DNA of 64,000 nt from Pseudomonadota bacterium (GCA_021300175.1 JAJTIC010000023.1:1-64000); one strand, 5' to 3'; positions 1 to 64,000 are shown, counted from the stretch's first letter. Notes: generated by a model not told the origin, from the letters alone. Program-made: numbers and translations.

Positions 1-56
1 GAGTCTTGTTCTTGAACGGTCAAAACTTTCACTTGCTCTTCTTGTTTTGATTTCAT
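1..56 (-). CDS. rpoD: 5' end of a gene after dnaG, probably rpoD (partial)
   Basis: An open frame starts with two adjacent ATG codons (59-57 and 56-54) and runs off the left edge, reading MKSKQEEQVKVLTVQEQD. An AAGGA-type ribosome binding site sits about 7-8 bases before the second ATG, so I chose that start. Only the N-terminus is visible and it has no diagnostic motif. The name is inferred from context: the gene directly follows dnaG on the same strand, in the rpsU-dnaG-rpoD order of the macromolecular-synthesis operon, which would make it the primary sigma factor. A different downstream gene cannot be excluded from 18 residues. Confidence 0.55.
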   Translation of the reverse strand, partial: MKSKQEEQVKVLTVQEQD

Positions 57-109
57 CATTTGTCCTTGTTGATTCTCTATCTACTTCTCAAATTCAAAAT
101 TCTGTTTGT

Positions 110-1975
110 TTAGAGCTTGGACAGTTGAATTCTTTCTTTTTGCAACTTCGCCAACAGAGAAAGTTTTTCTGGCGAGTTCTGCACTTTCAGTTCGAGAGTC
201 AGTTGCTTGATCTGGTTTTGAAGAAATAGATCTCGAACTTTCCGGATGCAATCTTTTAGAATTAAACTGTCCTCCTCGTTCGCTACTTCGATCTCAATGT
301 CTGTCTTCCCTAAAGGAAGGCCTGCCATCAACAGCGCAGGATTATCGACACAGGTCGTGAGTAGACTGATCAACTTATCAAACTTTTCAGGGGATTGTCT
401 ATAAACGGTTGCTGCCCTTTCGAGCACTTCTCTGGATCCAGAATGTTGAAGTGCTGGAATCACATCCGCTTTGAGAAAAATTTCAAAATTGGCACGACTC
501 TTGAGCGCCATCGCCATTAAAAGCTGCTCTGCTTGGGGAATTCCCTTCAAAAAGATCTTTGTCTCTGGCACTTCGTTTGCTACTGACTTCATTAAAGGCG
601 CGGAGTTTTGCATCTCAGCTGGTTTATTTTGATTTGAAAGATTTTCCTGTGGCTTTTGAGCCATCGAAGAATTCTGACTCAAGAGAGCTGTTTTCAGCCA
701 TTTTTCATCCACGCCCATCTTCTGGGCGACTTCGATGACATACAGTTGCTTCAGGCGAGGATCTTGCATACTGGAGAAGACTGGCCTGAGTTTATCTGCT
801 AGCTGAACCTTTTGTGACGCTTCACCCCTATAACCTTGCATCCACTGAGACAAAACCACGGTTAAAAGATCTGTGGCCTGTTGAATTCTTTCCTGCAGAG
901 CCAGGACTCCATGTTCCGCAATGTACTCATCGGGGTCTAACTCATCAGGAAGAATCAAACCTTTCGGGTGTAAATCTGCTTCAAGCAAAACGGGCAATGA
1001 TCTTTCAGCAGCTGCAATCCCGGCGCTATCACCATCAAATAAAACCACAACATTCTTGGTGGACCTTCGAAGAATTTTTGCCTGATCGAAAGTCAGAGCT
1101 GTTCCCATGGGAGCAACCACGTTGCGAATACCATTCTTGTACAAAGCAATGAGATCCATGTAGCCTTCAACGACCAACACAGAATCTTCACTGCGAATAT
1201 ACTTTGCCGAATGATACAGGCCATAGAGAACGCGGCCTTTATGAAAAGCGAGGGTTTCAGGGCTGTTCAAATATTTTGGCTCGCCCTTTTCAATGATTCG
1301 ACCACCGAAGGCCAATACTTCGCCCATGGTGGAAAGGATGGGGAACATAAGTCGCTCGCGAAAAAGATCGAAGTGCCCTGACTTACCCTGTGATCTCGCT
1401 TTCACAAGTTTTGCTTCTTCAGCCACTGCCGCCAGAACCCCTTGGCTTTCGAGATACTTCAGTAGACCGTCCCATTCATCGGAACTGTAGCCGATCAGAA
1501 ATTCATTTTGAGTGTCGACATCAAGGCCGCGTTTCTCGGCATATACTTTTGCTGGATGCCCCTCCGGTAAGCGTTTGAAAGTTTCGCGAAAGTAATGCGC
1601 AGCCAGCTTATTTGCTTCGATGACTTTTCTTTTTTTCTGTGTGGCCAGATCTTGCTTATCGCTTTCTTTCTTATCTTCCACCGGCAAAGCGATGTGGGCC
1701 CGGTGAGCCAGGAACTCCACAGCTTCACGGAAAGACATTCCATTATACTGCTGCAAGAAAGAGAAAATGTTGCCTGACTTTTTACAGCCGAAACAATGGT
1801 ACACCTGTTTAGTTTCAGAGACAGAGAAACTGGCTGTTTTTTCAGGATGATCCGGAAATGGACAACGGCCCATCAAGCCACCGCCTGAGGGTTTTAACTG
1901 CGTGTAGGGTGAGATCACGTCGACGATGTTATTCGCTTCAGCGACTCGCTCGATAAACTCAGGAGTAAACTTCAT
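110..1975 (-). CDS. dnaG: DNA primase DnaG
   Basis: This 621-residue protein is the replicative primase, which makes the RNA primers extended by DNA polymerase III. The N-terminal CHC2 zinc finger is visible, with Cys38, His43, Cys61 and Cys64 as likely ligands (CPFPDH ... YHCFGC). The spacing between Cys38 and His43 is two residues longer than in E. coli. The TOPRIM catalytic domain lies at about residues 260-350, with the acidic motifs VVEGYMD and FDGDSAG. The C-terminal roughly 200 residues would contact the DnaB helicase and are poorly conserved, as usual. Length fits the family. It lies 19 bp after yqeY and just before the probable rpoD, and is probably co-transcribed with both. Confidence 0.97.
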   Translation of the reverse strand: MKFTPEFIERVAEANNIVDVISPYTQLKPSGGGLMGRCPFPDHPEKTASFSVSETKQVYHCFGCKKSGNIFSFLQQYNGMSFREAVEFLAHRAHIALPVEDKKESDKQDLATQKKRKVIEANKLAAHYFRETFKRLPEGHPAKVYAEKRGLDVDTQNEFLIGYSSDEWDGLLKYLESQGVLAAVAEEAKLVKARSQGKSGHFDLFRERLMFPILSTMGEVLAFGGRIIEKGEPKYLNSPETLAFHKGRVLYGLYHSAKYIRSEDSVLVVEGYMDLIALYKNGIRNVVAPMGTALTFDQAKILRRSTKNVVVLFDGDSAGIAAAERSLPVLLEADLHPKGLILPDELDPDEYIAEHGVLALQERIQQATDLLTVVLSQWMQGYRGEASQKVQLADKLRPVFSSMQDPRLKQLYVIEVAQKMGVDEKWLKTALLSQNSSMAQKPQENLSNQNKPAEMQNSAPLMKSVANEVPETKIFLKGIPQAEQLLMAMALKSRANFEIFLKADVIPALQHSGSREVLERAATVYRQSPEKFDKLISLLTTCVDNPALLMAGLPLGKTDIEIEVANEEDSLILKDCIRKVRDLFLQNQIKQLTLELKVQNSPEKLSLLAKLQKERIQLSKL

Positions 1976-1994
1976 TCCGTCTCGAGTCTAAAAA

Positions 1995-2441
1995 CTAAGT
2001 GAGTTTTGATTTAATAATTTCGCTGACCATTTTGTTGTCTGCTTGTCCCGCGGTCTTTGCGATGACCGCTTTCATCACAGGGCCCATGTCTTTGACAGAT
2101 GATGCTTTCAGCTCTGCAATCGTCGCAGTGACAATAGCTTCCACCTGCTCTTTGGCCATTTGAGCTGGCAAGTAGGTTTCTAAAATTTTGAGCTCAGCCA
2201 TTTCTTTATCGACAAGATCTTGTCGATTGGCTGCTTGATACTGCTCTGCGGATTCTTTTCTTTGCTTGATCATGCGTTTGATAACACCCATGACTTCTTC
2301 TTCTGTGATAGGATCAGGACGCATATCAATTTCTTTATTTTTGATGGCCGCCTGAAGAAAGCGAATCGCTTCCAGCTTCATCTGGTCTTTGTTCTTCATA
2401 GCTTCTTTCATATCATTCAGTAGTCGATTACGAATTTCCAT
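1995..2441 (-). CDS. yqeY: GatB/YqeY domain protein
   Basis: This 148-residue helical protein is a stand-alone version of the tRNA-binding YqeY domain found at the C-terminus of GatB and GlnRS. Its exact cellular role is not established. Typical family features are the EAIRFLQAAIKNKEID segment near the N-terminus and the LETYLPAQM segment in the middle. A longer frame exists upstream, but GGAGG lies 7 bases before the ATG at 2441, and E. coli YqeY has about this length. The gene sits between rpsU and dnaG, immediately behind a terminator hairpin, so its expression should depend on read-through from rpsU or on an internal promoter. Confidence 0.93.
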   Translation of the reverse strand: MEIRNRLLNDMKEAMKNKDQMKLEAIRFLQAAIKNKEIDMRPDPITEEEVMGVIKRMIKQRKESAEQYQAANRQDLVDKEMAELKILETYLPAQMAKEQVEAIVTATIAELKASSVKDMGPVMKAVIAKTAGQADNKMVSEIIKSKLT

Positions 2442-2457
2442 GCCCATTCCTCCACAG

Positions 2458-2492
2458 AAAAAAAAGGGAGTTGGTTGGCCCAAGCTCCCTTT
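2458..2492 (-). terminator. Intrinsic terminator between rpsU and yqeY
   Basis: On the minus strand an AAAGGGAG/CTCCCTTT stem, extended inward by a CTTGG/CCAAC-type helix with one bulge, is followed by eight T residues (2465-2458). It lies after rpsU and about 15 bp before the yqeY start. This is the place where E. coli has an attenuating terminator between rpsU and dnaG, which gives more S21 than primase. A similar partial terminator role here is inferred. Confidence 0.8.
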
Positions 2493-2526
2493 GAAAATCT
2501 TAATTGGTCACTTGACCTAAGGTGAA

Positions 2527-2727
2527 CTAGTCGCCCCAAGATCTTTTTGTTTTTTTGGTTGCTCTTTTACGAGCTGCCAAAGATTTTTTCTTCAAGCGTA
2601 CGCTTGGTTTTTCGAAGTGTTCGCGTTTTTTGACTTCAGAAAGAATACCTGCCTTTTCGCAAGACTTTTTGAAACGACGGAAAGCTGATTCAAAGCTTTC
2701 GCTGTCACGAATCTTTACCATTGCCAC
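2527..2727 (-). CDS. rpsU: 30S ribosomal protein S21
   Basis: This roughly 66-residue basic protein belongs to the small ribosomal subunit, near the anti-Shine-Dalgarno end of 16S rRNA. The diagnostic family segment is [20 protein letters not shown], followed by a lysine/arginine-rich tail. Start choice is uncertain. GTG at 2727 has AGG 8 bases upstream and is used here; ATG at 2721 and GTG at 2736 are also possible. It is the first gene of the rpsU-yqeY-dnaG-(rpoD) unit and has its own promoter upstream. Confidence 0.94.
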
Positions 2728-2766
2728 AGAAATCACCTGCCCTTCGAATGTGCAATCAGAGGGTTT

Positions 2767-2794
2767 GGTATAACAGAAATTGACGTGATTTCAA
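2767..2794 (-). promoter_or_regulatory. Probable sigma70-type promoter of rpsU
   Basis: On the minus strand TTGAAA (2794-2789) and TATACC (2772-2767) are separated by 16 bp, about 40 bp upstream of rpsU. It overlaps a candidate promoter for tadA on the other strand. The assignment rests on consensus match only. Confidence 0.5.
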
Positions 2795-2808
2795 ATATTT
2801 CCTAAGAC
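2780..2808 (+). promoter_or_regulatory. Probable sigma70-type promoter of tadA
   Basis: TTGACG (2780-2785) and TAAGAC (2803-2808) are separated by 17 bp, about 45 bp before the tadA start. The -35 box is close to consensus and the -10 box is weak. It overlaps the divergent rpsU promoter candidate. Confidence 0.4.
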
Positions 2809-2852
2809 TGGAGGAGGGACTCTGGCGAAGAAATTTCAGAGAGGAGTGCGCC

Positions 2853-3320
2853 ATGCATCAAAATGACGAAAAATTCATGAAAATCGCACTCTTAGAGGCC
2901 AAAAAAGCCGCTGCCAAGGCTGAGGTCCCGGTAGGCGCTGTTGTGGTGGTTGGTGAGAACGTCGTAGCGAAAGCCCATAACCGGAAAGAAGAAATTCCTT
3001 CACCCTTAGGTCATGCCGAGCTTTTAGCTTTGCACAAAGCTGCTCTAAAACTCGGTCGCTGGAGGCTTTCAGAAGCGACTCTTTATGTGACTTTGGAGCC
3101 GTGTGTAATGTGTGCTGCGGCACTTTGGCAGGCCAGAATTGGTCGTGTCGTTTTTGGTGCCTTTGATTCCAAAGCTGGCGGTGTCGTATCTTTATATCAA
3201 ATTGGCGAAGATCAGCGATTGAATCATCGCTACCCCTCGAAAGGGGGCGTGCTCGAAGCTGAATGCCAAATCGAACTCAAAAACTTTTTTAAAACTTTGA
3301 GGAGCCGACGTCATGAATGA
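2853..3320 (+). CDS. tadA: tRNA-specific adenosine deaminase TadA
   Basis: This 155-residue zinc deaminase converts adenosine 34 of tRNA-Arg(ACG) to inosine. The catalytic motif HAE is at residues 54-56 (zinc ligand His54, proton shuttle Glu56), and PCVMC at 83-87 supplies Cys84 and Cys87. The length is normal for TadA. The start is supported by GAGAGGAG a few bases upstream. The last codons overlap the following M48 protease gene by 8 bp, so the two are translationally linked. Guanine and cytosine deaminases share the fold, but the overall pattern and size favour TadA. Confidence 0.94.
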   Translation: MHQNDEKFMKIALLEAKKAAAKAEVPVGAVVVVGENVVAKAHNRKEEIPSPLGHAELLALHKAALKLGRWRLSEATLYVTLEPCVMCAAALWQARIGRVVFGAFDSKAGGVVSLYQIGEDQRLNHRYPSKGGVLEAECQIELKNFFKTLRSRRHE

Positions 3321-4311
3321 AAAAACTTTGAAAGAATTTGAAAAACATTTGGATGAATGGACTTCGACCCCCATGGGGCGAAGAGCTTTCCTCGCTTCAC
3401 TGGGATTTTTGATGGCTGCTTGTGCGACGACGAAAAAATCCCGCTTTCGGGAAGGCGATAACTCGGGACAAAAGACGAGTCTGTCTGTCGCAGATGAAAA
3501 GAAGATGACTCAAGAAGTGATGCCTCAAATGCGCAAAGACTATCCTTTAGCGCAAAATACTGAATTTCAAAACTACATCAGTCAAGTCGGCCGCCGAATT
3601 GTGGCAGCTAATCAACTCGAAGGAAACCCCTACAACTACAATTTTTCAGTGGTGGATGTGAATTATGTAAATGCTTTTGCCCTGCCTGCTGGCACGATCA
3701 TGGTCACGGTTCCTCTTTTAGCCATGGCCGAATCAGAGGCTGAGCTCGCTGGTGTCATTGGTCATGAAATTGGCCATGTCAAAGCTCGTCACACCGCCGA
3801 GCGAATGGACAAAGCGAAACGTGAGCAGTCGAAATCATGGAAATACGCATTGGGCGGAGGAGTCTTGGGCGGAGTCCTCGGATACGGAATCGGTCGACTC
3901 GCATGTCCTCCGGCAGATAAAGACTGCTTGAGCAAAGCCACAGAACTTGGCGCCACAGCGGGCGTCGGTGGCGGCTTGCTCGTGCAAAAGTATGCATTTA
4001 TGGCGAATTCACGAGAAGACGAAATGGAAGCTGATCGTATCGGCTTTCGCACATCGCTCGCTGCAGGTTATGATAAAGACCATGTCGGTCGGTTCTATAG
4101 TAAGCTGCTAGAAATGGAGAAAAAGAGTGGCGGAAATAAGGGGGCGCTTACGTCTTTGTCAGATGCCCTCAGCACTCACCCGCCGTCACAAGAGCGAGTG
4201 AATCAGATGAATCAAATGTCTTTGTCGGCCAGAAATGAAGCTCGACCTGTGGTTTCAACCAAAGAGTTTGATCGCATTCGCTCTCTGGCTGAAAACTCAA
4301 AGAAGTCTTAG
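3313..4311 (+). CDS. M48 family zinc metalloprotease, probable Tat lipoprotein
   Basis: This 332-residue peptidase is predicted to act in the periplasm. HEIGH at residues 151-155 supplies the two zinc histidines and catalytic glutamate, and the downstream NSREDEMEAD segment near 233-241 supplies the third ligand, as in M48 (Oma1/BepA/LoiP-like) proteases. The N-terminus has twin arginines (MGRRAFL, Arg23-Arg24) before a hydrophobic stretch ending in the lipobox LMAAC (Cys37), suggesting Tat export and lipidation. A glycine-rich hydrophobic segment (about 180-195) after the active site could be an amphipathic loop. It overlaps tadA by 8 bp. M48 lipoproteins often handle outer-membrane protein quality control; that role is inferred here. 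Confidence 0.9.
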   Translation: MNEKTLKEFEKHLDEWTSTPMGRRAFLASLGFLMAACATTKKSRFREGDNSGQKTSLSVADEKKMTQEVMPQMRKDYPLAQNTEFQNYISQVGRRIVAANQLEGNPYNYNFSVVDVNYVNAFALPAGTIMVTVPLLAMAESEAELAGVIGHEIGHVKARHTAERMDKAKREQSKSWKYALGGGVLGGVLGYGIGRLACPPADKDCLSKATELGATAGVGGGLLVQKYAFMANSREDEMEADRIGFRTSLAAGYDKDHVGRFYSKLLEMEKKSGGNKGALTSLSDALSTHPPSQERVNQMNQMSLSARNEARPVVSTKEFDRIRSLAENSKKS

Positions 4312-4359
4312 TATCGAAAAGAAGTATTTTCACCAATGACAGAAGGCAGATCTCTTTCA

Positions 4360-4548
4360 TCATTTAACCTTTGCTTTAATACAATCAAGAAGATCTTTGC
4401 CTTCATGATTTTGTTTTTTACATTCATCTTTGGCTTCTTGAACAGTGAGCTTTATCGAAGGAGCCAAAGTTGTTGTCGTCGTGTCGGTCTGTGACCAAGC
4501 GAGACCACCCAAGATTGAAAAGACAACGAAGAATCCCAGTGTTTTCAT
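4360..4548 (-). CDS. Small secreted protein of unknown function
   Basis: This 62-residue product has a clear Sec signal peptide (MKTLGFFVVFSILGGLAWS) followed by a threonine-rich linker and a short charged domain with two cysteines (DECKK and LLDCIK) that could form one disulfide. I do not recognise the family. It starts 2 bp after the stop of the SUI1-like gene, and the AAGGGA that ends that gene lies about 8 bases before this ATG, so the two are probably translated in sequence. It converges with the M48 protease gene. Its small size is the main doubt. Confidence 0.6.
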   Translation of the reverse strand: MKTLGFFVVFSILGGLAWSQTDTTTTTLAPSIKLTVQEAKDECKKQNHEGKDLLDCIKAKVK

Positions 4549-4550
4549 TC

Positions 4551-4910
4551 CTACATTCCCTTGTACTTGTATGACTTCTTATCAAAAATAGATTTGATCT
4601 GAATTCGTTTGTCACCTTGAATCTCAATCAGTCCGTATTGTCCAGCCATCGAGTAGGTGCCGCCAGTGCCGCATTTGGCTTTAAGCTCCTTGCAAAGATC
4701 TTTCAAAAAAAGTTCGTTTTTGGGAAGTTGATCAATCACAGTGACTGTTTTTCCACCCCGACCACCTTTTTCGATACGAAAAACAGCGACCCAGTTATTG
4801 CTTTTCACATGCACAATAGGTTCACAATCACAGTTCTTCATGAACTCGCCACATTTTTCGCATTTCTTGTCGCGCGGGTCATCAGACCAAACCAGCTTTG
4901 AATTTGACAT
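4551..4910 (-). CDS. yciH: SUI1/eIF1-like translation factor (YciH family)
   Basis: This 119-residue protein carries the SUI1 fold, known from eukaryotic and archaeal initiation factor 1 and bacterial YciH, which binds the 30S subunit. The typical signature is present: RIEKGGRGGKTVTVI at about 46-60, then a helix with ELKAKCGTGGTYS and the strand GLIEIQGDKR. The N-terminus adds a cysteine pattern (CEKCGEFMKNCDC) that looks like a small zinc knuckle, as in some YciH proteins. It is divergent from the scramblase-like gene, with 53 bp between starts, and precedes a tiny secreted-protein gene. Its role in bacterial translation is poorly defined. Confidence 0.88.
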   Translation of the reverse strand: MSNSKLVWSDDPRDKKCEKCGEFMKNCDCEPIVHVKSNNWVAVFRIEKGGRGGKTVTVIDQLPKNELFLKDLCKELKAKCGTGGTYSMAGQYGLIEIQGDKRIQIKSIFDKKSYKYKGM

Positions 4911-4963
4911 GTCTCAAAGGTACTTGGATCCTGCATGTCAGACAAAGTTTTTTTGGAGGAAGC

Positions 4964-5569
4964 ATGGATTTATCCCAAACTCGGGGTCTCGTCATTCAGC
5001 AAGTGCGTGAGCTTTGGGAGCTGGTCGGATTTGAGACCAGAAACAAGTACCGAATCTCTGATGAAAATGGCCAAGTGGTCGCTTATGCAGCCGAACAGCA
5101 GAAAGGCTTTTTTGCCTTTCTTGCTCGGCAATTCTTAGGGCACTGGCGATCCTATGAAATTCATTTCTTCAATGAGCAAAGACAAATTCTCTTCACGGTT
5201 CATCATCCCTTTCGATTCTTTTTTCAAAAATTCACAGTCAAAGATCCCCAAGGGCGCATCCTTGGCGAAATGGAACAAAATTTCGCCCTCATTTCGAAGA
5301 AATTTTCGTTGCGCTCACAAAATACTTTTCGAAACTACTTGATGAAAAGCCCCCTTTGGAAAATTTGGACTTTCCCAATCACCGAGAACGGCCGACCTGT
5401 GGCCCTCATCGAAAAAAAATGGAGTGGTCTCCTGAAAGAAGTCTTCACCGATGCAGATCAATTCCGATTGGGATTTCACGAATCCAGCCTTTCCAATGAT
5501 GATCGCAAAATCATCTTGGCCGCGGCTGTCTTTGTTGATCTTCAATATTTTGAAGCCAAGGCGGACTAA
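4964..5569 (+). CDS. Scramblase/LURP-one-like protein
   Basis: This 201-residue protein resembles the phospholipid-scramblase/tubby-like fold. It shows alternating strands of the style YRISDENGQVVAYA, YEIHFFNEQRQILFTVHHPF and FTVKDPQGRILGEMEQ, followed by a hydrophobic last segment (RKIILAAAVFVDLQYF), typical of the closing helix. The start at 4964 follows GGAGG by 4 bases; a longer frame upstream has no ribosome binding site. The stop overlaps the spoVR stop on the other strand by 4 bp. In bacteria these proteins have no settled function; lipid transport is not shown by the sequence. Confidence 0.75.
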   Translation: MDLSQTRGLVIQQVRELWELVGFETRNKYRISDENGQVVAYAAEQQKGFFAFLARQFLGHWRSYEIHFFNEQRQILFTVHHPFRFFFQKFTVKDPQGRILGEMEQNFALISKKFSLRSQNTFRNYLMKSPLWKIWTFPITENGRPVALIEKKWSGLLKEVFTDADQFRLGFHESSLSNDDRKIILAAAVFVDLQYFEAKAD

Positions 5570-7092
5570 GGAGTTTTCTTTTCTTCTTCCGGTTTTTCAG
5601 GGGCCACTGAAGCCACCGCAGAATCTTTAACGACCTGGATCTTCTCGCCATCATAGCGGTACATATGACCTTCGCCGTCCATAATGGTCGCTAAATTTAC
5701 AGGGCGCCCCCAAACTCCGAAAACATTCTTAATTGTTTCCTGGAGGTAATCAGGCTGCATATCAATACCTTCCCAGAGATGACCTAAGAGGAGCTCTCCC
5801 CGGTTCTCGAAGTTGCCATCAAGGACTTTGATAATCGGTTGACCAAAATTCGTCATTTGAAACAGGAGCTTGGCTTTGATCGCTTTAAAATCTTTCGTAT
5901 CGATTTCAAACTGCTGCGTTCGCTTATTGAACTTATAAACAAACATTTTGTTCCGAACACAAAAATCTTCGGTGAGAAATTCATCGATGAAAGTCACATC
6001 ATTATATATTTTTCTCACTTCAAAAATTTTTTCCCTTCCAAGCATGGTTTTTTTGTCCCAGTGCTTTTTCTCACGAACGTCATCGCAATCTTCCCATTCC
6101 CGGCCAAAACGTCCTTTGTCCCAACGCTCTTCAATCTCTTTGAGGAGCTCAAGCCCCACTTTATAGGGATTATAGCCCTGAGGATGCATGGCCACTGTTC
6201 CCGAGTGGTGGTCAGCGTAATCAATAATCTCTGAGTCATTCAGAATTTTTCGAGTCATCAAGTGAGTGTGCCAATACGAAGCCCACCCTTCGTTCATTGT
6301 CTTTGTCATCCCCTGTGGCGCAAAGTAGTAAGCCTCATCTCGAATGATTCCGAGCACATCTTGCTGCCAGTCTTCTAAGGGACCATAGGCTAACAAAAAC
6401 TTGAGCACATCGCGCTCTGGTTGCGAGGGGAAACGATTTTGTTTTGAAGCCTCTTCTTGAGCCTTTTTCTTCTGGGCCTCAATATAGTCCGGGGGATTGA
6501 TGTAGTTTCTCATATAATCCCGCTCATAGCGCAGCAAAGTTGGCGCTTCTTGTGCTGGCGTCTGCGACTTTGTAATTGAGGTCGTCGTATAAACGGAATG
6601 GCGATCAATCAAATTCTCTATGGACAAGCAGCGATCGATAAAGTTTTCAACAACATCCTGTCCGTAGCGATCCATGTACCGACGAATACGAGTCGCGTTG
6701 TTCGCCATGGCATCCATCATTTTGCGATTAGTTTTAGAGAACCAAATATTGTTCTTGAAAAAGTCGCAGTGGCCATAAACATGCGCCATCACCAATTTTT
6801 GGTCCATCATGCTGTTGCCTTCCATCAAGTAGGCATAGCAAGGGTCCGTGTTGATCACCATTTCATAGATTTTCGAAAGACCGTACTCATAGGACTTTGA
6901 AAGGTGCTCATACTCCATTCCGAATTTCCAATGAGGATAGCGCACGGGGAAGCCTCCATACGCCGCGAATTGGCAAATCTGATCATAGGTAATCAATTCA
7001 AAAATAGTTTCGAAAAAATCGAGACCGACTTCTTTAGCATGTCCGCAGATTTTTTTTCTTTCTGCTTCGAGTTCGGGTGTTAGGTTAGCCAT
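5566..7092 (-). CDS. spoVR: SpoVR family protein
   Basis: This 508-residue soluble protein belongs to the SpoVR/YcgB family. The name comes from a Bacillus spore-cortex mutant, but the family is widespread in non-sporulating bacteria. Family-like segments include YGGFPVRYPHWKFGMEYEHLSKSYEYGLSKIYEMVINTDP (quoted in pieces: YGGFPVRYPHW, KFGMEYEHLSKSYEYG and KIYEMVINTDP) and MNEGWASYWHTHLM near residue 265, which contains a conserved EGWA with nearby histidines. No catalytic activity is established. It is the last gene of the prkA-yeaH-spoVR unit, 2 bp after yeaH, which implies coupled translation. The C-terminus is lysine/glutamate-rich and probably disordered. Confidence 0.95.
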   Translation of the reverse strand: MANLTPELEAERKKICGHAKEVGLDFFETIFELITYDQICQFAAYGGFPVRYPHWKFGMEYEHLSKSYEYGLSKIYEMVINTDPCYAYLMEGNSMMDQKLVMAHVYGHCDFFKNNIWFSKTNRKMMDAMANNATRIRRYMDRYGQDVVENFIDRCLSIENLIDRHSVYTTTSITKSQTPAQEAPTLLRYERDYMRNYINPPDYIEAQKKKAQEEASKQNRFPSQPERDVLKFLLAYGPLEDWQQDVLGIIRDEAYYFAPQGMTKTMNEGWASYWHTHLMTRKILNDSEIIDYADHHSGTVAMHPQGYNPYKVGLELLKEIEERWDKGRFGREWEDCDDVREKKHWDKKTMLGREKIFEVRKIYNDVTFIDEFLTEDFCVRNKMFVYKFNKRTQQFEIDTKDFKAIKAKLLFQMTNFGQPIIKVLDGNFENRGELLLGHLWEGIDMQPDYLQETIKNVFGVWGRPVNLATIMDGEGHMYRYDGEKIQVVKDSAVASVAPEKPEEEKKTP

Positions 7093-7094
7093 AC

Positions 7095-8189
7095 CTACTT
7101 CCCCTTTCCTAAAAAGTCCTTGATGGAATCCATGATCTTATCTTTGTTCTCGATCTGGCTGGTGATCACGCGATCATCATTGCCAAATTCTTTTTGTAAG
7201 TCTTTCAAAAACTGCCCACTTCCGTATTTGCTCTCAACCTGTCCGTAAAAAAAGGCATTGCACTTTGATAGGAAAAATTCATGCAAAAGCCTAATGCACA
7301 AACGTGTGTCCTCACCACTCCAGTTATCTCCATCACTAAAGTGAAATGGATAGATATTCCACTCATTGGGTGGATAATCTTTCTCGATCATTTCCTGGCA
7401 AAGCTTATATGCCGAACTGATCAGGGTGCCTCCAGACTCGCTGGTTTTAAAGAAAGTGCTCTCATCCACTTCTTTAGCTGCTGCATCGTGGATAATGAAT
7501 CGAGTTTCAAGGCCCTTATAGTGCTTTTGCAACCAAGCATTGATCCAAAAGCTTTCAATGCGAACAATTTCTTTTTGCTCGTCGCCCATAGATCCAGAAA
7601 CGTCCATCATGTAGATGACAACTGCTTTGGTCATTGGCTTCGTCACTGTCTTGAAGGACTTAAACTTCATATCCTCGCGACGAGGAATCACCATAGGATC
7701 ACCTGGATTGTAGGTTCCCGAAGAAATTTGCCGAGCGAGAGCCCGTTTATAACTGTGCTTAAAGTGTCGAAGTCCTTGAGGGCCCACAGGAGCCAAGCCA
7801 GAGTATTTCGTCTTAGTCGTCTCAACGTTCTTTTGCCCTTTGGGTTTAATGTTTGGAAGAGCAAGTTTTTCTCCCAGAATTTGAGCGAGTTCCCCAACAG
7901 TGAATTCAACTTCTAACATATGCTCACCAGGGGTATTCCCAGCTTGGCCTTGGCCTGGCTGAGCTTCACCCACAGAATCACCTGGCTTACCCTCACCCTG
8001 CCCGACCCCGCCTTGATTTTTGGGCCCATAACGAAAGGTGGGAATCTCAATTTGAGGAAGTGGGATTTTCACGTACTCATTTTCTCTTTTGCCAATCATC
8101 TCGCCCTGACTCACAAACCTTCGGAAGTCCTCTTTGATCTTTCCTCGAATGATATCGCGAAAGCGATTCAGGTCTTCTTTGATCGACAT
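7095..8189 (-). CDS. yeaH: YeaH/YhbH family VWA-domain protein (DUF444)
   Basis: This 364-residue protein has a C-terminal von Willebrand A-type domain with a metal-ion-dependent adhesion motif DVSGS at residues 196-200. The N-terminal half is basic, with a glycine/glutamine-rich linker at about 58-90. YeaH/YhbH proteins are partners of the PrkA kinase in the E. coli yeaG-yeaH stress and starvation operon and in Bacillus. The start has GAGG a few bases upstream. It sits between prkA (27 bp upstream) and spoVR (2 bp downstream), the classical arrangement. It is probably a cytosolic adaptor; the MIDAS residues appear intact. Confidence 0.94.
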
Positions 8190-8203
8190 AAGTCCTCAAC
8201 TCT

Positions 8204-8222
8204 GCCTAGAAAATATCTAGGC
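8204..8222 (-). other. Hairpin overlapping the prkA stop codon
   Basis: A perfect 7-bp inverted repeat, GCCTAGA-AAATA-TCTAGGC, spans the prkA stop codon (8219-8217) and lies 15 bp before the yeaH start on the minus strand. There is no T-run in the direction of transcription, so it is more likely an mRNA-stabilising or translation-tuning element than a terminator. Confidence 0.5.
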
Positions 8223-10295
8223 TTTGTTTTTAATATCTCCCCGAGCAAAAATACTCGCCACATAGTGCAGAACATCTGTTGCCGATATCTCGTCGTAGCC
8301 GAAATCTTTGATCAATCGAGTCTTCACAATATCAATCTTTTCTTGAGTGTCTTTATCCACGACTGAAGAGACTAATGAGGTGAGCTTAATCGTGTCTTTT
8401 TGATCTTCGAATAGTTTGAGCTCTAATGCTTTATGAAGACGATCATTCATCTTGTAGTTGAACTTCTTTCCATCCAAAGCTAAAGCTCCGATGTAGTTCA
8501 TAATTTCTCGGCGGAAATCATCTTTTCGAGATTCGGGAATTTCGATTTTTTCTTCGATCGAACGCATGAGTCTTTCATCGGGCTCTTCATCCACACCCGT
8601 AAAAGGGTTCCGCACTCGCTCCTTTTGAGTAAAGGCTTTCACGTTGTCGATGTAATTTGCACACAGCCTCTGAAGGGCGCTTTCATCAGCACTTATTGCT
8701 CGTTGAACTTCACCTTTAATTATCTCCTCGTATTCTTGGCGAACAACGCCCAAGAGCTCTCGATAGTCTGCTTTTTTCTCTTCATCACTTAATAAAGAGT
8801 GATGCTTTAGGCCACTATCAAGCTCATTCAAAATCAAGAATGGATTCACAGATCCTTTGTTATTCTGTTGTGCTGCTACGATAGCATTCGAAAGTTTATC
8901 TTGGATATATCGAGGAGAGATTCCTTCGAGACCTTCGCGAATCGTTTCTTTACGAAGCTCACGAACATTGTCTTCAGTGTAGTTTGGAAGAGTTTTTCCA
9001 TTATAAAGCTTCAGCTTCTGGATTCGGTTTAAGTTTGCTTTCTTAGGCTTTTCAAGTCTGGTCAGGATAGCCCACATCGCTGCCATTTCAATGGTATGTG
9101 GAGCAATCGAAATTCCACGCAATTTTTGGGCATTGAAATCTTTTTTGTAAATATTGATCTCTTCTTTCCATCGAGTGATGTAAGGAATGTCGATTTTTAC
9201 AGTACGATCACGGAGAGCTTCCATAAATTCATTGTCCTGCAACCGTCGATACTCAGGCTCGTTGGTGTGCCCGATGATCACTTCATCAATGTGAGTTTGC
9301 GCGAATTTTTTAGGTTTAATTCTGTGTTCTTGCGAAGCTCCTAATAGATCATATAAGAAAGCTACATCGAGTTTCAGCACTTCAACGAACTCGATCATTC
9401 CACGGTTGGCAACACAGAATTCTCCGTCAAAATTGAAAGCGCGCGGATCAGAGTCTGATCCATACTCTGCAATTTTTCGGTAGTTAATATCTCCTGTCAG
9501 CTCTGTTGAGTCTTGGTTTTTTTCGTCTTTCGGCTGAAAGGTTCCAATTCCGACTCGATCCGCTTCAGAAAGAATCAAACGCTTCACTCGTACATGTTTA
9601 AAAACTTTTAAAAGATCGCCTTGATAGCGGTCCATCAAAGCTTTGAAAATAAAGCGAGAAGGGGGACTCAGCTCGCCATCAATAGTCACTCGGAAAGTGC
9701 CGTCCTGACCACGATTGATCTCTTCGATCACTTGCGCTCTCAAATCTTCAGGAACGAGCAAAAGTGGCTCTTCGTTCATTGGCGACTGATATGCTTTCGC
9801 CTCTTTTCCAAGCAGCCCATCCAGCTGATTATCTGGATCAATCCATTCGAAAGTATACATTGCGCCGCTATCCGTTTTTGAATAAGCTTCGAGACCTTTT
9901 TTCAACATGCGACAAATTGTCGACTTCGCAGAACCCACAGGTCCGTGCAGCAGAATCACTCTTTTTTCGGTTCCGTAGCCGAGTGCCGCCGCTTTTAAGA
10001 CATTAACTAGTTTCATGAGCTGAACATCAAGCCCAAACACAGCATCTTTGCCGTTGTTCTTGGTATCATCAAAAAATTTGTACCTGACCACAGGCTTTTT
10101 GAAGTCCACATATTCTTCAGTTCCTGCCTCGAGAATCATGTCGTACATGCGCTGATAAGCATTTCTCGTTACTTTCGGATTTGATTTCACCAGATCCAAG
10201 TAGTCTTGAAAGCTCCCCGACCATCCATGCTGGTATACACCATGATGAGTCTGCCAGTTTCTGACGATAGATGAGAGGTCGACATTCTTGGCCAT
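8217..10295 (-). CDS. prkA: PrkA/YeaG serine protein kinase (AAA+ type)
   Basis: This 692-residue protein is a PrkA/YeaG homologue, a stress- and starvation-linked protein kinase. It has an N-terminal AAA+-like module whose Walker A motif is GPVGSAKST (residues 118-126), a following EEINRGQDG segment and a C-terminal PrkA domain of the protein-kinase-like region. The family is about 640 residues; this one is somewhat longer. I moved the start from an upstream in-frame ATG to 10295 because AAGGAG lies 7 bases before it. It is the first gene of the prkA-yeaH-spoVR operon. Target proteins cannot be read from sequence. Confidence 0.95.
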
Positions 10296-10356
10296 AAAGT
10301 CGCTCCTTGAATGGCCCATGAGGGCGGTTTTGAGGGCGGAATCTGCCCCTACGCCT

Positions 10357-10362
10357 ATTATA
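10357..10362 (-). promoter_or_regulatory. Candidate -10 element for prkA
   Basis: A perfect TATAAT on the minus strand lies about 60 bp upstream of prkA. The region 17 bp further upstream (AACTGA) is a poor -35 match, so this may be an activator- or alternative-factor-assisted promoter. Between here and the lolB-like stop there are only short inverted repeats (10399-10413 and 10422-10437). Confidence 0.4.
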
Positions 10363-10432
10363 CCCAGATGTCAGGGAAATCAGTTAAAGCAAAGTCATAA
10401 AACGAGACGTTTTTATTTAAACTTTAGCGCAG

Positions 10433-11068
10433 CTAAGGGCTCACCTTATACTGCTTATAACTGGAAGGAATATTGAGCTTAAAAACCCGGTCTCGGTTCA
10501 GGACTTTAGGCTGGAAATCTTTGACAAAAATTTGAGCTTCAAATTGATCTGACTCTAGCGTAATTTTCTTCTTTTCCTCTTCTCGATCTGCCCAAGTGAT
10601 CTTGAATTTATCCTTTAAACGACGGCACTCTTCAATTTTGCCGCTCGGATCTTGGCGACAATTCCAGCTTTTATCTCTGATGGGTTCATCAAAAAAGGCA
10701 CTCAGTAAAGCTTCAGGAGGCAATTCATATCCAATCACCGAACGGATCGACTGTGCAGAGTTTTCGCCCGTAATGGACTGCTTTTTTAAATGAAGTAGCC
10801 CATGAATTTTAAACTCGTCAATCAAAAGACTGGCTATAGAAACACCCAATGTTCCCGTCACTTCCATTCGCAGAGGCCAAGATCTGTCTGCAAAAACGAC
10901 TGCAGAAACAGTCTGAGATTTATTCTTCAGTTTATCGTTAAAAAATATTTCTGTTTTCCAAGTTCCTTCCTTTTTGCCAGATTCATATTTATAAACTGTT
11001 GCGCAACCCCCGTTGATCAATGCCAACACCACAAGACAAATCTGAAAGAGCTTAATTGTTTGTTTCAT
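10433..11068 (-). CDS. LolB-like outer-membrane lipoprotein
   Basis: This 211-residue lipoprotein has a signal peptide ending in LINGGC (Cys22). The following beta-rich domain resembles LolB and DUF4292 lipoproteins, which bind acyl chains: a strand KTEIFFNDKLKNKSQTVSAVV, then MEVTGTLGVSIASLLID, a GLLHLKKQSI strand and ELPPEALLSAFFDEP. LolB itself receives lipoproteins from LolA and inserts them in the outer membrane; equivalence here is inferred from fold resemblance only. Start 11068 is chosen because it gives the signal peptide directly, although the ribosome binding site is weak. It follows the TPR lipoprotein gene on the same strand after a 162-bp gap that holds no gene I can see. Confidence 0.65.
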   Translation of the reverse strand: MKQTIKLFQICLVVLALINGGCATVYKYESGKKEGTWKTEIFFNDKLKNKSQTVSAVVFADRSWPLRMEVTGTLGVSIASLLIDEFKIHGLLHLKKQSITGENSAQSIRSVIGYELPPEALLSAFFDEPIRDKSWNCRQDPSGKIEECRRLKDKFKITWADREEEKKKITLESDQFEAQIFVKDFQPKVLNRDRVFKLNIPSSYKQYKVSP

Positions 11069-11230
11069 ATTGGAAATAGTTCCACAGAGCTTGATGTCCA
11101 TGCAACAAATCAGATCGGATGATTTATGATTTTGAGATTGCAGTCCTACATTTCTTGGGAACATCTCTCAACGACCGAAGCTGGCAAATAGTGGCCCAGA
11201 TGGGTGTTTTTCTGAAATATCAGCCTTGAC

Positions 11231-13102
11231 TTATTTTGCGGGCTCAATTGAGGCTGGCTGGCGCTGCTGCGCAGAGCCCAGTTTCAATTCTTGATTATCA
11301 ATTGCCGTGATCTTTGCACGAATTTCTTTAATTTTTGATTCATCCACTTCAACTTCTACAGCACGAATGTACATTTCTCGAGCTTTGCTGACTAAAGCGT
11401 GGCGATAGTAGGCATCTCCCAAGTGCTCAGCAATGATGGACTCGTCGGGAACAGCTTGATGGGCGGCTTCAAGAACTTTAATACTCTCTTTCAGACGACC
11501 TTGTTTGTACAAGATCCAGCCCAGAGTATCCATGATATAGCCATCATTGGGCTCAAGCTCGAGAGCTCGTCTTACCAATGATTCAGCTTTCTCTAAGCGA
11601 AGTCCCTTTTCAGCCAGCGTGAAAGCCAAATAATTCAAGCCCTGAACATGATTGGGATCCAGCTCGACTACTTTTTCCATACTCTCCAGAACTTTTTCTT
11701 TATTTCCTAGCTTGTCATGAATCATACCGAGGAAGAATTTAATTTGAACGTTTTCAGGAAACATTTCATCAGCGACCTGAAGCTTGCTGAGGGTTTGAGG
11801 ATAATCTTTAGGATCTTCAATCAAAGAAGCATAGATCGGGTAGAATTGAGGAATGTCTTTACGCTTCTCAAGCGCTGTTCGCACCAAATCAAGAGCATCA
11901 TCCGTCAGACCTAGCTGCTTCATCAAGTAGCTCGCATGTAAAATAGACTCAGCATAGAATGGGCTTTCTGAAGGAATCCTCTTAAAGTGCTTAATTGCGT
12001 TCTTGTTATCTTTCATTTCTTCATAAACGGCTGCCAGATAAAATCTGATTTTGTCAGATTCGGGGACAGCGCGAAGAACCTCTTGTAGCTTTTCTACGGC
12101 TGAAGGAAAGTCTTTCTTCTCGATCAGCACCAAAGCCATTCTCACTTTGATGTTGAGTGAGTCTTCGGACTCTTTCTCAAGAATGACTAACTGATCGTAC
12201 GCAGCATCCAAATTTTCCGCCTCGAGATACTTATCCACGAGAATTTCAGCTAATCGAGAATCGGGTCCATGATCCCGCTGAAACAATCGGTAAAGCTCTA
12301 GTTCTGACTTGGAGTCTCCCCGACGAGCGTGCATCTCGCCCAAAGCCAACAGAGACTCCAGGTGATCAGGCTTTAATTCCAGCGCTTTTTTGAACGCATT
12401 TTCTGCCGCTCTTTGATACTTTTCACCTTTTTGTTCAGCTCGGATGCGACCCAAGTAAAATTGAATCAGGTGCGGGTGGGGGTAAGAGTCCCTCCGAGCC
12501 ATTGACTCAAACATTTGAGCCGCTTTATCGAATTTTTTCTGTTCTGCGTAGACTCCACCGATATAAAGCGGAGCTTCAATGTTATCTGGATTTAACTTCA
12601 AGACCTCTTGATACTCAGTCAGCGCCTTATCGTAAGCCTTCAGAGTTGAATAAAGGCCGCCGAGAAGAATGCGCGCATCGATTAACTTCGGATTTTTCTT
12701 CTTGGCAATTTCAGCATATTCCAACGCCTCAGAAAGCATGCCTAATTTCACGTACTCGGCGGCTAGCCGAAGAGGCAATTGAGCGGATTCTTGGTCATAA
12801 ATCAGTACCATTTTCAGCGACTCGACGGCTTTGTGGTGATTTCCTTCAAAGCTATGGGCTTCAGCAATGGCAAAATGGTAATCCGCTTGAGTTCTCATGT
12901 AGACAGGATCCAGAGGGTGCTGACCCTCGCCCGCATTGGCTGGTGGAGTCATTGAAGCAGGAGCTCGGTTGTAATCTTGATAAGAAGCTTCAAAGTAAGG
13001 CCTTTGGAAAGTCTTCGTACTGGTTGAGCAAGCTTGAAGAAAACAATGACTGAGAATCAGAGCTAGAGCCGAACCTATTTTTCTTGAAAGCCTTGCTTGC
13101 AT
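11231..13102 (-). CDS. TPR-repeat lipoprotein
   Basis: This 623-residue exported lipoprotein has lipobox FLQAC (Cys25). After a short linker it consists almost entirely of tetratricopeptide repeats, with recognisable units such as AFKKALELKPDHLESLLALGE, EYQEVLKLNPDNIEAPLYIGG and LVRRALELEPNDGYIMDTLG. I count at least ten helical pairs between about residues 75 and 600. TPR superhelices scaffold protein complexes; on the inner face of the outer membrane this could organise envelope machinery. GAGGGGG lies 5 bases before the start. The C-terminus is glutamine/proline-rich. No enzymatic motif is visible. Confidence 0.88.
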   Translation of the reverse strand: MQARLSRKIGSALALILSHCFLQACSTSTKTFQRPYFEASYQDYNRAPASMTPPANAGEGQHPLDPVYMRTQADYHFAIAEAHSFEGNHHKAVESLKMVLIYDQESAQLPLRLAAEYVKLGMLSEALEYAEIAKKKNPKLIDARILLGGLYSTLKAYDKALTEYQEVLKLNPDNIEAPLYIGGVYAEQKKFDKAAQMFESMARRDSYPHPHLIQFYLGRIRAEQKGEKYQRAAENAFKKALELKPDHLESLLALGEMHARRGDSKSELELYRLFQRDHGPDSRLAEILVDKYLEAENLDAAYDQLVILEKESEDSLNIKVRMALVLIEKKDFPSAVEKLQEVLRAVPESDKIRFYLAAVYEEMKDNKNAIKHFKRIPSESPFYAESILHASYLMKQLGLTDDALDLVRTALEKRKDIPQFYPIYASLIEDPKDYPQTLSKLQVADEMFPENVQIKFFLGMIHDKLGNKEKVLESMEKVVELDPNHVQGLNYLAFTLAEKGLRLEKAESLVRRALELEPNDGYIMDTLGWILYKQGRLKESIKVLEAAHQAVPDESIIAEHLGDAYYRHALVSKAREMYIRAVEVEVDESKIKEIRAKITAIDNQELKLGSAQQRQPASIEPAK

Positions 13103-13206
13103 GAAGGCCCCCTCTCCACTGACTTTTCGGCCATCACAGAGGCGAGCTTGATTGAACTTTCAGGGATTTAGACGATAGTCGGGGACAATAATTTTTATGT
13201 CTCAAA

Positions 13207-13629
13207 TTACTTCGCCTGAATCCAAACCCCGACATCATCGCCTCCAAAGCTCATTTGCTTATTCATCACAAAAGCTTGGTCGACGATGGTTTCCACTCTT
13301 TTGTTTTTGCCCAGAGAATAGACAAGGACACTGCCGTCGGAAGAAATGCTATACCGAAAGGGCTGACCCCAAAGATCGGTCCCAAGGCTGCCCTCGCTAC
13401 TAACTTCTGCAGCAGAGGCGGGAGCTCTAGATGACTTTGACGCCCTGTGTATTTGAAGTAACTGGTAGCCGAGACTTTGTGCCTTGATTTGAGTCTTTTC
13501 AATCTCGAGATGAGACTGTGTTGAAAAAACAGGCGCCAGGAGCCAGCAGCAGAGAGTCAGTATGGAAAACAGACCCATAATTCCACCTGTCTTAACCATT
13601 TGATTTTCCTTGGAATTTATATTACTCAT
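13207..13629 (-). CDS. Small membrane-anchored protein with pseudopilin-like C-terminus
   Basis: This 140-residue protein has one N-terminal membrane segment (about 16-37) and a periplasmic part. The C-terminal stretch GTDLWGQPFRYSI ... GSVLVYSLGKNKRVET resembles the conserved end of GspG-type major pseudopilins (DPWGNPY ... YSLGADG). However, the N-terminus lacks a typical prepilin peptidase site with a glutamate at position 5 of the mature protein, and there are no secretion genes nearby. It may be a degenerate or independent use of that fold. GAGG lies 3 bases before the ATG. Function unknown. Confidence 0.7.
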   Translation of the reverse strand: MSNINSKENQMVKTGGIMGLFSILTLCCWLLAPVFSTQSHLEIEKTQIKAQSLGYQLLQIHRASKSSRAPASAAEVSSEGSLGTDLWGQPFRYSISSDGSVLVYSLGKNKRVETIVDQAFVMNKQMSFGGDDVGVWIQAK

Positions 13630-13780
13630 AGGCCTCGACCTCTGTCTAGTAAGAGCTTTTCGGACAGCTAGTAGAAAACTTGAGTGCTCAGCTATTTTTT
13701 GCCTAACCTTTAAGCAAAGTGTCTGAGTCTGAGATTAAGTAAAATAGTGCGTGGTGTCGAAATGCCTTTCGGCCCCTCGC

Positions 13781-13809
13781 TTGACAAGATGTGGCGGCAG
13801 GGCTAGGTT
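13781..13809 (+). promoter_or_regulatory. sigma70-type promoter of phaR
   Basis: A consensus -35 TTGACA (13781-13786) is separated by exactly 17 bp from a -10 TAGGTT (13804-13809), about 54 bp before the chosen phaR start. The rest of the 13630-13862 gap between divergent genes shows no open frame that I would call. Confidence 0.7.
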
Positions 13810-13862
13810 GCGCCCATCTAAAGCCCAAAGGTTTTAACAACTTAACTCTGGGGGAGGCCACT

Positions 13863-14411
13863 TTGATTAACCAGATGGAAACTGTGACAGGCATGAAAGC
13901 TTCAAACAGCGGCAAAATCAAAATCATCAAGAGATATCAGAACCGTAAGCTCTACGACACTCAGCAGAGCTGCTACGTCACTCTGGATGATATTGCAAAA
14001 ATGATTCGTGGAAACGAAGAGGTGATGGTTATCGACAACAAGTCTAAGAATGACATCACTGCTGCCACTTTGACTCAGATCATTTTCGAGTCTGAAAAGA
14101 AAGCTTCTCAGTATGCTCCTCTTTTCACGCTTCGCGAAATTATTCAAAATGGCAACGGAAGCATCTCTAGCTACTTAGCCAAATTAGGTGCATTTCCTCA
14201 AGACTATATGATGAAGCAAGCTGCAGCTGCTGCATTGCAAGCTGAAAGAGCTTCTTCAGACGACGTGAAACAGAACTTGGAAGCAAGAGTCGCTTCTGCT
14301 GCCGCACGCGTCGCTGCTGATAACACCAGTAAAAATGCTGCTGAAAAAGCAACAATTCTTCCTGGGTTATCAGATGACGATACACCTAACTTACCTACTG
14401 GCAATACATAG
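13863..14411 (+). CDS. phaR: PhaR-type polyhydroxyalkanoate synthesis regulator
   Basis: This 182-residue protein carries the N-terminal PHA/PHB accumulation regulator DNA-binding domain, recognised by IIKRYQNRKLYDT, then YVTLDDIAKMI and VIDNKSKNDITAATLTQII. The second half is alanine-rich and helical, ending in an acidic/proline tail. In PHA producers PhaR represses phasin genes and binds polymer granules. I chose TTG at 13863 because GGGAGG lies 5 bases upstream; ATG at 13875 is an alternative. The gene stands alone, with its own promoter and terminator, and no PHA synthase or phasin gene is in this window. The protein may therefore regulate other targets. Confidence 0.88.
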   Translation: MINQMETVTGMKASNSGKIKIIKRYQNRKLYDTQQSCYVTLDDIAKMIRGNEEVMVIDNKSKNDITAATLTQIIFESEKKASQYAPLFTLREIIQNGNGSISSYLAKLGAFPQDYMMKQAAAAALQAERASSDDVKQNLEARVASAAARVAADNTSKNAAEKATILPGLSDDDTPNLPTGNT

Positions 14412-14437
14412 TCGGTATTTGAAAGTGTGAATTTAGA

Positions 14438-14464
14438 AAGCCCGGGTGAAAGCTCGGGTTTTTT
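14438..14464 (+). terminator. Intrinsic terminator of phaR
   Basis: An 8-bp stem including two G-T pairs (AGCCCGGG/CTCGGGTT, loop TGAAAG) is followed by a run of T residues. It begins 27 bp after the phaR stop and its end overlaps the stop of the convergent lipoprotein gene. Confidence 0.75.
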
Positions 14465-15683
14465 ATTTGAGCGCGCGCCAAGTAACGAATGTTCTCTGGC
14501 CAGATTTGATATTGACCAGGACATCTTCAATGGATTCGCCTGTTGGGTTCCCCTCTGCTGAAATTCCGTGAATTTTCATCTTATACTTTCCTGGTGGCAG
14601 CTGCAGACGAGCCATCTGAATGGTCTCAGGCAAAGTGGACCATTGGCGAACATCTGCACGATCTGCAACATTCATTGCAATCCAAGCAAGATCTCCGGCA
14701 AGCTGATTTTTCTGACGAATTTGATCAGCCACCACCGCTTTAGCAACGACGCCTCCCACCCTGCGGGCCACAAGAGCGCCGTAATCTTTGTTCATGGTTT
14801 CGATAGCCACTTTTTCGATATTATAGACAACTTGAGTTGTCTTTACCGGCTGCCCATCCACTGAGACTTGGGCATAAGCTGTTTCAGAACTTTGTGGAAA
14901 AAGTTGCGGGAAGGTGTAATCGCCAGACCGAGAGCCTTTCACCGGCCCCCAACCTTGCTGCACTAACACAACGAGCTCTCCTCGCTGGCGACTCAACCAC
15001 AAGTCAGACTCTTCAACTTCACTGAATTTCTGCTTCCAGTCTTGAGCAACCTCAGAACGCCGAGCTTTGATAGCCCCACGGATAAGATCTTCCTTAACAA
15101 ATGGAATCGATGGGTCCAATTGATAGGTCTGCTCGAATGAAATATAAGCATCATCAAATTTCCCTTGAGACTCCCAAACAAGTCCAGACAAGTACTTAGC
15201 AAAAGGACTCAGCTCATAAGGTTCTCGGCCATCCATTTTCATTTTAGAAATTTTCTCATTAATGCGACGAGCTTCAACGAGTGCAGAATCTTGGTTGTTC
15301 ACTGACAGAAAATTTATCGCGAGCATCGTGTTGATCAAAAACTTTTCGAAGGATTCGCCTTTATACTGAATAGACTCTTCACCGCCTAGAGTCGCACCTA
15401 AAATATTTGTGACTGAATGATAATCTTGAAGATCAGAAAAACGGTCCGCTTTCAAAAAAAATTGAGTGCTCTGATTGTAATCTCCCGCCACTTGAAGAGC
15501 TGTGGCATAATCTAACAGATAAATGAGTTGATCTTTTGATTCCTCATTAGCCAAAAGTTCTAACTTAGCAACAGCTTCTGTGGTTCGCCCCTGCTTCAGC
15601 AGGGATCTCGATTCGCTGACTTTGCTCTGATAAGAAGCACAGCCTGCAATAAACAGCAAGGCTGTGATTAAAGCGAATCTCAT
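14463..15683 (-). CDS. TPR-containing lipoprotein of the COG3014 type
   Basis: This 406-residue exported lipoprotein has lipobox FIAGC (Cys15). The N-terminal half carries TPR-like helices (for example AVAKLELLANEE and ESQGKFDDAYISFEQTYQLDP). The C-terminal half is beta-rich, ending in MKIHGISAEG and GQRTFVTWRALK, with the family-typical ELVVLVQQGWGPVK and NKDYGALVARR. This matches what I recall of the uncharacterised COG3014 family, which is often encoded beside LpoB homologues, as here (5 bp after lpoB). A joint role in periplasmic complex assembly or peptidoglycan-synthase control is inferred from that pairing only. Confidence 0.78.
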   Translation of the reverse strand: MRFALITALLFIAGCASYQSKVSESRSLLKQGRTTEAVAKLELLANEESKDQLIYLLDYATALQVAGDYNQSTQFFLKADRFSDLQDYHSVTNILGATLGGEESIQYKGESFEKFLINTMLAINFLSVNNQDSALVEARRINEKISKMKMDGREPYELSPFAKYLSGLVWESQGKFDDAYISFEQTYQLDPSIPFVKEDLIRGAIKARRSEVAQDWKQKFSEVEESDLWLSRQRGELVVLVQQGWGPVKGSRSGDYTFPQLFPQSSETAYAQVSVDGQPVKTTQVVYNIEKVAIETMNKDYGALVARRVGGVVAKAVVADQIRQKNQLAGDLAWIAMNVADRADVRQWSTLPETIQMARLQLPPGKYKMKIHGISAEGNPTGESIEDVLVNIKSGQRTFVTWRALK

Positions 15684-15688
15684 GGGGA

Positions 15689-16288
15689 TTAGAGCCCAAT
15701 CGTTTTCTTCTTAAATGCTTTTCGGATCTGTTTTTGGTCTGTCCAAGTGATGACAGACGTCTTCAGGTTCGTCATATTGAGAGTGATTTTGTAGTAAACA
15801 GTTTTCTCTTTACCAACCTCTTGAACAATCGAATCGAGACGGCCGTTCACGATAAAATCAGCTCCGAGTTGATTGCCCGGGCCTGTTCTTGTTTCATTGC
15901 TCACCAATCCGGAGTCCTGATAGTTGTACTCATCAGAAATATCTTTGCGAGCTTCTTTGTCAATAAACGCCACTTTTCCTGACTGAGTGAGTTCCACTCG
16001 CACCATATCCATCACCGACTGAGTATCAATGTGCTCGCTCGTTTTGTTCTGAAGATTTGTGACCATCAAAATTGGCATTTTAGCTGCGCTCGCAATCGCG
16101 GGGTGCTTCACCATACTTGCCACCATAGTTTTGACGATGTTCTGCATGTCTGTTTCTGACCACTGATCATTGAGCAGATTTGTTCTCTCAACATCATCGT
16201 ACTGACCTTTGACGAAAGCCTTTGGTCCGCAAGAGGTCAACAATAGTGCCGACATTAAAATTAATGAGAATGCTAATAGTTTTTTCAT
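15689..16288 (-). CDS. lpoB: LpoB-like penicillin-binding-protein activator lipoprotein
   Basis: This 199-residue lipoprotein has lipobox LLTSC (Cys20). The globular domain matches the LpoB/YcfM pattern: WSETDMQNIVKTMVASMV, then PILMVTNLQNKTSEHIDT, a QSGKVAFID strand and QLGADFIVNGRLDSI. In E. coli LpoB spans the periplasm from the outer membrane to switch on the bifunctional synthase PBP1B. AAGGAG lies 5 bases before the start. It is transcribed just ahead of the COG3014-type lipoprotein gene, 5 bp apart. The short disordered linker after the cysteine is shorter than in E. coli, so its reach or partner may differ. Confidence 0.88.
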   Translation of the reverse strand: MKKLLAFSLILMSALLLTSCGPKAFVKGQYDDVERTNLLNDQWSETDMQNIVKTMVASMVKHPAIASAAKMPILMVTNLQNKTSEHIDTQSVMDMVRVELTQSGKVAFIDKEARKDISDEYNYQDSGLVSNETRTGPGNQLGADFIVNGRLDSIVQEVGKEKTVYYKITLNMTNLKTSVITWTDQKQIRKAFKKKTIGL

Positions 16289-16414
16289 AACAGCTCCTTA
16301 CATAGCTAGCTCTATTCTGTAAAACATCCCCTCTGCAAGCAACTATTGATTCACTGTCCGGACGCCCGCCGGCATCTGTCTTCAATAAAAGGTCATTTTC
16401 TATTGAATCTGAGC

Positions 16415-16813
16415 ATGCGGATTGCTGGACCGCAAGATATGAATCTTACAAATGGCAAGTCCGTTGCCGATTTTCTCCGACCCAGAATGTCAGTGACCCA
16501 GGAAGAGGTCTGGGTCCTTTGTCTCTCATCGAACTGCAAGTTAATTCACTCCGAAATGTTATTCAGAGGAACTCTTAGTCACACTGTCATCCATCCCCGA
16601 GAGATTCTCCGGACCCTCGTCAATCATAAAACGTACACGTTCGTTCTCGTGCATAACCATCCCAGCGAAGTAGCTCTTCCTTCAGAAGAAGATATTTTGT
16701 TCACCACAAAAATCAAAAAATTAGGAAAACTTCTCGAAATTCCCTTGGCTGATCACGTGATCGTTACCACAGAATCCTATTTTTCATTTCGAGAGAGTCG
16801 TCTATTTCGCTGA
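16415..16813 (+). CDS. RadC/JAB-domain protein, JAMM domain only
   Basis: This roughly 132-residue protein contains the MPN/JAMM metallo-domain of the RadC family: glutamate in the first strand (QEEVWVLCLSSN), then HNHPSEVALPSEED, with the metal-binding His-x-His and Asp, and the end ADHVIVTTESYFSFRE. Typical RadC has about 220 residues with an N-terminal helix-hairpin-helix region; that part is missing here, upstream sequence included. The start is uncertain (ATG 16415 used; TTG 16403 and TTG 16346 are in frame). RadC is no longer thought to be a repair protein and its activity is unknown. The gene overlaps the end of the convergent 16802-17404 gene by 12 bp. Confidence 0.8.
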   Translation: MRIAGPQDMNLTNGKSVADFLRPRMSVTQEEVWVLCLSSNCKLIHSEMLFRGTLSHTVIHPREILRTLVNHKTYTFVLVHNHPSEVALPSEEDILFTTKIKKLGKLLEIPLADHVIVTTESYFSFRESRLFR

Positions 16814-17404
16814 GTTTCCTGAGCCTTGAAATAAATTCGGCATAACTTGACTGGGTTGACGTAGTTTTTTCACTGAGACCACATTAAGGTTATCATCAAG
16901 TCTCACATCATAGCCGCCAGCTCTGGCATTTTCGATAAACTGCTGAGCGATTGATTTTTTAAACTTCAATTCTTGTTCTCTTTTTATTTGCTCTTCGATA
17001 ACGAGGTTCTGAATTTGCGAGTCCGGAGACATGTAGTTATCGAGTTTCCTGGGGGAGTTATCAAGATCCTGGATGACCTGGGTCTCGAAAGTATCTTGAG
17101 AATGATCGATTCCCAAAGGTAAAAAGTCCTGCGGCTGCGGCGCTACCGAATTACCTCGAATATCAGGGGCTTTAAATGTATTTTGTTGCTTCATTTTTAT
17201 CGCCTCCATCTGCAGCTTTTGATCCATCAGAAAGAGGTGATGATTAACTGTCCTATCCCCTGAGTTTTCGACCTCGTCAATTTGAGAGCTGAGATCGTAG
17301 TCATGAATTTGAGTCTCTGAAAAACCCAAAAAATAAAGGAAAGCGGCGCAGACAAGCAATCCGAGAGCGAGCACCGGGCTATCTTTTTGGCTTCGCGAAC
17401 CCAT
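16802..17404 (-). CDS. Single-span membrane protein of unknown function
   Basis: This 200-residue protein has one N-terminal membrane helix (about 11-29, VLALGLLVCAAFLYFLGF) and a hydrophilic remainder rich in Gln, Asn and Asp, with a helical segment near 135-160 (EEQIKREQELKFKKSIAQQFIENA). The C-terminus YDVRLDDNLNVVSVKKL looks like a short beta hairpin. I recognise no family. It precedes nothing on the same strand; the sensor kinase gene ends 67 bp upstream, so it may be the distal gene of the mreB unit, although spacing does not prove this. Confidence 0.65.
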   Translation of the reverse strand: MGSRSQKDSPVLALGLLVCAAFLYFLGFSETQIHDYDLSSQIDEVENSGDRTVNHHLFLMDQKLQMEAIKMKQQNTFKAPDIRGNSVAPQPQDFLPLGIDHSQDTFETQVIQDLDNSPRKLDNYMSPDSQIQNLVIEEQIKREQELKFKKSIAQQFIENARAGGYDVRLDDNLNVVSVKKLRQPSQVMPNLFQGSGNSAK

Positions 17405-17471
17405 GCTTGATCTATCGGTTTTTTACGAGACTTTTGTAGTGCCAGGGATAAAGTTCTCAACCTGAGACAGC

Positions 17472-19412
17472 CTAAGAGCCAGTGGTGGGCTTTAAAGGTA
17501 ATCTAATGACAAATTCGGTGCCGATTCCGGGTTGCGACTTCACCTGGATTTCACCACCATGAGATTGGATAATTCCATAACTAATACTTAATCCGAGGCC
17601 AGTGCCCTGACCGACCCCTTTCGTAGAAAAGAAGGGATCAAATATTTTTTCTAAAACTTCAGGGGTCATGCCCTTGCCTGAATCTTGGAACGAGACAGAA
17701 ACTGCTTCTTTATCCAGCAAATGAGACAATTTTGTAGAGATCCAAATGTTACCTGAACCTTCAATCGCTTGAGCAGCATTGGTTAAGATGTTCATGAAGA
17801 CTTGGTTGATCTGACTTGCATAACAGAGAACCAATGGAAGGGACGAATAATCCTTGTGAATTTGAATTCGATTCTTTGTCTCTCCCGACAGGAGATTCAG
17901 TGTATTATCAATAGCTTCATGAATATCTACTTCTTTGAGCTTAGCTTCTTCAAGTCGAGAAAAATTTCTAAGTCCCAAGACGATATCTCGCGTCCTTCGC
18001 GCACCATCTTCGCAAGAAGAAATGAGCTTCGGTAAGTCCTCACGAATGTAATCCAAATCACTTTCAGCAATCGACTGACTCAACTTCTCAGGTGTTCTTT
18101 GAGCGATATCGATCAATCCAAGAAGCTTGTTACTGTAATCCCGCAAGTGAGACATATTAGAATAGATGAACCCGATGGGATTGTTCAGTTCGTGAGCCAC
18201 ACCAGCGACAAGCTGACCTAGGCTTACCATTTTGGAAGAATGTACTAGGCGCGATTGAGTTTCTTTGAGTTCTTGGTTGGCTCCCTCAAGCTCATTGATT
18301 TTTCTTTTTAAATCAGCACGGGCTTGAGAAACGTTTCGTGACATTTGATTAAAGGACTCGGTCAACAAACCGATTTCAGTTTCACTTTTGATTGGAATTT
18401 CAACAACTCTGTCAGAGTTCTGCATATCAGCAATGGCTTCGACGAGCTCAGAGATCGGTCGAATGATGGTCTTTGAAACAAAGATAATCATGATCGTCAG
18501 CAAAAGAATCACCGTGCCTACGACAGAAAAAAAAGCCAAATTCACATTCTTCAGAACTGTGGTAGCTTCCAGTTTGGATGCACCCAAAGCTAAAAAGAAG
18601 TTCGTCTGACCCCAACTCAGAGGGTACATGATAAATCCATAGGGGTTGTTACGAATGTTTAACTCAAAAAATGGATTTGAATCTGGTAAAACATAGGTAG
18701 CAAAGAAGTCCTTCTTGTAAAGATAAAAATCGTTATGAGTGGCAACAAGAGGTTGACCGTTTGAGCGAAGGAGAATGAGTTCCAGCTTCATTCTCCTTTT
18801 GAGGCGGTCAAGAAAATTTTTCTCAAGGTCTATCAGCTGTTCGATATAGCCAACATGTCGACCTGAATTATTCATGACCTTAGTGAAAACAATTAACGAC
18901 ATTTTTTGCGAGTTACCGAACTCAACAAAAGAAAATTGATCAACATCTTTCATCTTTTGGATATTTTGATCAGACAAATACAGTGCGCTGTTATTCACCC
19001 CGATAAATTCACGCACTTCATTGCGGTCATCCTTGAACATGGAGACTAGCATTTTCCCATCTCGGTTAAAGAACGTAAGACTTGTAGCAATCTCAGATCG
19101 AAGCCAATTTTGCGCTTGTGATCTCAGCGACTGGGAGTCCGAAGTCGACAAATGGTAAATGAGCGAATTACTTTTGATATATTTATCTCTTCGCTCATTT
19201 AGTCCTGATTGAAAATCCGAGATAATCACACTGACTTCGCGAGCGTTGCCGAGCAATCTCTGGGAAAGTTCATTATCAATGGCCTTCTCGTACTTAACAA
19301 CTGAATAACCCGTGACAAAAGCGAGTGGCACTACAGAAAACAAGAAAAACCAAACAATCAAAATCGTACGAAGGCTTCGTTTTGGCTTTCTAAAGGATGG
19401 ATTCATTTTCAC
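17472..19412 (-). CDS. Membrane sensor histidine kinase
   Basis: This 646-residue kinase has a membrane helix at about 15-37, a periplasmic sensor domain of about 250 residues (cache-like by size and style, not proven), a second membrane helix near 290-312 and a HAMP linker (TIIRPISELVEAIADM). It then has a coiled coil, a phospho-acceptor His407 in AHELNNP, and an ATPase domain with an N box (NILTNAAQA), G1 (DSGKGM) and G2 (GQGTGLGLSISYG). No receiver domain or response regulator gene is adjacent. The GTG at 19412 overlaps the stop of the anti-sigma-like gene by 4 bases and has AGGGG 6 bases upstream. Last member of an mreB-led unit. Confidence 0.93.
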   Translation of the reverse strand: MKMNPSFRKPKRSLRTILIVWFFLFSVVPLAFVTGYSVVKYEKAIDNELSQRLLGNAREVSVIISDFQSGLNERRDKYIKSNSLIYHLSTSDSQSLRSQAQNWLRSEIATSLTFFNRDGKMLVSMFKDDRNEVREFIGVNNSALYLSDQNIQKMKDVDQFSFVEFGNSQKMSLIVFTKVMNNSGRHVGYIEQLIDLEKNFLDRLKRRMKLELILLRSNGQPLVATHNDFYLYKKDFFATYVLPDSNPFFELNIRNNPYGFIMYPLSWGQTNFFLALGASKLEATTVLKNVNLAFFSVVGTVILLLTIMIIFVSKTIIRPISELVEAIADMQNSDRVVEIPIKSETEIGLLTESFNQMSRNVSQARADLKRKINELEGANQELKETQSRLVHSSKMVSLGQLVAGVAHELNNPIGFIYSNMSHLRDYSNKLLGLIDIAQRTPEKLSQSIAESDLDYIREDLPKLISSCEDGARRTRDIVLGLRNFSRLEEAKLKEVDIHEAIDNTLNLLSGETKNRIQIHKDYSSLPLVLCYASQINQVFMNILTNAAQAIEGSGNIWISTKLSHLLDKEAVSVSFQDSGKGMTPEVLEKIFDPFFSTKGVGQGTGLGLSISYGIIQSHGGEIQVKSQPGIGTEFVIRLPLKPTTGS

Positions 19413-20374
19413 GACCCGCCCCTCGACTTGTCTTCAACAGAAATAATCAATCTGATGATTCCTTCTGGCATGATGCGTTCGTGCTTTTCTCGATTGAGTT
19501 TCAAGTTTCCAAATTCAGAAAACGCAGCTCGAACTTCTTCATACTTGGATTCTGGAATTGTGAAGTGGTAGTAGTAAATTCCCTGTTCACGCCTCCAACC
19601 CATCTCGACTTCACCAGCTTTACGCCCCCCTGCTGCTCTTAATTTTTCAGTAATTTTGAGAGTCGCCGCTGAAGCATTTACTGTTTGAATACTTCCGCGA
19701 TAAAGAAACCCTGTCGTTGCCCCCTTGGGTAATGTGGACGTCGATGATTTTACCAGTTGGGCCAAAGTAGTTGATGGACTGGCTTGAGGAACTGTCGGCT
19801 GAACTGCCAACACTTGAGTGGGTTTTGGCTCTTCGGGTTTTTGATGCTTGATGTTTTCGTCTTGAAAAGCAGGTTTTGTCTCATTGTCGGATTCAGAATC
19901 GCCAGCTTCTCGGGAGTTATCAGCAATTTCAAACTGTCGATCGATTTCAGCAAGAACTACAGATTGATCTCCGGACCATCGAATAGCCGTGACTTTATGC
20001 CAAGGGATGAAAATAGAAAGACTAGCAATAATGATCGAAATCAAAAGGGTCTCTAAGGCCATTCGAAGTCCCACGGGCCAGTCCTGAAAGCGTATTTGCT
20101 TGAGAGCTGCATCAGTGGTAGTTTCGGGCTCCATAATTTCTTTGATGAGTTCCTGCGACAGAGTGACTTTAGAAAGTTGATCTGCATAGCTGAGTCCCGA
20201 TTTTATTTTTTCGATTTCTGTTTGAATTTCAGGGTGATCCAACTTGTAGAGAGCTAGGGATTTCTTGCGGTCATCATCTAAAACATTTATGAGATCATCA
20301 TAGATGAGTTCGGTTGCTTGGAAGCTAGTGAATTGACGCTTGCCTTTTTTTGAAAGCGAAAAACTGATTTTCAT
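19409..20374 (-). CDS. Anti-sigma-like membrane protein
   Basis: This 321-residue protein has a cytosolic helical N-terminus (about 1-103), one membrane helix (about 105-127, LRMALETLLISIIIASLSIF), a long charged, proline-rich periplasmic linker and a folded C-terminal domain (about 230-315). That domain contains TIPESKYEEVRAAFSEFGNLK and recalls DUF4349-like domains of anti-sigma factors. The N-terminal part has no zinc-finger cysteines, unlike many anti-sigma factors. Its start codon overlaps the stop of a sigma-region-4-like gene (ATGA), and its own stop overlaps the kinase start, so all three are translationally coupled. An anti-sigma role is inferred from layout and architecture. Confidence 0.65.
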   Translation of the reverse strand: MKISFSLSKKGKRQFTSFQATELIYDDLINVLDDDRKKSLALYKLDHPEIQTEIEKIKSGLSYADQLSKVTLSQELIKEIMEPETTTDAALKQIRFQDWPVGLRMALETLLISIIIASLSIFIPWHKVTAIRWSGDQSVVLAEIDRQFEIADNSREAGDSESDNETKPAFQDENIKHQKPEEPKPTQVLAVQPTVPQASPSTTLAQLVKSSTSTLPKGATTGFLYRGSIQTVNASAATLKITEKLRAAGGRKAGEVEMGWRREQGIYYYHFTIPESKYEEVRAAFSEFGNLKLNREKHERIMPEGIIRLIISVEDKSRGGS

Positions 20375-20841
20375 AAGCTCGGCAAGCTCCTCAGACCTTG
20401 CCTCGGCCCTTGCGAATAGCCCCCCAAAAGTCGAAGTCCCCGACCTGCACGGTAACGAACTGTACCTAGCGTAATTTGGAGGGCCTGTGAAATGACTTCT
20501 TCTTTCAACTGAAGGATATGATTCAAGACAACAATGATGAGTTCAGCTTCAAGTGCATTTTTTTGAAACTCTTTCCAGGCCCCCAAGTCAAGTTCTGGGG
20601 GAATCTTCCAACCGGATTCCGTGGAATAGCTCGGCTTGCCTCTCTGCAAAGTTTTTTTCCTCGATTGAAATTCAGCCCATATCTCAGTGACCATTTCAGT
20701 CTCACTGATTTCAGGTTTGGATTTATTAATGAGTTTTCTGAGACGGGAAACCGTTCTGGCAGAGCAATCGACAGCTTTCTTCCCATCAAGAAAGACTAAA
20801 AAGAAAAAGAGAGCGACAGATCGAACCTGTTGTTCTGACAT
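20371..20841 (-). CDS. Sigma-factor-like protein, region 4 only recognisable
   Basis: This 156-residue protein ends with a helix-turn-helix of the sigma70 region 4 type (LKEEVISQALQITLGTVRYRAGRGLRLL, cited in two parts as LKEEVISQALQITLG and TVRYRAGRGLRLL). The first half has few hallmarks of region 2: a hydrophobic opening VALFFFLVFLDG and a basic stretch RLRKLINKSK. It could be a divergent ECF sigma factor or an adaptor derived from one. It starts 18 bp after mreB, and its stop overlaps the anti-sigma-like gene. The last residues are glycine/arginine-rich and look disordered. Whether it binds core polymerase cannot be judged from sequence. Confidence 0.65.
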   Translation of the reverse strand: MSEQQVRSVALFFFLVFLDGKKAVDCSARTVSRLRKLINKSKPEISETEMVTEIWAEFQSRKKTLQRGKPSYSTESGWKIPPELDLGAWKEFQKNALEAELIIVVLNHILQLKEEVISQALQITLGTVRYRAGRGLRLLGGYSQGPRQGLRSLPSL

Positions 20842-20858
20842 GGCTCCCCTTCCTCAGT

Positions 20859-21905
<1,047 letters not shown>

Positions 21906-21924
21906 TTAAACTCCGATCCTAAAG

Positions 21925-21953
21925 AGTCTAAGCACTTAAAAAAATGGAGTCAA
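21925..21953 (-). promoter_or_regulatory. sigma70-type promoter of mreB
   Basis: On the minus strand TTGACT (21953-21948) and TAGACT (21930-21925) are separated by 17 bp, about 23 bp upstream of the mreB ATG. The intergenic stretch between the glpD stop and mreB has no other element I can identify. Confidence 0.65.
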
Positions 21954-21995
21954 TGCACAGAGATACACACAACAAGTGGAATCCAGCTCGACGCG

Positions 21996-23627
21996 TTAGA
22001 GCTGTCTTGACTGCCACTTCATCTCGGACTCGATGGCTTTCTGAATTCTGGATTTTTCCTCGGATTCCGACTTGAAGATCTGGGGCAAGTTCTCGGCAAA
22101 GACTCGACAAACTTCATTGAACTGGCTCAAACCATGATCTTTAGTTGCTAGGAAAAGTGGCACTCGTCTTCGATAGAAGTCCTCGACATGAAGACACATG
22201 GTGCTGTGGATCGCGTGAGCCGCTTCAAATTCCCAGTAACTCAGGTCGTGGCCATACTCCTTCACCAGGTGGTGGGCCTCGAGCCCATGGCGATCCACCA
22301 AAAGTCGAGCTTCAGCAGCACTTAGCCGAGTTTGAGAACAAAGATCCTCTACTAAATGAGTGGAGTCAGCAAAAGTCTCCACCGTCACCAAGGGATTCAA
22401 GGGGCTTGCTGTGGCAGCTCTTTGCCACTGAGCTCGCTCTTCAATTGAAAAGAACTGCAGGGCCTTTTCAACCACTTGCTGAGCCATGAGACGATAAGTT
22501 GTGTACTTTCCACCAGCAACAAAAGTGATTCCTTCAGGCTCACTGAAAATCACGTGTTCGCGAGAGGTTTTTCCTTCATTGTCAGAGCCGTCATGAACGA
22601 GCGGCCGAACCCCAGAATAGGAAGCAAGAATATCTTCTTTTTTAATCGCTGCCTTTGGAAAGTACCGCTTTAGAACTCCTAATAGATAGGTCACATCCTC
22701 CTCTGTGGTATTGACAGTGGACGGATCCCCTTGGAAATCAGTATCGGTGGTGCCCACGATGACCATTTCATGGCGTGGAATTCCAAAAACAATGCGGCTT
22801 TCAGCAGCCATCACTACCGCTGAACTGAGAGGCAGTCGCTCTTGATGAAATGTGAGATGAACACCTTTGGTGGGTCTTAAGATCTTTTTCCATCTGTGAA
22901 GAAGATCAGCACCTAAAAGATCCGTCCAGGGTCCCACCGAAGAAATCACGTGGCGCGCATGAATAGAGAAACGCTGATGATTCAGTTGGTCCTCGACTTG
23001 AACCGATTGAATTTTTCCATCTTTGCCAAACTGAGCCCCTGTCGCTTTCACAAAATTGACTTGGACAGCTCCAAAATTATTGGCGGAACGGAGAGTTTCA
23101 AAAACTAACCGATCATCATCCATATAAGCATCCGAGTAGACATAGGACCCCAAGAGATTTTCACTTTGGAGTAAAGGCTGTCGCTTTATCGATTCTTTCG
23201 GATTCAGTCGCTCATGAAGCTCTGGTGCTTGAAAGAGAGAAAGGGCATCGTAAAGCCACATTCCGAGTCCCATGAGCCCCATTCCAACTCGACCGCCTTT
23301 AAACAAAGGAATCATGAAGCGCAAAGGATGAACTAGATGAGGAGCCATCTCAAAAAGTTTTGTTCGCTCGCTCAGAGCCTCAAAGACCAACTTGAATTCA
23401 TAATTCTCAAGGTACCGAATGCCTCCGTGGACAAGTTTCGAAGAGCGACTGCTCGTGCCCGAAGCGAAATCATCTGCCTCAATTAGAGCTACCTTCATAC
23501 CCCTCATTGCAGCATCTCGAGCCGCACCAGCTCCAGTAATCCCACCACCAATAATCAAGAGATCAAATGTTTCTGATTTCAATTTTTCAAGATAGGATTT
23601 TCGATCCAGAACTGAGAATCTTTTCAT
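21996..23627 (-). CDS. glpD: Glycerol-3-phosphate dehydrogenase, FAD-dependent
   Basis: This 543-residue membrane-associated flavoprotein oxidises glycerol 3-phosphate to dihydroxyacetone phosphate and passes electrons to the quinone pool. The FAD-binding fold is evident at the N-terminus (LLIIGGGITGAGAARDAAMRG), followed by FASGTSSRSSKLVHGGIRYLEN and the later FVAGGKYTTYRLMA. A C-terminal helical cap domain is present, as in GlpD. Start 23627 is chosen because AAAGG lies about 10 bases upstream and the product then begins just before the FAD fold. It starts 2 bp after a GNAT-like gene. No glycerol kinase or facilitator gene is nearby. Confidence 0.95.
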   Translation of the reverse strand: MKRFSVLDRKSYLEKLKSETFDLLIIGGGITGAGAARDAAMRGMKVALIEADDFASGTSSRSSKLVHGGIRYLENYEFKLVFEALSERTKLFEMAPHLVHPLRFMIPLFKGGRVGMGLMGLGMWLYDALSLFQAPELHERLNPKESIKRQPLLQSENLLGSYVYSDAYMDDDRLVFETLRSANNFGAVQVNFVKATGAQFGKDGKIQSVQVEDQLNHQRFSIHARHVISSVGPWTDLLGADLLHRWKKILRPTKGVHLTFHQERLPLSSAVVMAAESRIVFGIPRHEMVIVGTTDTDFQGDPSTVNTTEEDVTYLLGVLKRYFPKAAIKKEDILASYSGVRPLVHDGSDNEGKTSREHVIFSEPEGITFVAGGKYTTYRLMAQQVVEKALQFFSIEERAQWQRAATASPLNPLVTVETFADSTHLVEDLCSQTRLSAAEARLLVDRHGLEAHHLVKEYGHDLSYWEFEAAHAIHSTMCLHVEDFYRRRVPLFLATKDHGLSQFNEVCRVFAENLPQIFKSESEEKSRIQKAIESEMKWQSRQL

Positions 23628-23629
23628 GT

Positions 23630-24130
23630 CTATTTTGCCTTTGTGGTTTTCAGAAAAATGGCTGTTGGATCCCAAGGTTCTGGCTTCCATGCTTGGACTG
23701 AATCTCTCAGATCCTGATGATCAGGTAAGTAAACTCTCTGAAAGTGCTTTTCTCGGCTCAGGCGATAGGCGAGCTCACACAGCTCTGATTTCGCTTTCTG
23801 ATTCAAGTAGGATAAATGCTCAACCCATAAAGACTGAGTTTGCCCGTCAAAGAAGAGCAAGGGTTGTGCGATAAAATAGCCAACGAGCTCCCCTTCATCA
23901 CTCCACTGAGACTTTTTTTGACGATCTCTCGCAAGAAATGACCATCCCATGGGCAAGTAGTGGTTCAATGACTCAGCTCTCCATCGGGATGTCCAAGCAA
24001 ACAGTTCCTGCTCCATGGGATCCATCGAAGACTGCGCGAGTTGACTCTTTTCAAAAGCTTGAATTTCGTCGAGATCAGAAGCTTGAATGATTCTTAAGTA
24101 AAGGTCTGACAATTGGTTCTCCGTTGCCAT
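23630..24130 (-). CDS. GNAT-like acetyltransferase, tentative
   Basis: This 166-residue protein has the layout of the GNAT fold: YLRIIQASDLDEIQAFEKS at the N-terminus, a central strand ELVGYFIAQPL followed by LWVEHLSYLNQ, then a helix KAKSELCELAYRLSREK and the strand RVYLP. The canonical acetyl-CoA pyrophosphate loop (Q/RxxGxG/A) is not clear, so the enzyme may be divergent or inactive. It lies 2 bp before glpD and divergent from the HAD phosphatase gene, with 31 bp between starts. The substrate is unknown. Confidence 0.55.
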   Translation of the reverse strand: MATENQLSDLYLRIIQASDLDEIQAFEKSQLAQSSMDPMEQELFAWTSRWRAESLNHYLPMGWSFLARDRQKKSQWSDEGELVGYFIAQPLLFFDGQTQSLWVEHLSYLNQKAKSELCELAYRLSREKHFQRVYLPDHQDLRDSVQAWKPEPWDPTAIFLKTTKAK

Positions 24131-24161
24131 TTGAGATCATTCAATTCTAAGCTCAACTGAT

Positions 24162-24920
24162 ATGAAGTACAAAACTTTTTCCCCTGAGCTTTGGCAACTG
24201 ATCGACAGGACTTTGGACGAAGTTCTTAAAGCTAATCCTTCGCCGGTTGCTTCATTTGATGCTGATGGCACTCTTTGGGATACAGATCTCGGAGAAAATT
24301 TTTTTCGATGGCAGATTCGGAATCAAGTTCTGACAAACTTACCCCAAGACCCATGGCACTACTATCGAAGCTGGAAAGAATCTGGGGACCCTCGGCCAGC
24401 TTATCTTTGGCTGGCACAGATTAACCAAGGTCAAACTCTTTCACAAGTGCAGGAGTGGGCCAACCAAGCTGTTCAAGAACTTAATCCTCCCGTTTTTGAT
24501 GATCAAAGAAAGCTCATAGAAAAATTTCTCAACAGTGGTGTTCAAGTGTATGTTGTGACGGCATCTGTAAAATGGGCCGTCGAGCCCGGCGCACGTCTTT
24601 TGGGCTTGAAAAATGAGCATGTCTTGGGAGTGGAGACGAAAGTCACTCAAGGCAGAGTCACAGCTGAGGCCTCAGGTTACATGACTTATCGAGAAGGCAA
24701 GGCGGAAGCAATTTTGAAGCACACTCAGCAAAAGCCATTTTTTGCTTCAGGCAACACCATGGGAGATTTTGAACTTCTGAAATCGGCCACCCATCTGAGT
24801 CTTGCCGTTGGCGCAGCTATTCCCAGCCATGAGCTCTGGAAAACAGAGTCTCAACTCCGTGACGAAGCTCAAAAGAACCACTGGCAGATCCATCGATTCA
24901 CGACGGACCAATCCCAATAA
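24162..24920 (+). CDS. HAD-superfamily phosphatase (PSP-like)
   Basis: This 252-residue protein is a cytosolic aspartate-nucleophile hydrolase. Motif I is FDADGTLW (about residues 28-35), motif II VTASVKW lies near 132 and motif III/IV is GNTMGDFELL near 205. The all-helical insertion after motif I resembles phosphoserine-phosphatase-like (subfamily IB) enzymes. The substrate cannot be deduced. It starts 31 bp from the divergent GNAT-like gene and its 3' end overlaps the PepP gene on the other strand by 23 bp. Confidence 0.85.
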   Translation: MKYKTFSPELWQLIDRTLDEVLKANPSPVASFDADGTLWDTDLGENFFRWQIRNQVLTNLPQDPWHYYRSWKESGDPRPAYLWLAQINQGQTLSQVQEWANQAVQELNPPVFDDQRKLIEKFLNSGVQVYVVTASVKWAVEPGARLLGLKNEHVLGVETKVTQGRVTAEASGYMTYREGKAEAILKHTQQKPFFASGNTMGDFELLKSATHLSLAVGAAIPSHELWKTESQLRDEAQKNHWQIHRFTTDQSQ

Positions 24921-26226
24921 CTTTCTCGAGGTCAGAAATTTCTTTCGGTGCAGCCACTGTGAGATTTTCGTGCCCTGGAGCTGTCACACGAATATTGTCC
25001 TCAATACGAACACCAATTCCACGGTATTTAGGTGCAGCCACTTGGTCATTCGCTGGGATATATAATCCAGGCTCAATCGTGAAGACCATATTCTCTTCAA
25101 TGCGAATAGGTTCACCCTTGAGGTCTTTGTAATAACCCAAATCATGAACATCCATTCCCAAGAAATGACCTATTCCGTGAGGGTAATATTTTTTGTGCTC
25201 AAGAGCTTTCATGGCATCTTCTTTACGTCCTGCCAGAAGGCCAAGTCGAAACATGAGGTCTGTCAATAAGTCTGCACCCAGTTCGTGGAACTCTTGAAAT
25301 GGAATTCCTGGCTTCACATGTTCGATCAGCTGTTTTTGAACTTTGAGAACACCTTCATAGACTTCAGCTTGCTCGTCAGTGAACCTCCCCCCAATGGGAA
25401 AAGTTCGAGTAATGTCTCCTGTGTAATAGTTGTACTCAGCCCCACAGTCGATCAGCAAAAGATCTCCTGCTTTCAATTTCTGATCATTGAATACATAGTG
25501 CAAAGTGCATGCGTTCGGACCGCCGGCCACAATGCCATTATAGCCTTCACGAGCAGCGCCCCTCTTGAGAGCTTGATAAATAAAGTAGCCGTGCACTTCT
25601 CGCTCGGTCATCCCCGGGCGGGTATATTTCATCACTTCAAAATGGGACTGAGCAGAGATCTCTCCCGCTTCGCGCAGATTTCGGATCTCAGCTTCGGTTT
25701 TTCTCACTCTTAACTGAGCCATTAATGGCTTGGTGTCTTTAATCTCTGGATAACCATGGCCTGCGCGGTAGCGCAAAGACTGGACTTGCTTGAGGACAGC
25801 TTCAAATTTTTTGTCCATGGCTGGATTTTGATAAAGACGGTAGTAGATCGTTTCAATGCCTTTCAAAAGCTCAGGTGCTACTTTATCAAACTCATCAATG
25901 GGATAGACCTTATCAATTTTAAATTCACTTTCGGTAGCCTCTGGTCCAAATCGGAATCCGTCCCATGTTTCCATTTCAGGGTTTTTCTTTCTGACGAAAA
26001 GGACGGTCTGCGGAGTTTCGTGAGCTCGGAAAATTAAAACTGTTTCTGGCTCTTCAAATCCAGTGAAATAGTACAAATTAGAATCTTGGCGAAAGGGGAA
26101 ATGAACACTTCCATTGCGCACTTGTTCCTGTGGAGCAGCCATGATGAGAGCTGCTCCAGGAATTAATTCAGCTAATCTTTTTCTGCGTTCTTGAAATATT
26201 TGAGGACTCTCAAGGGGCTTTCTCAT
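24898..26226 (-). CDS. pepP: Xaa-Pro aminopeptidase (M24B)
   Basis: This 442-residue enzyme removes N-terminal residues preceding proline. The N-terminal domain carries HFPFRQDSNLYYFTGF, a typical PepP opening. The pita-bread catalytic domain shows the two-metal ligand set: Asp in LLIDCGAEYNYYTGDITRTFP (two Asp), His in HGIGHFLGMDVHD, Glu in FTIEPGLY and Glu in VRIEDNI. Length and motifs match AMPP (PepP). GAGG lies 4 bases before the ATG. It follows the patatin-like gene on the genome but precedes it on the other side, so the two genes are 6 bp apart in the order lipoprotein-then-pepP. It is cytosolic. Confidence 0.95.
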   Translation of the reverse strand: MRKPLESPQIFQERRKRLAELIPGAALIMAAPQEQVRNGSVHFPFRQDSNLYYFTGFEEPETVLIFRAHETPQTVLFVRKKNPEMETWDGFRFGPEATESEFKIDKVYPIDEFDKVAPELLKGIETIYYRLYQNPAMDKKFEAVLKQVQSLRYRAGHGYPEIKDTKPLMAQLRVRKTEAEIRNLREAGEISAQSHFEVMKYTRPGMTEREVHGYFIYQALKRGAAREGYNGIVAGGPNACTLHYVFNDQKLKAGDLLLIDCGAEYNYYTGDITRTFPIGGRFTDEQAEVYEGVLKVQKQLIEHVKPGIPFQEFHELGADLLTDLMFRLGLLAGRKEDAMKALEHKKYYPHGIGHFLGMDVHDLGYYKDLKGEPIRIEENMVFTIEPGLYIPANDQVAAPKYRGIGVRIEDNIRVTAPGHENLTVAAPKEISDLEKVIGIGPS

Positions 26227-26232
26227 ACAACC

Positions 26233-27180
26233 TCACAAATCAAATTTTTTAATCAGCTGCTGCGCCCATTGGGTGCCAAATTGCTGCCCACGTTTTATCA
26301 TATCTCGGCGTCGATCAAAATCAGTAAGTTCATACTCGCTGAGATCAATCACTAAACTCTGATCAAAAAGCCCCGCTTGAAGCTGCAGAGTCTGCTGATA
26401 GAGAGCCCACTCTAAAGGTAGCCGCTGAGGATTTGACCCTAGAACACCGATGTAAACGATATGGTTAGCCCCGCGACGACGAAGCTGATCAACAACGCTT
26501 TTAAGATCAGCAATCCCAGCTAATGACTGTCCGAACTTAGATTGCGGAGGCAATGCTAAACAGAAAGGGAGCGCTTGAACCCATGGCCCCCGAGACACTA
26601 ACGTCGATTGGAAACGCGTGTTCAATTGCAGACTGGGGCAAGAAAAGCCAATTTTGGCATCCTCGATCCTCGATCCCTGAAAAACATCTCCGATGAATTT
26701 GTTCAAGGATGTGATTTCAAGAGGTTTCACACCCCCTACCAAACCCTTATTGGACCAATCCGAGTCCTTGAGCTTCATCATTTGCCACTCAACTTCGAAT
26801 CCTTGGCCTTTCATGGCATAGATCCCTGCGGCCAAAGCACCCATTTCCAAGCCAGAAACAGCAACGACTGGGATCTTCGCTCGATGCAACTCGGCCAACA
26901 AGCCAGCATAAGCATAGCTTCTGACATAGCCAGGTCCAAGGACAACAGCAAGTCGAAGGGGCTCTTTCGGAGGCAGCTCAGCCACTGGTAAATCTTTCGC
27001 CTCAGAAGTTAAGGACGGCGTCGGAGCGGGGGCCGGTGCTTCACTTCGAGGCGTTGGCAGCGGAGAAGAGTCCTGGACACGAGCTGTTTTCATCTGACAA
27101 GCAGACAAAAACATCAAGTTCAGGAGTAAGCTCAGGTGGCTAGCTCTTCTGAAGAAAAATAAAAAATTCCGTGTTTCCAT
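26233..27180 (-). CDS. Patatin-like lipoprotein lacking the catalytic dyad
   Basis: This 315-residue lipoprotein has lipobox FLSAC (Cys28) and a proline-rich linker (about 38-72), then a patatin/NTE-like alpha/beta domain (LRLAVVLGPGYVRSYAYAG ... VVAVSGLEMGALAAGIYA). In active enzymes the nucleophile elbow is GxSxG; here the aligned sequence is GLEMG, with Glu112 in place of Ser. The oxyanion loop GGGxRG is replaced by GPGYVRS, and the DGG that carries the catalytic Asp aligns to AGI (Ala221). This is probably a non-catalytic member. It overlaps tlyA by 41 bp and precedes pepP by 6 bp. The fold assignment comes from pattern comparison by eye. Confidence 0.72.
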   Translation of the reverse strand: METRNFLFFFRRASHLSLLLNLMFLSACQMKTARVQDSSPLPTPRSEAPAPAPTPSLTSEAKDLPVAELPPKEPLRLAVVLGPGYVRSYAYAGLLAELHRAKIPVVAVSGLEMGALAAGIYAMKGQGFEVEWQMMKLKDSDWSNKGLVGGVKPLEITSLNKFIGDVFQGSRIEDAKIGFSCPSLQLNTRFQSTLVSRGPWVQALPFCLALPPQSKFGQSLAGIADLKSVVDQLRRRGANHIVYIGVLGSNPQRLPLEWALYQQTLQLQAGLFDQSLVIDLSEYELTDFDRRRDMIKRGQQFGTQWAQQLIKKFDL

Positions 27181-27913
27181 CTTTTCCTTCTATGGATGAT
27201 TGAAAGTAATCTTTGACGATTACTTTTTGCTCAAGGGCAAACGCTCGCATTTGATTTTCTAACTTTTGGTACAATGAAGACTCTTTCACAATTCCATTTC
27301 TATCTAAATTCTCTGCTCCGACTTCAAATTGGGGCTTCACAAGTGCCAGAACGTGCCCCCAGGGCTTTACTAAATGAAGCACAGATGGAAGCACTAAGCG
27401 CAGAGAGATAAAAGAAACATCAATGACTGCCATCTGAAATCCGCCATTAGGCATGGCGCGCAAAACATCCGCATTTTTCTCAAGAGTTCTGGCGTTGACA
27501 CCCTCGAGCAATTGCAATCTTGGATGGTTTTTCAATCGATAGTTCAATTGATTATGCCCAACATCCACTCCCAAAATTCTTTGAGCTCCGTTCTGTAGCA
27601 AACAGTCTGAAAATCCCCCTGTGGATATCCCAACATCTAAAACCGTGAGTCCCTCGACGGAAAATTTCAGATGAGTGAGGGCTCCTTCGACCTTGAGTCC
27701 CGCTCGGGATACATATTTATCGTGGACACTCTTTTGAATGGTGATTTTTGGAGTAAGCTCGTCCGAGATCAGTTCACTGGGGCTTTTCACAGTCCATGTT
27801 CTTTCACCCTCTGTGAGCTGAACTAATCCGTCGCGAATGATGTCCTGAGCTTTCGTTCTCGATGGCACGAAACCCTTTTCTGCCAGGTAAACATCGATTC
27901 GTACTTTGCTCAT
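27140..27913 (-). CDS. tlyA: TlyA family rRNA 2'-O-methyltransferase
   Basis: This 257-residue protein has an N-terminal S4 RNA-binding domain (VRIDVYLAEKGFVPSRTKAQDII) followed by an FtsJ-like methyltransferase domain with the SAM motif VLDVGISTGGFSDCLL at about 90-105 and an acidic motif MAVIDVSFISL. TlyA enzymes methylate 16S and 23S rRNA cytidines and are linked to capreomycin sensitivity in mycobacteria; the exact site here is unknown. It is adjacent to ispA (0 bp) in the ispA-tlyA arrangement common in proteobacteria. Some members act as haemolysins by name only. Confidence 0.92.
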   Translation of the reverse strand: MSKVRIDVYLAEKGFVPSRTKAQDIIRDGLVQLTEGERTWTVKSPSELISDELTPKITIQKSVHDKYVSRAGLKVEGALTHLKFSVEGLTVLDVGISTGGFSDCLLQNGAQRILGVDVGHNQLNYRLKNHPRLQLLEGVNARTLEKNADVLRAMPNGGFQMAVIDVSFISLRLVLPSVLHLVKPWGHVLALVKPQFEVGAENLDRNGIVKESSLYQKLENQMRAFALEQKVIVKDYFQSSIEGKDGNTEFFIFLQKS

Positions 27914-28795
27914 TCAGTGCCCTCGATTTCGATTATATTCGACCATTGCGAAAAGCAAAGGATCACGGCTCGAATTCAGACCAAGCTTGATTAAAGCCTC
28001 GATCGCCTCTGTTGAAACCTGATCTAAAAACTTCTGAGTTCCTTCTTTGCCCAGAATTGTCACAAAGGAATGGGGCTCAAGGGCCTCCTGAGAATCGAGA
28101 AGATCATCTGTAACCTGGAATGCTAGACCAAGGGCGGCTCCAAACTTTTCAGAGTTATCTATCTTTTCTTGAGGGAGGCCACAGGCTCTAGCCGTCATCT
28201 GACAACAAGCTTTGATCAAAGCTCCGGTCTTTAATTGATGCATTTCTAAAAGCTGCTCTTTGGTGAAACCACCTTTTTGAGCTGAGAGATCCTGAATTTG
28301 GCCACCAATCATCCCACGCACTCCAATGCTTTCCACCAGAGATAAAACCAAATCCCTCACAAGCTTTGGATCATCTGAGTACTCATGAGCGAGCACCCCA
28401 AAAGACTCCGTCAGCAAAGTATCTCCTGCAAGCAAGGCAATGCCTTCGCCAAATTTTTTATGATTTGTGGGCTGCCCTCGACGGAGATCGCTGTTATCCA
28501 TGCAAGGCAGATCATCATGAATCAAAGAGTAGGTGTGTACCATCTCGATGGCAAGAGCTACAGGGAGAACTCTTTTGGGTGAAACGGCAAAAGACTCGGC
28601 CAACAGCAAACACAGGACAGGTCTAAAGCGCTTGCCCCCATTGAGCAAGGAGTAATGGGCCGAATCTTTTAAAGACGATAAAGGAGCAGAGTTCTGACCG
28701 AGAAAACGTAAGGGGCTCTGAGGTCCCTGAAGAACTGACTCAAGATAGTTTTCAAAATGCTCTTTTCGCTCGAGCAAAGCCAAATCTAAACTCAT
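27914..28795 (-). CDS. ispA: Farnesyl/geranylgeranyl diphosphate synthase
   Basis: This 293-residue prenyl synthase condenses DMAPP/GPP with IPP in isoprenoid biosynthesis. The first aspartate-rich motif is HDDLPCMDNSD (about 94-104), followed by LRRG. The second is VTDDLLD near 228. The GGKRFRP near residue 55 and the middle LAGDTLLTESF are typical of IspA. It sits between xseB and tlyA, with a 4-bp overlap to xseB. Product chain length (C15 or C20) cannot be decided from the residues before the first motif alone. Confidence 0.95.
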   Translation of the reverse strand: MSLDLALLERKEHFENYLESVLQGPQSPLRFLGQNSAPLSSLKDSAHYSLLNGGKRFRPVLCLLLAESFAVSPKRVLPVALAIEMVHTYSLIHDDLPCMDNSDLRRGQPTNHKKFGEGIALLAGDTLLTESFGVLAHEYSDDPKLVRDLVLSLVESIGVRGMIGGQIQDLSAQKGGFTKEQLLEMHQLKTGALIKACCQMTARACGLPQEKIDNSEKFGAALGLAFQVTDDLLDSQEALEPHSFVTILGKEGTQKFLDQVSTEAIEALIKLGLNSSRDPLLFAMVEYNRNRGH

Positions 28796-29016
28796 TCTTC
28801 GCTAGAAGCAAAATCTTGAGTGACCGGCTGTCCTTGAGAATCTTGTCCAACGAGGATTTTTACTTTGGCCTCAGCTTCAGTCAATTTGGTCTGACATTCG
28901 CGTGACAGCTTGATGCCTTCTTCGAAGAGCTTTAGAGATTCTTCAAGTGCTAGGTCGCCCTTTTCCATTTTTGTGACGATCTCTTCAAGCCTTGCTAACT
29001 TCTTTTCAAATTCCAT
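28792..29016 (-). CDS. xseB: Exonuclease VII small subunit
   Basis: This 74-residue helical protein joins XseA to form exonuclease VII, which degrades single-stranded DNA from both ends. The family pattern is FEKKLARLEEIVTKMEKGDLALEESLKLFEEGIKL (given in parts as RLEEIVTKMEKGDL and LEESLKLFEEGIKL). It overlaps xseA by 11 bp and ispA by 4 bp, giving the xseA-xseB-ispA order familiar from many proteobacteria. Confidence 0.95.
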   Translation of the reverse strand: MEFEKKLARLEEIVTKMEKGDLALEESLKLFEEGIKLSRECQTKLTEAEAKVKILVGQDSQGQPVTQDFASSEE

Positions 29017-30343
29017 GATTGTCTTCCTTCACTGCAGTCACCGAAGCTTCAATTGAACCCACCATTAACAAGAGCTCTATCTTATCTCCGATTTTAACAT
29101 TTTTTGCTTCTTTTAAAACTTTTCCATGAGTTCTAACGACGGAATATCCCCGCTTCACCACTTTCAAGGGACTTAATGAGTCCAGCACGGCCATTCTGGC
29201 TCTGACCAAATCTTGAAGTTGGCGAAATTTTTGAGACAGACTTTGCCTGAGCCGTTGGTTATTAAACTCCAATCGCTGTCGGCGCTCATGAATCAGTTGC
29301 AGCGGGGAAATAAGCCCCGCTCGTGCTTGACTGAGCTGCAAAGTTTTCTTTTCAATCAAAAAGCTCATGGCTTGAGACAGACGATTGGACAAATCATCAT
29401 TGCGTAAAATGAGATCTTGGAGTTTCCTTTTCGGATCAATGAGCTGAGCAGACAGTGTCCGTAATCTCTGCTGATCAAATTTCAGCATTCTTTGAATCGA
29501 AAGCTCGAGCATTTTTTTAAAATTCAAAATTTGTGCGGATAAATCCGTCACATTTTTAGAGATCAGCTCAGCAGCTGCTGACGGAGTCGGGGCACGGACA
29601 TCCGCTACAAAATCAGCAATGGTAAAATCGATTTCATGCCCCACTGCAGAAATGAGCGGGACGGGAGAACGCGCAATAGTTCTTGCCAAGTTCTCGTCAT
29701 TGAAACACCACATATCTTCCATGGACCCACCGCCGCGCCCGCAAATAATGGCGTCCACGCCTGGAAGCTTGTAAGCTTTCTCAAGAGCTTCACAAATTTG
29801 TGGAGCTGCGGAAGCTCCTTGAACAACTGTAGGTACCACCGTGACTTGGATCATGCGATTACGGCGCTTGAGAATATTTAAAATATCTCGAATGGCAGCT
29901 CCTGTTGGAGAAGTCACCACAGCCACATGTTGTGGCAGATGTGGAAGAGGTCGCTTCCTTGAAGCTTCGAACAGTCCCTCAGCTTTGAGCTTTTCTTTGA
30001 GCTGTTCAAAGGCTTTTTGCAAAGCACCTGCTCCCACTGGCTCCATCATTTCACACATGATTTGATAATTGCCGCGGGGCTCATACACTGTGACTTTACC
30101 TCGAACGACAACTTCATCCCCATCTTTGGGTCTGAACTTTAATCGCGAATTGTGTCCTCGAAACATCACAGCACTGATTTGAGATTTTGAATCTTTCAAA
30201 CTGAAATAATAGTGGCCGCTGGTGTGCGGTTTAAAATTAGAAATTTCACCTTGCACCCAAACAGCACCCACTTGCCCTTCGATCACTTGACGAATCTGGC
30301 GATTGAGGTCTTCGACGGAAATGACTTCAGGTTGAGTGCTCAT
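29006..30343 (-). CDS. xseA: Exonuclease VII large subunit
   Basis: This 445-residue protein is the catalytic subunit of exonuclease VII. The OB-fold N-terminus carries GQVGAVWVQGEISNFKP and HYYFSLKDSKSQISAVMF. The catalytic core shows RGGGSMEDMWCFNDENLARTI and SAVGHEIDFTIADFVADVRAPTPSAAAE in two typical blocks. The C-terminal half is a coiled coil that binds XseB, ending with a small VVKRGYSVVR domain. ATG 30343 is used; GTG 30349 is possible. Length is normal. Confidence 0.96.
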   Translation of the reverse strand: MSTQPEVISVEDLNRQIRQVIEGQVGAVWVQGEISNFKPHTSGHYYFSLKDSKSQISAVMFRGHNSRLKFRPKDGDEVVVRGKVTVYEPRGNYQIMCEMMEPVGAGALQKAFEQLKEKLKAEGLFEASRKRPLPHLPQHVAVVTSPTGAAIRDILNILKRRNRMIQVTVVPTVVQGASAAPQICEALEKAYKLPGVDAIICGRGGGSMEDMWCFNDENLARTIARSPVPLISAVGHEIDFTIADFVADVRAPTPSAAAELISKNVTDLSAQILNFKKMLELSIQRMLKFDQQRLRTLSAQLIDPKRKLQDLILRNDDLSNRLSQAMSFLIEKKTLQLSQARAGLISPLQLIHERRQRLEFNNQRLRQSLSQKFRQLQDLVRARMAVLDSLSPLKVVKRGYSVVRTHGKVLKEAKNVKIGDKIELLLMVGSIEASVTAVKEDNHGI

Positions 30344-30388
30344 CGGCACTCAACCTAGGTGGACCCGAACCCACAGTCAACTAGGGGC

Positions 30389-30604
30389 TTAGGGCATCAA
30401 CACAAGATTTTGCAGAGACCACAGACCGCCCACAACAAAGCTCACCCAGGCCAATGATTTATGGCTTCTGAACTGAGTGGCATAAGAGGGCATTCTTCTA
30501 TCCAGGAGATCCAAGAGAGTCCGATTTTCGAGCACAAAAACCAGGATGATTCCATAAAAAAAGACAACAAAGGGGAAAATCAAGTCAAGTTCTTGCCATG
30601 TCAT
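30389..30604 (-). CDS. Small two-helix membrane protein, tentative
   Basis: This 71-residue product has two probable membrane helices (about 8-26, LIFPFVVFFYGIILVFVLE, and about 50-68, LAWVSFVVGGLWSLQNLVL) with a basic cytosolic loop between. I know no family. It lies 45 bp upstream of xseA on the same strand and its ribosome binding site is weak, so it may be an accidental frame. The sequence quality (charge placement, clean helices) favours a real gene. Confidence 0.5.
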   Translation of the reverse strand: MTWQELDLIFPFVVFFYGIILVFVLENRTLLDLLDRRMPSYATQFRSHKSLAWVSFVVGGLWSLQNLVLMP

Positions 30605-30755
30605 AGCTTTAAATCGGCACAAAACGGCCCCAAATTAACTGGACTGAAGCAAGAATTCCGCTTTGAATTGCGATTTTCTCGAGACAAGTTTAGACTGATT
30701 TTGGGTCTCAGAAAGTGTAAGAAAAATAACCCGACAAGCATATGAATCGGGGGCT
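30605..30755. other. Gap upstream of the 6S-like RNA
   Basis: This 151-bp stretch has no convincing gene. It contains a CCCGA/TCGGG hairpin (30731-30752), TCTCA at 30705 that could pair with TGAGA at 30878, and weak sigma70-like hexamers only. It should hold the promoter of the RNA that follows on plus and of the small membrane protein on minus. Confidence 0.4.
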
Positions 30756-30870
30756 GTCCCTGGTGATGGTGTGAAAGCCCAGCTCGTACTGGGAATCCTA
30801 AAGTCGCTATTATGGCCACCCACCTATGGAAAAGGGGTTATTGTTTCACACCTTTCTGGGACTTTTTTTT
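30756..30870 (+). ncRNA. Structured RNA, candidate 6S RNA (ssrS-like)
   Basis: A compact fold can be drawn: an outer stem GTCCC (30756-30760) with GGGAC (30858-30862); after an internal loop, a perfect 9-bp stem GGTGTGAAA (30768-30776) with TTTCACACC (30844-30852); inside it a hairpin CCCAG-CTCGTA-CTGGG (30778-30793) and a stem AATCC/GGGTT (30794-30798 with 30835-30839). Eight T residues follow directly. The segment from TCCTAAAGTC to CCACCCACCT recalls, from memory, the conserved 3' half of proteobacterial 6S RNA (CCTTAAGACT ... GGCATCCACCTT) and also sits after a hairpin. 6S RNA binds the housekeeping RNA polymerase. It is shorter than usual 6S, so the identity is tentative; the RNA nature is better supported. 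Confidence 0.5.
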
Positions 30871-30986
30871 CTCAATTTGAGATTTTCACAGCCTAAAAAA
30901 ATCAACATTTTGGGTTCAATTCAATGAGATTGGCTTTGGCCTTTCTTTTCCTTCTAGTTCATCCTTGAAGATTCCGAAAAGTATTC

Positions 30987-32798
30987 ATGAGCCTGAATCG
31001 CTTTTCAATGAACATTGCGGTGGTCACTTCTGCTGTCCTGCTCGCCGCTTGTTCCGGAGGCTTCAAAAGCGGAGATGGCTCGTTCTCGACAGCAGAAGAA
31101 AGTTACTGCACCACAGTGAACTCATTTTCCCCTTCAGTGACCATCACCGGGCAAGCTCAGTTCCGACCCCGAAATCAGATCTCAACTGGTCACCTGCTCG
31201 GAGAAACGAGTTCGTTCAATATCGTTAAAGCTGAGATTCAAATTCTCGATAGCAACAACAACATTGTTCAGTGTGGAGAGACGAGCGATTCCGAATCTAC
31301 ATCCGTCGACAACATCTCGATTCAGGTTCCCAAAGTGGCTGGAACTTACACGATCAAGATTAATAGCCGCGCTCATAATTCCACTTACAAAGTCAGTGTC
31401 TTGAACTCACCCGTCTCGAATGTTCCTTATTCTCTGACGGGAACTTTCACTGTCAGCGCCAGTGACACCACTGTCAACATTGGAACACTGACAGCTGACT
31501 CTTCTTCACCGCAAGTTCTCTCAGGCGCGTTCAACATTCTTTATCAGGTTTATTTGTCGAATAAGTATCTGAGAGCTAATACGACCTGCTCTGGCTGCAC
31601 GACGTTTACAGTGGCTGATACTGTTCAAATTTTTTGGCAACCAGGTCTGAGCCCTGGCGCCTACTATGGTCAACCCAGCACAGGCATTTCTTTTTTCTCC
31701 GCTTCGGATAGTGGTGATTTAAAAAGAGGGATTTACATTTTGGGAGGTCTCAACGGAGACATCAACTGTACGGACACGGACCACTTCGACAATTCAGTCA
31801 TTATTCATGAGTATGGGCATTTTCTTGAGGAACGATACTCAGGTTCAGACTCCCCCGGAGGATCACATAACGGAAACTTCATCATCGATCCGAGATTAGC
31901 TTGGTCGGAAGGTTGGGCTAACTTTCTTCAAGCGGCGGTCCAGGGTGGCATCAGGTACATTGACTCGGTCGGGAATAATAGTTGCTCAGGCGGCGCTGCC
32001 GTCGGAGTCAACTTTAACTTAGAGACGTCACAGGGTTCTGACGACCAGATGCCACAATCAGGAACACCCACACCCATTCTTGGCGAAGGAATTTACCGCG
32101 AACTTTCTGTGTCTCGAGTTCTCCTAGACACTATTCAAAACTCTGGGGCTCCTGACGTAGGGGCTGGTTTTGCTCCCGTCTGGAGAGCTTTTTCTGATAG
32201 CAGTGTTGGCCTTGCACAATCCTCTGTGAATTTCCGAAACATGGGAAAGTTTAACTCTTTGCTTTACCCACTCCTCACTTCAGGACAACAAACAGCTTTT
32301 GATTCGCTCATTTCGTCAACTGGAACCGGGGGCGAATACCAAGTGAGAGATGACTCGCAGTATGCACGGCGTGTAACACCCGGAGGCGGCGGCGGAACAT
32401 GCACGTTCTCGATCACAGGCGTGAATAACCTCAGCATGAGCGGCGGAATTTATCCACATCTCCAGCAAGGCTCAGATTATTATGACTTCTATTATGATGG
32501 CAGCTTTTCCACGATCACTTTTGTTGCCACCAATGGAACTGCTGTTGCCGATCTTGATTACTATGTTTTCCCCAAAAGACATGTGCTTTGGGATCGCGAT
32601 AAAGCCGTTGTCTATGATGAGGCATCTCCTACCTCTGGCTCCACCTCAGACACGAGGGTGCTCAATATGAGTGGACAACCCGCAGGTTGGTATTTGATTC
32701 AAGTGGGAGTCTACACGCTTCCGCCGTCGGGGACTGTGAATATCGGGCGTTCAGCAACATATTATATGCAAACAGGGGCAGGTCGTTTATGTCCGTAA
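30987..32798 (+). CDS. Lipoprotein zinc metalloprotease (HExxH ... EGWA)
   Basis: This 603-residue exported lipoprotein has lipobox LLAAC (Cys22). The N-terminal roughly 180 residues form a beta-sandwich-like, Ser/Thr-rich part. The catalytic motif HEYGH is at 274-278, and a candidate third ligand lies in SEGWANF (Glu308), about 30 residues later, as in gluzincin-type proteases. A later domain (about 465-600) with YYDFYYDGSFSTITF and AGWYLIQVGVY resembles a pre-peptidase C-terminal (PPC) or jelly-roll module. The remaining cysteines are mostly in pairs (CSGC). It overlaps a small membrane-protein gene at its 3' end by 10 bp. Substrate unknown; surface or secreted digestion is plausible for a predator but not shown. 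Confidence 0.82.
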   Translation: MSLNRFSMNIAVVTSAVLLAACSGGFKSGDGSFSTAEESYCTTVNSFSPSVTITGQAQFRPRNQISTGHLLGETSSFNIVKAEIQILDSNNNIVQCGETSDSESTSVDNISIQVPKVAGTYTIKINSRAHNSTYKVSVLNSPVSNVPYSLTGTFTVSASDTTVNIGTLTADSSSPQVLSGAFNILYQVYLSNKYLRANTTCSGCTTFTVADTVQIFWQPGLSPGAYYGQPSTGISFFSASDSGDLKRGIYILGGLNGDINCTDTDHFDNSVIIHEYGHFLEERYSGSDSPGGSHNGNFIIDPRLAWSEGWANFLQAAVQGGIRYIDSVGNNSCSGGAAVGVNFNLETSQGSDDQMPQSGTPTPILGEGIYRELSVSRVLLDTIQNSGAPDVGAGFAPVWRAFSDSSVGLAQSSVNFRNMGKFNSLLYPLLTSGQQTAFDSLISSTGTGGEYQVRDDSQYARRVTPGGGGGTCTFSITGVNNLSMSGGIYPHLQQGSDYYDFYYDGSFSTITFVATNGTAVADLDYYVFPKRHVLWDRDKAVVYDEASPTSGSTSDTRVLNMSGQPAGWYLIQVGVYTLPPSGTVNIGRSATYYMQTGAGRLCP

Positions 32799-33304
32799 AA
32801 CAAAAGTTTTCATTCATTGTGGCTCTCGGAATTGTCGTGGGTGGAGCTCTCGCTTGGTTTCACGAGAACAATCCTCGACGAAAAGTGGCCTCTGTTGAAG
32901 AGCCCCAATTGGCAGCACCCAAAGTGAACTTATGGGCGCACAATCCTATGGGCAAAGCTCATAAAATTGCCCATATCCGTGTTGAAAATACAAGTGGACT
33001 GCCCGAGAGCTCAGATAAAGATGTGACTTTAAAAGCCCAGATTTTCTTGAACCAGCCTGTTCAAGGAGATCTTGCTTATCAATGGATTTTACCTCCAGGA
33101 GTTCATCTTGTCGCGGGCAGTGCTTCCGATGTTCTCCCAGGGATCCAGTCCGGCGAAGTCGCCACTGTTGAAATCACTGTTCAAGGTCTTTCGCAAGAAG
33201 ACACTCAGAAAGCCGTGGTCTTGCAAGTTCATGGCGTTGCTCATGGAGTCAAGCTGACGGCCGACGGAAGTTATTCGTTACTCGTAGATACTAAACAGGA
33301 ATGA
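32789..33304 (+). CDS. Membrane-anchored beta-domain protein, unknown function
   Basis: This 171-residue product has an N-terminal signal anchor (about 7-23, FSFIVALGIVVGGALAWF) and a periplasmic beta-rich domain with strands ending QWILPPGVHLVAG and EVATVEITVQG. The second half reads like an Ig-like or transthyretin-like sandwich. No family is recognised. It starts inside the last codons of the zinc-protease lipoprotein gene (10 bp overlap), so the two are probably made together and may work together. The 3' end overlaps the nfu gene on the other strand by 14 bp. Confidence 0.75.
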   Translation: MSVKQKFSFIVALGIVVGGALAWFHENNPRRKVASVEEPQLAAPKVNLWAHNPMGKAHKIAHIRVENTSGLPESSDKDVTLKAQIFLNQPVQGDLAYQWILPPGVHLVAGSASDVLPGIQSGEVATVEITVQGLSQEDTQKAVVLQVHGVAHGVKLTADGSYSLLVDTKQE

Positions 33305-33842
33305 CCTCAATCGCTGTTCCCAGCTCATCGCGAAGAATTCCTTCGATGGCCATCAGTGTCCCTGAAGTTGAGCTCGGGCAAGTGCCACAAGCACCCTGAT
33401 AAGAAACGAAAAGTTTATTTTCTTCAAATTTGATCACTTCGATATCGCCCCCGTCCCCTTGCAGTCCAGGGCGAATCGTCCGATCCAGAATTTCTTCGAT
33501 CTGTTTGACATCCTCAGGCAAATTTTCTCGAGCAGCAATTTTTGAGTCTTTCTGACCGAACTCAGGATTATGAGTTGGGAGCCTTGTTTCGATGACTGCT
33601 TTCACCGCTTCATGAATTTCCACAGGATCAGAGTCAAAACGATGAGTGATTGTGATGACATTTCCAAAAAAGTGGACTTGCTTCACGCCATTAATTTTGA
33701 GTAAGTCCGTCGCCAACGTATTTCCGTAAGCTTCTTGCTCAGTGGAAAAAGTCGCTTTTCCCTCGGTCAGAACGGGGTTCTCAAGAATGAACTTCCAGGC
33801 ATTGGGATTCGGAGTCGCTTGAATATCGATGGCTAAACTCAT
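33291..33842 (-). CDS. nfu: NfuA/NifU-type Fe-S scaffold protein
   Basis: This 183-residue protein has an N-terminal Nfu/NifU scaffold domain (IQATPNPNAWKFIL) and a C-terminal NifU-like domain with the cluster-binding motif CGTC (Cys152 and Cys155) in YQGACGTCPSSTSG. Nfu proteins accept 4Fe-4S clusters from SUF and deliver them to apoproteins. It is the last gene of the suf operon, overlapping sufS by 4 bp. In this operon it may stand in for SufU/SufE functions of cluster transfer, although SufE-type sulfur transfer to SufS is not its known role. No SufE or SufU gene is in the window. Confidence 0.93.
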   Translation of the reverse strand: MSLAIDIQATPNPNAWKFILENPVLTEGKATFSTEQEAYGNTLATDLLKINGVKQVHFFGNVITITHRFDSDPVEIHEAVKAVIETRLPTHNPEFGQKDSKIAARENLPEDVKQIEEILDRTIRPGLQGDGGDIEVIKFEENKLFVSYQGACGTCPSSTSGTLMAIEGILRDELGTAIEVIPV

Positions 33843-35059
33843 GACAACATCTCTTTCGCTTTTTTAAGTCCTTCAAGGAGCTTCTCAATATCTTGCAGAT
33901 GATTAAAAACTGAGAATGACGCTCTCACTGATCCGCTAATTCCATATCTTTGTAGCAATGGTTGCGTGCAGTGGTGCCCCACTCTCACTGCAATTCCCTC
34001 TTGATCCAAGATCTGCCCAATATCTGAGTGATGCAAACCTTCAATTGTGAAGCTGATGATAGAGACCTTGTGAGGTGCATTTCCAATAATCCTTAAACCT
34101 GGGATGGTCTTGAGGGCCTCTGTGGCTGAGGAAAGAAGATTCGTTTCGTGCTCAGCGATGGCTGGAAAGCCAAGGCCAAGGATGTACTCCAAAGCCGGCT
34201 TCATGGAAATCACTCCCGAGATATGGGGTGTGCCTGCTTCGAATTTGAAGGGTAATTCATTGTAGGTCGTCTTCTCAAAAGTGACTTGATGAATCATGGA
34301 TCCGCCACCACGATAAGGCGGCATTTTCTCGAGCCAAGATTTTTTCCCGTACAAAACTCCAAGACCTGTTTCTGCAAAAAGTTTGTGGCCTGAGAAAACA
34401 TAAAAATCCACGTCTAAGTCTTGAACATCAACGGGGGCATAAGCCACCATCTGCGCTCCGTCCACCACGACGGTCACTCCCCATTGATGGGCTTCTTGAG
34501 CGATTTGTTTGATGGGATTCACAGTTCCTAAAGTGTTTGAGCAGTGTGTGATCGCTAACAATCGAGGTCTTTTCTGAAGATGCTCTTTGAGGTCATTCAA
34601 ATCAAGCTCTCCATTGTCTTGAACTTTGACCACAGCAATCTGAGCACCTTTTTTGTCCGCCAAAATCTGCCAAGGAACGATATTCGCATGATGCTCCATT
34701 TCGGTGAGCAATATCGTGTCTCCTCGCTGAATCAATATTTCACCCAGTGAAGAACTTAATAGATTTAAGCTGTCTGTAGTTCCTTGGGTAAAAATGATCT
34801 CTTGGGTGCTGCTCGCATTGATGAAGCTTCGCACAGCTTCTCGGGAGGCCTCAAAATTTTGTGTGGCTTGATCTGCTAAAAAGTGAGCCCCACGGTGCAC
34901 ATTAGAAGTTTCATAACTATAGTAGTGGCCAATTCGTTCAATGACGGGCCAAGGTTTCAGACTTGAAGCTGCACTATCCAAATACACCAAATGCTTTCCC
35001 CGAGGCCTTTGGGTCAGCGCAGGAAAATCAGCTCGCACTTTTTTAATATCTAAACTCAT
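33839..35059 (-). CDS. sufS: Cysteine desulfurase SufS
   Basis: This 406-residue PLP enzyme takes sulfur from cysteine for Fe-S cluster assembly. The PLP lysine is Lys226 in FSGHKLFAETGLG, and the persulfide-bearing cysteine is Cys364 in VRVGHHCTQP. Other family marks are YLDSAASSLKP near the N-terminus, MEHHANIVPW, and SGSVRASF near the C-terminus. It overlaps sufD and nfu by 4 bp each. Group II desulfurases normally need a partner such as SufE or SufU, which is not visible nearby. Confidence 0.96.
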   Translation of the reverse strand: MSLDIKKVRADFPALTQRPRGKHLVYLDSAASSLKPWPVIERIGHYYSYETSNVHRGAHFLADQATQNFEASREAVRSFINASSTQEIIFTQGTTDSLNLLSSSLGEILIQRGDTILLTEMEHHANIVPWQILADKKGAQIAVVKVQDNGELDLNDLKEHLQKRPRLLAITHCSNTLGTVNPIKQIAQEAHQWGVTVVVDGAQMVAYAPVDVQDLDVDFYVFSGHKLFAETGLGVLYGKKSWLEKMPPYRGGGSMIHQVTFEKTTYNELPFKFEAGTPHISGVISMKPALEYILGLGFPAIAEHETNLLSSATEALKTIPGLRIIGNAPHKVSIISFTIEGLHHSDIGQILDQEGIAVRVGHHCTQPLLQRYGISGSVRASFSVFNHLQDIEKLLEGLKKAKEMLS

Positions 35060-36318
35060 TTCAGACCTAACTCTTTCAAAGAACTCACTAAATGACCCAT
35101 CAAAAAGCTCTGGAGAGTCTTTGAAGGTAGCTTCTCAACAAGCTCAGCCACATAACCCAGCGCCAACATTTGCTGTGCCTCAGTCTTTGGAATCCCACGA
35201 GACATCAGATAGAACATCTCATCATCATTCATTTGCCCCACAGTGGTTCCGTGAGTAGCTTTCACATCATCAGCATAGATCATCAATTGTGGCTTACTGT
35301 CAGCCTCAGCTTCTTCAGATAAAAGAAGATTGTTATTGAGCTGCTCACTGCTAGCTTTTTCAATTCCCGCCCGCATTTTAACTAATCCATCAAAAACCGA
35401 ACGAGCTTTGTCTGCTAATACACCTTTGTAAAGCTGACTTGTGTTTCCGTAAGATTTCAGATGATCAATCAAAGTGTGATGATCAATCACTTGCGCTTCT
35501 CGGGCCACGGTCACTCCGTCCACCACAGCAGTGGCTGACTCTTCAATCAAGTGCACATCGAGATTCTGGCGATGGATTTTAGCCCCTTGAGCCAGCGATA
35601 ATACATGAAGTTTGGCGCCCTTCTTGACGCTGAATCTTTCTTTACCTACGAGAAATGATTGCTTATTCAAAGTTTGATTCATCACAAAGGTCAGATGAGA
35701 ATCTCGCTCGAGCAATCCTTCGATCACTGAATTTTGCCAAACTCGCGATGACTCAGAGCTAACCACAGTCACCAAGATGTCTACTTTGCTTCGTTCTAAT
35801 GCATGAATGAAAATGGACGGTGTTGAAAGAGTGCTTTCTCCCTGACCCAAAAGGATCAGATTCACGAGAGGAGTTTCTTTGCTCGGCTTCATGCGCAGAA
35901 GGTAATTCACAGGGTTTGATAAGCGATGCTGGGCCTCGAAAGAGTCCTGTCTCAGCTGCTTAATTTCATTGCGCGCTTTCAAAAAAGGGGAAAACCACTT
36001 CAGAGACAATCGACTCGAAACGCCGAGCTCTAGAGATTTCCAGCGCTGAAGATCGAGTTCTCCTGTCGCGCTAGAGCTATAAAATCCATTAATGAACACC
36101 AGGTTTAAAGCTCCCTTGATCTTGAGTCGCTGAACGAGCTTGCGATCTTCGGCTGAAATTTTTGGTCTACGAGTGCCTGGCTTAAAACCAGCGTCTTGGA
36201 TCTCTTTGACCGAAGTGTATTTATAGTCCTCCTGCTTTCTTGTAGGAAAACCATGAAGATCAAAGTACAGCTGTGCTCGCTTTCTGAATTTATCTTGAAC
36301 AGAGGTGTGCGTCATCAT
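35056..36318 (-). CDS. sufD: Fe-S assembly protein SufD
   Basis: This 420-residue beta-helix protein forms the SufBC2D scaffold complex with SufB and SufC. It has the typical N-terminal helical part (FPTRKQEDYKYTSVKEI), a central right-handed parallel beta-helix and the C-terminal signature SKPQLMIYADDVKATHGTTVGQMNDDEMFYLMSRG (seen in pieces as LMIYADDVKATHG and GQMNDDEMFYLMSRG). The conserved ADDVKATHG histidine is present. It sits between sufC (1-bp overlap) and sufS (4-bp overlap). Confidence 0.95.
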   Translation of the reverse strand: MMTHTSVQDKFRKRAQLYFDLHGFPTRKQEDYKYTSVKEIQDAGFKPGTRRPKISAEDRKLVQRLKIKGALNLVFINGFYSSSATGELDLQRWKSLELGVSSRLSLKWFSPFLKARNEIKQLRQDSFEAQHRLSNPVNYLLRMKPSKETPLVNLILLGQGESTLSTPSIFIHALERSKVDILVTVVSSESSRVWQNSVIEGLLERDSHLTFVMNQTLNKQSFLVGKERFSVKKGAKLHVLSLAQGAKIHRQNLDVHLIEESATAVVDGVTVAREAQVIDHHTLIDHLKSYGNTSQLYKGVLADKARSVFDGLVKMRAGIEKASSEQLNNNLLLSEEAEADSKPQLMIYADDVKATHGTTVGQMNDDEMFYLMSRGIPKTEAQQMLALGYVAELVEKLPSKTLQSFLMGHLVSSLKELGLK

Positions 36319-37070
36319 TAGTTCACCAACCAGTCATAGCCCTTTTTCTCAAGCTCAAGAGCCAGCTCTGCAGTGCCCGTCTCAACAATTTTACCGTGAG
36401 CCAGAACGTGCACATAATCTGGTTTGATATAATCCAACAGTCGCTGGTAATGGGTGATGAGCAAAATAGCATTATTCTTAGATCGCAATTTATTCACACC
36501 CTCAGCGACGATCTTCAAAGCATCGATATCTAAGCCCGAATCAGTTTCATCAAGAATCGCAAGTCGTGGAGACAGAACTGCCATCTGCAGAATTTCATTC
36601 TTTTTCTTTTCTCCACCTGAGAAGCCAAAATTCACAGATCGATCCAAAAAGTCGGGTTTCATTTTGACGAGATTCAGCTTCTGATTGAGCAACTGTCGGA
36701 AATCCTCGTCATTCATTTCCTCAACTCCTTGATGCTTACAAATGGCGTTGAAAGAACTATGAAGAAATTTGAAGTTACTCACTCCAGGGATTTCAATAGG
36801 ATATTGAAACGCGAGAAAGATTCCTTCTTTAGCTCTTTCATCAGCTTCAAGGTCGAGGATGCTTTTTTCCTTTTTGTTGATTTCAAAAAGAATATCTCCG
36901 CCAGTTACCGTGTAACTGGGATGACCCGCTAAAACTTTTGAAAGTGTGGACTTGCCTGACCCATTGGGCCCCATGATGGCATGTACTTCACCAGCTTTGA
37001 TTGTTAAATTAAGTCCTTTAAGAACTTCCTTGTCGCCCACACTTGCTCTGAGATCTTTAATTTGAATCAT
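36318..37070 (-). CDS. sufC: Fe-S assembly ATPase SufC
   Basis: This 250-residue ABC-type ATPase powers SufBC2D. Walker A is GPNGSGKST (residues 34-42), the signature motif is [10 protein letters not shown], and Walker B is [12 protein letters not shown]. The H-loop histidine is in [13 protein letters not shown], as usual for SufC. It is in the sufB-sufC-sufD-sufS order, 1 bp after sufB. Soluble, with no membrane segments. Confidence 0.97.
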
Positions 37071-37071
37071 T

Positions 37072-38511
37072 TTAACCTACACTGTTTTCCAATTTCATTT
37101 CGATCAACTTGACGGCTTCTACTGAGAATTCCAGCGGCAACTGCTTAAACACTTCTTTGCAAAATCCATTCACTAAAATAGAGATCGAAGATTCCATATC
37201 CAAGCCTCGGCTTTGCAAATAGAAAATCTGATCTTCACTGATTCGAGAAGTTGAAGCTTCATGTTCAAGGGTCGCTGTTTTATTCTTCACTTCGATGTAC
37301 GGAAAGGTGTGAGCTGAAGACTTGGATCCAACCAGCATGGAATCACACTGAGTGTAATTACGAGCAAAGGCCGCCGAAGGCATAATTTTGACTTGTCCTC
37401 GATAGGCATTGCTCGAAGAATCTGTGGAAATTCCTTTTGAGATGATTGTCGACTTGGTATTTTTGCCAATATGGATCATCTTTGTGCCTGTATCTGCCTG
37501 CATGTAATCATGAGTCAATGCGACCGAGTAGAAAGCCCCTTCCGAGTAATCACCTTGTAAGATCACTGAGGGGTATTTCCAAGTAATGGCAGAGCCGGCT
37601 TCGACTTGAGTCCACGAAATTTTTGAGTGCGTACCAACGCACTTTCCACGCTTTGTTACGAAATTGTAGATGCCGCCACGGCCTTCTTTATCACCAGTGT
37701 ACCAGTTCTGAACAGTCGAGTATTTGATCTCTGCACCCTTTAGCGCCACTAGCTCAACAACAGCCGCGTGCAATTGATTTTCATCCCGCTGAGGAGCTGT
37801 GCATCCTTCGAGGTAATTCACATAGGAATCTTCATCGGCAATCAACAAAGTTCGTTCGAACTGACCTGTGTCTGAAGCATTGATTCTAAAGTAAGTAGAA
37901 AGATCAATGGGACAGCGAACACCTTTTGGTATGTAACAAAAAGATCCATCTGTGAAAACAGCTGCATTCAGAGCCGAATAGAAATTATCTGTGATCGGAA
38001 CAACGGATCCTAAATATTTTTTGACGAGATCTGGATACTTGTGGATGGCTTCAGAAATCGAGCAAAAAATCACTCCTGCCTTTTCTAAAATATCTGTGTG
38101 TGTGGTTCCCACAGAAACCGAGTCGAAAACAACATCCATAGCAACGCCTGAGATTCTTTTTTGCTCTTGAAGTGGAATTCCTAAACGTTCAAAAGTTTTC
38201 AAAAGCTCGGGGTCAAGCTCATCCAACGAATTGGCCTTCTTCGGTTTGTTCTTAGGAGCCGAAAAGTAAACGATATCTTGGAAGTCGATCTTCGGATAAT
38301 TCACGTGGGCCCAGTTCGGCTCTGTCATTTTTTGCCAAGCACGAAAGGCCTTCAAGCGATATTCTAACATCCACTCAGGCTCTTCTTTTTTTTGAGAAAT
38401 CAGGCGGATTGTTTCTTCAGAGAGACCTTTGGGCACTGTTTCGGTTTCAATATCTGTCACAAACCCGTACTTGTAGTCTTTATTCTCAATCACAGTTTTG
38501 GAGTCGGCCAT
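37072..38511 (-). CDS. sufB: Fe-S assembly protein SufB
   Basis: This 479-residue scaffold protein builds Fe-S clusters with SufC and SufD. It contains the family blocks [40 protein letters not shown] (in pieces [11 protein letters not shown] and PDLVKKYLG), [28 protein letters not shown] and [10 protein letters not shown]. The cluster-assembly cysteine region lies near CDSML and the catalytic glutamate/His in EHEAS near the C-terminus. AGG lies 8 bases before the start. It follows the rrf2-type regulator gene by 12 bp, so the regulator probably heads the operon. Confidence 0.96.
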
Positions 38512-38523
38512 GGTTAATACCTA

Positions 38524-38928
38524 TTACCTTTGTAGCAGCTCTTGAATAGAAACGCTTTTATAGAAATTGTTCAGTCGATGATTCAAGTTGGTGATCGGTG
38601 AAATAATATTACATTGAGGTTGAATCTCGCAGGGCTCTTCTTTGTGGAGACACTTTGCTATTTTCGTCTCACCTTGAATCCATTCAATCAGATCGAGCAA
38701 AGTGACTTTGGTGAGATCTTTCGTGATTTGATATCCACCAAAGGCCCCGTGCTCTGATCGTAGCAATCCCTTTTGTGCCATCGTTTGCATGACTCTGGCT
38801 GTTGCATCAAAAGGCGCGCGATAAGAGTCAGCCACTTCTTTGGCTGTCGTCAGTTCACCTGGACGCTTCTGACTCATGTGTTTGAGTGCCATCAATGAAT
38901 ATTCGAGTTTTCGATTAACTTTGTTCAT
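38524..38928 (-). CDS. Rrf2-family Fe-S responsive regulator (SufR/IscR-like)
   Basis: This 134-residue winged-helix protein is the probable regulator of the suf operon. The N-terminal HTH is visible (RKLEYSLMALKHMSQKRPGE; then KEVADSYRAPFDATARVMQTMAQKGLL in part). Three cysteines in CLHKEEPCEIQPQC, near residues 93-106, match the cluster-binding pattern of Rrf2 proteins such as IscR and RirA. This suggests that Fe-S cluster loss or oxidation alters its DNA binding. It is encoded first, 12 bp before sufB, which would give autoregulation. Confidence 0.9.
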   Translation of the reverse strand: MNKVNRKLEYSLMALKHMSQKRPGELTTAKEVADSYRAPFDATARVMQTMAQKGLLRSEHGAFGGYQITKDLTKVTLLDLIEWIQGETKIAKCLHKEEPCEIQPQCNIISPITNLNHRLNNFYKSVSIQELLQR

Positions 38929-39113
38929 GGTGTGCCCGGTGTAAATGAAAGCTAGTTGAAAGGCAAAGGAAATACGCTCTTTTTTGCCTTATATGAGCAG
39001 GAGCAAAACCCATTGGTGTAAATAAACTCCAATAGTTATAAATACTTATACAATATATATCAGGCCTTTGAAAGGCTTTGTTTTTTTAAACAAGACATCC
39101 TAATCTGCTCGGC
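38929..39113. promoter_or_regulatory. Divergent AT-rich control region of suf and the GDPD-like gene
   Basis: This 185-bp region separates the rrf2-suf operon from the GDPD-like gene. It contains the symmetric AT box TATAA-ATAC-TTATA (39037-39050), the repeat ATTGG (39012-39016) with CCAAT (39029-39033), and a GCCT/AGGC hairpin followed by TTTGTTTTTTT (39064-39087), oriented towards the GDPD-like gene. The AT boxes could be an Rrf2 operator or overlapping promoter elements; which is not resolved by sequence. The hairpin looks like a leader terminator. Confidence 0.4.
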
Positions 39114-39872
39114 ATGAGACTTTTGGCAATTATTCTGGGGAGCTTTGTCGTTGTTGGGATGGCCCTTTTGACCGTGCGTTTTTGGGGGCTCAGCCAAACC
39201 TATTCAAAATATTCATCTCCCTTTATGGCTGAATCGGAACCTGAGATGCTCATTGCCCCTTGGGAGCAATCTTACTTTATTGAGAATTACCCAAAGTTGA
39301 TTCTTTGGGCGGATGTCTACCGAGGTGAAGACAAAGCTTTACTTGTTAGACCCTGGCAAGATCGACACCTGCTGTTGAATTCCCTTGAAAAGTCAGCTTC
39401 TCCCGCAAGACCTCTCCTCACAGATCTCTTGAAGTCGCAGCCTCACCAAAGATTCATTCTCAGTGTGATTGCGAACGAACAGGGCATCCATCAACAAATC
39501 AAAATGATTTTGGACGAGACGAAAGCTAAAGACCGAGTCCTAATTACCAGTGAGTATCCTATCGTCATGGAGTCTATCAAAGAGCTGGAGCCCACGGCTC
39601 TTTTTGGCTCTTCAAGTGCTGATATCGTGAGACTGAAGTCTTTTTTGTCATTGGGCGTGCTCCCTGCCGCTCCCTTCAAAGGAGACGTGCTGATCACTCA
39701 ACTCAATAAAAATGGAATTAGTTTGATCAATCCTGGCATCGTTCAAGAAGTCCAAAGAAGACAAAAGAAAGTGATCCTCGGCCCCCTCGAAAATAGAGCA
39801 GAAATCCAAGAAGCTCGTTCTCTGATGCCTAATGGATTATTTATTTCTGATCCTTTGCTTTTGAATCCTTAA
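39114..39872 (+). CDS. GDPD-fold protein with lost catalytic residues
   Basis: This 252-residue protein has an N-terminal membrane anchor (about 1-22) and a domain whose layout recalls glycerophosphodiester phosphodiesterases: LILWADVYRGED, RFILSVIA, KDRVLITSEYPIVMESIKEL, ISLINPGIVQEVQRRQKKV and the end NGLFISDPLLL. In active GDPDs the strands carry HRG, E-x-D and a paired histidine; here the aligned sites read WAD and VRPW, and no HRG is seen. It is therefore probably not catalytic. It is the first plus-strand gene before tolQRAB, with 115 bp between them. The fold is inferred by eye. Confidence 0.6.
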   Translation: MRLLAIILGSFVVVGMALLTVRFWGLSQTYSKYSSPFMAESEPEMLIAPWEQSYFIENYPKLILWADVYRGEDKALLVRPWQDRHLLLNSLEKSASPARPLLTDLLKSQPHQRFILSVIANEQGIHQQIKMILDETKAKDRVLITSEYPIVMESIKELEPTALFGSSSADIVRLKSFLSLGVLPAAPFKGDVLITQLNKNGISLINPGIVQEVQRRQKKVILGPLENRAEIQEARSLMPNGLFISDPLLLNP

Positions 39873-39901
39873 TTCTCTGCTCATTCACACACGTCCAAAG
39901 T

Positions 39902-39917
39902 CGAGGTTATGACCTCG
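39902..39917 (+). other. Short perfect hairpin between GDPD-like gene and tolQ
   Basis: CGAGGT-TATG-ACCTCG is a perfect 6-bp stem with a 4-base loop, 29 bp after the GDPD-like stop. Only a few T residues follow, so as a terminator it would be weak. It may separate the tol mRNA from upstream transcription. Confidence 0.4.
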
Positions 39918-39987
39918 TGCTTATTGCTGCGAAGATAGTCCCTCGGTACTCTGATTAGAGCCAAATTGACTAGGAGAAGGAGTTTTC

Positions 39988-40716
39988 ATGAGCACTGCTG
40001 CCGTGGCCTCATCTGTCACATCATCAAAAGTTGCCATCAACACGGGGGCTTGGGATGCCATCATGCAAGCAAGCCCAATCGTGCAGCTAACCCTTGTGAT
40101 TCTTGTGGCTCTTTCCATTTTCTGCTGGGCCATTGCTTTTGCTAAATACCGCAACTTCAAAAATTTAACTTCTGCGAACGAAAGATTTACCCATCGATTT
40201 TATAAAGCATCATCTTTAGAGTCTCTCTACGAAGACATTGACAGTTTTAAGGATAGCAGTATCGCTCGCGTCTTTCAGGCAGGTTACCTCGAGCTCAAAA
40301 AACTAGCCGAACGTAAACCCGAGGGCGGACAGGCTGGGCTTCTTGTATCTGGCTCTGACAACTTAGAAAGAACTCTCAGAAAATCCATGGATGCAGAGCT
40401 AGCTGCGATGGAATCAAGATTAAGTTTATTAGCAACAACCGGATCTACTGGGCCTTTCATTGGACTCTTCGGAACTGTTTGGGGAATCATGGGATCATTT
40501 CATAAAATTGGAGCCACGGGCTCTGCTTCATTGGCGGTGGTGGCTCCCGGAATTTCTGAAGCTCTTGTGGCAACCGCCATCGGTTTGGCAGCTGCCATCC
40601 CCGCAGTAGCTCTTTACAATCACTTCATTGCGCAAATTAAAAAAGAAGAAATGGCTCTGAATTCATTCTCCACTGATTTTTTAAACATTGCTAAACGCAA
40701 TTTCTTTAAAGAGTAG
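39988..40716 (+). CDS. tolQ: TolQ/ExbB family proton-channel protein
   Basis: This 242-residue inner-membrane protein forms the proton channel of the Tol-Pal system, which uses the proton gradient to constrict the outer membrane during division. Three membrane helices are expected. The first is near 30-50 (VILVALSIFCWAIAFAKY). The second and third contain GSTGPFIGLFGTVWGIMGSF and ISEALVATAIGLAAAIPAVALYN, with the channel-lining threonines. GAAGGAG lies 6 bases before the ATG. It starts the tolQ-tolR-tolA-tolB-glnE-cyclophilin unit. Confidence 0.93.
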   Translation: MSTAAVASSVTSSKVAINTGAWDAIMQASPIVQLTLVILVALSIFCWAIAFAKYRNFKNLTSANERFTHRFYKASSLESLYEDIDSFKDSSIARVFQAGYLELKKLAERKPEGGQAGLLVSGSDNLERTLRKSMDAELAAMESRLSLLATTGSTGPFIGLFGTVWGIMGSFHKIGATGSASLAVVAPGISEALVATAIGLAAAIPAVALYNHFIAQIKKEEMALNSFSTDFLNIAKRNFFKE

Positions 40717-40719
40717 ATA

Positions 40720-41139
40720 ATGGGTATGTCGAGTAACTCTGGCGGTAAGAGCCGAATGACCATTAGCGAGATCAATGTCACTCCTCTAGTGGATGTGATG
40801 CTCGTTCTGCTGATTATGTTCATGGTCACAGCGCCGATGATGCAGCAAGGGATCGATGTGGACTTGCCAAAGACAGCCTCGTCAGGTGTTGAGCCTTCTG
40901 AAGATCCATTCGTTCTGATTATTTCAGCGGATCAAAAAATCTCGGCTGGTAAGCAAAGAATTGAAATGAGCGAACTGAAGACCAAGCTCGGGGCTATTTT
41001 TGCGACAAGAAAAGACAAGCAGCTTTACATTCAAGCAGATCGCAAGGTGGACTACGGTTTTGTTGCCGAAGCGATGGCCGAGATCAGAGCTGCCGGTATT
41101 TTTAATATAGGGCTTGTGACAATCCCTAAAGGAAACTGA
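40720..41139 (+). CDS. tolR: TolR/ExbD family protein
   Basis: This 139-residue protein has one N-terminal membrane helix with the proton-carrying aspartate in INVTPLVDVMLVLLIMFMV (Asp near residue 27), then a periplasmic domain ending VTIPKG. The length and motif are typical of TolR/ExbD. It starts 3 bp after tolQ and its stop shares one base with the tolA start. Assignment to Tol rather than ExbBD relies on the neighbouring tolA-tolB pair. Confidence 0.93.
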   Translation: MGMSSNSGGKSRMTISEINVTPLVDVMLVLLIMFMVTAPMMQQGIDVDLPKTASSGVEPSEDPFVLIISADQKISAGKQRIEMSELKTKLGAIFATRKDKQLYIQADRKVDYGFVAEAMAEIRAAGIFNIGLVTIPKGN

Positions 41140-41951
41140 TGTCACCATACCAAGTGCCCAGAGATGAAAGTCTCCGAAAGTATCTGATTGGGTCTGTTGT
41201 GGTCCATGGTTCACTTTTGTTGTTCTTCTCTGTTAAGGCGGTGTTCTGGTCTGGCGAAGCGATCAACTTACAATCTGCTGTTCGAGTGGATCTTGTGGCT
41301 CTTCCGGATAAGATCAGTACAAACACGCCTCCACCGGGAGCTTCTCCAGTTCCTGAAAAAGAAAAGCAACCAGAAAAAACTCAAGAAGCTGCAAAAACGC
41401 CTGTGTCAGAGAAGAAACCCGAACCTAAAACGGCCGTCAAAGTTCCTGAAAAGAAAAAAGAAGATGATGCGATTAACCTAGAAGCCACAAAAAATCGACA
41501 AAAGGATGCGCTGGCTCGACTCAGACAGCAAGCGGCCCTTGAAGAGATTGAGAGAAAAGCCGAAGCCGAGGCTAAAAGACAAAAGGCCCTCGAAGCCGTT
41601 CGAGGCAGTGCTCAACAATACAAAGGGAATGTGCTTTCCACCGGGAACAGCCTGACTGGACTTGCGAAACTGCAAGCAGAGTCCTATATCGCTAACGTCC
41701 ATTCTCATATGCGACAGAACTGGTCTTTGCCAGATTATCTGCGCCGAAGAAATTTGAATGCCGAAATTGTTGTAAAGTTTGATGCTCAGGGAAATATTCT
41801 AGCGAAGGCTTTGGTTCGGTCTAGTGGGAACCCGACTTTTGATGAAATCGCTTTAAGCGCGGTCCAGAACTCATCGCCAGTTCCACCTCCGCCTGAGAAG
41901 TTTGTTAAGATTGCATCTGTAGAAGGATTTTTGTTTCGATTTAGTGAGTAG
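41139..41951 (+). CDS. tolA: TolA-type energy-transducing protein with TonB C-terminal domain
   Basis: This 270-residue protein has an N-terminal membrane anchor (about 15-36, IGSVVVHGSLLLFFSVKAVF), a long Lys/Glu/Pro/Ala-rich coiled-coil stalk and a C-terminal TonB/TolA fold (about 175-265, with NAEIVVKFDAQGNILAKALVRSSGNPTFDEIALSAVQNSSP in part). TolA links the TolQR motor to TolB/Pal. It shares one base with tolR. The stalk is shorter than E. coli TolA (421 residues), so the reach across the periplasm may be smaller. Confidence 0.88.
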   Translation: MSPYQVPRDESLRKYLIGSVVVHGSLLLFFSVKAVFWSGEAINLQSAVRVDLVALPDKISTNTPPPGASPVPEKEKQPEKTQEAAKTPVSEKKPEPKTAVKVPEKKKEDDAINLEATKNRQKDALARLRQQAALEEIERKAEAEAKRQKALEAVRGSAQQYKGNVLSTGNSLTGLAKLQAESYIANVHSHMRQNWSLPDYLRRRNLNAEIVVKFDAQGNILAKALVRSSGNPTFDEIALSAVQNSSPVPPPPEKFVKIASVEGFLFRFSE

Positions 41952-41966
41952 AAAAGGACGGTCATC

Positions 41967-43364
41967 ATGATAAAGCATCTCGTATTTGGATTGATTTTAT
42001 TTGTGACAACAATCTCTGGAGCGCAAACAGCAGGTCCTAGCTCTGCTGCCAAAGTTCAAATCGATGTTGACCAAGCCAAAGTTAGAAAAAGCTTGATTGC
42101 TTTTCCCTCGCTGCAGTTTTTTGGAAATCCTTCATCTTCGCCGAGCTTCAATGCCGTGGGTGCTGAGCTTTATCGAACAATCAATAATAACCTGACGGTA
42201 ACTTCCTTTTTTCAATTTATTAATCCTTCAGCGTTTCTTGAAGACACAACGAAAGTAGGATTGAAGCCGGCCCCCGCTGATGCCAATGGATTCAAATTTG
42301 ATTCTTGGAAACAAATCGGAGCAGAGTTTTTGATCCGTGGAGGATTCTCTTTGGCGGGAAATGATCTAACTCTTGAAATCTATGTTTACAATGTGACTAA
42401 AGCGGATCTTGTTTTTGGAAAAAAATATCGAGGAACAACTGATGTCACTCGTCGAATTGCTCACACTTTCTCGAATGATCTGCTGGAAGCCCTGACGGGC
42501 ATTCGCGGAATGTTTCTATCTAGGGCTGTTTTTACCAGCGACCGTGGTGGCGGTGGATATCGTGAAGTTTACATCATGGACTGGGATGGGATGAATGTCG
42601 AAAAACTCACTAATCATAGATCTGTTTCATTATCCCCAGCAATTTCCCCAGATGGAACGAAAGTGGCCTACACTGCTTTCGTGCAACGAGCGCGAACCAA
42701 AACAAGGAACGCAGATCTATTCCTTTATGATTTGCAAACCGCCAAACGCTGGCTGATTTCGTACCGACAAGGAATCAATTCCGGGGCTTTTTTCTCGCCG
42801 GACAACGAACATATCTTCCTGACAATTTCACAAAATGGTTCGCCGGATATCTATAAAATCAAGCAAGATGGATCGATGGTGGGTCGAATCACCAATGGTC
42901 CTCGGGGCGCGATGAATGTGGAACCTGCAGTCAGTCCCGATGGAAAAAAGATCGCTTACTCTTCTGATCGTAGTGGTCAGCCGATGATCTATATCGCCAA
43001 TGTGGATGGATCAAACCCTAAGCGAGTAACTTTTGCTGGAAGATATAATTCAACCCCTTCTTGGTCACCTGATGGAAAGAAAATTGCGTTTTCTGGCTGG
43101 GAAGCAGATCACTTCGACATCTTCACTATGAACGCTGATGGCACAAATATGGTGCGTATCACTTCTTCGCGAAAACCCAATGGAAAATGGGCCAACAACG
43201 AAGATTCGGTTTGGTCACCCGATGGACGCTTTTTGATGTACACCTCAAATCGCACAGGATCGAGTCAGATTTACATTTCAAATTTGGATGGATCAGAAGA
43301 AAGAAGAGTCACTTCTGATAGCTTTAACTACTTCAAACCAAGATGGTCAAAGAACCTTGATTGA
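41967..43364 (+). CDS. tolB: Tol-Pal system beta-propeller protein TolB
   Basis: This 465-residue periplasmic protein has a signal peptide (about 1-21), an N-terminal alpha/beta domain and a six-bladed beta-propeller built from [10 protein letters not shown]-type repeats, of which at least five are obvious ([44 protein letters not shown]). In E. coli TolB carries Pal to the divisome. It follows tolA by 15 bp. Its stop codon overlaps the likely start of the GlnE gene by 8 bp. No pal gene follows. Confidence 0.95.
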
Positions 43365-45789
43365 TGGTTTCTTCTCATTTCACAACTTAACAGCTGGTGA
43401 ACTGACTCGCCTTGAGAGCCTTTCGCCAGCGATCCAGCGCTATCGAAAGCTCACAGAGAACTCAGTTTGGGATATAAAAACACAGAGACATTTCTTCTGG
43501 AATCAAGCGGCTGCTTCTTCCATCTTGAGTACCCATTCAGCGAAGGAAATCTGTCAATTCTGGTCACAAAAAACCGACGAGCTTCTGACCCTAGCTCTCA
43601 ATGAAATAAGCCAAGAGCTTGATTTTCACGAGTTTGCTATTTTTGCCGTCGGCAAACTGGGCTCCATTGAGCTCAATCTTTCAAGCGATATTGATTTGAT
43701 TGTCCTGTGTGCTGAGAATCAGTTGCCGCAGGGAAAACACCTCCTGAAACTTTTGAATCAGAAGCTTGCTCTGGCGGATGATCGTGGTTTCTGTTATCGC
43801 ATCGACTATGATCTGAGGCCCGGTGGAAAGCTAGGACCTCTTCTAGCAACACCTGATCAGTTGATTGATTGGTACGGAAACTACGGAGAAGCATGGGAGC
43901 GATTGGCGCTCGTGAGACTTCGTCCCATCTTTGGGTCCTCGAGTATTATTAGTCCAGTCTTACAGTTCCGAGACAAGTTCTGCTTCAGAAAACATCTTGA
44001 TTACCAAATTCTCAGTGACCTCAAGCTCATGAGGGAAAAAGTTCTGACGGGGTATGCCCATCGAACTAAGGATGATCAAATTGATCTAAAGCTGGGCGCG
44101 GGTGGAATTCGGGACTTAGAGCTTTTTGTTCATACACTCCAAATTATTCATGGCGGTAAAGTTCCTTCAGTGAGATCTAGTACGACCGATGGTGCCCTAG
44201 CAGAACTTGAAAAGCTCAATTTCTTATCCACTGAAGAAGCTTTATTCCTTACTTGTCATTACTGGGAGCTCAGAGATTGGGAAAACAAGGTTCAAGCCTT
44301 AAATGATCAGCAGACCCACCTTCTCTCTTCGAGCTTTCCTTTGGTCAACAACCATCAGTTTCAATCTCTTAGAGATGGTATGGAAAAGTGCTCTCAGTTA
44401 GTTGCAAGTTTGCTCGGTAAAGTGACTTTCGAAAAATCAGCATGGCCAGAAGATGAAGAACTACAAATGAAAATCATTGGAAGCTGGGGATTTCAGGAGA
44501 AAGAAGCTCAAGAGACTTGGACAAATATTCAAAGAACCCCGATTTTGAGCCGTCAGAAAGAAAGAGATGAAGCTGCTCGTCGGCAATTCTTGCATGAAAT
44601 CCTGAAAAGAATGGGGCCCATCTGTACGGATCATACCGTCAGCATGAAGCTTTTATCGCAATTTATTGAAGCGACAAAGGCAAAGACTTCTTTCTTCACC
44701 ATGTGCCTGACGTCAGAGAAGCTCCTCGATGAAATTTCAAGCTGGTTTGCGACTTCGACTTATCTGAGCCAAAGACTGATTCAAAGACCCGAACTTCTGG
44801 ATGCCCTTGTTATCAACCAAGCAGAGATTTCTCATCTCGAAGCAGATGAAGAACTTACCCCACTGACGGACTACAAGTTTCTGCGCGAAACTCGCATTGT
44901 CACACGATTTCTTGAGGACCTTGATCTCAGAGCATTCTGTCAATCACTCACGCAGACAGCGGATGAAATTGCCCTCACATTACTCAACTATTTAAAGAGA
45001 GAGTTTCCGGCCTCTCAACTGAAGATCATCGCTGCAGGTAAGTGGGGTGGGCAAGAATTTGGAATTCAGTCAGATCTTGACCTTCTGCTCTTCACCGATG
45101 GAGATCAAAGCTCAGAAATCAAAATTGCTCGACGATGGATCAATCGAATCACCGAGCTGAGAAAAGGCGGGGCTCTTTATAAAATAGATTTGCGCCTGAC
45201 GCCCCAGTTTTCATCTGGTTTCTTACTGCAAACCGAAGAAAACTTTCGACAATATCTTTTCATCAGAGCGACAGCTTGGGAAAGACAAGCTTTTCTTCGG
45301 TTGCGATCTCTGAATCAACCGGTGGACTTTCAGTCTGCTCTCAAATCAAGAAACCTCAGTCGCGAAGAGCTCAAAGAACTCCATCGAATTCAATTGCAAC
45401 TGTTTCAAACAGCCAAAGGGCCTCTCGATGTGAAGCTGAGCCCCGGAGGACTTCTTCACACTGAGCTCGTCGCCCAAACCATAGCGCTTCTGCATCCTGA
45501 GGAAATGGAGCCAAGTTCGAGCACTCTGGATCTCATTCATAAGTACTTGCCATTGAAAATTGCTCAAAGCTATGTCAAATTAAAAACCATCGAACAGCTT
45601 CATCGCATTTTTTCCGAGTCTTCTGCTCCTCTCACAGAGCAAAACCTGAGTTTGAAATCTATTTTGAGCAACATGAGGGACTCTGCTTTGGGATCTAGCA
45701 CCTTAGACTTCAGCTCGAATATAAGAGCGACCCTCACTGATAACGCAGCACAGTTGCAGCGTCTTGACCCTCGGGTTACAGCAGAATAA
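43357..45789 (+). CDS. glnE: GlnE-like glutamine synthetase adenylyltransferase/removase
   Basis: This roughly 810-residue protein has two nucleotidyltransferase domains: the N-terminal one contains [16 protein letters not shown] and the C-terminal one [19 protein letters not shown]. Both show the catalytic D-x-D and are followed by PII-uridylyl/GlnE-type helical blocks. GlnE adenylylates and de-adenylylates glutamine synthetase in response to PII. E. coli GlnE is 946 residues; this one is shorter, chiefly at the N-terminus. The start is uncertain: TTG at 43357, inside the tolB end, is used; ATG at 43288 is in frame but overlaps tolB by 77 bp. It is an unusual member of the tol operon. No glnA or glnB gene is in the window. 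Confidence 0.88.
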
Positions 45790-45798
45790 ACCTGTGGC

Positions 45799-46416
45799 AT
45801 GAAAAATTCTTACTTAAAAGCTTTTTGGATTTATTTTGTTGCTGCTCTTTTACTAACCCTGAGTTTCCACGCGGAAGCAAAAACGAAGGGTGATTCAAAA
45901 AAAGGAAAAAACATGATCGCTGTTTTCGAGACCTCATTAGGTCAATTCAAAGTTGAACTTTTCAACGATAAGGCACCAAAAACTGTTGAAAATTTTGTAG
46001 GTCTCGCTGAGGGGACCAAAGAATGGACCGATCCTAAGACTGGTCAAAAAGTGAAGAAGCCTTTTTATGATGGCTTGAAGTTTCATCGCGTGATTTCGAA
46101 CTTTATGATTCAAGGTGGATGCCCGCTTGGAAACGGAACTGGCGGACCAGGTTACCGATTTGAAGATGAATTCCACAAAGAGGCTCGCCATTCCAAACCA
46201 GGAATGCTTTCCATGGCAAATGCAGGACCCAACACAAATGGATCCCAGTTTTTCATCACTGTTGCTGCCACTCCTTACCTGGACAATCGACATGCCGTTT
46301 TTGGAGAGGTTATCGAGGGAATGGATCTCGTGATGAATATCTCCAAAGTGAAGACAGGTCCCATGGATCGCCCTGTTGAAGATATTGTGATCAAATCGAT
46401 TAAGATTCAAAAGTAG
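45799..46416 (+). CDS. ppiA: Periplasmic cyclophilin-type peptidyl-prolyl isomerase
   Basis: This 205-residue protein has a signal peptide (about 1-28, ending HAEA) and a cyclophilin domain. It contains FHRVISNFMIQGG, GPGYRFEDEF, MLSMANAGPNTNGSQFFIT and HAVFGEV, so the active-site Arg, Phe and Gln residues are present. It catalyses cis-trans isomerisation of X-Pro bonds during periplasmic folding. It starts 9 bp after glnE and ends the tol operon before a strong terminator. Confidence 0.94.
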   Translation: MKNSYLKAFWIYFVAALLLTLSFHAEAKTKGDSKKGKNMIAVFETSLGQFKVELFNDKAPKTVENFVGLAEGTKEWTDPKTGQKVKKPFYDGLKFHRVISNFMIQGGCPLGNGTGGPGYRFEDEFHKEARHSKPGMLSMANAGPNTNGSQFFITVAATPYLDNRHAVFGEVIEGMDLVMNISKVKTGPMDRPVEDIVIKSIKIQK

Positions 46417-46424
46417 ATATCTTC

Positions 46425-46454
46425 GTCTCATTTTGAGACACACTTTCGTGTGTC
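46425..46454 (+). other. Two overlapping hairpins after the cyclophilin gene
   Basis: GTCTCA-TTT-TGAGAC (46425-46439) and GACACAC-TTTC-GTGTGTC (46437-46454) are both perfect and share GAC, so they cannot form together. They lie between the cyclophilin stop and the terminator at 46480. They may be a 3'-end stability or switching element; no T-run follows either hairpin. Confidence 0.5.
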
Positions 46455-46479
46455 CACAGGTTAAACAAGTGAGTGACAG

Positions 46480-46509
46480 AAAAGGGCCAAGTTGAACTTG
46501 GCCCTTTTT
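46480..46509 (+). terminator. Strong intrinsic terminator of the tol-glnE-ppi unit
   Basis: A nearly perfect stem of about 12 bp (AAAAGGGCCAAG with CTTGGCCCTTTT, loop of 4) is followed by T residues. It is largely symmetric but is best oriented for plus-strand transcription, and separates the tol unit from the next gene. Confidence 0.85.
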
Positions 46510-46574
46510 AATTCACTTTCCTAAAGATGATAGCCTGGCATTCGCATTGCTTTTAGAGGGTGTAAGGGAGGCCT

Positions 46575-49500
46575 ATGGCTTACTTTAGAATTCTTCTTGC
46601 AGCTGTTATGTTGTCCACGACGCTCACGCTGAGTTTTCAGCAACCAGCGTATGCAATTTCTCTTTCGGGAGTTCGCCAAGGCGCCACCGTTATCGCTAAG
46701 GGCGTGACCTCGAAGATTTCAAAATCAGCAGCTGGTGGACACCTCGTCACTCTTACTGCTGAATCTGGCGAGACTTTAGGAAGGTATGCTCTGGCTCCTG
46801 CTTCTAAACAAGCTTTGAAGAACTTTAGCCCTCGAGCCATTGCCCAATCCATGCGGGCAGGCATGCAGAAAGCGGGCGGTGTCGCTGGCGCTGCTGGAAG
46901 AATTGCAGCAACCCAAATAAAAAGATTCCCCAACGAAGCCTTTGCATTTTTCCTAGCGATAGGTGCAATTACGGCAGGGCAAGTGATCTTTGATTACGCA
47001 AACAACCCTGTTGCTTTAGAGCAGCACCTAAACGCCCAGAAAGATCCTGTGGGTCACTTAGGATTCTTGGCTTTTATGGTTGCCAATGGACTTGTTTCTG
47101 AACCCTTGATGGCTGCTATCGAGTCCAAGCGTATTCGTCCATTTATTCCCTACATGGGAATGGCAGTAGGAATGATCGCATCTAACATAGTTCACGAAGT
47201 GGGGCATTTTCCTTATCTTCAGCAATGTATCAAGGAACGTGTTTCAATTGGAAACTTCGAAGGAGAGAACTGTCAGAAAGCCTATACAGCTTGGACAGAA
47301 TTCTCATTTGGCGAGAAAGCTCATGAGTGGGCACCCATGCTAATGTCTCTCTTCGCATCAACTTTCCTTTCAGGCTTTATCCATATGGCACTTGTAAAAG
47401 CAGCTCAGTGGACGACAGCCCGAATTGTAACAGTCGTTGGTATCGAAGTTTTAACGAGCTTTATTCCTGGTGGAATTTTTGTCAAAGGGATACGTTTTGT
47501 AGGTAAAGTTGCTCAGCTGGGCATGTTCGTGGGCCTTGATATGGTCATTCTCCCTTTATTCACAACTCCTTACAAAAACATGAAAGAGGGTTGGGACATT
47601 GATGATCTTGATCGGCAACTGCTTCAAGGAATCACCCGCAAGAAAGATAACTTCTGGCAACCAGAAACTCATGAGTCTTGCTGGAAAACTGAAAAGCCAG
47701 ATAAAGAAAAGTGTGCGAAAGAGTTTGTCGAAGTTCTTAAAAATATGCAGGGCGAGCTTGCCTCTTGGCGAGAAATGAATCTTATGAGTGTGCTGATGTC
47801 GCAGTCAAATTGGGCGACTTACCTGTCACAAATGTCTGCACAGTATAGAGCTTCCAAATCTTTCTACCGACATTTTCTCAATGAATTATGGCAAAAACAG
47901 TTCGGTCCTTACAAAAACTATATCAGAATTATTGACAGAATCTTTCCTTTGAATGGCGTCACTCCTGCTAATTTTAATGAGCAAAGACAAGAGGCTTTCT
48001 TAGATGATCCTGAAAGTATTGAAAAACTCCAACTGGACACTGTGATTGCAGCTGTGAATGGATTTGCCCGCAAATTCAATGCAAAAGAAGGCTTGATTGC
48101 TCAACTCAATCAAGAGGAGAGAGCAAAGATTTTAGAAATTCATAAACTCTTAAGGACAATCGAACCCAACAAAGTGGGCGAAGGACTCCAGTTGATGAAT
48201 CAGTATATTGGAAAAGCATTCCCGCGAAAGTCCTCAACAGCAAATGTCGAGCGCGTACTTACAGAATATCGGGCTCTGTTCGGTGATCCTCAACCTTTCC
48301 TGAAGCCTGGACTCGGGTACTTTAGGTACTACGAAATGCACCCGAATAATTCAGAAAGTCTTAAAAGTGTGCCCCAACAGAGATGGTACAGCACAATCTC
48401 CACGCCAACCCTGCCAGAAAGCATGCTCGCTTCGATGCTGTTCGGACCCGAGGTGGGCCGCCAGAGTTCTAAAGATTTCAATTTGATTCGGAGTACTTCG
48501 GGCTTCAAGGCCATTTTCAGTGCCCCCCGTTTGGCAAAAGATACTTTAATGCCGATCAACTACAGTCAAGTGGCCTATGACCCAAAGAAATTCAGTCGGG
48601 TAACAGAGGTACGGTACCGCCAGTACTCACCGCAAAGGCGCTTGGGCGAAACTCCTCGACCTCTGAGTTCAGACGCTCTTTACGATTACCTTCGGAAGGG
48701 AAATATCAGATCTGATGTTCTTAACTCCGATCAGAGATCCATCAGTCGTTGGTGGGATGCTCATGCAGAGACAGAGTACATCCGAGCCTGGGTTGACTAT
48801 GAAGATAAGTATCAAGAAGTTATCCGAGATCTCGTCAAGAAAATGTGGAGAACTGAGAGCAATTTTTGGGAAAATGGTCCTACAAAATCTAACAATGACA
48901 GTCTTTTCAATAATTCGACTGTGGCCAACTCGGTGGTAGACGCCCTCAGACAGGAGCGTAAACTTTATCTCCTTATCTTGGGTGAACTTTTCAAAGATGT
49001 GGGCGCCCGAGCTGGAGTGCTGAATAAAATGATGAGCAGGGCTCCAAATGCCCCCGTGAGATCCCAAGGAGTTCGCAGTGACTCACTGATGAGTGCCCTC
49101 CGCTTCAACAATTCATTGGACTTCTCGGCTCTTGTGACTCGTACAACTTTGAAAACTCAAGCGAGAGCTGTCAATCGCACGACCCTCCGGACTCCTGTGA
49201 CTTTTGCCTGGAAGTCCATGGACCACAACCTTGTTTGGCAAAATCAGATTTTGAACGAGTTTCGAAAGCTTGAAATTGAACTCGCTAAAATCAAGCCTCA
49301 AACGATTAACAAAAATGGAGAGCAAATAGAGGTTCCTGTTAGCACTGCGGAAAATGCTCAGCTGAAGTCGATCAAAGAAAGTATTGATCAAAACCTGAAT
49401 GTTCTTAAAGTCATGCTGAACGGAACAATCGACCCTCAAGAGATGGCGATGCTCTCTTCTGGGGGGATCACTCCCCTGGTCAACACGACAGAGTATCAAA

Positions 49501-49703
49501 AGAAAATCATCGACCTCTGCCTCAAAGGTCTTTCAAGTATTGCCAACGAAATGATGACATTGGGACTCATTGCAAACTCAGTTAGTTATCGCGAACAACA
49601 TAATACAGAAGATGGATATGCGAAGCCTCGCTGTATCAATGCGGGAGCTACCCAAACACAGACCGTGGGTGGCGTGAGACGGGTACTTGAGGGATGCCAG
49701 TAG
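46575..49703 (+). CDS. Large multi-pass membrane protein with HEVGH motif, unknown
   Basis: This 1042-residue protein has an N-terminal signal-like segment (about 1-27), a polytopic region (about 115-330, some six hydrophobic helices) and a long hydrophilic, mostly helical C-terminal part (about 340-1042). The third hydrophobic helix ends in HEVGH (residues 207-211), the HExxH form of zinc peptidases; a second HE occurs at 250-251. It is not a clear site-2 protease, since the usual NxxPxxxLDG partner was not found, so the motif may be coincidental. AAGGGAGG lies 3 bases before the ATG. It follows a strong terminator and is close to a small secreted-protein gene downstream. I do not recognise the family. 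Confidence 0.85.
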   Translation: MAYFRILLAAVMLSTTLTLSFQQPAYAISLSGVRQGATVIAKGVTSKISKSAAGGHLVTLTAESGETLGRYALAPASKQALKNFSPRAIAQSMRAGMQKAGGVAGAAGRIAATQIKRFPNEAFAFFLAIGAITAGQVIFDYANNPVALEQHLNAQKDPVGHLGFLAFMVANGLVSEPLMAAIESKRIRPFIPYMGMAVGMIASNIVHEVGHFPYLQQCIKERVSIGNFEGENCQKAYTAWTEFSFGEKAHEWAPMLMSLFASTFLSGFIHMALVKAAQWTTARIVTVVGIEVLTSFIPGGIFVKGIRFVGKVAQLGMFVGLDMVILPLFTTPYKNMKEGWDIDDLDRQLLQGITRKKDNFWQPETHESCWKTEKPDKEKCAKEFVEVLKNMQGELASWREMNLMSVLMSQSNWATYLSQMSAQYRASKSFYRHFLNELWQKQFGPYKNYIRIIDRIFPLNGVTPANFNEQRQEAFLDDPESIEKLQLDTVIAAVNGFARKFNAKEGLIAQLNQEERAKILEIHKLLRTIEPNKVGEGLQLMNQYIGKAFPRKSSTANVERVLTEYRALFGDPQPFLKPGLGYFRYYEMHPNNSESLKSVPQQRWYSTISTPTLPESMLASMLFGPEVGRQSSKDFNLIRSTSGFKAIFSAPRLAKDTLMPINYSQVAYDPKKFSRVTEVRYRQYSPQRRLGETPRPLSSDALYDYLRKGNIRSDVLNSDQRSISRWWDAHAETEYIRAWVDYEDKYQEVIRDLVKKMWRTESNFWENGPTKSNNDSLFNNSTVANSVVDALRQERKLYLLILGELFKDVGARAGVLNKMMSRAPNAPVRSQGVRSDSLMSALRFNNSLDFSALVTRTTLKTQARAVNRTTLRTPVTFAWKSMDHNLVWQNQILNEFRKLEIELAKIKPQTINKNGEQIEVPVSTAENAQLKSIKESIDQNLNVLKVMLNGTIDPQEMAMLSSGGITPLVNTTEYQKKIIDLCLKGLSSIANEMMTLGLIANSVSYREQHNTEDGYAKPRCINAGATQTQTVGGVRRVLEGCQ

Positions 49704-49838
49704 GCATGCTCCTTGTAACTAAAGGAATTGAAGGTTTTAAAGTACGCTTAAATGCAGCTGACCAATCGAGAAGGAGCAGTTTGTGTTGAGTGTACAAAAG
49801 TTAAACACAAGTTTGGAACAAAAAAAAGGAGTTCTGAT

Positions 49839-50549
49839 ATGAAAAAGCAACTAATCTTAGGAATGGCAACTGTTTTAGCACTGACTTCATTTGAAGTCGC
49901 TTCTGCCGCGACTCGAGCTGCTGAGGTAAGAACAAAATTAGAAAGAGAAATGAGAGACGCTCTGAGCAAAGGAAGCATTACTGGTTTGAATGAAAATTCG
50001 GCTGCCAAGGCACGTGAATCAGCGGCAGATAAACTGGTTGGAGTCGCGAGAATCGCTGATGCGAACGAAATGACCTCTGCGCTTGGGAAAACAATTAAAG
50101 TCAAAGAAGCTGATGGTCGTGAGGTATCAACTTCAGTGATGGATATCGCTCGAAAATTATTGAGAACAGAACAGGCTTTGAACAATTTGAACCAAAACGA
50201 AATGGGCCCTGAGGCTCGCGCTCACGTAAAGCTCGTAGAGACAGCTCTACAACTGGGCGCACAAATGATCGGAAGCTTATCTAAGACCTCTGATGTTGTT
50301 GCAAATCTTGATGCTCAATCAAAACTGCAGGTAGAAGCTTTCTATAAGCAAGTTTCTTTGCTCCCAGAAATGGTCACAAAAATGGACTCTAAAGAATTGA
50401 AGAGCCACATTGAAATCATGGAAGCAACGATGGCGCAAAAAACAGGTCCCAATGTTAAAGGCGATGTTGCTTTTGCTGCAGCCATGAGAGCCAAGTATGG
50501 CGCAAAAGCCAATGATAAGATGAACGAACTTTTGGGTTGTGCTCGCTAA
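49839..50549 (+). CDS. Secreted helical protein of unknown function
   Basis: This 236-residue protein has a Sec signal peptide (about 1-23, ending VASA) and an almost entirely alpha-helical mature part with heptad-like stretches (LEREMRDALSKGS, ALQLGAQMIGSLSK, FYKQVSLLPEMVTKM) and a single C-terminal cysteine (LLGCAR). AAGGAG lies 7 bases before ATG 49839; the longer frame back to 49752 lacks a site. It lies 135 bp after the HEVGH membrane-protein gene and before a terminator. The two may be functionally linked, but the gap leaves room for a separate promoter. No family recognised. Confidence 0.8.
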   Translation: MKKQLILGMATVLALTSFEVASAATRAAEVRTKLEREMRDALSKGSITGLNENSAAKARESAADKLVGVARIADANEMTSALGKTIKVKEADGREVSTSVMDIARKLLRTEQALNNLNQNEMGPEARAHVKLVETALQLGAQMIGSLSKTSDVVANLDAQSKLQVEAFYKQVSLLPEMVTKMDSKELKSHIEIMEATMAQKTGPNVKGDVAFAAAMRAKYGAKANDKMNELLGCAR

Positions 50550-50579
50550 TAACTAAGCACCTTCTGCTGAACTTGTGTG

Positions 50580-50614
50580 AACAGGCTGGCCTTAAAGCTA
50601 GCCTGTTTTGCTTT
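50580..50614 (+). terminator. Intrinsic terminator after the secreted helical protein
   Basis: An 11-bp stem including one G-T pair (AACAGGCTGGC with GCTAGCCTGTT, loop CTTAAA) is followed by TTGCTTTT, about 31 bp after the stop codon. Confidence 0.75.
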
Positions 50615-50681
50615 TGCGGTCTAGTTTGTATTTTTTTGTTTTTCCCCTCTGAAGTGTCTCAACCTAAGATCCGATAATCTA

Positions 50682-51557
50682 ATGCAAACTCAATTGACTG
50701 GGGTATCTATTTCAGAAACGGTCTTTTTTTCTATTTTGAGTTTCTCTTCTGGCTGTCTTTTTACTGCGGCAGTGGCCTACTTTATATTCCAGCAATCCAC
50801 TCGAAAATTAGATCTTAAAATCAATGGCCGTCTAAAGTTTATTCAAGCAGATAAGTTCAAATCAATGGCCGAAATGTTTTCGGGTCTCGCTCATGAAGTC
50901 AATAATCCCTTGGCAATAATTCTCGGCCGCGCTCAAACTATGAGAATGAAAGCAAAGCACTCAAAGCTCACCCCAGAGCAAATGGAAGAGGGACTTCTCA
51001 AAATCGAAGGGGTCACTCAGCGAATAGCAAAAGTTGTTTCTGATCTTCGCCATGTGGCTCAAGATGGGGAAAAAACCTTTCCTGAAACCACTGGTGTCAA
51101 AAAAATTATTGACGATGCATTAACATTTTGGCGCCAAAAACTTATAAACCACGAGGTGGAGCTGAGATTGCCTACTCATTTAGCTCATCAAACAGTCTAT
51201 TGTAAGCACACACTTGTTGTTCAGTCCTTGATGAACTTGATTTCTAATTCTTTTTTGGCTGTTAAAGATGAGCCCGAAAAGTGGATCGAGGTACAAACAC
51301 ACAGAAATGGAGAGCATCTCGAAATCTGGATTTTAGATTCCGGAAAAGGTGTTTCACCTGACAATCAAAGTAAAATCTTCGAGCCTTTCTTTACAACTCG
51401 TGAGGTTGGGCAAGGCAGCGGACTAGGGCTCTCGATTTCTTCAGGAATTATCCAAGAGCAAAACGGATACTTGAAGCTCAATACAAAGTTAGATCGGACT
51501 TGCTTTGTTGTGGGTTTACCAATGGCTAAAGAAAAATTGGTTCAAACAGCTGCTTAG
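50682..51557 (+). CDS. Small membrane histidine kinase, orphan
   Basis: This 291-residue kinase has one N-terminal membrane helix (about 14-37) and no recognisable sensor domain. The phospho-acceptor is His71 in LAHEVNNPLAIILGRA. The ATPase domain has an N box (SLMNLISNSFLAV), DSGKGV and GQGSGLGLSISSG. There is no response-regulator gene adjacent. The gene converges with motB, overlapping by 4 bp. Signals could enter through the membrane segment or through a partner. Confidence 0.9.
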   Translation: MQTQLTGVSISETVFFSILSFSSGCLFTAAVAYFIFQQSTRKLDLKINGRLKFIQADKFKSMAEMFSGLAHEVNNPLAIILGRAQTMRMKAKHSKLTPEQMEEGLLKIEGVTQRIAKVVSDLRHVAQDGEKTFPETTGVKKIIDDALTFWRQKLINHEVELRLPTHLAHQTVYCKHTLVVQSLMNLISNSFLAVKDEPEKWIEVQTHRNGEHLEIWILDSGKGVSPDNQSKIFEPFFTTREVGQGSGLGLSISSGIIQEQNGYLKLNTKLDRTCFVVGLPMAKEKLVQTAA

Positions 51558-52285
51558 TCTTCTTCATTGACAATAAGAATTTCAATCCTGCGATTTTTTG
51601 CGCGATTTGTCTCATTGATGTTTGGAACGAGAGGCCTTGTGTCGGCATACGAAATTGCCGCCAATCGAATTGGGTCGATGTTGTGGTATTTCACGAGATA
51701 ACGAACCACGCTCGTAGCTCGCAAACTCGCAAGCTCCCAGTTACTTTCGAACTGCCCACCGATGACCGGCTGATCATCGGTGTGACCTTCAATGATAATC
51801 CGTCGATTGGAAGCTTTCAGAACTTCTGCAATTTTATCTAGGGACTTCAAAGCCGGAAGTCGAATCTTGGCCGAGCCCGTAGGAAAGAATGTGGACGCCG
51901 CAAGGCTGATCCTGACACCCATGGTGTCATGTCTCATTCCTCCGATCGCAAGCTTTCGCTCTTCATCAGACATTTTCTTTTGAAGGAGTCGATCCACATA
52001 ATCTTCCAGTTCCCCATTACCAACACCCCGCTGTTGAAACAAATCAATAGGGTCAATCAGTTGCCCGAGAAGTCCCCCCGATTGATTTTGGCTCGTACCA
52101 AGCCCTCCGACCATCTTGAATTGAGCCCGCACCGAGTCCTCGAATTTCTTTTCTTTTTCATAGTTTTGCGATGAGGTGGCGTACAACACGGCAAAGAGCG
52201 CGAATAGGAGGGTGATGAAATCCGCATAAGAAACGAGCCATCTCTCGTGATTTTCATGATCTTCTTTTTTCTTTCTTTTTATCAC
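51554..52285 (-). CDS. motB: Flagellar stator protein MotB
   Basis: This 243-residue stator subunit has a cytoplasmic N-tail, one membrane helix carrying the proton-accepting Asp22 in WLVSYADFITLLFALFAVLY, and a C-terminal OmpA-like peptidoglycan-binding domain (IIIEGHTDDQP, NRRIEILI). It anchors the stator to the cell wall beside the rotor. It overlaps motA by 4 bp. Motility therefore depends on a proton or sodium gradient; the ion cannot be decided from sequence. Confidence 0.95.
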   Translation of the reverse strand: MIKRKKKEDHENHERWLVSYADFITLLFALFAVLYATSSQNYEKEKKFEDSVRAQFKMVGGLGTSQNQSGGLLGQLIDPIDLFQQRGVGNGELEDYVDRLLQKKMSDEERKLAIGGMRHDTMGVRISLAASTFFPTGSAKIRLPALKSLDKIAEVLKASNRRIIIEGHTDDQPVIGGQFESNWELASLRATSVVRYLVKYHNIDPIRLAAISYADTRPLVPNINETNRAKNRRIEILIVNEED

Positions 52286-53034
52286 TGGGGATCCTCAAGA
52301 AAGCTTCTCAATTTAATGTCAATCAGGGCCGGGCTGAGTCCCGCTTGAATCGACAAAGCACCTTCGAGTACCATTTCACGCACTCTAATTTCATCAGCAA
52401 TTCTTCTTTTCAGCTTATTTCCCATCGGAAGGAAAATCAGGTTAGAAAAAGCCACACCATAAATTGTGGCCACAAAGGCCACGGCAATCCCGGCTCCAAG
52501 TTTTGAAGTGTCCGTAAGATTGCCCATCACATGAATCAAACCAAGAACTGCACCGATAATCCCAATGGTGGGTGCATAACCTCCAGCATCGGTCCAGACC
52601 TTGGCCGCCGATAGAAGCTTATCTTCTTGGACTTCGATATGCTTTTCAAAAAGCTGTCTCGCAACTTGAGGATCTACACCGTCAACGATGGTTCTCATCG
52701 CTGACTGAAGAAACTCGTCTTTCATAGAAGGGATGCGGCCTTCGATAGCCAGAATGGATTCTTTTCTTGCAATCTTTGCACACTCCAAAATTTCAGCCAT
52801 AAGAGCTTTTGCCTGTCGTTCATCATTCTTTTTGAAAGCAGTCTTAGCCATTCTCAGGCCCAGTAAAAAATCTTTCTTCTTTGAGCTAACAAGGACCGCC
52901 CCAAAAGTCCCCGAGAGAACAATCACAAGGGCGGCAAATTGAAAGAGCGAGCCGAGGTGTCCTCCTTCAAGAATATTTCCTAGAAGAATTCCTCCGATAC
53001 CAATGATTAAACCGATGATTGTTGTAACGTCCAT
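52282..53034 (-). CDS. motA: Flagellar stator protein MotA
   Basis: This 250-residue four-helix membrane protein forms the ion channel of the flagellar stator with MotB. Typical blocks are the first helix IIGLIIGIGGILLGNILEGG, RTIVDGVDPQVARQLFEKH (the cytoplasmic loop) and the fourth helix GIAVAFVATIYGVAFSNLI. The loop contacts FliG in the rotor. It overlaps flbD by 28 bp and motB by 4 bp, so the three are co-transcribed in the order flbD-motA-motB. Confidence 0.95.
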   Translation of the reverse strand: MDVTTIIGLIIGIGGILLGNILEGGHLGSLFQFAALVIVLSGTFGAVLVSSKKKDFLLGLRMAKTAFKKNDERQAKALMAEILECAKIARKESILAIEGRIPSMKDEFLQSAMRTIVDGVDPQVARQLFEKHIEVQEDKLLSAAKVWTDAGGYAPTIGIIGAVLGLIHVMGNLTDTSKLGAGIAVAFVATIYGVAFSNLIFLPMGNKLKRRIADEIRVREMVLEGALSIQAGLSPALIDIKLRSFLEDPQ

Positions 53035-53225
53035 GCTTGTTTCCCTAAATTGATCTGCTGTTTGAATTGTGTGTACTTTAATTTAATTTCTTCGAAATTC
53101 TCTCTCACTGGTAAACGAGTACCATCCAGGAAACAAAGAATGGAGTCCGGTGTGCCTTCAATGAATCGAACGATTTCAAGGTTCACCATGATCTTTTGAC
53201 CGGCCAAATTAGTGAGTTCAATCAT
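53007..53225 (-). CDS. flbD: FlbD-like flagellar protein
   Basis: This 72-residue protein matches the small FlbD family associated with flagellar operons: MIELTNLAGQKIMVN, then FIEGTPDSILCFLDGTRLPV and a C-terminal helix. Its function is not established; it lies upstream of motA in several bacteria, as here. The start at 53225 is chosen because the sequence then begins at the family's usual MI-LT. The longer frame upstream overlaps the divergent epimerase gene and is not used. Confidence 0.8.
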   Translation of the reverse strand: MIELTNLAGQKIMVNLEIVRFIEGTPDSILCFLDGTRLPVRENFEEIKLKYTQFKQQINLGKQAWTLQQSSV

Positions 53226-53319
53226 GCTTTCATTCTGCCTGAGGCAAGACGCAGAGTCGAGAAAGTGGGTATTGATCACTAGACCTTCATTGAGGTAGGC
53301 TAAGAAGAGTCGAGGATTT

Positions 53320-54309
53320 ATGTCTAAAGTACTTATCACTGGAGCTAATGGTTTTCTTGGAAGCTGGGTAACCAGAGAGCTCGTCCAACAAGGACATGAA
53401 GTCACAGCCCTTGTTCGTAAGACAAGCGATCTCTCAGAAGTTGAAGGATTGCTGTGTCAATATTCTTATGGTGACATCACAGATTCATCAAGCCTCGAGA
53501 AGGCCTTCAAGGGCCAAGAATTCGTCTTTCACTTAGCGGGATTGATTGCCTATAAATCTTCCGAGCGAGCCCGAATGGAGCTCATTAATGTTCAGGGAAC
53601 CAAGAATGTCATTGATGCTTGCCAAAAAAGACACGTTCAAAGGCTGGTTTACTTAAGCTCTGTCGTTGCTATTGGTGCTGGATTTCATAAAGACCAGATC
53701 CTCAATGAAGAGTCCCCCTACAACGTACAATCTCTTAATTTGGGTTACTTTGAAACAAAACATAAAGCTGAGCTGCTGGTCCGTGAAGCAACATCTCTGG
53801 GTTTGATTGATTCTGTTTCTCTGAATCCAGCGACGATCTATGGCGCTGGCGATGCAAAAAAGGGGTCGCGCAAAACACAATTGAAAGTGGCTCAAGGTCG
53901 ATTTCCTTTTTATACTTCGGGCGGCGTGAACGTTGTTGCCGTGGAAGATGTGGTTTCGGGAATTGTCTCAGCTTGGAAGACAGGTCGATCAGGAGAACGA
54001 TATATTCTATCCGGCGAAAACCTGTTGATTAAAGATCTCTTTCAGTTAATTGCCGAAGCGGCGGGGAAACCAGCTCCTCGTTATCCAATGCCTAATTTTG
54101 TTTTGCATGGACTTGGCTCGCTGGGAGACCATCTTGAAAAATTGGGACTCAAGGGATCCCTTTCCAAGGAAAATGCTTGGACTGCGACACTTTATCATTG
54201 GTTCGACTCTTCAAAAGCCCAAAGAGAGTTAGAATTCAAACCTCGAGCAGCTAAAATTGCCATCCAAAATAGTGTACAGTGGATGAAAGAAACTGGTCGA
54301 ATTGCATGA
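53320..54309 (+). CDS. NAD(P)-dependent epimerase/dehydratase
   Basis: This 329-residue extended short-chain dehydrogenase has the nucleotide-binding GANGFLG (residues 8-14), a VYLSSVVAIG strand and the catalytic tyrosine-lysine pair in YFETKHKAE. Downstream, SLNPATIYGAGD and GVNVVAVEDVVSGI match the dihydroflavonol-reductase-like subgroup. The substrate is unknown; sugar-nucleotide or sterol/isoprenoid-type substrates are both possible. Its stop overlaps the mtgA start (ATGA). It diverges from flbD, with 94 bp between starts. Confidence 0.9.
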   Translation: MSKVLITGANGFLGSWVTRELVQQGHEVTALVRKTSDLSEVEGLLCQYSYGDITDSSSLEKAFKGQEFVFHLAGLIAYKSSERARMELINVQGTKNVIDACQKRHVQRLVYLSSVVAIGAGFHKDQILNEESPYNVQSLNLGYFETKHKAELLVREATSLGLIDSVSLNPATIYGAGDAKKGSRKTQLKVAQGRFPFYTSGGVNVVAVEDVVSGIVSAWKTGRSGERYILSGENLLIKDLFQLIAEAAGKPAPRYPMPNFVLHGLGSLGDHLEKLGLKGSLSKENAWTATLYHWFDSSKAQRELEFKPRAAKIAIQNSVQWMKETGRIA

Positions 54310-55139
54310 AATCTTTCTTTCGCACTTTCAACTTTTTAGCCAAAGTAGTTCTTTTCTTTGGACTTTTAATGAGTGCAGTCACTATTTGGTCTCTTTCCCA
54401 ATTTCCGACGTCTCAAGAAATCCGTGGCTGCTTAACAACCAAGATGTTTCAAGTCGACTTATGTCCCGGTGGACCTGGATATGTGAGACTCAATCAGATT
54501 TCAGATAACTTAGAAAAAGCTGTTCTTATTAGTGAAGATTCCGCTTTCTACCAGCACAACGGATTTGACCTCCAGGAGCTTGAAAACTCGATCAAGAAGA
54601 ATCTGGCTGAAAAAAGATTTGCCCGGGGGGGCTCCACAATCACCCAGCAGCTGGCTAAGAACATGTTTCTTTCTCGGGAAAAAACTCTGACTCGCAAAGT
54701 GAGAGAAGCAATTATTACTCTCCAGCTTGAGCGCAAGCTTTCGAAAAAAGAGATTCTTGAGCGCTATTTAAATGTAGTTCAATTTGGAAGGGACATTTTT
54801 GGTGTCAAAAAAGCTGCGAGCTTTTATTTTAAAAAACATCCTTCCGAATTGACAGTTCTCGAGAGTGCGTTTTTAGCATTTCTCCTTCCGAGTCCAGAGG
54901 TTTATTCAAAGTCTTTCTATAAAAAAACCCTCACTCCCTTTGCAAGAAAACGCCTCGCTCAGATTATTGATCGACTCTATGCCTATAATCGGATCTCCGA
55001 TGAGCAATATTTAGATGCAAAAGGAGAGCTCGAGTATTTTCTCACGGGGACTCAGCCACCGCTTGTCGATTCACAAGATATTGATTCCTTGGACGAAGAG
55101 GCTGCAGCTATCCAAGAAGAGCAAGGGACTACTGAATAA
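54306..55139 (+). CDS. mtgA: Monofunctional peptidoglycan glycosyltransferase MtgA
   Basis: This 277-residue inner-membrane enzyme polymerises lipid II into glycan strands. It has one membrane helix (about 11-30) and the GT51 domain with the catalytic glutamate Glu77 in ISEDSAFYQHNGFD, then RGGSTITQQLAKN and KEILERYLNVVQFG. There is no transpeptidase domain. The C-terminal tail is acidic. It overlaps the epimerase gene by 4 bp and the ABC-permease gene (opposite strand) by 11 bp. Confidence 0.94.
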   Translation: MKSFFRTFNFLAKVVLFFGLLMSAVTIWSLSQFPTSQEIRGCLTTKMFQVDLCPGGPGYVRLNQISDNLEKAVLISEDSAFYQHNGFDLQELENSIKKNLAEKRFARGGSTITQQLAKNMFLSREKTLTRKVREAIITLQLERKLSKKEILERYLNVVQFGRDIFGVKKAASFYFKKHPSELTVLESAFLAFLLPSPEVYSKSFYKKTLTPFARKRLAQIIDRLYAYNRISDEQYLDAKGELEYFLTGTQPPLVDSQDIDSLDEEAAAIQEEQGTTE

Positions 55140-55917
55140 TTTTTTTCTGTATTCTTTGAATAGCTGTGAGTGTGAGTAAAACTGCTAAGCTCAATAAAAA
55201 AAGAACTTGTAATCCATGATACCATTCGAGGCTGCCACCAGTAACGAGTGTCCTCACAAGTGCTACCGAATGTGTCAATGGGAATAGATAACTCAGATAC
55301 CTGAGTAGCTCAGGCAACTGCTCCAAAGGATAATAAGTTCCCGAAAAAAGCGACATAGGGATAATAAATCCCGAGGTCGGATAAACAATCCCGTCATAAT
55401 TGCGAACCAAGCTAATGATAATCATTCCAAGTGCTGAAAAGACGACTGAGTTAATTAGCAGAATCAACCATGCTCCGAAAATTCCACTATTTAAATCATG
55501 GCCAGCGATAGTTGCAACAACTGTCACTCCGAGTACTGAAAAGAATCCCTTTGTTGCTCCCCAAAAAATTTCGCCAAGAACAATTTCTTGAGGACGCAAT
55601 GGGGAAAGAATCATTGTGCTATAAGTTTTCTGATAGTTCAGCTTGGCAAAATTGGCATAAGAGCACTCGAAAAAAGAAACCATCATACTGGTTGTGCAAA
55701 GCAATGCAGGATAAAAGAAATCGGCATAACTCAAGCCTTGAATCGTTGGAACGAAAGATCCTAATCCATATCCAATCGCTAATAGAAAAAATGTGGGCTC
55801 AAGCAAGATCCAGAATGCACTGACAAGCCAAGATTTTTTAAAAGCAAGAAAGTTTCTGTTCCACACGTGACGAATTCCTGCAGCCACCGATGGAATTTTA
55901 TGAACATGAATATTCAT
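55129..55917 (-). CDS. ABC-2 type transport permease
   Basis: This 262-residue membrane protein has six hydrophobic helices and the ABC-2 pattern: FFLLIAIGYGLGSFV-like first part (visible as FFLLAIGYGLGSFV), FFECSYANFAKLNYQKTYSTMILSP, and later FIIPMSLFSGTYYPLEQLP. This resembles NodJ/DrrB-type exporters. It is the membrane half of the exporter whose ATPase gene precedes it with a 4-bp overlap. The substrate is unknown; multidrug or lipo-oligosaccharide export are common for the family. Confidence 0.88.
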   Translation of the reverse strand: MNIHVHKIPSVAAGIRHVWNRNFLAFKKSWLVSAFWILLEPTFFLLAIGYGLGSFVPTIQGLSYADFFYPALLCTTSMMVSFFECSYANFAKLNYQKTYSTMILSPLRPQEIVLGEIFWGATKGFFSVLGVTVVATIAGHDLNSGIFGAWLILLINSVVFSALGMIIISLVRNYDGIVYPTSGFIIPMSLFSGTYYPLEQLPELLRYLSYLFPLTHSVALVRTLVTGGSLEWYHGLQVLFLLSLAVLLTLTAIQRIQKKIIQ

Positions 55918-56843
55918 AGAGGCTCATCCCTCAAGTCGTGACCTGAAAGCTTGAGAAACACATCACTCAGGTTCGGCTGCCGAATCGTCAATTGATAGCC
56001 ATGAAAGCGTTGAATTAACTGTTCGTTGGTTTGGCCTTCCTTCAAATGCACATTTAACTGGTTGCGCGCCGTTTGATAAGAGATCCCTTCGGAGTTCATT
56101 CGGTTCACAAAGTAAATAATCTCTTTAGGATTCATTTCTACTTCGATCACTTCTTTTCCGATCAGTTCCTTCACAAGTGATGAGGGAGTCCCCATCGCCA
56201 AAATTTTTCCTTTGTCCATGATGGCGACTCGGTTGCAGAGCTTTTGGGCTTCCTCCATATAATGCGTGGACATAATGACAGTGACACCTTCAGACAGCAG
56301 TTGCTGGATAAAACTCCAAATCCAAAGACGAGCTTGTGGATCTAATCCCACAGTAGGCTCATCCAAAATGAGGATCTCGGGATGATTTAATAGCCCGCGA
56401 GCGATCGCTAATCGTCGTTTCATTCCTCCACTCAGTGATTCTACTGAACGATGGGCCATCTCTTCAAGTTGGGCAATTTTAAGAACTTCCTCAATTCTGA
56501 CCTTAGCGACCTGTGAGTCAATTCCTTGGAACGCAGAGAAAATTTCTAAGTTTTCGTAAACAGTAAATTCAGGATCCAGTCCATCTTCCTGAGGAACTAC
56601 ACCAATTCTTGCTTTTACATCTCGGATATTTTTCTTGAGACTGATTCCCAGCATATAGAGCTCGCCAGACGTGATCTGTACACTTCCATAGAGCATTTTC
56701 ATTGTGGTGGATTTTCCAGCCCCGTTGGGGCCTAGTAAGGCGAAACACTCGCCTTTATTCACTGAGAAAGAAACCCCGGAGACCACTGTTTGGTCTCCGT
56801 ATTTTTTGACAACTGATTTCGCTTCAAGGACGACTTGAGACAT
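55914..56843 (-). CDS. ABC transporter ATP-binding protein (NodI/DrrA-like)
   Basis: This 309-residue ATPase energises the adjacent ABC-2 permease. Walker A is GPNGAGKST (38-46), the signature motif is SLSGGMKRR, Walker B is LILDEPTVGLD and the H-loop is STHYMEEAQ. The C-terminal extension after about 220 resembles DrrA/NodI tails. It starts 23 bp after typA on the same strand and overlaps the permease gene by 4 bp. Confidence 0.94.
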   Translation of the reverse strand: MSQVVLEAKSVVKKYGDQTVVSGVSFSVNKGECFALLGPNGAGKSTTMKMLYGSVQITSGELYMLGISLKKNIRDVKARIGVVPQEDGLDPEFTVYENLEIFSAFQGIDSQVAKVRIEEVLKIAQLEEMAHRSVESLSGGMKRRLAIARGLLNHPEILILDEPTVGLDPQARLWIWSFIQQLLSEGVTVIMSTHYMEEAQKLCNRVAIMDKGKILAMGTPSSLVKELIGKEVIEVEMNPKEIIYFVNRMNSEGISYQTARNQLNVHLKEGQTNEQLIQRFHGYQLTIRQPNLSDVFLKLSGHDLRDEPL

Positions 56844-56866
56844 CTCCCTCTATTGTGGGCCCGCTT

Positions 56867-58690
56867 TTAGTCTTTTTCAATAGAGGCTTTACGTTTTCTC
56901 TTATGAGGATCCAGTTCGCGACATCTTAAGCGAATATGGTTTGGCGTGACTTCGATTAGTTCGTCATCTGAAATCCACTCCATCGCCTTTTCCAAAGTGA
57001 TCGGCTGAACTGGAACTAGACGAATGGCCTCATCAGCACCAGATGCACGGACGTTTGTCAGTTTTTTCTCGCGCGTGATATTTACTTCAAGATCATTTTC
57101 TTTAGCGTGCTCACCCACGATCATTCCTGTGTAGACATCTGTTTGTGGAATCACGAGCATTTTTCCACGCTCTTGCAAATTCCAAATAGCATAAGCTGTT
57201 GCAACACCTTGACGATCAGAAATCATAGATCCGTTCTGACGAGCAGAAATTTCACCCCGATAATCATCATAACCATCGTACTGAGTATTCAAAAGACCAG
57301 TACCGCGAGTGTCTGTCATGAACTCAGATCGATATCCAATCAGTCCTCGAGAAGGAATTCTAAACTCCAATCGAGTACGACCAGAACCCTTTGATGCCAT
57401 GTTAGTCATCACACCTTTACGCTGACCCAGTTTTTCAGTCACCACGCCGACATGTGAATCTTCAATATCTATGACCGCAATTTCGAAAGGCTCAAGAAGT
57501 TTGTCGCCCTCGCGTTTGTAGACAACTTGGGGTTTTGAAACACAAAGTTCGTATCCTTCACGGCGCATCTGCTCGATCAAAACACCTAGCTGAAGTTCTC
57601 CCCGACCCATCACTTTGAAAGCTTCATTAGAATCTGTCTTTTCAACTCGGATAGCTACGTTATGAAGAAGCTCTTTCTCGAGGCGCTCGAGAATTTTTCT
57701 AGAAGTGACGTTCTTTCCATCGCGGCCACCAAAAGGACCGTCATTCACAGAAAAGATCATTCCTACGGTCGGCTCTTCAACGCGAATGCGTGGCAAAGGA
57801 CGTGGATCTGTTGCTGAAGTTAAGGTGTCACCGATGTTGAAGTCATCCATCCCAGCAACGATGACGATATCCCCAGCAGAGGCTTCTTGCACCTGAACAG
57901 GTTGATTCACGTGATATTGGTACAGGGCAGAGACTTTCATTTTCTTATTGCTCTTTTCCTGGCAGGCCATGATCTCATCGCCCACTTTAATTTTTCCAGA
58001 GCGAATTCGACCGACCGCCAATCTACCAACAAACGAGTTGTAAGAGAGATTCGAAACCAAGATCTGCAACGGCTGATTCTCTTCGATCTTTGGCGGAGGA
58101 ACGAGTTCGATCACTTTTTCGTACAGAACTTTTAAACTATCTGTGTGTTTCTCTGGGTCCAAAGTCGCCATGCCTTCACGGGCAATGGCATAAACAGTAG
58201 TGAAGTCGGCTTGTTCTTCTGTCGCATCGAGATCGATGAAAAGATCGAACACTTCATTCAAAACTTCTTGAATACGAGCATCTGAACGGTCAATTTTGTT
58301 GATACAAACGATGACTTTAATGTTTTGCTCGAGAGCTTTCTTCAAAACGAAACGCGTTTGTGGGAGTGGACCTTCAGAGGCATCCACCAGCAAGATCGCA
58401 CCGTCAACCATGTTTAAGACACGCTCTACTTCACCACCGAAGTCCGAGTGCCCGGGGGTATCAACGATATTGATCTTGTAACCTTCGTACATAAATGACG
58501 CATTCTTTGCTGCGATCGTGATCCCACGTTCTTTTTCAAGATCCATTGAATCCATCAGTCGCTCAGCGACATGCTCGTTTTCGCGAAAAGTACCAGCTTG
58601 TTTAATGAGGTGATCCACGAGAGTTGTTTTTCCGTGGTCAACGTGGGCAATAATCGCGATATTGCGAATTCTTTTAGGATCCTGAGACAT
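56867..58690 (-). CDS. typA: Ribosome-associated GTPase TypA/BipA
   Basis: This 607-residue translational GTPase has G1 [10 protein letters not shown] near the N-terminus, G2 [10 protein letters not shown]3 [13 protein letters not shown]4 NKIDR and EF-G-like domains II-V, ending in the BipA-specific C-terminal domain ([16 protein letters not shown]). BipA aids 50S assembly and stress or cold responses. The start at 58690 has GGAG 8 bases upstream; a GTG at 58699 is in frame. It is followed by the ABC transporter genes. Confidence 0.97.
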
Positions 58691-58714
58691 TTTTTTCACT
58701 CCGTTTGTTCATAA

Positions 58715-59743
58715 CTATCCGTGGCCACCCATCAAGAATTCTTCTTGAGACGTGTCCTCTTGTTCAATACTTCCAATTTTTCCAAAAAATTCCAGGGCCA
58801 AATCCAGGACTTCTGCATTGGATTTTGATTGGAAAAGGCTTTTGCGAAATTGGGCTGCGCCAGCATACCCTGTTGCGAACCAAGCTGCAAATTTCTTCAG
58901 CTGGATTCCGAGAATGTGTTCATCACAGTGCAGTGCGAGCACCTGAGCCAGATCCGTATAGAGTTTAAAATAATCCCGATTGATGGACTTATCGATCTTT
59001 TCACCTTTCCAAAGGGCAAGGGCATCCACGAAAATAAAAGGGTTCTTAAGGGCTCCGCGACCAATCAAGATACCATCCACGCCAGTTTGAGCGAGTCTCA
59101 GAACGGCTTGTTGAGGGCTCAGAATGTCACCATTTCCTAGAATAGGTACTTTAGATTTGGCCTTCACTTCGGCAATGTAATCCCAATCAGCCAAACCAGT
59201 ATAGTTTTGTGCCCGAGTCCGTCCGTGAATGGCCACCCAGGTGATACCTTCATTATAAGCGAGCTCAGCCACTTCATGAGCGTTGCGGCTCTGGGAATCC
59301 CAACCGGTTCGAATTTTAATGGTCACAGGAATTTTTACGGATTTAACCATCTCCCCCAAAAGTTTTCCCATGAGTGGAAGATCTTTCAGCATGGCGGAAC
59401 CTGCGCCCTTTTTTACCACTTTAGGAACAGGGCAACCAAAGTTCACATCGACAAAGTCAGCCCCCATCTCTTCCACAAGCTGAGCTGCTTTCGCCATTTG
59501 TGAGGGATCTTCACCAAAAAGCTGAATACCTACAGGGCGCTGGGACTCGTCAAAACTCATAAGCTTCAACGTTCTTTCAGATTTGTGCTCAATCCCCGCG
59601 GCAGACACCAATTCGGTCACCACAACACTTGAAAGCTTCTGTCGCATAAAAGTTCGAAAAGCATGGTCTGTGATCCCAGCCATCGGTGCTAGGACAAAAG
59701 GGTTCTGCTTGAGGGCTTCTAGGAGGTGACCTCGACTGGACAT
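58715..59743 (-). CDS. dus: tRNA-dihydrouridine synthase
   Basis: This 342-residue flavin enzyme reduces uridine to dihydrouridine in tRNA. It is a TIM barrel with VLAPMAGITDHAFR near the N-terminus, the catalytic cysteine in NFGCPVPKV (Cys104), ILGNGDILSPQQA and a later GILIGRGAL. Which Dus type (A, B or C) is not decided; the pattern is nearest to DusB/DusC. The start is uncertain: ATG 59743 is used, TTG 59782 is in frame. It lies 24 bp before typA on the same strand. Confidence 0.94.
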   Translation of the reverse strand: MSSRGHLLEALKQNPFVLAPMAGITDHAFRTFMRQKLSSVVVTELVSAAGIEHKSERTLKLMSFDESQRPVGIQLFGEDPSQMAKAAQLVEEMGADFVDVNFGCPVPKVVKKGAGSAMLKDLPLMGKLLGEMVKSVKIPVTIKIRTGWDSQSRNAHEVAELAYNEGITWVAIHGRTRAQNYTGLADWDYIAEVKAKSKVPILGNGDILSPQQAVLRLAQTGVDGILIGRGALKNPFIFVDALALWKGEKIDKSINRDYFKLYTDLAQVLALHCDEHILGIQLKKFAAWFATGYAGAAQFRKSLFQSKSNAEVLDLALEFFGKIGSIEQEDTSQEEFLMGGHG

Positions 59744-59854
59744 AAGTCGTAAAGAATTACCATTCTCACCCCTTGAAGCCAACCTTTGCAGGTTTTTCTC
59801 AGAACGAGGCCCATTAAATTTGAAATATGTTCACAGAATTCCGATAGATAGCCG

Positions 59855-60497
59855 ATGCTTTTGTGGCTCTCTTCGATTGTTTTTTTGAAGTCTTCACTGG
59901 CTTTTGCGCAGACAGAAAGCTGCGCGGGCCTTAATCAACGCTGTTCCAGCAGCGACCGAAGTCCTTTTGTTCAACAGTTTAGAACAACTGCTGAAGTTTG
60001 CAGAATCGAAAAAGCGGCTCTCGGCTGCGACTATATCGCCGGCAATGATCAAGAAGTGGCTGCCAATATCCAAAAATGTGATGCCTTCAGAACTTTGCCG
60101 ACCCCAGCCTCCAGACCGATTTGAGAACGAGTTTAGATGCTGCAGAAATGTGGCGAATGGAGCCCAAGTGCGAATGAGTCATGTTCCGCCTGGTGTCCGA
60201 GTCCCTCAAGATCGAAATCTCATTGGCGTTCATGGAGAAAGTGTCGAAAAAATTCTCAGACAGAAACTCGAAGGAGTGATCCCACAAGAAAAATTGAATA
60301 CTACTATTTTTATGGTCGACATGAATGCAACTCAAAAAGGTGTGGGTTCTGCTGAACTTCTGATTGGTCAAGGACGCAACTCTTTAACGGACATCGAACG
60401 ACAACGAGTGCAGCGTGTTTTCCGCGAAGCTATTCAGTCACTGAACGAGTCCTTGAAAAAAGAAAACATCCCTGCCTCTTATCAACCTACCGGATGA
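59855..60497 (+). pseudogene. Frameshifted gene for a secreted protein of unknown function
   Basis: Three frames carry successive pieces of one plausible protein. From ATG 59855 there is a signal peptide (MLLWLSSIVFLKSSLAFA) and a cysteine-containing region up to about 60083 (TESCAGLNQRC, ALGCDYIAGNDQEV). The next frame continues with FADPSLQTDLRTSLDAAEMWRMEPKCE to about 60172. The third frame carries MSHVPPGVRVPQDR, NTTIFMVDMNATQKGVG and LNESLKKENIPAS to the stop at 60497. Two single-base losses would reconcile the frames. The joins are inferred from sequence character. A sequencing error or a true pseudogene are both possible. The family is not recognised. Confidence 0.6.
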
Positions 60498-61094
60498 TCA
60501 AAGCCAGTGAATGCGGCCCTCCATTTGTCTTGGTGCTTTGGGCGGCTCATGATCAGGATATCCAATCACGATGGCACAAAGAAGCTCTAATTCCCCGGCT
60601 TGATATTCTGGCCAAGCCGTCACTCCTAAAAACTGATCCACCTCTTCTTTGATCTCAAGAGGCGCCCCCATCGTGCAACAGCCAAGACCCTCCACGAGGC
60701 AAGCCAAGTTGAGATTTTCTACAGCCATGTAAACGGAACCGATGCTCGTGTGATATCGCTCATCAGGAGTGTTATGAGAATAGGCAAAGATGATGTAAGG
60801 CGCGTCACCCAAGGTGTAGAAAAATCTCTCAGTGAAATCATAAAGGCTTGGCTTTAGGCGTTTCTGAAGAATATCTTTGATTCCTAACCACGATTTTTGT
60901 GAATACTTTAAATATTGATCACGCTTTTCGCCACTCACGACCACAAAGCGCCAATTTTGACGATTCTTACCACTCGGTGCTTGAATAGCTCCGCCAAGAA
61001 TTCTCTCAATGACCTTTTTGGGTGGGACTTCCTTTTTAAACTTGCGAATGGAGCGGCGCTGCTCGAGCAATTTGTAGAATTCTTCTTTGTTCAT
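60498..61094 (-). CDS. Nitroreductase family protein
   Basis: This 198-residue FMN-binding protein matches the nitroreductase fold: LLEQRRSIRKFKKE at the N-terminus (FMN phosphate contacts), AIQAPSGKNRQNWRFVVVSG, a central SIGSVYMAVENLNLACLVEGLGCCTMG and the end VIGYPDHEPPKAPRQ. These proteins act as NAD(P)H-dependent reductases of quinones, nitro compounds or flavins; the substrate is not predicted here. The stop lies directly beside the frameshifted gene, and its start is 29 bp from the divergent FG-GAP-like gene. Confidence 0.88.
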   Translation of the reverse strand: MNKEEFYKLLEQRRSIRKFKKEVPPKKVIERILGGAIQAPSGKNRQNWRFVVVSGEKRDQYLKYSQKSWLGIKDILQKRLKPSLYDFTERFFYTLGDAPYIIFAYSHNTPDERYHTSIGSVYMAVENLNLACLVEGLGCCTMGAPLEIKEEVDQFLGVTAWPEYQAGELELLCAIVIGYPDHEPPKAPRQMEGRIHWL

Positions 61095-61123
61095 AGGACA
61101 TTATCTTAGATAATGTGAGCTGC

Positions 61124-61579
61124 ATGCGGAAGCTCTATTTTGTCATCTCGATCTCATTGGGATTGTTTATCTTTGGCTTGATTCCACAATCCAGAGGTTT
61201 TTTCTATCGACTGATCTATGAAGATTCTCGGTCAGTGCTCGCCAAAGTTGAAGGGGATCTCACCGGGAAAGGCGACCGCGTGCATGTCATCAAAGTGAAG
61301 TCTGACGATGAGCTGGTTTTAGAGGTTTACTTCTTTCAAAATCCACAAGAGCCCGCCACAGAGATGAGAAGAATCATTCTGTCAGAAAAGCGAGATGCCT
61401 TTATGGATTTCAAAGGGAGTACGACCAATTTGGCTTTGATCGACGTCAATGAGGATGGCATCCAAGAAATCATTACGCCCACTTTTGATGAGAATTTAAT
61501 TCCGCGACTGAATGTCTATCAGATCGATCTAGAAAGTCGTGTTTTTCAAAAGCTGGGGCCCCGAGAGCTCCAGCTTTAG
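61124..61579 (+). CDS. Membrane-anchored protein with FG-GAP-like motif
   Basis: This 151-residue product has an N-terminal membrane anchor (about 4-20, YFVISISLGLFIFGLIP) and a beta-rich periplasmic domain with LALIDVNEDGIQEIITPTF, a calcium-loop-like motif reminiscent of FG-GAP/VCBS repeats (DxNxDGxxE). The start is uncertain between GTG 61115 and ATG 61124. It converges with mltG, overlapping its stop by 4 bp. No defined function. Confidence 0.7.
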   Translation: MRKLYFVISISLGLFIFGLIPQSRGFFYRLIYEDSRSVLAKVEGDLTGKGDRVHVIKVKSDDELVLEVYFFQNPQEPATEMRRIILSEKRDAFMDFKGSTTNLALIDVNEDGIQEIITPTFDENLIPRLNVYQIDLESRVFQKLGPRELQL

Positions 61580-62646
61580 TCTTCTGACTTTTGCTTTTTA
61601 TTCAAGTCTCTCCAAGATTTGCCCTCACGAGCTTTAGGATTCTTCTGATACTGTTGCACAGCTTTATTATGGTCCTGGTAAGATTTAGAAAAAATATGAG
61701 TCCCATCGTTTTGAGAGACAAAGAACAAATAATCAGAAGACTCGGGTTTGACAGCAGCCAAAATAGCTTCTCTGCCAGGATTTGCAATAGGACCTGGTGG
61801 GAGGCCATCAATTACATAAGTATTGAAACGCGTAAGTCTTCGAATATCTTTCCGTGAAATTTTAATCTCAAAATCTCCAGTTTCATCAAAAATTCCGTAA
61901 ATAATTGTCGGATCAGTTTGGAGCTTCATTTTTTTAGCTAATCGATTGTGAAACACTGAAGAAATTAGTGGTCGCTCAAATGCAGCACCTGTTTCTTTCT
62001 CGATGATCGAAGCTAAAGTCATCACTTGGTTTCGACTCCATCCAGGTAAAGAATTTTGAACAGTGACTTGTTGATAAGTCTGAACTGCATTTGCAACCAT
62101 CGATTCGATGATTTCTCGGGGCTTTGTGAACTTGGTATATTGGTAGGTCTCTGGGAAAAGGTAGCCTTCCAGAGAAATCGCAGATTCACCCAGGAGCTCC
62201 TGAATCAATTGGGGGTCACGAACCATCTTTAAAAATTCTGCCTGACTGAGGAGGCCCTTCTCTTCAAAAATTTTACCGATTTCGTAAATATTAAGTCCCT
62301 CAGAAATAGTCAATTTGCGAGCGATACTAATTCCAGAGGCAATGGTATTCATAATCTGCTGAGGGGTCATTGCCTGATTTAAACTGTATTCTCCCACTTT
62401 CATCGTCTTCGTTTGATCTGTCAGTTTTGCGTACAGAATAAAAACTTGAGCGTTTTTAATTAACGCTGCTTCCTCGAGTAGATAAGCCACTTTCGTAAAC
62501 GAGCTTCCTGGATCCACCTCGAAAACGATCTCATGCACTGAGGTCTCGTCTACAGGTGAACTGATCATCGAGTGCCAAAGCCACGATACGGCTCCAATAC
62601 TTAGGATAAATGCAGAAAATATCAGAATTACGACAAGCTTCTTCAT
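61576..62646 (-). CDS. mltG: Endolytic murein transglycosylase MltG (YceG)
   Basis: This 356-residue inner-membrane protein cleaves nascent glycan strands and ends their elongation. It has one membrane helix (about 5-25), a LysM-like segment and the YceG catalytic domain with the conserved ASIIEKETG (Glu216/Glu218 region), FHNRLAKKMKLQTDPTIIYG, TYVIDGLPPGPIANPG and the C-terminal YLFFVSQNDGTHIFSK. The basic C-terminal tail is lysine-rich. It starts immediately after the astD-like gene. Confidence 0.95.
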   Translation of the reverse strand: MKKLVVILIFSAFILSIGAVSWLWHSMISSPVDETSVHEIVFEVDPGSSFTKVAYLLEEAALIKNAQVFILYAKLTDQTKTMKVGEYSLNQAMTPQQIMNTIASGISIARKLTISEGLNIYEIGKIFEEKGLLSQAEFLKMVRDPQLIQELLGESAISLEGYLFPETYQYTKFTKPREIIESMVANAVQTYQQVTVQNSLPGWSRNQVMTLASIIEKETGAAFERPLISSVFHNRLAKKMKLQTDPTIIYGIFDETGDFEIKISRKDIRRLTRFNTYVIDGLPPGPIANPGREAILAAVKPESSDYLFFVSQNDGTHIFSKSYQDHNKAVQQYQKNPKAREGKSWRDLNKKQKSED

Positions 62647-64000
62647 TTACTTTGCCTCGAATGTCATTCCCGGTAAGAGTTTAGTGCCTTCAAAGCTATT
62701 CAAATCTTCAAGGCTTGCCACCGGCACTGAGCAATATTGAATTGCATAGTGAGCAGATGGGCGATCATTTCCAGATTTACCCATTCCACCAAAAGGAAGT
62801 TTGGAACTCGCACCATTTGTTGTGCGGTTGAAATTCAAGAGTCCTACGCGAGCTTCTAACAGAGCCTTCTGATAAAGATCTCTGTTCTTACTGAATAAAG
62901 ACATCACCAAGCCATAACCCGTAGAATTGACGATATTCAAAGTCTCATCAAAATCATGCACACGATAAATGGCTACGTTCGGACCAAAAATTTCATTTTT
63001 TTGATAAGTCGAGTTGGGATCAAACTTTTTAACTAAGTTAATGCTCGGAGTGACGTAATAACCTTTATATTTCAGATCGAGGGCCTTTCCTCTCATCAAA
63101 GGCTCGGCCTCTTCACGTTTTGCAATTTCTTGAAAGCGTAAATATTTCTCTACTGCTGGTTCATTGATCAATGGACCCATAAAGGGATCTTCCGACCAAT
63201 GACCAATAGTGAGTTTTTTAGCTGCTTCATAGAAACGATCGGTGAATTCATCAGCCACGGAATCATGAACCAGAATCCGTGAAGTGCAACTGCATCTTTG
63301 CCCCGTGGACATAAAGGAACCAATCAGACTTTCATAGATGGCTTTATTCATATCGGCATCAGCCCAAACCACCGTGGCATTCTTTCCACCCATTTCAAGG
63401 GCTAAGATCTTCCAATAGTGATTCATGGTCTCTTGCTTAATTCTTAAGCCCACTTCATAAGAGCCCGTGAAAAGAACACCGTCAACATGTTCATGTGTGA
63501 CGATCCTTCGGCCTGTTTCTCCGTCTCCTTGAACCATGTTGTAAACACCTTCAGGAAATCCAGCAGCTTGAATACATTCCGAATAAACTTGAGCGACAAA
63601 AGGAGTCTGCTCAGAAGGTTTAAAAACAATCGTGTTTCCCATGAGAAGAGCGGGAATAATGTGGCCATTAGGAAGATGGGCCGGAAAGTTGAAAGGTCCT
63701 ATGACCGACATGACCCCTCGTGGCTTATGGCGAATCACTCCATCCACTTGAGGCAAGGCATTCACAATTCGCTCTTCGGCCACCAGCTTTGTCGAGAAAT
63801 TCACAGTGATATCAATTTTTGAAGCCAAAGCTGTCGCTTCAGTCAAAGCATCCCACTTGGGCTTACCTGTATCCCGAGATATTGCCGTCGCGATCTCATT
63901 TTTCTTCAGTTCAAAAACTTCTTTCAACCGTAAAAGATAGGACTTTCGTTCATCCATGGTCAAACGCGCCCACGGCATGTAAGCTTTCCGTGCTGCTTCA
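62647..64000 (-). CDS. astD: Succinylglutamate-semialdehyde-dehydrogenase-like protein (partial)
   Basis: This NAD-dependent aldehyde dehydrogenase of at least 450 residues is cut at the right edge; the frame continues beyond 64000. Visible marks are the glutamate in LEMGGKN, the catalytic cysteine in TGQRCSCTSR, and the NADP/NAD-binding FTGSYEVGLRI. The C-terminal SKLPFGGMGKSGNDRPSAHYAIQYC is typical of AstD. AstD acts in arginine succinylation catabolism, but no other ast gene is visible, so a related substrate is possible. It ends 1 bp before mltG. Confidence 0.9.
   Translation of the reverse strand, partial: EAARKAYMPWARLTMDERKSYLLRLKEVFELKKNEIATAISRDTGKPKWDALTEATALASKIDITVNFSTKLVAEERIVNALPQVDGVIRHKPRGVMSVIGPFNFPAHLPNGHIIPALLMGNTIVFKPSEQTPFVAQVYSECIQAAGFPEGVYNMVQGDGETGRRIVTHEHVDGVLFTGSYEVGLRIKQETMNHYWKILALEMGGKNATVVWADADMNKAIYESLIGSFMSTGQRCSCTSRILVHDSVADEFTDRFYEAAKKLTIGHWSEDPFMGPLINEPAVEKYLRFQEIAKREEAEPLMRGKALDLKYKGYYVTPSINLVKKFDPNSTYQKNEIFGPNVAIYRVHDFDETLNIVNSTGYGLVMSLFSKNRDLYQKALLEARVGLLNFNRTTNGASSKLPFGGMGKSGNDRPSAHYAIQYCSVPVASLEDLNSFEGTKLLPGMTFEAK

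Follow-up and report, generated by a model that had tools for sequence, protein, structure and literature searches.

A large predicted envelope protein and a small signal-peptide protein encoded as a pair in the Bdellovibrio clade, and the HEVGH motif that is not conserved in their family

In the window analysed here, a stretch of 64,000 nucleotides from a Pseudomonadota bacterium (GCA_021300175.1 JAJTIC010000023.1:1-64000), a large protein in which a hydrophobic segment ends in the motif HEVGH is encoded just ahead of a small protein with a signal peptide. The locus raises the question of whether this pair is a membrane protease with its substrate or partner, as a first-pass annotation made from the window had suggested, or an envelope unit in which the motif plays no part.

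The gene pair in the window

The large gene (46575–49703; this and all other features of the pair are on the + strand) starts with an ATG preceded by GGGAGG, a good ribosome-binding site, and encodes 1042 residues with HEVGH at residues 207–211 (47193–47207), just as first annotated. The product begins with a signal-peptide-like segment (residues 1–28, 46575–46658), which is hydrophobic from about residue 3 to residue 27, carries a conserved P24 and ends in a conserved A-Y-A. Six weakly to moderately hydrophobic segments follow at about residues 121–139, 158–176, 189–207, 256–274, 284–302 and 312–330, and the motif does lie where it had been placed, at the end of the third of them. The first reading of these segments as about six hydrophobic helices of a polytopic protein is tentative: they are marginal, and the clues to their topology disagree, as discussed below. 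Past residue 330 the protein has no strong hydrophobic segment, only weak peaks near residues 610 and 986, which agrees with the hydrophilic C-terminal part of about 700 residues described at first; this part is probably mostly helical.

The small gene (49839–50549) encodes a helical protein of 236 amino acids that has a signal peptide and whose only cysteine lies three residues from the C-terminal end. Its likely start is the ATG at 49839, which has an AAGGAG ribosome-binding site and stands exactly 135 bp past the stop codon of the large gene, the distance originally reported; the mechanical open reading frame is longer and starts at 49752. Only two terminator-like hairpins are present on the + strand within 45700–51700, and both flank the pair, one on its 5′ side (46479–46509, 14 pairs) and the other on its 3′ side (50579–50608, 12 pairs), so that the strong terminators noticed around the pair are also borne out.

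The pair is embedded in a set of envelope and motility genes. Upstream are tolQ, tolR, tolA and tolB (39988–43364, + strand), named as reading frames from sequence and recognised as conserved upstream neighbours by synteny, followed by glnE and by an exported peptidyl-prolyl isomerase-like gene (ppi, 45799–46416, + strand), which is the usual immediate upstream neighbour. Downstream of the small gene come a kinase gene, then motB and motA on the opposite strand (51554–53034, − strand), which are frequent downstream neighbours, and then FlbD, epimerase, mtgA and ABC genes. Large stretches of this gene order recur at many loci, in several families of the taxonomic order. A reading frame of 252 amino acids upstream of tolQ (39114–39872), for which no Pfam match was found, is likewise syntenic with tolQRAB in several loci.

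Distribution of the family and conservation of the pairing

A search of 100 related genomes gave homologues in 77, which were taken together with their flanks. Across the class, 108 of 144 genomes (75%) encode the large protein, mostly as a single copy per genome. Genome G006 has two copies, the second of which (L036:7294-10074) lies away from the Tol genes, has no small partner and is a possible specialised paralogue. In G017 the large gene (L058:7778-11623) consists of two adjacent reading frames of 344 and 916 amino acids, 60 bp apart, which may reflect a frameshift, an assembly error or a true split. Among named genomes, a scan with the window protein alone gave no match; a scan with a Bdellovibrio alignment gave six loci, all assigned to Bdellovibrio or Bdellovibrionaceae in GTDB records.

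The most widely conserved region spans residues 120–331 (46932–47567), which includes the six hydrophobic segments and the conserved F125, P145, P158, F167, G195, G199, C218, C233 and P254. Near-invariant positions of the family are P145, F167, G195, G199, C218, C233 and P254 in this region, W398-R399, W413, Y431, G570, G624-P625 and G643 further on, and F648, P651, W726-W727, E794 and Y798 toward the C-terminus. The window protein has the full core of P145, F167, G195, G199, C218, C233, W398, W413, G570 and W726-W727. The region of residues 120–331 is also common to relatives of about 700 residues outside the class, a distant form seen outside the order in two of the phylum's sampled genomes (L081 and L082). 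These proteins, which come from other lineages of Bdellovibrionota, have the first hydrophobic region in common with the family and, as in the pair, have a small signal-peptide protein with a near-terminal cysteine encoded nearby, but their C-terminal part is shorter, their paired cysteines lie in the loop joining segments 1 and 2 rather than 3 and 4, and the partner is on the opposite strand. In one of them (L082:1-4923) the relative is divergent from a 191-residue signal-peptide protein ending in cysteine, and a leader-bearing reading frame of 719 amino acids follows, possibly a three-gene version of the arrangement.

Sequence, profile and homologue scans of Pfam, NCBIfam, PHROGs, PADLOC and PDB returned chance-level matches only, except for DnaJ in one distant homologue. 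The profile searches that the first-pass annotation had recommended as a check thus brought no informative family match for the large protein, and no enzyme family was matched in sequence or profile comparisons. The large protein and its partner are undescribed in the libraries searched. The DnaJ domain belongs to one small-genome genus (1.4–1.6 Mb), where it stands directly after the hydrophobic leader (L084:2675-6499 and L089:1770-6020); in L084 it is matched by Pfam at 8.9e-11 and reads HSD, and in L089 the J-domain is seen by sequence with HPD intact. An N-terminal DnaJ domain after a leader recalls membrane J-domain proteins of the DjlA type, but the remainder of both proteins is unlike known J-proteins, and the window protein has no J-domain.

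Of the 50 loci with at least 900 bp of downstream sequence, 45 have a downstream gene for a protein that combines a signal peptide with a cysteine among its final nine residues. These small proteins are about 165–290 residues long and fast-evolving, with the cysteine at the extreme C-terminus; an iterated profile recovers 26 of 49, and the other 23 are assigned by position, signal peptide and terminal cysteine only. When all loci were surveyed for signal-peptide-like reading frames of 150–300 amino acids, a single terminal cysteine was found in 46 of 204, about as many as there are partners, and this feature is therefore nearly specific to the partners. The partner is retained at loci away from Tol (L034, L046, L054, L058, L060 and L067) and is missing from a few loci (L033, L036 and L065). 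In two genomes of 1.2–1.3 Mb (L090:2368-6175 and L091:3947-7653), the small gene is directly upstream of the large one, the order being swapped and the adjacency kept.

The HEVGH motif is not conserved

The annotation had put forward a possible membrane protease. According to this explanation, the large protein would be a membrane zinc metalloprotease with HEVGH as its active site and would cleave, at the membrane, the small protein or some other substrate. The location of the motif speaks for it, since in M50 site-2 proteases and HtpX/Ste24 (M48) HExxH likewise closes a hydrophobic segment, a likeness confined to the window protein. Conservation of the motif among homologues had been named beforehand as a test that could refute the proposal. 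Among 57 aligned large-protein sequences, 56 rows of which were usable for motif counts, HExxH is present in five (HEVGH, HEIGH, HEIAH, HEIGH and HEVGH) and absent from 51. At column 207, S is found in 22 homologues and H in 15, and at column 211, S in 19 and H in 12; Bdellovibrio orthologues read SSIAS, SQVAS and similar at this position. All five HExxH rows fall within one nine-row clade of the maximum-likelihood tree that includes the window protein (SH-aLRT 99), which again favours a protease, but the other four rows of this clade read AEVAH, GEALH, SEVAH and HDVWA, with H207 changed to A, G or S and E208 to D. The motif is therefore not maintained even by the closest relatives of the window protein as a group.

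The motif arises in 1.1% of 20,000 residue shuffles of the window protein, a mildly unlikely event that could be counted for a protease but is not compelling, given the number of proteins per genome. A separate, isolated HExxH (HEMKH at residue 366), present in three Bdellovibrio proteins that are almost identical (L007, L008 and L009), lies at an unrelated position and shows that such motifs arise by chance. No conserved third zinc ligand was found, and the nearby candidate H250/E251 is missing in L004 and L044, both of which are HExxH members. Profiles of M48, M50 and other peptidases gave no match in Pfam and NCBIfam up to E=10, nor in Pfam with 22 homologues. AlphaFold models of the full large protein with a seven-row alignment and of residues 28–375 as a single sequence had pLDDT values of 40.5 and 42.2, respectively, and were unusable. 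Non-conservation of HExxH refutes a metalloprotease for the family and makes it very unlikely for the window protein; for the pair as a whole, we consider a protease highly improbable.

Cysteine patterns, topology and possible roles

The cysteines of both proteins follow regular patterns. The pair C218 and C233 of the large protein (47226–47273), kept in more than 50 of 57 homologues, is a predicted disulfide. Large-protein cysteines are gained and lost as close pairs (218/233, 369/380, 599/641 in Bdellovibrio numbering, and 1020/1041), and their count is even in 45 of 56 proteins. In L049 and L065 the pair between segments 3 and 4 is lacking, and one is present between segments 1 and 2, where the two relatives outside the class have theirs. 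Paired gain and loss together with even counts suggest that these cysteines form disulfides outside the cytoplasm, and hence that both loops and the C-terminal part would be located there. The loop charges, which are +2.5 before segment 1, −1.4 in loop 1–2, +2.5 in loop 2–3 and −0.5 in loop 3–4, agree with this topology. The stretch between the leader and segment 1 gives conflicting signals. The A-x-A end of the leader, resembling that of a signal peptide, would imply that residues 28–115 are periplasmic, whereas the charge of +2.5 before segment 1, the two cysteine loops and the J-domain would imply that they are cytoplasmic; the J-domain, inserted between the leader and segment 1 in one genus, argues that this stretch can be cytoplasmic. 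Two resolutions offer themselves: an uncleaved leader that does not span in the usual way, or one marginal segment that does not span.

In the small protein, the number of cysteines is odd in all 49 cases (one in 45 and three in four), and the last is at most seven residues from the end. Because the count is odd, one cysteine should be free to bond another molecule. The idea of a bond from it to some unpaired large-protein cysteine was weighed and dropped, the large-protein count being mostly even.

Conservation of the pair, synteny, the cysteine patterns, the lack of an enzyme match and the non-conservation of HExxH together lead us to favour, at a probability of roughly one half, a clade-specific envelope unit composed of a membrane-anchored periplasmic scaffold and a dedicated secreted partner, the latter probably disulfide-dimerised. 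The large protein would be exported to the inner membrane, be anchored there by its hydrophobic segments, and carry a large, mostly helical, disulfide-bonded periplasmic domain; it would serve as a scaffold or docking platform with no enzymatic activity. The small protein would be secreted via its own signal peptide, probably use its lone C-terminal cysteine to pair with itself or with a third protein, and dock on the large protein; HEVGH would be an incidental helix end. The first-pass annotation had itself offered a scaffold with the small protein as partner. The partnership is supported by the conserved pairing, and the scaffold role itself is what we infer from the patterns above.

Other roles have been considered for the same pair. 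The large protein might be an exporter, assembly factor or chaperone to which the small protein binds once exported by Sec, to be moved or polymerised across the envelope; we hold this to be possible at low odds. Adjacency of the two genes survives changes of order or genomic place, and the small protein evolves much faster than the large one, as a surface-exposed or delivered protein would; however, no similarity to ATPase, secretion or usher families was found, and the small protein has a signal peptide of its own. It is rather doubtful that the pair serves Tol-Pal or the flagellar motor as an accessory, as a clade-specific counterpart of CpoB (YbgF). Its place between tolQRAB and motBA in many genomes, in several families of the order, would fit such a function, and the small partner, like the Tol-Pal accessory CpoB, is a signal-peptide envelope protein encoded beside tolQRAB. 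This location holds at many loci but not at all of them. The pair is also found with its partner away from Tol (L034, L046, L054, L060 and L067), so its usual setting may be a matter of envelope genes clustering in general, and the small protein then stays with the large protein and not with Tol. Moreover, neither protein has a Pfam match to TPR or any other CpoB feature, and the small partner sits beyond glnE and ppi, whereas CpoB follows pal.

A role in predation, in which the small or large protein is delivered into prey or acts on it at entry, appears unlikely. The HD100 entry cluster includes Bd0173, an uncharacterised protein with a signal peptide, present in empty bdelloplasts too (PMC12546842). 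Bd numbers were set by counting genes between the anchors NamZ (Bd0152), RomY (Bd0164) and the Suf (Fe-S) genes (Bd0187/0188), NamZ being identified by Pfam and taken for the 'muramidase' Bd0152, and RomY being assigned by position. Counting in this way places Bd0173 at the pair or within about two genes of it, but the number fits four genes alike (that of a 206-residue protein, the small gene, the large gene and that of a 152-residue protein), and the family occurs in three quarters of the class, including genomes of 1.2–1.7 Mb of unknown lifestyle. The connection of Bd0173 to the pair is therefore a lead, not evidence. Bd0161, a predation gene by Tn-seq (PMC6561027), was rejected as the HD100 member of the family, as anchor counting makes it a gene of 485 amino acids at 151464–152921 of the contig on which the genes were counted.

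The scaffold with its secreted partner, our preferred explanation, can be extended to an envelope machine of the Bdellovibrio clade, in which a membrane platform would build or display a disulfide-dimerised, fast-evolving secreted protein and act with Tol at the surface or during prey entry; this extension is a long shot. That a predatory lineage has a core envelope protein which is nearly always accompanied by a secreted partner and stands outside curated families leaves a gap in what is catalogued for Bdellovibrio. HEVGH, which first drew notice to the locus, is a dead end, and the specific experimental handles come from the pair together with its cysteine pattern and syntenic location.
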